Below are positions 1 through 16,263 of a stretch of DNA of 16,263 bases, one piece after another; positions within the stretch are counted from its first letter, which is position 1, and every line of letters starts with the position of its first letter. Under the pieces are notes generated by a model. That model was given only the letters and a program-made list of their open reading frames with translations, did no database searches and had not been told where the DNA came from. Origin of the DNA: Deltaproteobacteria bacterium RBG_13_61_14 (GTDB lineage: Bacteria; RBG-13-61-14). A program made the position numbers and the translations under genes. The stretch lies in contig MGQK01000060.1 in assembly GCA_001797815.1 (NCBI GenBank), positions 31,019-47,281 on the forward strand, read 5' to 3'.

Positions 1-1155
1 CGGCTGGGTCAACAACTCGGCCGGGGTGACAATGGTCGGCTCCACCCGCGAGCGCGCATAGAGCCGGGGGTTCAGCGCCTGGTCCAGGAAAAAGGTCTCG
101 CTTTCGTAAAATAGGGTCTTGGGTTCGCCGTCCACCACCAAGGCCCGCACCTGGCCGCCGCCGGAGAGGTGGAAAAAGGCCCGGTCATCCACGCTGAGCG
201 CATCGCCGGCCAGCACGCTCACCGTGCCTTCCACCTGCCCCCGCTTCTCCGGGTGGAGATAAAACTCCTTTTCCTCCACCGCGCCCGGGCCCAGGTTGAC
301 GAACCCCTGGCCCACATTCTCTTCGCCCAGCTCGACCTGGACCAGCACCCGGTCCTGGGCCTGGCCGGAAAAGTTATGCACCTGGCACTTCAGCGCCAGC
401 GCTTCCTCCCGGTCATGGGCCGAGGCAAGAAGCTCCAGCTCGCCCACGGCCAGGTTGGCCGGCGCCGGCTCGCCCGAGGTTACATCCACCACGCTCACCG
501 GGGGCAGGCTCTCGCCCGCTACGTAGCTCTCGGGCCGGTCAAAGCCGGTGCGCTGGAGATCGGTGAGCATCACGATCCGATGGATCTCTTCGGGCGCAGC
601 CTTGAGCAACCGCCCGGCCCGGCGCAGCGCATACAGCGGCCGGGAGGGGCCGTAGCTCACCTCGGCCTGGTCCAAAAACTTTTGCAGATCCTCCCGGCTC
701 CCGGTCAGCGGGCTTTCCTCCTCCGAGGCGGTGAGCAGCAGCGCGGCCCGGTCGAGACGGCTGAGCTGGTCGAGCAATTCTTCCGCCTGCTTTTTGGCGC
801 GACTGAACAGATCGCGGTCGCGGTCCCGGCGGAGCATGCTGTAGGAGTTATCAAGCACGATCGCCACCGCGGCCGGCTGGTCGCCGAGGTGGAGGCCGCG
901 GACGGCGCGGGAAAGGAGGGGCCGGGCCACGATCAGCGCCAGGAGCGCGACCAGGAGGCAGCGGAGGAAAAGGATCAGGTATTCCTTGAGCAAGAGCTTG
1001 CGCGCCACCTTCTTGTGGGAGAGGAGCACGAAGCGCATGGCCGAGAAGCGCAAGATCCGGGCGCGCCGGCGATAGAAGAAGTGAATCAGGATCGGCACCG
1101 CCACCGCGGCGAGCGCGGTCAGCAGCCCGGCATGAACCGCGCCAAGCGCTCCCAT
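1..1155 (-). CDS. BatA-type VWA membrane protein (C-terminus beyond window)
   Basis: This reading frame is open for 385 codons from ATG 1155 to the window edge, so the C-terminus is missing. The N-terminus looks like the aerotolerance-regulator (BatA) double-transmembrane region: a first hydrophobic helix at about residues 9-27 (AVPILIHFFYRRR at its end), a basic stretch, and a second helix at about 56-76 (LILFLRCLLVALLALIV). A von Willebrand A domain follows, with a MIDAS motif DNSYS at residues 102-106 and a later LTDLQ strand. In this family the VWA domain binds a divalent metal and faces the periplasm or cytoplasm next to the membrane; the exact role is unsettled. Its ATG shares one base with the TGA of the upstream DUF58 gene, so translation is probably coupled. 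MoxR, DUF58 and TPR genes upstream support the family call. The subfamily (BatA or BatB) is not decided by this fragment. Confidence 0.85.
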   Translation of the reverse strand, partial: MGALGAVHAGLLTALAAVAVPILIHFFYRRRARILRFSAMRFVLLSHKKVARKLLLKEYLILFLRCLLVALLALIVARPLLSRAVRGLHLGDQPAAVAIVLDNSYSMLRRDRDRDLFSRAKKQAEELLDQLSRLDRAALLLTASEEESPLTGSREDLQKFLDQAEVSYGPSRPLYALRRAGRLLKAAPEEIHRIVMLTDLQRTGFDRPESYVAGESLPPVSVVDVTSGEPAPANLAVGELELLASAHDREEALALKCQVHNFSGQAQDRVLVQVELGEENVGQGFVNLGPGAVEEKEFYLHPEKRGQVEGTVSVLAGDALSVDDRAFFHLSGGGQVRALVVDGEPKTLFYESETFFLDQALNPRLYARSRVEPTIVTPAELLTQP

Positions 1156-2069
1156 CAGCGGCTGGTCCTCCGCCGGCGCAGGCTCGCCCGGTAGGCCAGG
1201 TAGCCGGAAAGCGTCTGGCTGACCGGGTTTTGCGTTTCGGCCAGCCAGTAGTCCAGGTGGTGGCCGCTCGCGACCAGCTTGACCTCTTCCAGGAACAGGG
1301 CGATCTGGCGGCGATATTCCTCGCGCATGGCCCGGGGATCGGCCAGGAGCTGCATCTTCTCTTCCATGCCCTCGAACACGGTCAGGCGCTCGAAGGGGAA
1401 CTCGAGTTCGTCCGGGTCCAGGATGTGGAAGAGCACGACCTCGAAGCGGCGATGGCTCAGGAGCTTGAGGGCCTGGAGCATGGGCCCCGGCTCGTCCAGG
1501 AGATCGGAGAAGATAAAGACCAGGCCCCGGCCGGAGACGCGCTCGAGCAGGTCATAGATCGAGCGGGAGAGGTCGGTGCCGGGCTCGGGCCGGGTCTCAA
1601 TTAGCCCGCGCAGGATTTCATGGAGGTAGGCGAACTTGGCCCGGGGCGGGAGAAAGGTGCGCAGGCCGGCCCCGAACACGGCCAGGCTCACGGCGTCGTT
1701 CTGGCCGAGCAGGAGATAGGCCAGGGCCGCGGCCGCAATCCGGGCATACTCGAGCTTAGAGAGCTCCCGGCCTTCCCCCTGGTAGGCCATGGAGCCGGAG
1801 CCGTCCAGCACCAGATAAGCCCGGAGGTTGGTCTCGTCCTCAAACTGCTTGATGTAGAAGCGGTCGGACTTGGCGTAAAGCTTCCAGTCAATCAGCTTGA
1901 TCTCGTCGCCCGGCGTGTAGGGCTTGTGCTCGGCGAACTCGATCGAGGCCCCCCGGTGGGGGCTGTGGTGGATGCCGGCGAGCACGCCCTCCGCGGCGGC
2001 GCGGGCCTTGAGCTCCAATGCGGCCATGCGGCCGGCGAGCGCGGGATCGAGCAGGGAAGTAGAGTTCAT
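1155..2069 (-). CDS. DUF58 domain protein (MoxR-associated VWA-like)
   Basis: The protein has 304 residues, a normal length for DUF58 proteins. The family signature is clear: RGASIEFAEHKPYTPGDEIK at 39-58, then IDWKLYAKSDRFYIKQFEDE at 60-79, then a MIDAS-like DGSGS at 89-93, as in VWA domains. There is no transmembrane segment, so it is probably cytoplasmic. DUF58 proteins are encoded next to MoxR ATPases and BatA-type VWA proteins and are thought to be MoxR partners; no enzymatic reaction is known. The gene lies 152 bp after MoxR, and its TGA overlaps the ATG of the BatA-like gene by one base. I see no Shine-Dalgarno upstream of ATG 2069, where an AT-rich repeat begins almost immediately. 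The next in-frame ATG (residue 15) also lacks one, so the first ATG is kept. Confidence 0.9.
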   Translation of the reverse strand: MNSTSLLDPALAGRMAALELKARAAAEGVLAGIHHSPHRGASIEFAEHKPYTPGDEIKLIDWKLYAKSDRFYIKQFEDETNLRAYLVLDGSGSMAYQGEGRELSKLEYARIAAAALAYLLLGQNDAVSLAVFGAGLRTFLPPRAKFAYLHEILRGLIETRPEPGTDLSRSIYDLLERVSGRGLVFIFSDLLDEPGPMLQALKLLSHRRFEVVLFHILDPDELEFPFERLTVFEGMEEKMQLLADPRAMREEYRRQIALFLEEVKLVASGHHLDYWLAETQNPVSQTLSGYLAYRASLRRRRTSR

Positions 2070-2221
2070 CGGAGAAATTTTTGATTTTGGATTTTAGATT
2101 TTAGATTGGAGCTATTCTGGAAATCCAAAATCCAAAATCTAAAATCTAAAATTCTTTCCCGCGGCCGGAGGGACATGGGAACACCGGAGGACCACTGAGC
2201 GCTGAGGGAAGACAAGCTGGC
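2070..2221. repeat. AT-rich imperfect inverted repeat in the MoxR-DUF58 spacer
   Basis: The spacer holds no gene. Positions 2083-2107 read as units of GATTTT, GGATTTTA and GATTTTAGATT, and positions 2121-2153 carry the complementary arrangement (AATCCAAAATCC then AAAATCTAAAATCTAAAATT). The two arms share about 17 complementary bases around a short centre, so a long AT hairpin is possible. The contrast with the GC-rich genes on both sides is sharp. The remaining 70 bases (about 2155-2221) contain a short CTGAGCGCTGAG motif and nothing else I recognise. This could be a decayed repeat element or a transcript-stability hairpin inside the operon. No promoter is convincing. Confidence 0.6.
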
Positions 2222-3271
2222 TCACTCTCCCAGCCGGTCTTCGTGCACCTCGGCCAGGAGCTTGTGGATGACGGCGAGCGAGTCCACCCCTTCGGCCTCG
2301 GCGCGGAAATTGACGATGATGCGGTGCTTGAGCACCGGCTCGGCCAGGGCCCGGATATCCTCGCAGGTCACCGCGTAGCGTCCGTGGAGGATGGCTCGGG
2401 CCTTGCCCCCGAGCACCAGATACTGGCCGGCGCGGGGGCCGGCGCCCCAGGCCACCCAGTCCTTGACCGCGGCCGGCGCGGCCGGCTCGTTGGGCCGGGA
2501 GGCGCGGGCCAGGGAGACCGCGAAGCGGGCCACGTGCTCGGAGACCGGGACCCGGCGGACCATGTCCTGGAGCTCGAGGATGCGGGGGGCGGAGAGGATC
2601 TTTTTCAGCTCGGGCGCATAGGCCGAGGTGGTGGTGCGGACGATCTGGATTTCCTCTTCCAGGCCGGGATAGTTCACGTCAATGTGGAACATGAAGCGGT
2701 CAAGCTGGGCCTCGGGCAAGGGGTAGGTGCCTTCCTGCTCGATCGGGTTCTGGGTGGCGAAGACCAGGAAGGGCAGTTCCAGCGGGTAGGTGACCCCCCC
2801 GGCGGTGACCTTGTATTCCTGCATGGCCTGCAACAGCGCGGCCTGGGTCTTGGGGCTGGTGCGGTTGATCTCGTCGGCCAAGAGGATGTTGGCGAAGATC
2901 GGACCCTTGATGAACTGGAAGAAGCGCTTGCCGGTGCGGGGGTCGGCTTCCAGGATGTCGGTGCCGGTGATGTCCGAGGGCATCAGGTCGGGCGTGAACT
3001 GGATGCGGTTGAACTTGAGGTTCAACACCTCGGCCAGGGTGCTGACCAGCAGCGTCTTGGCCAGCCCGGGCACGCCCACGAACAAGCCGTGGCCGCGGGA
3101 AAAAAGCGCGATCAACAGCAACTCGATCACCTTCCCCTGCCCCACGATCACCTTGCTGACTTCGCCCAGGATCTCCTCGCGGCCCCTCGCAATTTCGGCC
3201 ACCGCCTGCAGGTCGTGTTCGGCCTCCGGACCGGCGGCGCGGGTTTCTACCATTTCCACTCTTGTTTCCAC
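2222..3271 (-). CDS. MoxR family AAA+ ATPase
   Basis: The protein has 349 residues, the usual MoxR length. The Walker A motif is GVPGLAKT at 66-73, Walker B is ILLADE at about 129-134, sensor 1 is ATQNP at 172-176, and the stretch EGTYPLPEAQLDRFMF at 180-195 is characteristic of MoxR. MoxR proteins are cytoplasmic ATPases that act as chaperone-like factors on VWA-domain partners; the DUF58 and BatA-like genes downstream fit this. The longest frame starts at GTG 3271, 10 bp after the TPR/peptidase stop, with a weak purine stretch GAAGAAAG before it. ATG 3253 is an alternative that removes six residues, with AAAGGTGG upstream. Family assignment is secure; the substrate is unknown. Confidence 0.93.
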   Translation of the reverse strand: METRVEMVETRAAGPEAEHDLQAVAEIARGREEILGEVSKVIVGQGKVIELLLIALFSRGHGLFVGVPGLAKTLLVSTLAEVLNLKFNRIQFTPDLMPSDITGTDILEADPRTGKRFFQFIKGPIFANILLADEINRTSPKTQAALLQAMQEYKVTAGGVTYPLELPFLVFATQNPIEQEGTYPLPEAQLDRFMFHIDVNYPGLEEEIQIVRTTTSAYAPELKKILSAPRILELQDMVRRVPVSEHVARFAVSLARASRPNEPAAPAAVKDWVAWGAGPRAGQYLVLGGKARAILHGRYAVTCEDIRALAEPVLKHRIIVNFRAEAEGVDSLAVIHKLLAEVHEDRLGE

Positions 3272-3281
3272 CTTTCTTCAA

Positions 3282-5069
3282 TCATCCCTGGACCAGGGCC
3301 AGGCGTTTCCGGGTCTCAATCAGTTTGTCGGTCTGCCCGGTCTTTTCATAGAGCCGGATCAGGTTCTCATACACAAACGGGTTAAAGGGGTTGATGGTCA
3401 GCGACCGCTCGTAGCTCTCGATGGCGCGGTTGAGGTCGCCCTTGCCGGTCCAAGCCTGGCCGAGCTTGACATTGGTATCGGCCATGCCCGGGTAATAGGT
3501 GCGGGCCAGGTCGAGACGGGCGACGGCCTGGTCATAGTCCCGGGCCAGGATGTAGGCCAGGCCCAGCTTGCCCAGCAGGCGGGGGTTGAGCGGCATCAGG
3601 CTGCGAGCCTTCTCATACTCGACCAGGGCCGGAGCGACGCGGTTGCGGTCCCGGAGCAGGTCGCCCAGGCGCACAAACTTCCAGGCTTCGTTTTCCTTGA
3701 GGTCGGCCTCGCTGACCTGGTCCTCATCCTCGCCCCCCGGCTCGCCCGGCTTCTTGATGTCCAATTCCACCACCTCCAGGCCGGGGATCTCCTGAAAGTG
3801 CTCTTGCCGGACAAACTCTTTCCAGTCCGAGTAAAACTGAGGGAAAGGCTTGCCGGTGACTCTTTGCAGGGCCTGGCGGTAGTCGGTGTCTTTCTTCAAT
3901 TCGTCGAGCAGCCGGAACAGGCTCTCCTGACCGTAGGTGCGGATCAGGTAATCCACGGCGCTGGTTACCTGGGCAAAGGCCAGTTGGCCCTGCCGGGGAC
4001 TGTCGAGCTTGGCAAAGGTGGGGTGCATGCGCTCGAAGGAGATCAACTGGTCGGTGCGGACCGCGGCGGCCAGCAGGCTCAAGGAAGTGAGGGGCAGCGC
4101 GCCCCCGGGCTCGCCCCGCCAGCGCGGCTCGTAATACTTGGCGATCCCCTCATGCAGCCAGATCGGACAGTTCTTGCCGTTGCGCAGGTAGATCAGGTAA
4201 TGGACGAACTCGTGGCAGATGCTGTTCTGAAAGTCGTAGCCCTGGACCAGCGCCTTGGGGCTGGTGACGATGAAGCGCCGGTATTTGCAGACCGCGATCG
4301 TGCCCGAGGTCTTCACGTCCTGCTCGGAAAGACCGGTGGCCTGGGAGAAGGCGGAAAAGTCGGGATAAAACTCCACCAGGATGGGACCGGGCGGGGTCAC
4401 CCGCAGCTCGCGGGTCAGAACCGGCCAGGCCCGCTCCAGCGCCTCCAGGGCCGGCTCGACCAGGATCTGGTCCTTGCCCGGCTTGACCCGGATGATGAAG
4501 TGCTCGCTCTTGAATTCCAGGCGGTCTTTCCACAGGTCGGCCAGGAAGCGCACCTGGGCCAGGAATTCCGTAAACTCCTGGTGGATGTTGCCCGGGTCCA
4601 GCTCCTGGTAGCGCTCGAGGGCGGGCAGGCTCGCTTCGTAATCCGCGGTGTAGAACTGGAAGCGGCCGTGGAAATAGGCGGCCTTGGCCTGGATCTTGGC
4701 GTCGGCCGCGGCTGAAGCCGCCGCGGTTTCGAGCTTCCGGGCGATCTCCCCGGCTTGCGCGTAGTCCCAGCGCTCCAGGGCATCGTAGCCCTCGGCCATC
4801 CAGGCCGAAACCTGCTCTGAGAGCGCGGCCTGGTCGCCGGTCGGCTGGGCCGGCGCCGCGCCGGTAACTACCAGGAACAGAACCAGCGCGCCGCCTATGC
4901 AAAAATGACGGGTAGGGGCGCAATTCATTGCGCCCCGTTTCTGCAAGGGCGCGATAAATCGCGCCCCTACCCGGGATCTCGAAAAAAATGGGAGTGGGCA
5001 AGCGATCCCGAGAAAACAAAATTGGCGGAGCACTCGCCCGACCAAGGCCAAGCGGCTCTTGCTCTTCAT
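3282..5069 (-). CDS. Peptidase-MA-like gluzincin with C-terminal TPR repeats, exported
   Basis: The open frame has 595 residues. A zinc metallopeptidase motif HEFVH lies at 286-290, followed by WLHEGIAKYYE at 304-314, as in peptidase MA-like domains, where a downstream glutamate is the third ligand. TPR-like helices run from about 465 to 590 (repeated pattern LGKLGLAYILARDYDQAVARL, then VKLGQAWTGKGDLNRAIESY). The N-terminus is odd. ATG 5069 overlaps the upstream stop as ATGA, favouring it as the start. A palindromic element at 4909-4973 then encodes residues 33-54, placed between a first hydrophobic stretch (17-30) and a second, signal-like one (57-72, ending ALVLFLVVTGAA). ATG 4928 (residue 48) would give a conventional signal peptide but uses repeat DNA as its first codons. 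The protein probably acts in the periplasm with the neighbouring MoxR/VWA proteins; whether it is an active protease is unproven. Confidence 0.85.
   Translation of the reverse strand: MKSKSRLALVGRVLRQFCFLGIACPLPFFSRSRVGARFIAPLQKRGAMNCAPTRHFCIGGALVLFLVVTGAAPAQPTGDQAALSEQVSAWMAEGYDALERWDYAQAGEIARKLETAAASAAADAKIQAKAAYFHGRFQFYTADYEASLPALERYQELDPGNIHQEFTEFLAQVRFLADLWKDRLEFKSEHFIIRVKPGKDQILVEPALEALERAWPVLTRELRVTPPGPILVEFYPDFSAFSQATGLSEQDVKTSGTIAVCKYRRFIVTSPKALVQGYDFQNSICHEFVHYLIYLRNGKNCPIWLHEGIAKYYEPRWRGEPGGALPLTSLSLLAAAVRTDQLISFERMHPTFAKLDSPRQGQLAFAQVTSAVDYLIRTYGQESLFRLLDELKKDTDYRQALQRVTGKPFPQFYSDWKEFVRQEHFQEIPGLEVVELDIKKPGEPGGEDEDQVSEADLKENEAWKFVRLGDLLRDRNRVAPALVEYEKARSLMPLNPRLLGKLGLAYILARDYDQAVARLDLARTYYPGMADTNVKLGQAWTGKGDLNRAIESYERSLTINPFNPFVYENLIRLYEKTGQTDKLIETRKRLALVQG
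4909..4973. repeat. GTAG-headed REPIN-like palindrome inside the peptidase gene
   Basis: Two hairpins lie back to back. The first has GGGGCGCAAT and ATTGCGCCCC arms at 4915-4936. The second has GGGCGCGAT and ATCGCGCCC arms at about 4948-4967. The outer ends, CGGGTAGGGGCGC at 4909-4921 and GCGCCCCTACCCG at 4961-4973, are a perfect 13-base inverted repeat, so each hairpin is headed by GTAG or its complement CTAC. Two oppositely oriented REP units with a short spacer make a REPIN. It lies within the reading frame of the peptidase gene and keeps it open. Confidence 0.8.
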
Positions 5070-8000
5070 CGCACCAGCCTCTCGTAGTAATCGCGGTTCA
5101 AGTCCTTGTATTCCTCGGGCGAGCCGTCCTTCATGGCATCCAGGATATCCTGGCGGAAGGCCCGCGGCACCTGGTAAGCGTTCTGCGAGGGCAGCTCAAA
5201 GTCCCGGTTGAACAAGCCCCGCCGGCCCCCTTCCCCTCCCCGCCGGCCGGCGGCCCCGATCGGCATGGGGAAAGGCATCCCCATCCCGGGTTTCATGCCT
5301 TTGGCCATCTCTTGCGCGGCGTTCTCCAGCGCCTGGCGCGCCTGGGACAGGCGCTGCTTGGCCTCCCGCTCCGGGACCAGGGCGCGGCCGGGGTCTTCGA
5401 GGGTCAGCTCGCCGGAAGCGTCGCGCATGTAGGCCTGGCCCTGGTCCAGGTTTTGCTCGATCTCGGAAGGCAATCCCGGCACCTCCTGGCTGAGCGATTG
5501 GAATTCTTCGAGCAGCCGCTGGGTGCGATCCTTCACCTGGTCCTGGTCCTGGGCCAAAACCTGGAGCCGGGCCTGCTCTTCCGGGCTCAGCCGCTTCGCC
5601 AGCGCCTGTTTTCGGCTCAGGAGCTCGCGGATGATCTCGCGGTTGAGATCGCCGGCGGCCTGGCACTGCCCGGGCAGGGCTTGGCTCTGGTCCGGAGGCG
5701 CCGGCTTCTGTCTTTGCAGAAAATCTTTCAGCATCGGCTGGGCCTGGTCCAGGGTTTGCTCGTGACGGCGGAATCCTTGCAGCGCCTTTTCCAGATCCTG
5801 GGCTTGCAACTCTTGCTTGCGGTAGCGGAGCTCGTTCTGCAAGGCATGGAGCTGGTTGTAAAGGGGCAGGCGCTGGGCATAGAAATCCTGGGGCGGAGCC
5901 GCGGGCTTGGCCGCGGGAGACTGGGGCGAGGGCCGGAGCTTGAGCAGGTCGTCGTTCAACTCGGCCAGGCGTTGTTCCAGTTGCTCGGTCTTCTCGATCA
6001 GGCGCTGAGTCAGGTCTTGGGAGGAAGTTTGATCTCTCTTGAGGGCCTGCTTTTCCAGGGCTTCGGTCTGCTCGATCAGTTTCTGCTCGGCCTTTTCGAG
6101 CTGGGTCAGCTCGTCCTGCATCGCGCCCATCCGGCGCAGGGCCTCGGCCGAGATGGCGTCGCCATAGCCGCCGGCGCCTTCTTCCATGGCGCTCATCATC
6201 GCGTTGAGGGACGCGAGGAACTGGTTGGCCAATTCCATGGCGGCCTTTGCGTCGCCGGCCGAGAGCGCCTTCTGGAGCTCGGCCATCTGGCTGGCGAAAT
6301 CCTTGAACTTAAGGTTCTGCAAAGCCTCGGCATTGACGAACTCCTCCGGCATCTCCCGGGGCATCTGGGCCATCCGCTCCAAGAGCGCCTGGTAGGCCGC
6401 CTCCACTTCCGCCATCTTCCTGCGGATCTCTTCCCACAGCGCCGGGTCCCCGCTCTTCTGGTAGCGCTGGAGCAAATCGGCCAGCTCGGCCTGGGCCGCA
6501 TACAGGTCCCGGCTCTGGGCCAGGACCTGGTCAATCCTCTGCTTCTTGATCAGCTTGTCGAAAAAGATCACGTCGTTCTCGACTTCCCGGAGCGATTGCT
6601 CGCGGAGAGCGAGCTGCAAGCCGGCCGCGGCCGGCAATTGGGCCAGGTTGGCCTCGCGCCGGTCGAGAAGGGCGCCGAAGGTCCGGGCCATGCCGGTAAG
6701 GGTGGACCGCACCAAATCCTCGGTCAAGAAGTCTTCTTCCAGGTCCAGGGCCAGCTTCTCCAGGTCGGTCTGCACCGCCCGGCCGGAATTCAGAAGCGCC
6801 GTCTCCGCCTGGACCAGATTGTAGTTCGCCCCCGCCCGCTGCCGCGCGATCTCGTCGTCCAGGTGGTCGCCCAGATGGCCCAGCATCCGCTCGAACAATT
6901 CTTCCTGGCGCGCCAGCATCTGCTCGTGCCGCTTGCGCGGGCTGAACACCGAGAGGGAGAGGGTCTGGCTCCGGCTGGCCTTGGGACCGGAGACATTGTC
7001 GTTGTCTTCCACCTCGATGAAAAACGCCACCGTCTCGCCCGGCTGGATCTCGTCCTCGTCCACCCGCCAGGGAAACCGCGCCCGCCGCTCCCGCGTCGGC
7101 AGATCGGCCCGAAAAATCTCGCGCCGCTGCTCGGCGTCTTTCAGGCGAAAGACCAGAAAGGCCGCGCCCAGGCCGAAATCATCCGAGGCCCGGTAAATAA
7201 TCTCCACCGAGTCGCCCGGGCTCACTTCCAGGTCCGCCACCGGCTGTTCTAGGGTCACCTCGGGGTAAAGGTCTTCCTCCACCAAAATCGGCCGGCCCCG
7301 GGGCTCGGCATGGAAGCGGCCCTTGCGGTCAAAGGCTTCCAGGTAATAGGCGCCCGGCGCCATCACCGTCAACTGGCCGCTCAGCCGGTGCCCGCCCTCC
7401 ACCCGGAGCGGAATCTTCCCGCCCGGTTCCAGCACCGCATTCGCCTCGCGCACTTCCTCCAACACCTCGGTCGCAAGCTCGACCTGGGTGCCCTTGAGCG
7501 CGGTGATGGCGCCGTTCGAGTGCTCGACCGTCTGGACCTTTCGGCCGGTGTAGGCGGGGTAGTGATAACGCAGGCTGAACTCGCCGGCGGTCAAGGGCTC
7601 GGCCGTGCGCGCCAGGCTGGTCTTGCTCTTGCCGGTGCCGAGAGAAAAATCGGCCAGCACCAGGGCGGAAAAGGAGCGGGCCAAAAACTTAGGCGCCACG
7701 GCCTGGGCGAGCGCCAGGGCCAGGGCCGCAATCGCCAAGAAGAGAAAGCGCTGCTTGAGGCGGTGGAGCGGAGCCGCGCGATCGAGAGCAACCTGGGGGG
7801 CGAGAGACGCGGCGTGCTCGAGGTGCTTGTCCAGGAAAACCGCGGAAAAGGGATGCCGCGGGTCCGGCGCTTCCTGTTCGCGGCCGAGCTGGATGGCGTT
7901 GATCAGCGCGTTCTTTAGCTCCGGGTGGGCGGACTCGATGACTAAAGCCAGGCGATCGTCGCTCTTGCTCTGGAGCAAGGGCCGAACCAGAAAGAGCGCG

Positions 8001-8203
8001 GGGACCGCCACCAGGGCGAGCAAGAGGAGCAGGCGCGCGATCAGGCCGAGCGGGGCCGGGAGCCAGGGTAAAGCTCCGCCCAGGAGCAGGACCAGGCCGA
8101 GGGTTCCGCCCAAAAGGGACAGCCCTTGGCCGGCCTGGATCCAAAAAATTCTCCGCCGCAACTCCGCCACCTTCCGGCGGACGATAGTTAAAGGGGAACT
8201 CAT
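5066..8203 (-). CDS. DUF4175-like membrane-anchored coiled-coil protein of the MoxR operon
   Basis: The protein has 1045 residues from ATG 8203, chosen because it overlaps the stop of the upstream glycosylase gene as ATGA; a longer frame from 8236 would add 11 residues. Two membrane helices lie at about 25-48 and 52-76 and a third at about 151-172, with a short loop between. From about 205 to 400 the sequence looks beta-rich (YHYPAYTGRK, then IYRASDDFGLGAAFLVFRL), as in DUF4175-type proteins. The remaining part, about 420-960, is mostly Q/E/L/A-rich helix and probably coiled coil. A glycine/methionine/proline patch (GMKPGMGMPFPMP) occurs near the C-terminus. Such proteins are found beside MoxR/BatA genes, but no reaction is known. 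A structural or scaffolding envelope role is inference. Its stop overlaps the next gene, again as ATGA. Confidence 0.8.
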   Translation of the reverse strand: MSSPLTIVRRKVAELRRRIFWIQAGQGLSLLGGTLGLVLLLGGALPWLPAPLGLIARLLLLLALVAVPALFLVRPLLQSKSDDRLALVIESAHPELKNALINAIQLGREQEAPDPRHPFSAVFLDKHLEHAASLAPQVALDRAAPLHRLKQRFLFLAIAALALALAQAVAPKFLARSFSALVLADFSLGTGKSKTSLARTAEPLTAGEFSLRYHYPAYTGRKVQTVEHSNGAITALKGTQVELATEVLEEVREANAVLEPGGKIPLRVEGGHRLSGQLTVMAPGAYYLEAFDRKGRFHAEPRGRPILVEEDLYPEVTLEQPVADLEVSPGDSVEIIYRASDDFGLGAAFLVFRLKDAEQRREIFRADLPTRERRARFPWRVDEDEIQPGETVAFFIEVEDNDNVSGPKASRSQTLSLSVFSPRKRHEQMLARQEELFERMLGHLGDHLDDEIARQRAGANYNLVQAETALLNSGRAVQTDLEKLALDLEEDFLTEDLVRSTLTGMARTFGALLDRREANLAQLPAAAGLQLALREQSLREVENDVIFFDKLIKKQRIDQVLAQSRDLYAAQAELADLLQRYQKSGDPALWEEIRRKMAEVEAAYQALLERMAQMPREMPEEFVNAEALQNLKFKDFASQMAELQKALSAGDAKAAMELANQFLASLNAMMSAMEEGAGGYGDAISAEALRRMGAMQDELTQLEKAEQKLIEQTEALEKQALKRDQTSSQDLTQRLIEKTEQLEQRLAELNDDLLKLRPSPQSPAAKPAAPPQDFYAQRLPLYNQLHALQNELRYRKQELQAQDLEKALQGFRRHEQTLDQAQPMLKDFLQRQKPAPPDQSQALPGQCQAAGDLNREIIRELLSRKQALAKRLSPEEQARLQVLAQDQDQVKDRTQRLLEEFQSLSQEVPGLPSEIEQNLDQGQAYMRDASGELTLEDPGRALVPEREAKQRLSQARQALENAAQEMAKGMKPGMGMPFPMPIGAAGRRGGEGGRRGLFNRDFELPSQNAYQVPRAFRQDILDAMKDGSPEEYKDLNRDYYERLVR

Positions 8204-8886
8204 GAGTTCAGCTTCACGCGTTGATAATAACGACACCTTTCTTTAAGACAGCACACCGGGCATTGTGGTTTCCGGGCGCGGCAGACGGCGCGGCCGTGGG
8301 CGATGAGGTTGAGATGGAACTCATACATCCCGGCGGGCGGCACCAATTTTCCCAGCCGCTCGTGCGCCCGCTGAGCCGTGGCTTTAGCCGGGAGCAAGCC
8401 CAGGCGTTGGCTCACCCGCAAGATGTGGGTGTCCACCGGAAAAGCCGGCTGGCCGCAGGCGAAGAGGATGACACAGGCTGCGGTCTTCTCGCCCACGCCC
8501 TGGAACGAGAGCAAATAGCCGCGGGCTTCCGCCGCCGGCATCCGGCAGACGCGCGCCAGGGAGTATCTCCCCTCGCTCTTGCGGATGCGCCGGAGCAGCG
8601 CCTGGATCCGCTCCGCCTTTTGCTCGGCCAGGCCGCCCACCCGGATGGCCGCGACCAGGTCTTGCCGCCTGGCTTTCGCTACCTGCTCCCAGCGAGGGAA
8701 CTGCCGCCGCAAAGAACGCCAGGCGCGGTCGCGGTTCCGGTCATTGGTGTTCTGGGAAAGAACCGTCAGGACCAGCTCATCCAAGGCCGAGGGCCGCGAG
8801 CCCGCCTGCGGGGCCCGCTTGCGGCCGTATTCCCGGGCCAGGGCCCTGATATAAAATTCAACCTGCCCCGGAATGCGAACCGTCAA
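8200..8886 (-). CDS. Endonuclease III family DNA glycosylase with [4Fe-4S] motif
   Basis: The protein has 228 residues, close to endonuclease III. The helix-hairpin-helix is LLSFQGVGEKTAA at 125-137 with the lysine at 134, and the catalytic aspartate is D152 in FPVDTHI. The C-terminal cluster motif C-x6-C-x2-C-x5-C uses C202, C209, C212 and C218 exactly; C213 is extra. The N-terminal helix VLTVLSQNTNDRN at 39-51 matches the LLSxQ region. Members remove oxidised bases from DNA and can cut abasic sites; whether this one matches Nth or a sister clade cannot be decided here. The frame starts at TTG 8886, with AAAGG about nine bases upstream; no internal ATG is early enough. It lies 33 bp after folE2 and is translationally coupled to the DUF4175-like gene, an unusual neighbour for a repair enzyme. 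Confidence 0.88.
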   Translation of the reverse strand: MTVRIPGQVEFYIRALAREYGRKRAPQAGSRPSALDELVLTVLSQNTNDRNRDRAWRSLRRQFPRWEQVAKARRQDLVAAIRVGGLAEQKAERIQALLRRIRKSEGRYSLARVCRMPAAEARGYLLSFQGVGEKTAACVILFACGQPAFPVDTHILRVSQRLGLLPAKATAQRAHERLGKLVPPAGMYEFHLNLIAHGRAVCRARKPQCPVCCLKERCRYYQRVKLNS

Positions 8887-8919
8887 CTGTGCTGCCTTTT
8901 ATTGTAATCCAAAAAGACC

Positions 8920-9693
8920 TTAACGACTACCCCACTCGACCATGGCGTAAGCGGAGTGGTTATGGATGGACTCGAAGTTCTCGGCCTCCACCGTGAACCA
9001 GGGGAAGTTGCCGTGAGCCGCCAGCTTGCGGGTCACCTCCCGCACCACGTCCTCCACGAACATAGGGTTCTCGTAGGCCCGCTCGGTGACGGCTTGCTCG
9101 TCCTCCCGCTTGAGCAGCGCATACACCGGCGCGCTGGCCGAGTCCTCCACGATCTGGATCACTTCTTCGATCCAGAAGAACTTGGTGAACTGGAGCAAGA
9201 TCGAGACCTCGCCCCGCTGGTTGTGGGCCCCGCGCGCGCTCATCTCCTTGGAGCAGGGGCAAAGCGTGGTCACCGGCACGGTGACCCCCACCAGGAACAG
9301 ACGCTGGCTGCCGCCCACCTCGCCCCGGTAGCGGAGCCGGTATTCCATCAGGCTTTCCTCGCCCGAGACCGGCGCCTTCTTCTGGATGAAGTAGGGGAAA
9401 TCGAGCTCGACGTGCGCGGCTTCCGCCGCGAGCGCGGCCTTGAGCTCCTCGAGGATGCCCAGGAAGTTGTTGATCCCGATCTCGCCGTGGTGCTTGTTGA
9501 GCACCTCGATGAAGCGGGACATGTGGGTGCCCTTGAACTCGTGGGGCAAATTCACATACATGTTGATCGAGGCCACCGTGTGCTGGATCTCGTTCTTCGG
9601 GTCGAGCACGATGATCGGGTAGCGGATGTTCTTCACCCCCACCTTGTCAATCGGGATCTGACGGTCGTCTTTACTGTTCTGAACGTCAATCAT
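8920..9693 (-). CDS. folE2: GTP cyclohydrolase IB, FolE2/MptA type
   Basis: The protein has 257 residues, the family length. It converts GTP to 7,8-dihydroneopterin triphosphate plus formate, the first step of folate and of queuosine synthesis, using a metal other than the obligate zinc of FolE1. The conserved block TVPVTTLCPCSKEMSARGAH at 138-157 is diagnostic. Candidate active-site ligands C147, H157, E199 and H244 have the same spacings as the Cys/His/Glu/His set I recall for the Neisseria enzyme. The C-terminus NHSAYAMVEWGSR is also typical. The gene follows queD after 35 bp, so its product can feed QueD directly. ATG 9693 is the start; no clear Shine-Dalgarno precedes it, because an inverted repeat occupies that space. 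Confidence 0.95.
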   Translation of the reverse strand: MIDVQNSKDDRQIPIDKVGVKNIRYPIIVLDPKNEIQHTVASINMYVNLPHEFKGTHMSRFIEVLNKHHGEIGINNFLGILEELKAALAAEAAHVELDFPYFIQKKAPVSGEESLMEYRLRYRGEVGGSQRLFLVGVTVPVTTLCPCSKEMSARGAHNQRGEVSILLQFTKFFWIEEVIQIVEDSASAPVYALLKREDEQAVTERAYENPMFVEDVVREVTRKLAAHGNFPWFTVEAENFESIHNHSAYAMVEWGSR

Positions 9694-9728
9694 AGTTAAC
9701 TTTGTTAACTTTGGGGCCTGGCCCCATG
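9694..9728. repeat. Stacked inverted repeats in the queD-folE2 gap
   Basis: Plus-strand AGTTAAC-TTT-GTTAACT at 9694-9710 is a perfect 7-base inverted repeat touching the folE2 start codon. GGGGCC-T-GGCCCC at 9713-9725 is a second perfect hairpin. The direct form GTTAACTTT is also duplicated head to tail. Together they fill the whole 35 bp gap. The first could be an operator, the second a hairpin that attenuates or stabilises the transcript. Equally, the gap may be repeat debris. It does not match the Zur-box pattern I know. Confidence 0.55.
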
Positions 9729-10103
9729 TTAAGTAGTCTCGGTATAAGTGGCTGCGGCCGTGTCTGACTCCCAGACCGTGACCGACACCATCTGCACCGG
9801 CACCTGGTTCAGGCTCGCTTCCAGCCGGTGATACACCTCCGCAGCCAGGTTCTCGGCGCTGGGGTTGACCTGGTCAAACGGCGGGATCTCGTTCAAGAAC
9901 TTGTGGTCCCAGGTCTCGAGGATCAAGTCGGTCTTTTCCTTGAGCAGCTTAAAATCCGCGGCCAGACCCACCTCGTCGAGGAATCCCGCTTTCACCTTCA
10001 CTTCCACTTTGTAGTTGTGGCCGTGCAGGTCCTCGCAGTTGCCCCGGTAGCCGCGCAGTTGATGGGCCGCGGAAAAAGTGCGGATGATGGTCAGCTCATA
10101 CAT
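9729..10103 (-). CDS. queD: 6-carboxy-5,6,7,8-tetrahydropterin synthase, QueD/PTPS family
   Basis: The protein has 124 residues, typical of bacterial QueD. Zinc-ligand histidines are H14 (FSAAHQL), H27 and H29 (LHGHNY), with catalytic C23 in GNCEDLHGH and a late VWES motif for pterin anchoring. QueD turns dihydroneopterin triphosphate into 6-carboxytetrahydropterin, the second step to the tRNA base queuosine. folE2, which makes its substrate, is next; queC, queE and queF are not in the window. A role in another pterin path is possible but the C-x3-HGH pattern favours QueD. ATG 10103 has a good AGGTGA six bases upstream. It is the first gene of the minus-strand run, facing the oxidoreductase cluster divergently. 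Confidence 0.92.
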   Translation of the reverse strand: MYELTIIRTFSAAHQLRGYRGNCEDLHGHNYKVEVKVKAGFLDEVGLAADFKLLKEKTDLILETWDHKFLNEIPPFDQVNPSAENLAAEVYHRLEASLNQVPVQMVSVTVWESDTAAATYTETT

Positions 10104-10292
10104 GCTCGCTCACCTGCTCTTGGACTTTAGTTTACCACAGGAAAACCTGATTTTGCCAGAAACTTCCGGCCTGCCTATCTCCAGCCCGGCGGCCGGCGGG
10201 AAAGGCCGGGACCGGCGCCTGCCTGGTTCCGTTCGCCGGCTTGACACTCCTCGGCTGATAGGCCAAGATTGAGCCGAAAAGGAGAAGTAAAC
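10104..10292. other. Divergent intergenic region, queD / oxidoreductase cluster
   Basis: These 189 bases separate two divergent transcripts. The plus-strand promoter and Shine-Dalgarno lie at the right end. The middle (about 10170-10222) is rich in CCGG and GGCC and can fold, but no single clear stem stands out. CAGG-AAAA-CCTG at 10138-10149 is a small perfect hairpin. On the minus strand the best -10-like hexamer for queD is TAAACT just before the ribosome site, without a good -35 match. I see no preQ1 riboswitch consensus. Confidence 0.5.
10241..10269 (+). promoter_or_regulatory. Sigma70-like promoter of the oxidoreductase cluster
   Basis: A perfect -35 hexamer TTGACA at 10241-10246 is followed after 17 bases by CAAGAT at 10264-10269, a 4-of-6 match to TATAAT. 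The start of transcription would be near 10276, giving a leader of about 17 bases that holds AAAAGGAG (10278-10285) and ATG 10293. Sequence match only. Confidence 0.6.
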
Positions 10293-10745
10293 ATGCCTGC
10301 TGGCAACGGCGGTTTGTCCCCCCGCCTTCGCAAAGTCCTGGAAGACATGGCCGAGCGGATTATCCCTTCGGGCGGGCCGGATTATCCGGGTGCCCGGGAC
10401 GTTCATTTGGCCGACCAGGTGATCGAGATGATCCAGAGTTTCCCCGGCGCCATGCGCGGCTTCCGGGCCGCGCTCATGCTCTGGGAGCTCTCCCCCCTCT
10501 TTCTCTCTTTTCAGTTTCGCACTTTCTCCCGGCTTTCGCCCGAAGGCCAAAACCATTATCTCGAAAGCTGGGAGAAAAGCCGGTTCTTCTTTCGCCGGGC
10601 CGCCCTGACCGGACTGAAAGGACTGTTCATGGTCCGCTTCTATGGGGACGCCCGGGTGCATGAAAAGATCGGTTATCGCGAAGGCTGTCTTCAGCCCCTG
10701 GAGCAGGTGGTGCCCCCGTGGTCGCCGGAGGAGGAGGGCCGATGA
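10293..10745 (+). CDS. Gluconate 2-dehydrogenase subunit 3-like small subunit of the GMC enzyme
   Basis: The protein has 150 residues from ATG 10293, chosen for the AAAAGGAG site eight bases upstream; the frame is open from 10269 but that start lacks a site. It begins LSPRLRKVLEDMAERIIPSG at about residues 7-26, the pattern seen at the start of the mature part of gluconate-2-dehydrogenase subunit 3 family proteins (helical, DVHLADQVIEMI). These small proteins partner GMC flavoproteins and are needed for their maturation or export. Here no Tat or Sec signal is present, so the complex is probably cytoplasmic. Its stop overlaps the GMC start as ATGA. Assignment rests on the N-terminal pattern and on the neighbour; the middle (FRAALMLWELSPLFLSF) is hydrophobic and may touch the membrane or a lipid substrate. 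Confidence 0.7.
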   Translation: MPAGNGGLSPRLRKVLEDMAERIIPSGGPDYPGARDVHLADQVIEMIQSFPGAMRGFRAALMLWELSPLFLSFQFRTFSRLSPEGQNHYLESWEKSRFFFRRAALTGLKGLFMVRFYGDARVHEKIGYREGCLQPLEQVVPPWSPEEEGR

Positions 10746-12256
10746 TTTACGAGGGCAAGGATTTCTCGGCCGACGTCCAGGAATCCGCGGAGGTGGTGGT
10801 GATTGGGTCCGGCGCCGGGGGGCCGGTGGTGGCCAAGGAGTTGGCCGAGCAGGGCCACTCGGTGGTGATGCTGGAGGAGGGACCCAAGGTCGAGACCAAG
10901 GATTTCACCCCCGACCCGTTCCGTGCCTTCCGCCGTTTTTACCGCGACGGCGGGACCACCATGGCCCTGGGCCGGCCGGCGGTGCCGTTCCCCCTCGGCC
11001 GCTGCCTGGGCGGGACCACCACGGTCAACTCCGGCACCTGCTTCCGCACCCCGGACAAGATCCTGCGCAAGTGGCGGCGGGAGTTCGGGCTGGAAGGGAT
11101 CGAGCCGGAAAAGATGCGGCCTTATTTCGAGCGGGTGGAAAAGATCATTGACGCGAACCCGGTCACCCCGGAGATCATGGGCCGGAACGGCGAGATCGTG
11201 CTGCGCGGGGCCAAGCAGCTCGGCTACTCCAGCGGGCCGCTCACCCGCAATATGCGGGGCTGCCGCGGCTGCGGGGTGTGCACACTCGGCTGTCCCTCGG
11301 GCGGCAAGCGCGCCACTTTCCTCAACTACATCCCCAGGGCCAGCCACTTCGGGGCCAAAGTCTATTGCGATCTGCGGGTAAGCAAGCTCTTGGTGAAGAA
11401 CGGGGCGGCCGTGGGAGTAGAAGGCGCGATCCTGGACCGGGACTCGGGCAAGCCCCGGCTCAAGTTTTCCGTCTCGGCCAAGCTGGTGGTCCTGGCCGCC
11501 GGCGCGATCTACTCGCCGCTGCTTTTGCTCAAGAACAAGCTGGCCAACGGCTCGGGCCAGGTGGGCCGGAACCTGCGCCTGCATCCGGGTATCCGGGTTT
11601 GTGCATTAATGGATGAGGTGGTGGACGGCTGGCGGGGGGTGCCCCAGGCGGTGTTCGTGGACGAGTTCGCCGACGAGGGGGTGATGCTGGAGGGGGTCTT
11701 CGTGGGCCCGGTCTTGACCGGGCCGGTGTTGCCTTACTTCGGCGAAAAAAACAAGGAGCTGATGTTTAAATATAAGAACCTGGCCGCGCACGGCGCCATG
11801 ATCTTTGACGAGACCCGCGGCCGGGTCAGGCTCGGGCTTCGCGGCCGGCCGCTGATTACCTACCAGATGATCCCGGAGGACGTGAAGAAGGGCGTCAAGG
11901 CCATTGCCTACACCGCGGAAATTTTCTTTGCCGCCGGCGCGAAAAAAGTTTACCCCACCGTCTCCTGGATGCCGGAGATGACCTCCCCCCGCCAGGTGCG
12001 CGAACTCTTGAGCGGCAGGGTCAAGGGCGCGGACCTCGAGTTCATGGCCTTCCACCCCATGGGCACCTGCCGCATGGGCACCGACCGCCGCGACTCGGTG
12101 GTGGACCCCTACGGCGAGAGCTGGGAAATCAAGAACCTCTTCGTCTGCGACGCCAGCATCTTCCCGAGCTGCCTGGGCGTCAACCCCATGGAAAGCATCA
12201 TGGCCTTTGCCAACCGCAGCGCGGATTATATGCAGGAGATGAAGTTGAAAGGGTGA
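10742..12256 (+). CDS. GMC family FAD oxidoreductase with internal CxxCxxCxxxC motif
   Basis: The protein has 504 residues from ATG 10742, which overlaps the upstream stop and follows GGAGGAGG at 10727-10734. The FAD-binding dinucleotide fold VVVIGSGAGGPVVAKEL lies at 18-34. GGTTTVNSGTCFR is the GMC substrate/FAD segment, and the C-terminal HPMGTCRMG begins at H438 with VNPMES (N481) behind, the usual catalytic His/Asn region. GMC enzymes oxidise alcohols with flavin as acceptor. C174, C177, C180 and C184 (GCRGCGVCTLGCPSGGK) form a ferredoxin-like cysteine array, known from long-chain alcohol oxidase and cholesterol-oxidase-like GMC members; it may bind an iron-sulfur cluster. No signal peptide is visible. 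With the small subunit, an SCP2-like protein and an FAD oxidase next to it, a hydrophobic alcohol is a plausible substrate, but this is inference. Confidence 0.9.
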   Translation: MIYEGKDFSADVQESAEVVVIGSGAGGPVVAKELAEQGHSVVMLEEGPKVETKDFTPDPFRAFRRFYRDGGTTMALGRPAVPFPLGRCLGGTTTVNSGTCFRTPDKILRKWRREFGLEGIEPEKMRPYFERVEKIIDANPVTPEIMGRNGEIVLRGAKQLGYSSGPLTRNMRGCRGCGVCTLGCPSGGKRATFLNYIPRASHFGAKVYCDLRVSKLLVKNGAAVGVEGAILDRDSGKPRLKFSVSAKLVVLAAGAIYSPLLLLKNKLANGSGQVGRNLRLHPGIRVCALMDEVVDGWRGVPQAVFVDEFADEGVMLEGVFVGPVLTGPVLPYFGEKNKELMFKYKNLAAHGAMIFDETRGRVRLGLRGRPLITYQMIPEDVKKGVKAIAYTAEIFFAAGAKKVYPTVSWMPEMTSPRQVRELLSGRVKGADLEFMAFHPMGTCRMGTDRRDSVVDPYGESWEIKNLFVCDASIFPSCLGVNPMESIMAFANRSADYMQEMKLKG

Positions 12257-12291
12257 GGAGTGAAGGGTGAAAGATGAAGGAAGAAATAATG

Positions 12292-12443
12292 GTAGCCGCG
12301 ACCGCCCCGGTCGCGGATAAAAAAAGGAAGCATGACAAGGAACAAGCGGTCGGGAATCCCCGTTAAAAGTGAAGTGGCCGGTATTTTGAAGGAATGGAAA
12401 TAAGGAAGGAAGATTAACCCGCGACCGGGGCGGTCGCGGCTAC
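12292..12443. repeat. REPIN-like pair of GTAG-headed hairpins
   Basis: The left unit at 12292-12316 is GTAG, then CCGCGACCG, loop CCC, CGGTCGCGG: a perfect 9-bp stem. The right unit at 12419-12443 is its inverse, CCGCGACCG, loop GGG, CGGTCGCGG, then CTAC. The 102 bases between are purine-rich and AT-richer, with no gene. Two inverted REP units with GTAG heads outermost match the REPIN design mobilised by RAYT transposases. It lies 35 bases after the GMC stop and could also end or stabilise that transcript. Confidence 0.8.
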
Positions 12444-12447
12444 AATT

Positions 12448-13449
12448 GTGGAAAATGAAATGCTTCAATATTTAAATGCTTACTCCTCTTTAATTATTGC
12501 AATTGCGACAGTGGCACTCGTAATTGGAACTTTTATCTCAGTTTGTGTAATAAGGTATCAAACTCGAGAGTCTGCTCGGCCGAAGCTTGTTGTCCTTCCC
12601 GGAATTGTGAATATGAATAGAGGAAACCAACTATCCCTGTCTCTTTTCTTGGTGAATGCAGGAAAAGGGTCTGCTTACGATATTAGAATCGAATGGAAAT
12701 ATTCTGGGTTTGAGGCTCCCATGCCCGCGGTGCTTCAACCGGGGGAGCATGGCGAACTCCAATACGATCCGGACATTACTCTGAGGATGGAGGGCATCAG
12801 GCGTATAGACCACGTTAAGGTTCCGCCTCTCAAACTTAGTTATAGAGATATTTATAACAAGATATACGAAGAGGATATCCCTGAATATGACTGGCGCAAC
12901 GTAGGCCAACAACGTGACTACTTGCAGCGAGTAAGGCTAGACCCTGGCAACGCAAAATTTATTTACTCATTGAGAGATAACGATATTAAACAAGTTAATA
13001 GTAATCAAGGGAGTGTCGTTAACTCAAATCGTAGCCGCGACCGCGCTTCTGTCGCGATTTCTGGCGAGGATTCGAACAAAGGAGGAGATACCGTGGAAGT
13101 CGTTTTGGAAAAACCGGAATCCATGAACCTGCTCGGATTGATCTTGAAAATGATTATCGAGCGGAACCTTAAGCAGGGCATGATGGCGGACCTGGTGGCC
13201 AACACCCGGGGCAACCTGCGCCTGGGCGCCGGGCAGATGAAGGCCACGCTCAAGTTCGAGGGCGAGCGGGTGGTGGTGGCCCGCGACTGGCTGATCCCGG
13301 CCCGGGCCAAGGTGGCCGCCTCCCTGGACACCTTCCTCGCCATCGGCCTGGGCAAGAACCCGGTCATTCCCTTCCTGCTCGGCAAGATCTCGCTGGGCGG
13401 CAACCTGCTCTGGCTCTTGAAGCTGATGCCGGTGTTTCAAGTTAAGTAG
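12448..13449 (+). CDS. AT-rich unknown membrane-anchored protein fused in frame to the SCP2-like gene
   Basis: I do not recognise the first part. The frame runs 333 residues from GTG 12448; ATG 12460, with GGAA six bases upstream, may be the true start. Residues about 12-35 are one strong membrane helix (SSLIIAIATVALVIGTFISVCV), followed by a short basic turn and about 150 residues that look beta-rich (LSLSLFLVNAGKGSAYDIRI), with a late asparagine-rich end. This part, up to about 13030, is AT-rich: 12481-12540 is 22 of 60 G+C, against 41 of 60 in 13201-13260. It then crosses a GTAG-headed REP-like hairpin and enters the SCP2-like gene without a stop. That gene has its own strong ribosome site, so the fusion is probably accidental. 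The natural C-terminus of the AT-rich protein may have been lost. Confidence 0.5.
   Translation: MENEMLQYLNAYSSLIIAIATVALVIGTFISVCVIRYQTRESARPKLVVLPGIVNMNRGNQLSLSLFLVNAGKGSAYDIRIEWKYSGFEAPMPAVLQPGEHGELQYDPDITLRMEGIRRIDHVKVPPLKLSYRDIYNKIYEEDIPEYDWRNVGQQRDYLQRVRLDPGNAKFIYSLRDNDIKQVNSNQGSVVNSNRSRDRASVAISGEDSNKGGDTVEVVLEKPESMNLLGLILKMIIERNLKQGMMADLVANTRGNLRLGAGQMKATLKFEGERVVVARDWLIPARAKVAASLDTFLAIGLGKNPVIPFLLGKISLGGNLLWLLKLMPVFQVK
13031..13056 (+). repeat. Single GTAG-headed REP-like hairpin inside the fused ORF
   Basis: GTAGCCGCGACCG at 13031-13043 is identical to the head of the unit at 12292. A 6-bp stem CGCGAC/GTCGCG (13036-13041 and 13051-13056) closes a nine-base loop, so the hairpin is a diverged copy. 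It marks exactly where AT-rich sequence stops and GC-rich sequence begins. It is translated in frame as part of the fused ORF. Confidence 0.65.
13093..13449 (+). CDS. SCP2-like sterol/lipid carrier domain protein
   Basis: The protein has 118 residues from GTG 13093, which has a near-perfect AAAGGAGGAG at 13078-13087 with a five- or six-base spacer; this makes it a gene of its own within the longer frame. The pattern (GNLRLGAGQMKATLKFEGER, then ARAKVAASLDTFLAIGLGK, then LLGKISLGGNLLWLLKLMP) follows the SCP2 fold order: beta sheet, helix, helix, and a final GK...GG...L segment. SCP2 domains bind sterols, fatty acyl chains or other hydrophobic ligands in the cytoplasm. Placed between a GMC oxidoreductase and an FAD oxidase, it may present a hydrophobic substrate. 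No cysteine or metal motif is visible. The assignment is by pattern only and could be wrong for another small alpha/beta lipid-binding family. Confidence 0.55.
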   Translation: MEVVLEKPESMNLLGLILKMIIERNLKQGMMADLVANTRGNLRLGAGQMKATLKFEGERVVVARDWLIPARAKVAASLDTFLAIGLGKNPVIPFLLGKISLGGNLLWLLKLMPVFQVK

Positions 13450-13450
13450 T

Positions 13451-13490
13451 ATTTCGGATTGCAGATTGGGGATTGCGGATTGCGGATTGA
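13451..13490. repeat. Short tandem repeat of ATTGCGG units in the intergenic gap
   Basis: The gap 13450-13523 contains several imperfect copies of GGATTGC (CGGATTGCAGATTGGGG, then GGATTGCGGATTGCGGATTG). It is unlike the flanking coding sequence and resembles low-complexity debris seen in intergenic spacers of some uncultured phyla. It ends shortly before the ribosome site AAGGAAG of the following gene. No hairpin and no spacer structure are visible. Confidence 0.6.
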
Positions 13491-13523
13491 AGATAATTAG
13501 AGAAGAAGGGAAAGGAAGTTTCA

Positions 13524-14996
13524 ATGAATGCGGATGAAATCAAGAAGCGGCTGGTGGCGATCCTCGGACCGGAGCGGGTTAACACCGATGACGCCACCCT
13601 GGAGAAATACAGCAAGGACATGACCGAGGCGCCGGAAGCGCGGCCGGGGTTCGTGGTCTTTCCCCAGACCACCGAGGAAGTCGCTGCGATCGTAAAGCTC
13701 GCGAACGAGGCCAAGCTGCCGCTCACCCCCCGGGTGGCCGGGACCAACCTGGGCGGGCTGACCATTCCTTCGCCCGGCGGTTGTGTAATAGATCTGACCC
13801 AGATGAACCGGGTGCTGGAGGTGAACCCCTCCGAGCGCTATGCCATCATCGAGCCGGGCGTCACCTTCGAGGGGATCAAGAAGCACCTGGACGAGAACCG
13901 CTACGACCTGGTGATCGGCTACCCGCTCTCGCCGCCCTGGACCTCGGTGGTGGCCAACTGCCTGCTCGACGGGCTCGGCAACTTAAGCTTCCGCTACGGC
14001 ACCATGGCCGAGTGGATCAACGGGATCGAGGCGGTGCTGCCCACCGGGGAGGTGATCCGGGCCGGGTCCTGCGCTCTCTCGCCGCTGTGGTTCAACCGGG
14101 CGCCGATGCCCGACCTGGTGGGGCTCTTCGTCTCCTGGCAAGGCACCACCGGCATCGTCACCAAGATGGCGGTGCAACTGTGGCCCCGGCGGGCCGAGCG
14201 GCTGCGCACCTTCATCATGTTCTACACCTGGAAAGAGGCCTTCGAGATGCTGGCCCGCTTCGCCCGCTACAACATCTACGATGACATCGGCGGGCTGAGT
14301 TGGGTCACTTCCAAGCTCTTATTCAAAATTGAAAAACCAGGGCCCAAGGACCCGAACGAGCCGATCTTCTTCCTCTACCTCGACATCTCGGCGGAAGATA
14401 AAGAAGAGCTGAACCTGAAGATCAAGATGATGAACCGGGAGCTGGAGCGGGGCCGCGACCAGGGCATGCAGATCGAAAGCCCGATGGACGTGAAGACGCT
14501 CACCTCGATCAACCCGGACTTTGACAAGTTCGCGGAGTTCCCCACCTACCTCGACTTCCTGATCGAGACCAAGGGCCGGGGCCTGACCTGGGTGGGCACC
14601 TACGGCCCGGTCAACCGGTTAGCCGAGGGCGCGGAAAAGTGCGAGAAGATCATGTGGGCCCACGGCTTCCCGCCGACCCTGGTGATCCGGCCCATGAAGG
14701 GCGGGCATTACGCCGTGCTCCGGTGCATCACCATCTTCGACCGCTCGGACCCGGAGGACCGCAAGCGGGCCGCGGCGGTGAACGCGGCGCTGTGCGACCA
14801 GGTGCTGGAGCTGGGCTACATCCCTTACAAGGCGCCGGCCTGGGCGGTGCGCAAATTCTTGCCCCGCCTGGACCAGGGCTACCTGCATACGCTGCAGCGG
14901 ATCAAGGATCTCCTGGACCCGAACGGGATCATGAACCCGGGCAAGTGGCTCTTGGGCACCGAGGAATTGAAGCAAGCGCTAAAGACCAGGGAATGA
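13524..14996 (+). CDS. FAD-linked oxidase, VAO/PCMH family (GlcD or 4-cresol dehydrogenase-like)
   Basis: The protein has 490 residues. The FAD-binding PCMH domain spans about 41-220: RPGFVVFPQTTEEVAAIVKL at 40-59, RVAGTNLGG at 70-78, PGGCVIDLTQMNRV at 84-97, then RYGTMAEWINGIEAVLPTGE at 157-176. The second half is the family's substrate domain, ending LDPNGIMNPGKW, a conserved tail. Members oxidise alpha-hydroxy acids, phenolic alcohols or p-cresol-like substrates with bound FAD, and pass electrons to an external acceptor. The RVAGT loop replaces the more common RGGGT. The tail (GYIPYKAPAWAVRKF) reminds me of 4-cresol dehydrogenase flavoproteins, but I see no cytochrome partner. AAGGAAG at about 13512-13518 precedes ATG 13524. 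It closes the plus-strand oxidoreductase cluster. Confidence 0.85.
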   Translation: MNADEIKKRLVAILGPERVNTDDATLEKYSKDMTEAPEARPGFVVFPQTTEEVAAIVKLANEAKLPLTPRVAGTNLGGLTIPSPGGCVIDLTQMNRVLEVNPSERYAIIEPGVTFEGIKKHLDENRYDLVIGYPLSPPWTSVVANCLLDGLGNLSFRYGTMAEWINGIEAVLPTGEVIRAGSCALSPLWFNRAPMPDLVGLFVSWQGTTGIVTKMAVQLWPRRAERLRTFIMFYTWKEAFEMLARFARYNIYDDIGGLSWVTSKLLFKIEKPGPKDPNEPIFFLYLDISAEDKEELNLKIKMMNRELERGRDQGMQIESPMDVKTLTSINPDFDKFAEFPTYLDFLIETKGRGLTWVGTYGPVNRLAEGAEKCEKIMWAHGFPPTLVIRPMKGGHYAVLRCITIFDRSDPEDRKRAAAVNAALCDQVLELGYIPYKAPAWAVRKFLPRLDQGYLHTLQRIKDLLDPNGIMNPGKWLLGTEELKQALKTRE

Positions 14997-15000
14997 AGGC

Positions 15001-15029
15001 CTCTTGAACCGGCCTGTCGGCCCCAAGAG
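15001..15029 (+). terminator. Candidate transcription-stop hairpin after the FAD oxidase
   Basis: CTCTTG at 15001-15006 pairs with CAAGAG at 15024-15029, with an inner GGCC/GGCC pairing (15011-15014 and 15019-15022). It begins four bases after the stop of the oxidase gene. There is no run of U behind it, so it could be a stability hairpin rather than a true intrinsic terminator. Confidence 0.4.
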
Positions 15030-15125
15030 CTTCCCGGATATCCGGTTAAGCGCGCCACCATGAAAGTTCGGGTTCTCGCCTTGGCTCCGGACCCGCGTCA
15101 GAGTTCCGGGAAGATTTTCGACTTA
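15030..15125. other. Non-coding spacer before the MITE
   Basis: A perfect 12-base palindrome CCGGATATCCGG lies at 15034-15045. A short frame from ATG 15060 (MKVRVLALAPDPRQSSGKIF) lacks a ribosome site and runs into the MITE, where it stops at about 15179. I do not call it a gene. Nothing else is visible. Confidence 0.35.
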
Positions 15126-15255
15126 GAGACTATCTCAAAACTTCTAGTTTTGTCCTATTTGACACGATCACAATTCTGATTCGCCGTCAAATCAATGAGG
15201 CGGCGTAGGGGCGGCTCGCGAGCCGCCCCTACCTTGCCGGTTTTGAGATAGTTTC
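15126..15255. mobile_element. MITE-like element with TIRs, TTA target duplication and a nested palindrome
   Basis: The left end GAGACTATCTCAAAAC (15126-15141) and the right end GTTTTGAGATAGTTTC (15240-15255) are inverted repeats with 15 of 16 matches. TTA flanks both ends (15123-15125 and 15256-15258), like the three-base TNA targets of some IS5-group elements. The element is 130 bp, codes for no transposase, and would need one in trans. Inside are a 7-bp stem ATTTGAC/GTCAAAT (15157-15163 and 15186-15192) and, at 15205-15232, a perfect 28-base palindrome beginning GTAGGGGCGG and ending with its complement. Confidence 0.75.
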
Positions 15256-15284
15256 TTAGCCATCCGATGAGTTGGCGGGCTCGA

Positions 15285-15313
15285 TTGACAAGAACCTGAC
15301 ATCATTCTAATTT
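15285..15313 (+). promoter_or_regulatory. Candidate sigma70-like promoter of the lipoprotein gene
   Basis: A perfect TTGACA lies at 15285-15290. Two -10 candidates follow: TAATTT at 15308-15313 after 17 bases, or TCTAAT at 15306-15311 (five of six) after 15. The MITE ends 29 bases upstream of the -35. The leader to ATG 15370 would be about 50 bases. Confidence 0.5.
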
Positions 15314-15369
15314 AGTCTGTAGCTACCGAAGGGGCGGTATCCATGGAATCCAGGATCAAAGGGGGCGTC

Positions 15370-15999
15370 ATGAAAAAGTTGGTCGTGCTGGCAATAGTCT
15401 TGATCGTGGTGGGTTGTAAAAAGGGCGAGCCCGGCCCTGCTGCCGAAAGCAAGGAACCCGGGACCGGGTCGGCGCCGGGGTTGGCTCCGATGCCGACCCT
15501 TCCCCTATCCCAAGCGCTGACCGACAAATCGGTAAAAGAGGTTTCCTATAACCCCAAGGAGGCGCTCCAGGGACTGAAAGGCGTGAGCGTGACCTTGTGG
15601 GGCTTTGTGGCTCCGGAGGCGAGAAAGGCCGGGTTAGATTCCGATACCTTGAAGGGCGAGCTCGAGGAGAAACTGCGCGCTTCCGGGATCCCCGTGCGCT
15701 CGTTTGAGGAAGTGGACCAGGACCCGGAATACGCCTACCTCTTCGTGAAGATGGACATCCGCAAGCAGGGGAACCCTCCGGTCTTTCTCGGCGCGATCAA
15801 CATCTCGGCATTCCAATTTGTTTACCTGGGCCGCAACCCCTCGTTGGTGGTGAAATCGGAAACCTGGGCCACGCATAAGCCGCCTTTCCTGTGGGAAGAA
15901 GAAGCCGTGGTCGAATCCGCCCGCAAGTTGATGTTTGATGAGCTCGATATCTTTATCAATGAGTACCTGGCCGTCAATCCTGCCGTGATCACCAAGTAG
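15370..15999 (+). CDS. Lipoprotein of unknown function
   Basis: I do not recognise the family. ATG 15370 is chosen because AAAGGGGG lies at 15358-15365 and the protein then starts with a compact lipoprotein signal (MKKLVVLAIVLIVVGC, lipidated C16); the frame extends upstream to 15343 but the added residues are polar. The product is 209 residues. After a proline/glycine/serine linker (about 17-50) comes an alpha/beta domain: VSVTLWGFVAP, then a helix ending EEKLRASGIPVRSFEE, then strands YAYLFVKMDI and NISAFQFVYLG, then a TW motif and a C-terminal helix DELDIFINEYLAVNP. It is probably anchored in a membrane facing the periplasm. It stands alone, with its own promoter. No catalytic motif is visible. 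Confidence 0.75.
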   Translation: MKKLVVLAIVLIVVGCKKGEPGPAAESKEPGTGSAPGLAPMPTLPLSQALTDKSVKEVSYNPKEALQGLKGVSVTLWGFVAPEARKAGLDSDTLKGELEEKLRASGIPVRSFEEVDQDPEYAYLFVKMDIRKQGNPPVFLGAINISAFQFVYLGRNPSLVVKSETWATHKPPFLWEEEAVVESARKLMFDELDIFINEYLAVNPAVITK

Positions 16000-16031
16000 G
16001 CGGGCGGTCAAGGGCCGGCTCCCCGGTCCGT

Positions 16032-16181
16032 CTAACCGACCCTCCCAACACCTGCTCCCTGGATCTGGCCCTGCTTGAGCAGGAGGAGTGCGCGGTTGGC
16101 CTCTGCCCGGGAAAATTCCCTGACCTGGGTTTGAATCTGGATCCGGGGCGCCAGCGCCAGTAGTTCGCGGCAGGTAACCCT
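16032..16181 (-). pseudogene. C-terminal remnant of a zinc-type (MDR) alcohol dehydrogenase
   Basis: On the minus strand, 49 codons ending at TAG 16034-16032 read CRELLALAPRIQ, then VREFSRAEANRALLLLKQGQ, then IQGAGV. This matches the end of medium-chain zinc alcohol dehydrogenases, where ELLALA..G.I.P is followed by the (F/Y)PLEEANEAL..L..G...G..V pattern. An in-frame TGA at 16184-16182 directly precedes it, and no other frame to the window edge continues the family. It is therefore a truncated, probably dead fragment. The call rests on pattern recall only. Confidence 0.5.
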
Positions 16182-16263
16182 TCAGTTTTAAGGGGCAGTC
16201 ATGCTTTCTCCCGGTGATGATGAGAAACGTCGGCGTGAATCTCATGCCCGGCCAGTCTGAGCC
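16182..16263. other. Unassigned sequence at the window end
   Basis: No gene is supported. A 19-codon plus-strand frame (ATG 16201, TGA 16258-16260) has an unconvincing composition. Minus-strand frames do not resemble the alcohol dehydrogenase upstream of its truncated end. A gene may begin or end just outside the window. Confidence 0.3.

Follow-up and report, generated by a model that had tools for sequence, protein, structure and literature searches.

Within the window, a 16,263-nt stretch of contig MGQK01000060.1 from Deltaproteobacteria bacterium RBG_13_61_14, one open reading frame (ORF) of low G+C content fills the space between the GTAG heads of two REP hairpins. This arrangement raises the question of whether the enclosed DNA was captured and moved as cargo between REP units, as the first-pass annotation had suggested, or whether a foreign gene and REPs came to lie side by side. 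The second reading is the likely one, namely a horizontally acquired orphan membrane-protein gene upstream of an SCP2-FAD gene pair with ordinary GTAG REPs at its edges. The features of the locus are:

10718..12256, + strand: GMC oxidoreductase gene, upstream; the first REP begins 35 nt past its stop
12292..12316, + strand: REP unit 1, GTAGCCGCGACCG-CCC-CGGTCGCGG, forming the left side of an HH doublet with the GTAG outside; covariance model score 44.5 bits
12317..12418, no strand: REP doublet interior, 102 nt, 41% G+C
12419..12443, - strand: REP unit 2, unit 1 in reverse orientation, with its CTAC head at 12440-12443; covariance model score 44.5 bits
12448..13030, + strand: low-GC3 ORF, start GTG at 12448 or ATG at 12460, stop codon absent before the third REP
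13031..13057, + strand: REP unit 3, degenerate, CTGTCGCGA in place of CGGTCGCGG, inside the open frame; covariance model score 41.1 bits
13093..13449, + strand: SCP2-family gene, GTG start and AAGGAGG ribosome-binding site of its own; PF02036, E 2.4e-6, 28.2 bits with a cut-off of 21.3
13524..14996, + strand: FAD-linked oxidase gene; the SCP2-FAD order is conserved in genomes G182 and G016

REP Units at the Locus and Across the Genome

All three GTAG hairpins proved real and lie where the first-pass annotation had placed them. Their reading as GTAG-type REPs was upheld, and the genome has transposases of the Y1/RAYT class. Units 1 and 2 are perfect, mutually facing copies of GTAGCCGCGACCG-CCC-CGGTCGCGG; inverted, with their GTAGs outside and a 102-nt spacer, they fold into one long hairpin (DNA fold of 12288-12447, z = -7.4) and so constitute a REPIN (HH doublet). 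A genome search for a full copy of the doublet interior elsewhere found none. Unit 3 has another loop and two stem changes relative to units 1 and 2, and an 18-nt inverted match of 94% connects unit 2 with unit 3. The heads on either side of the block belong to different elements: the left one is the outer end of the HH doublet and the right one that of an independent single unit. In the terms of Di Nocera et al. (2013, PMC3733652) they form a TT neighbourhood at 587 bp, well over the usual dimer spacer.

An exact pattern search of the genome retrieved 28 units compared to none for the reversed control pattern, and the covariance model found approximately 45 at E<=0.01, nearly all far apart and mostly single, plus one strong unit of the same REP in the same-order genome G002. 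The many, mostly intergenic copies with an unpaired GTAG and a palindrome identify a GTAG-type REP, and a rough ORF caller places 19 of the 28 exact units no more than 170 nt from the 3' end of a gene. GTAG REPs have been described as singletons and HH dimers with mostly 20-100 bp spacers that adjoin gene 3' ends and are sometimes intragenic (Di Nocera et al., 2013, PMC3733652), with which the placement of the present family agrees. Further features shared with the GTAG-tagged families and HH dimers of that study and with REPINs (Bertels and Rainey, 2011, PMC3116915) are the 8-9 bp perfect stem and the small loop, whereas the family differs in its stem CCGCGACCG within an isolated lineage, its few units (~45), and a cognate RAYT that did not turn up in the assembly. 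GTAG REPs thereby gain one more family, from a poorly sampled lineage. If 45 units were scattered uniformly over 4.74 Mb, approximately 0.3 neighbouring pairs within 611 bp would be expected, a hand estimate that would be higher if only intergenic space were open to REPs, and a third unit near the doublet is thus unremarkable.

Transposases of the Genome

The genome contains 19 Y1_Tnp matches, and a search of the flanks of these 19 loci found the CCGCGACCG REP in none. REPtrons and TIRtrons are RAYT and TIRYT transposase genes with flanking REPs or terminal inverted repeats (Di Nocera et al., 2013, PMC3733652); a RAYT gene flanked by the REP of the locus was found at 0 of the 19 loci in an assembly that is 95% complete, and the cognate enzyme may have been lost or be missing from the assembly. 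The absence of the CCGCGACCG REP from their flanks is what sets the Y1/RAYT-class genes found here apart from the published REPtrons and TIRtrons.

Among these genes, at least 10 long ones (L066-L084) carry terminal inverted repeats of the TIRYT kind that start with GGGGTCAG or GGGGACAG. A short RAYT gene (L072 1729-2240, G000:C83) is closely followed by a GTAGCCCGCCCTTG...CAAGGGTGGG REP and preceded by a related hairpin, and is a GTAG REPtron of another stem family.

Composition of the Block and Its Foreign-Looking Gene

The 587 nt from CTAC to GTAG (12444-13030) have one frame that is free of stops throughout (195 codons), as had been claimed, and an equally long open run in any frame occurred in 0 of 2000 dinucleotide shuffles of the block (maximum 152). 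The block is AT-rich as first described, with a measured G+C of 42.1% rather than 37%, and the downstream value of 68% becomes 61% for SCP2 overall and 65% after its codon 20. The proposed coincidence of the composition step with both GTAGs fails: a three-segment likelihood fit placed the low-GC stretch at ~12225-13173 with support ranges of 12180-12317 for the left and 13151-13194 for the right edge, which exclude 12444 and 13031, and edges at the two GTAGs were 7.8 log units worse. The low-GC region sets in as the GMC gene ends and stops within the 5' end of SCP2, with 40% G+C in the 35 nt before unit 1, and 43-49% in the SCP2 leader and first 20 codons. Other REPs of the genome also lie in fairly AT-rich DNA, their flanks of up to 100 nt averaging 53% G+C compared to 58.5% for the 3-kb loci. 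Codon usage does shift at the block (GC3 of 0.40 versus 0.88 in GMC and 0.89 in SCP2 and FAD), and on this basis the enclosed gene was judged foreign.

The ORF encodes an N-terminal transmembrane helix and a domain with the motif NAGKGSAYDI. It begins 4-16 nt after the CTAC and has no stop ahead of the GTAG; this tight 5' abutment to a REP is unusual among the 28 exact units, and a strong ribosome-binding site is absent upstream. The PHROG 11802 profile matched weakly (E 2e-5) over residues 2-79 in the N-terminal part only, while three relatives from other genomes (L122-L124) align along the ORF length with 16-22% identity. These relatives are AT-rich against their own surroundings (31-33% versus 40-51% G+C), and the present REP is absent around them. 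The protein distantly resembles the small membrane proteins around PHROG 11802, a group of unknown function, in its N-terminal helix, NxGKGxAYDI motif, and AT-rich accessory character, and is set apart by its low identity and by a copy that enters a REP without its own stop. Since the C-termini of the relatives fall, in a weak alignment, where the last residues of the ORF before unit 3 align, the foreign gene is probably nearly complete with only its end missing. Searches of the ORF protein against plasmids, phages, IMG/VR, and NCBIfam returned nothing, Pfam gave only sub-threshold noise, and 386 genomes searched yielded a single marginal match of no credible support. An AlphaFold model of the ORF alone had a mean pLDDT of 34 and was left unused.

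Downstream, the frame continues open across unit 3 into SCP2, as the foreign gene lacks a stop ahead of the REP. That the fused 333-aa ORF makes a single real protein was rejected as the main reading, SCP2 having its own AAGGAGG site and start, while some fusion may be made.

Origin of the REP-Bracketed Gene

The REP units, foreign codon usage, open frame, and single copy are direct observations, and they are best accommodated by the simpler alternative already named in the first-pass annotation, a foreign gene with REPs at its ends. A foreign orphan gene would have been inserted by horizontal acquisition between the GMC gene and the SCP2-FAD pair, with an HH doublet (REPIN) past the GMC stop on the left and a single REP at or near the foreign gene's 3' end on the right. 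The bracketing would then represent placement rather than the two ends of one transposable unit, as the REPs of this genome favour sites near gene ends. The REPs would have come after, or independently of, the foreign gene, and the third REP may have replaced or overrun its stop. In line with this reading, different genes and no such block stand upstream of the SCP2-FAD pairs in G182 and G016. A search for a close relative of the locus with or without the block found none; the order of events, including the arrival of the REPs, is accordingly one that we infer rather than see directly. The close abutment of the ORF by REPs on both sides counts against this explanation.

That abutment by both heads would be expected had a RAYT/TnpA-REP enzyme taken DNA lying between two REP heads, by excision or copying, and placed it at this site, and the genome does hold 19 Y1_Tnp matches and one GTAG REPtron of a different stem. 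Such REP-bounded cargo is nevertheless very improbable: the heads pointing at the block, which face inward, are parts of an HH doublet and of a degenerate single unit, the composition edges miss the GTAGs, and the Y1_Tnp genes were found without the CCGCGACCG REP in their flanks. The block is single-copy in the genome, and neither a further copy nor several REP-bounded blocks in the same geometry were found. Units lie within 3 kb of each other in only one other place, on contig C122. This pair encloses haem-synthesis and radical-SAM genes (names from reading translations) and was rejected as a second bracketed block, as its second unit is degenerate with the head on the other side and the enclosed genes are ordinary housekeeping ones. 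No other cargo-like block between REPs turned up in the genome, and the claim of movement between REP units is unsupported. Even a bracket as striking as this one, GTAG to GTAG, can form where there is no evidence that cargo was transported.

DNA capture beside REPs does occur in this genome. BLAST of the REP flanks against the fetched loci returned intergenic repeats arranged as a mosaic and, in one clear case, the copy of a gene fragment. A REPIN-like element (L036 1501-1752, G000:C67:36930-37181) pairs a full REP with a half REP in facing orientation. Between them, joined directly to the half REP, is a 98-bp stretch 99% identical to C76:49360-49457, which is part of an intact homocysteine-methyltransferase-like gene (name from reading the sequence). 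As DNA gained inside a REP pair, this copy keeps the capture idea of the first-pass annotation alive, but it is host-derived and sits within a heads-out pair, and could be explained by a templated repair insertion. The broader notion that REPs of this lineage act as capture points for DNA from nearby or from foreign sources, via a RAYT enzyme or hairpin-primed repair, with both the AT-rich gene and the C67 fragment as captured inserts, is given little credence. If true, REPs would gain a role in gene acquisition that is not described in the REP papers cited here.

A decayed remnant, in which a larger foreign island was trimmed to this gene and its flanks cut to the REP heads by rearrangements at REPs, is unlikely. 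Both ORF edges entering REPs, the lack of a strong upstream ribosome-binding site, the missing stop, and the inverted match between units 2 and 3 would suit it, while homologous recombination at inverted repeats yields inversions rather than deletions, the frame is intact across 195 codons, and the alignment of the protein, albeit weak, extends almost to the C-terminus of its relatives. An assembly artefact that joined two unrelated sequences at a repeat is suggested by copies of the same repeat on both sides of the block in a MAG-like assembly of 132 contigs; it is extremely improbable, as the repeats are just 25-34 nt, short for assemblers, and far from contig ends.

Other Repeats

Beyond the family at the locus, the fetched loci of this genome contained further GTAG hairpin families such as GTAGGGGCGC(A/G)ATT, GTAGCCCACCCTT, and GTAGGGGCGGCTCG. 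The interval 13450-13523 and the flanks of many REPs are intergenic DNA pieced together, as a mosaic, from short repeats resembling GGATTGCGGATTG and GTTGGCGGTTGGC, many of which are common to several loci. Two of the 28 exact CCGCGACCG units occur in frame, one in each of two paralogous type IIG restriction-modification-like ORFs, L026 (C33:4373) and L029 (C53:939), in both of which the REP encodes VAATAPRSR.
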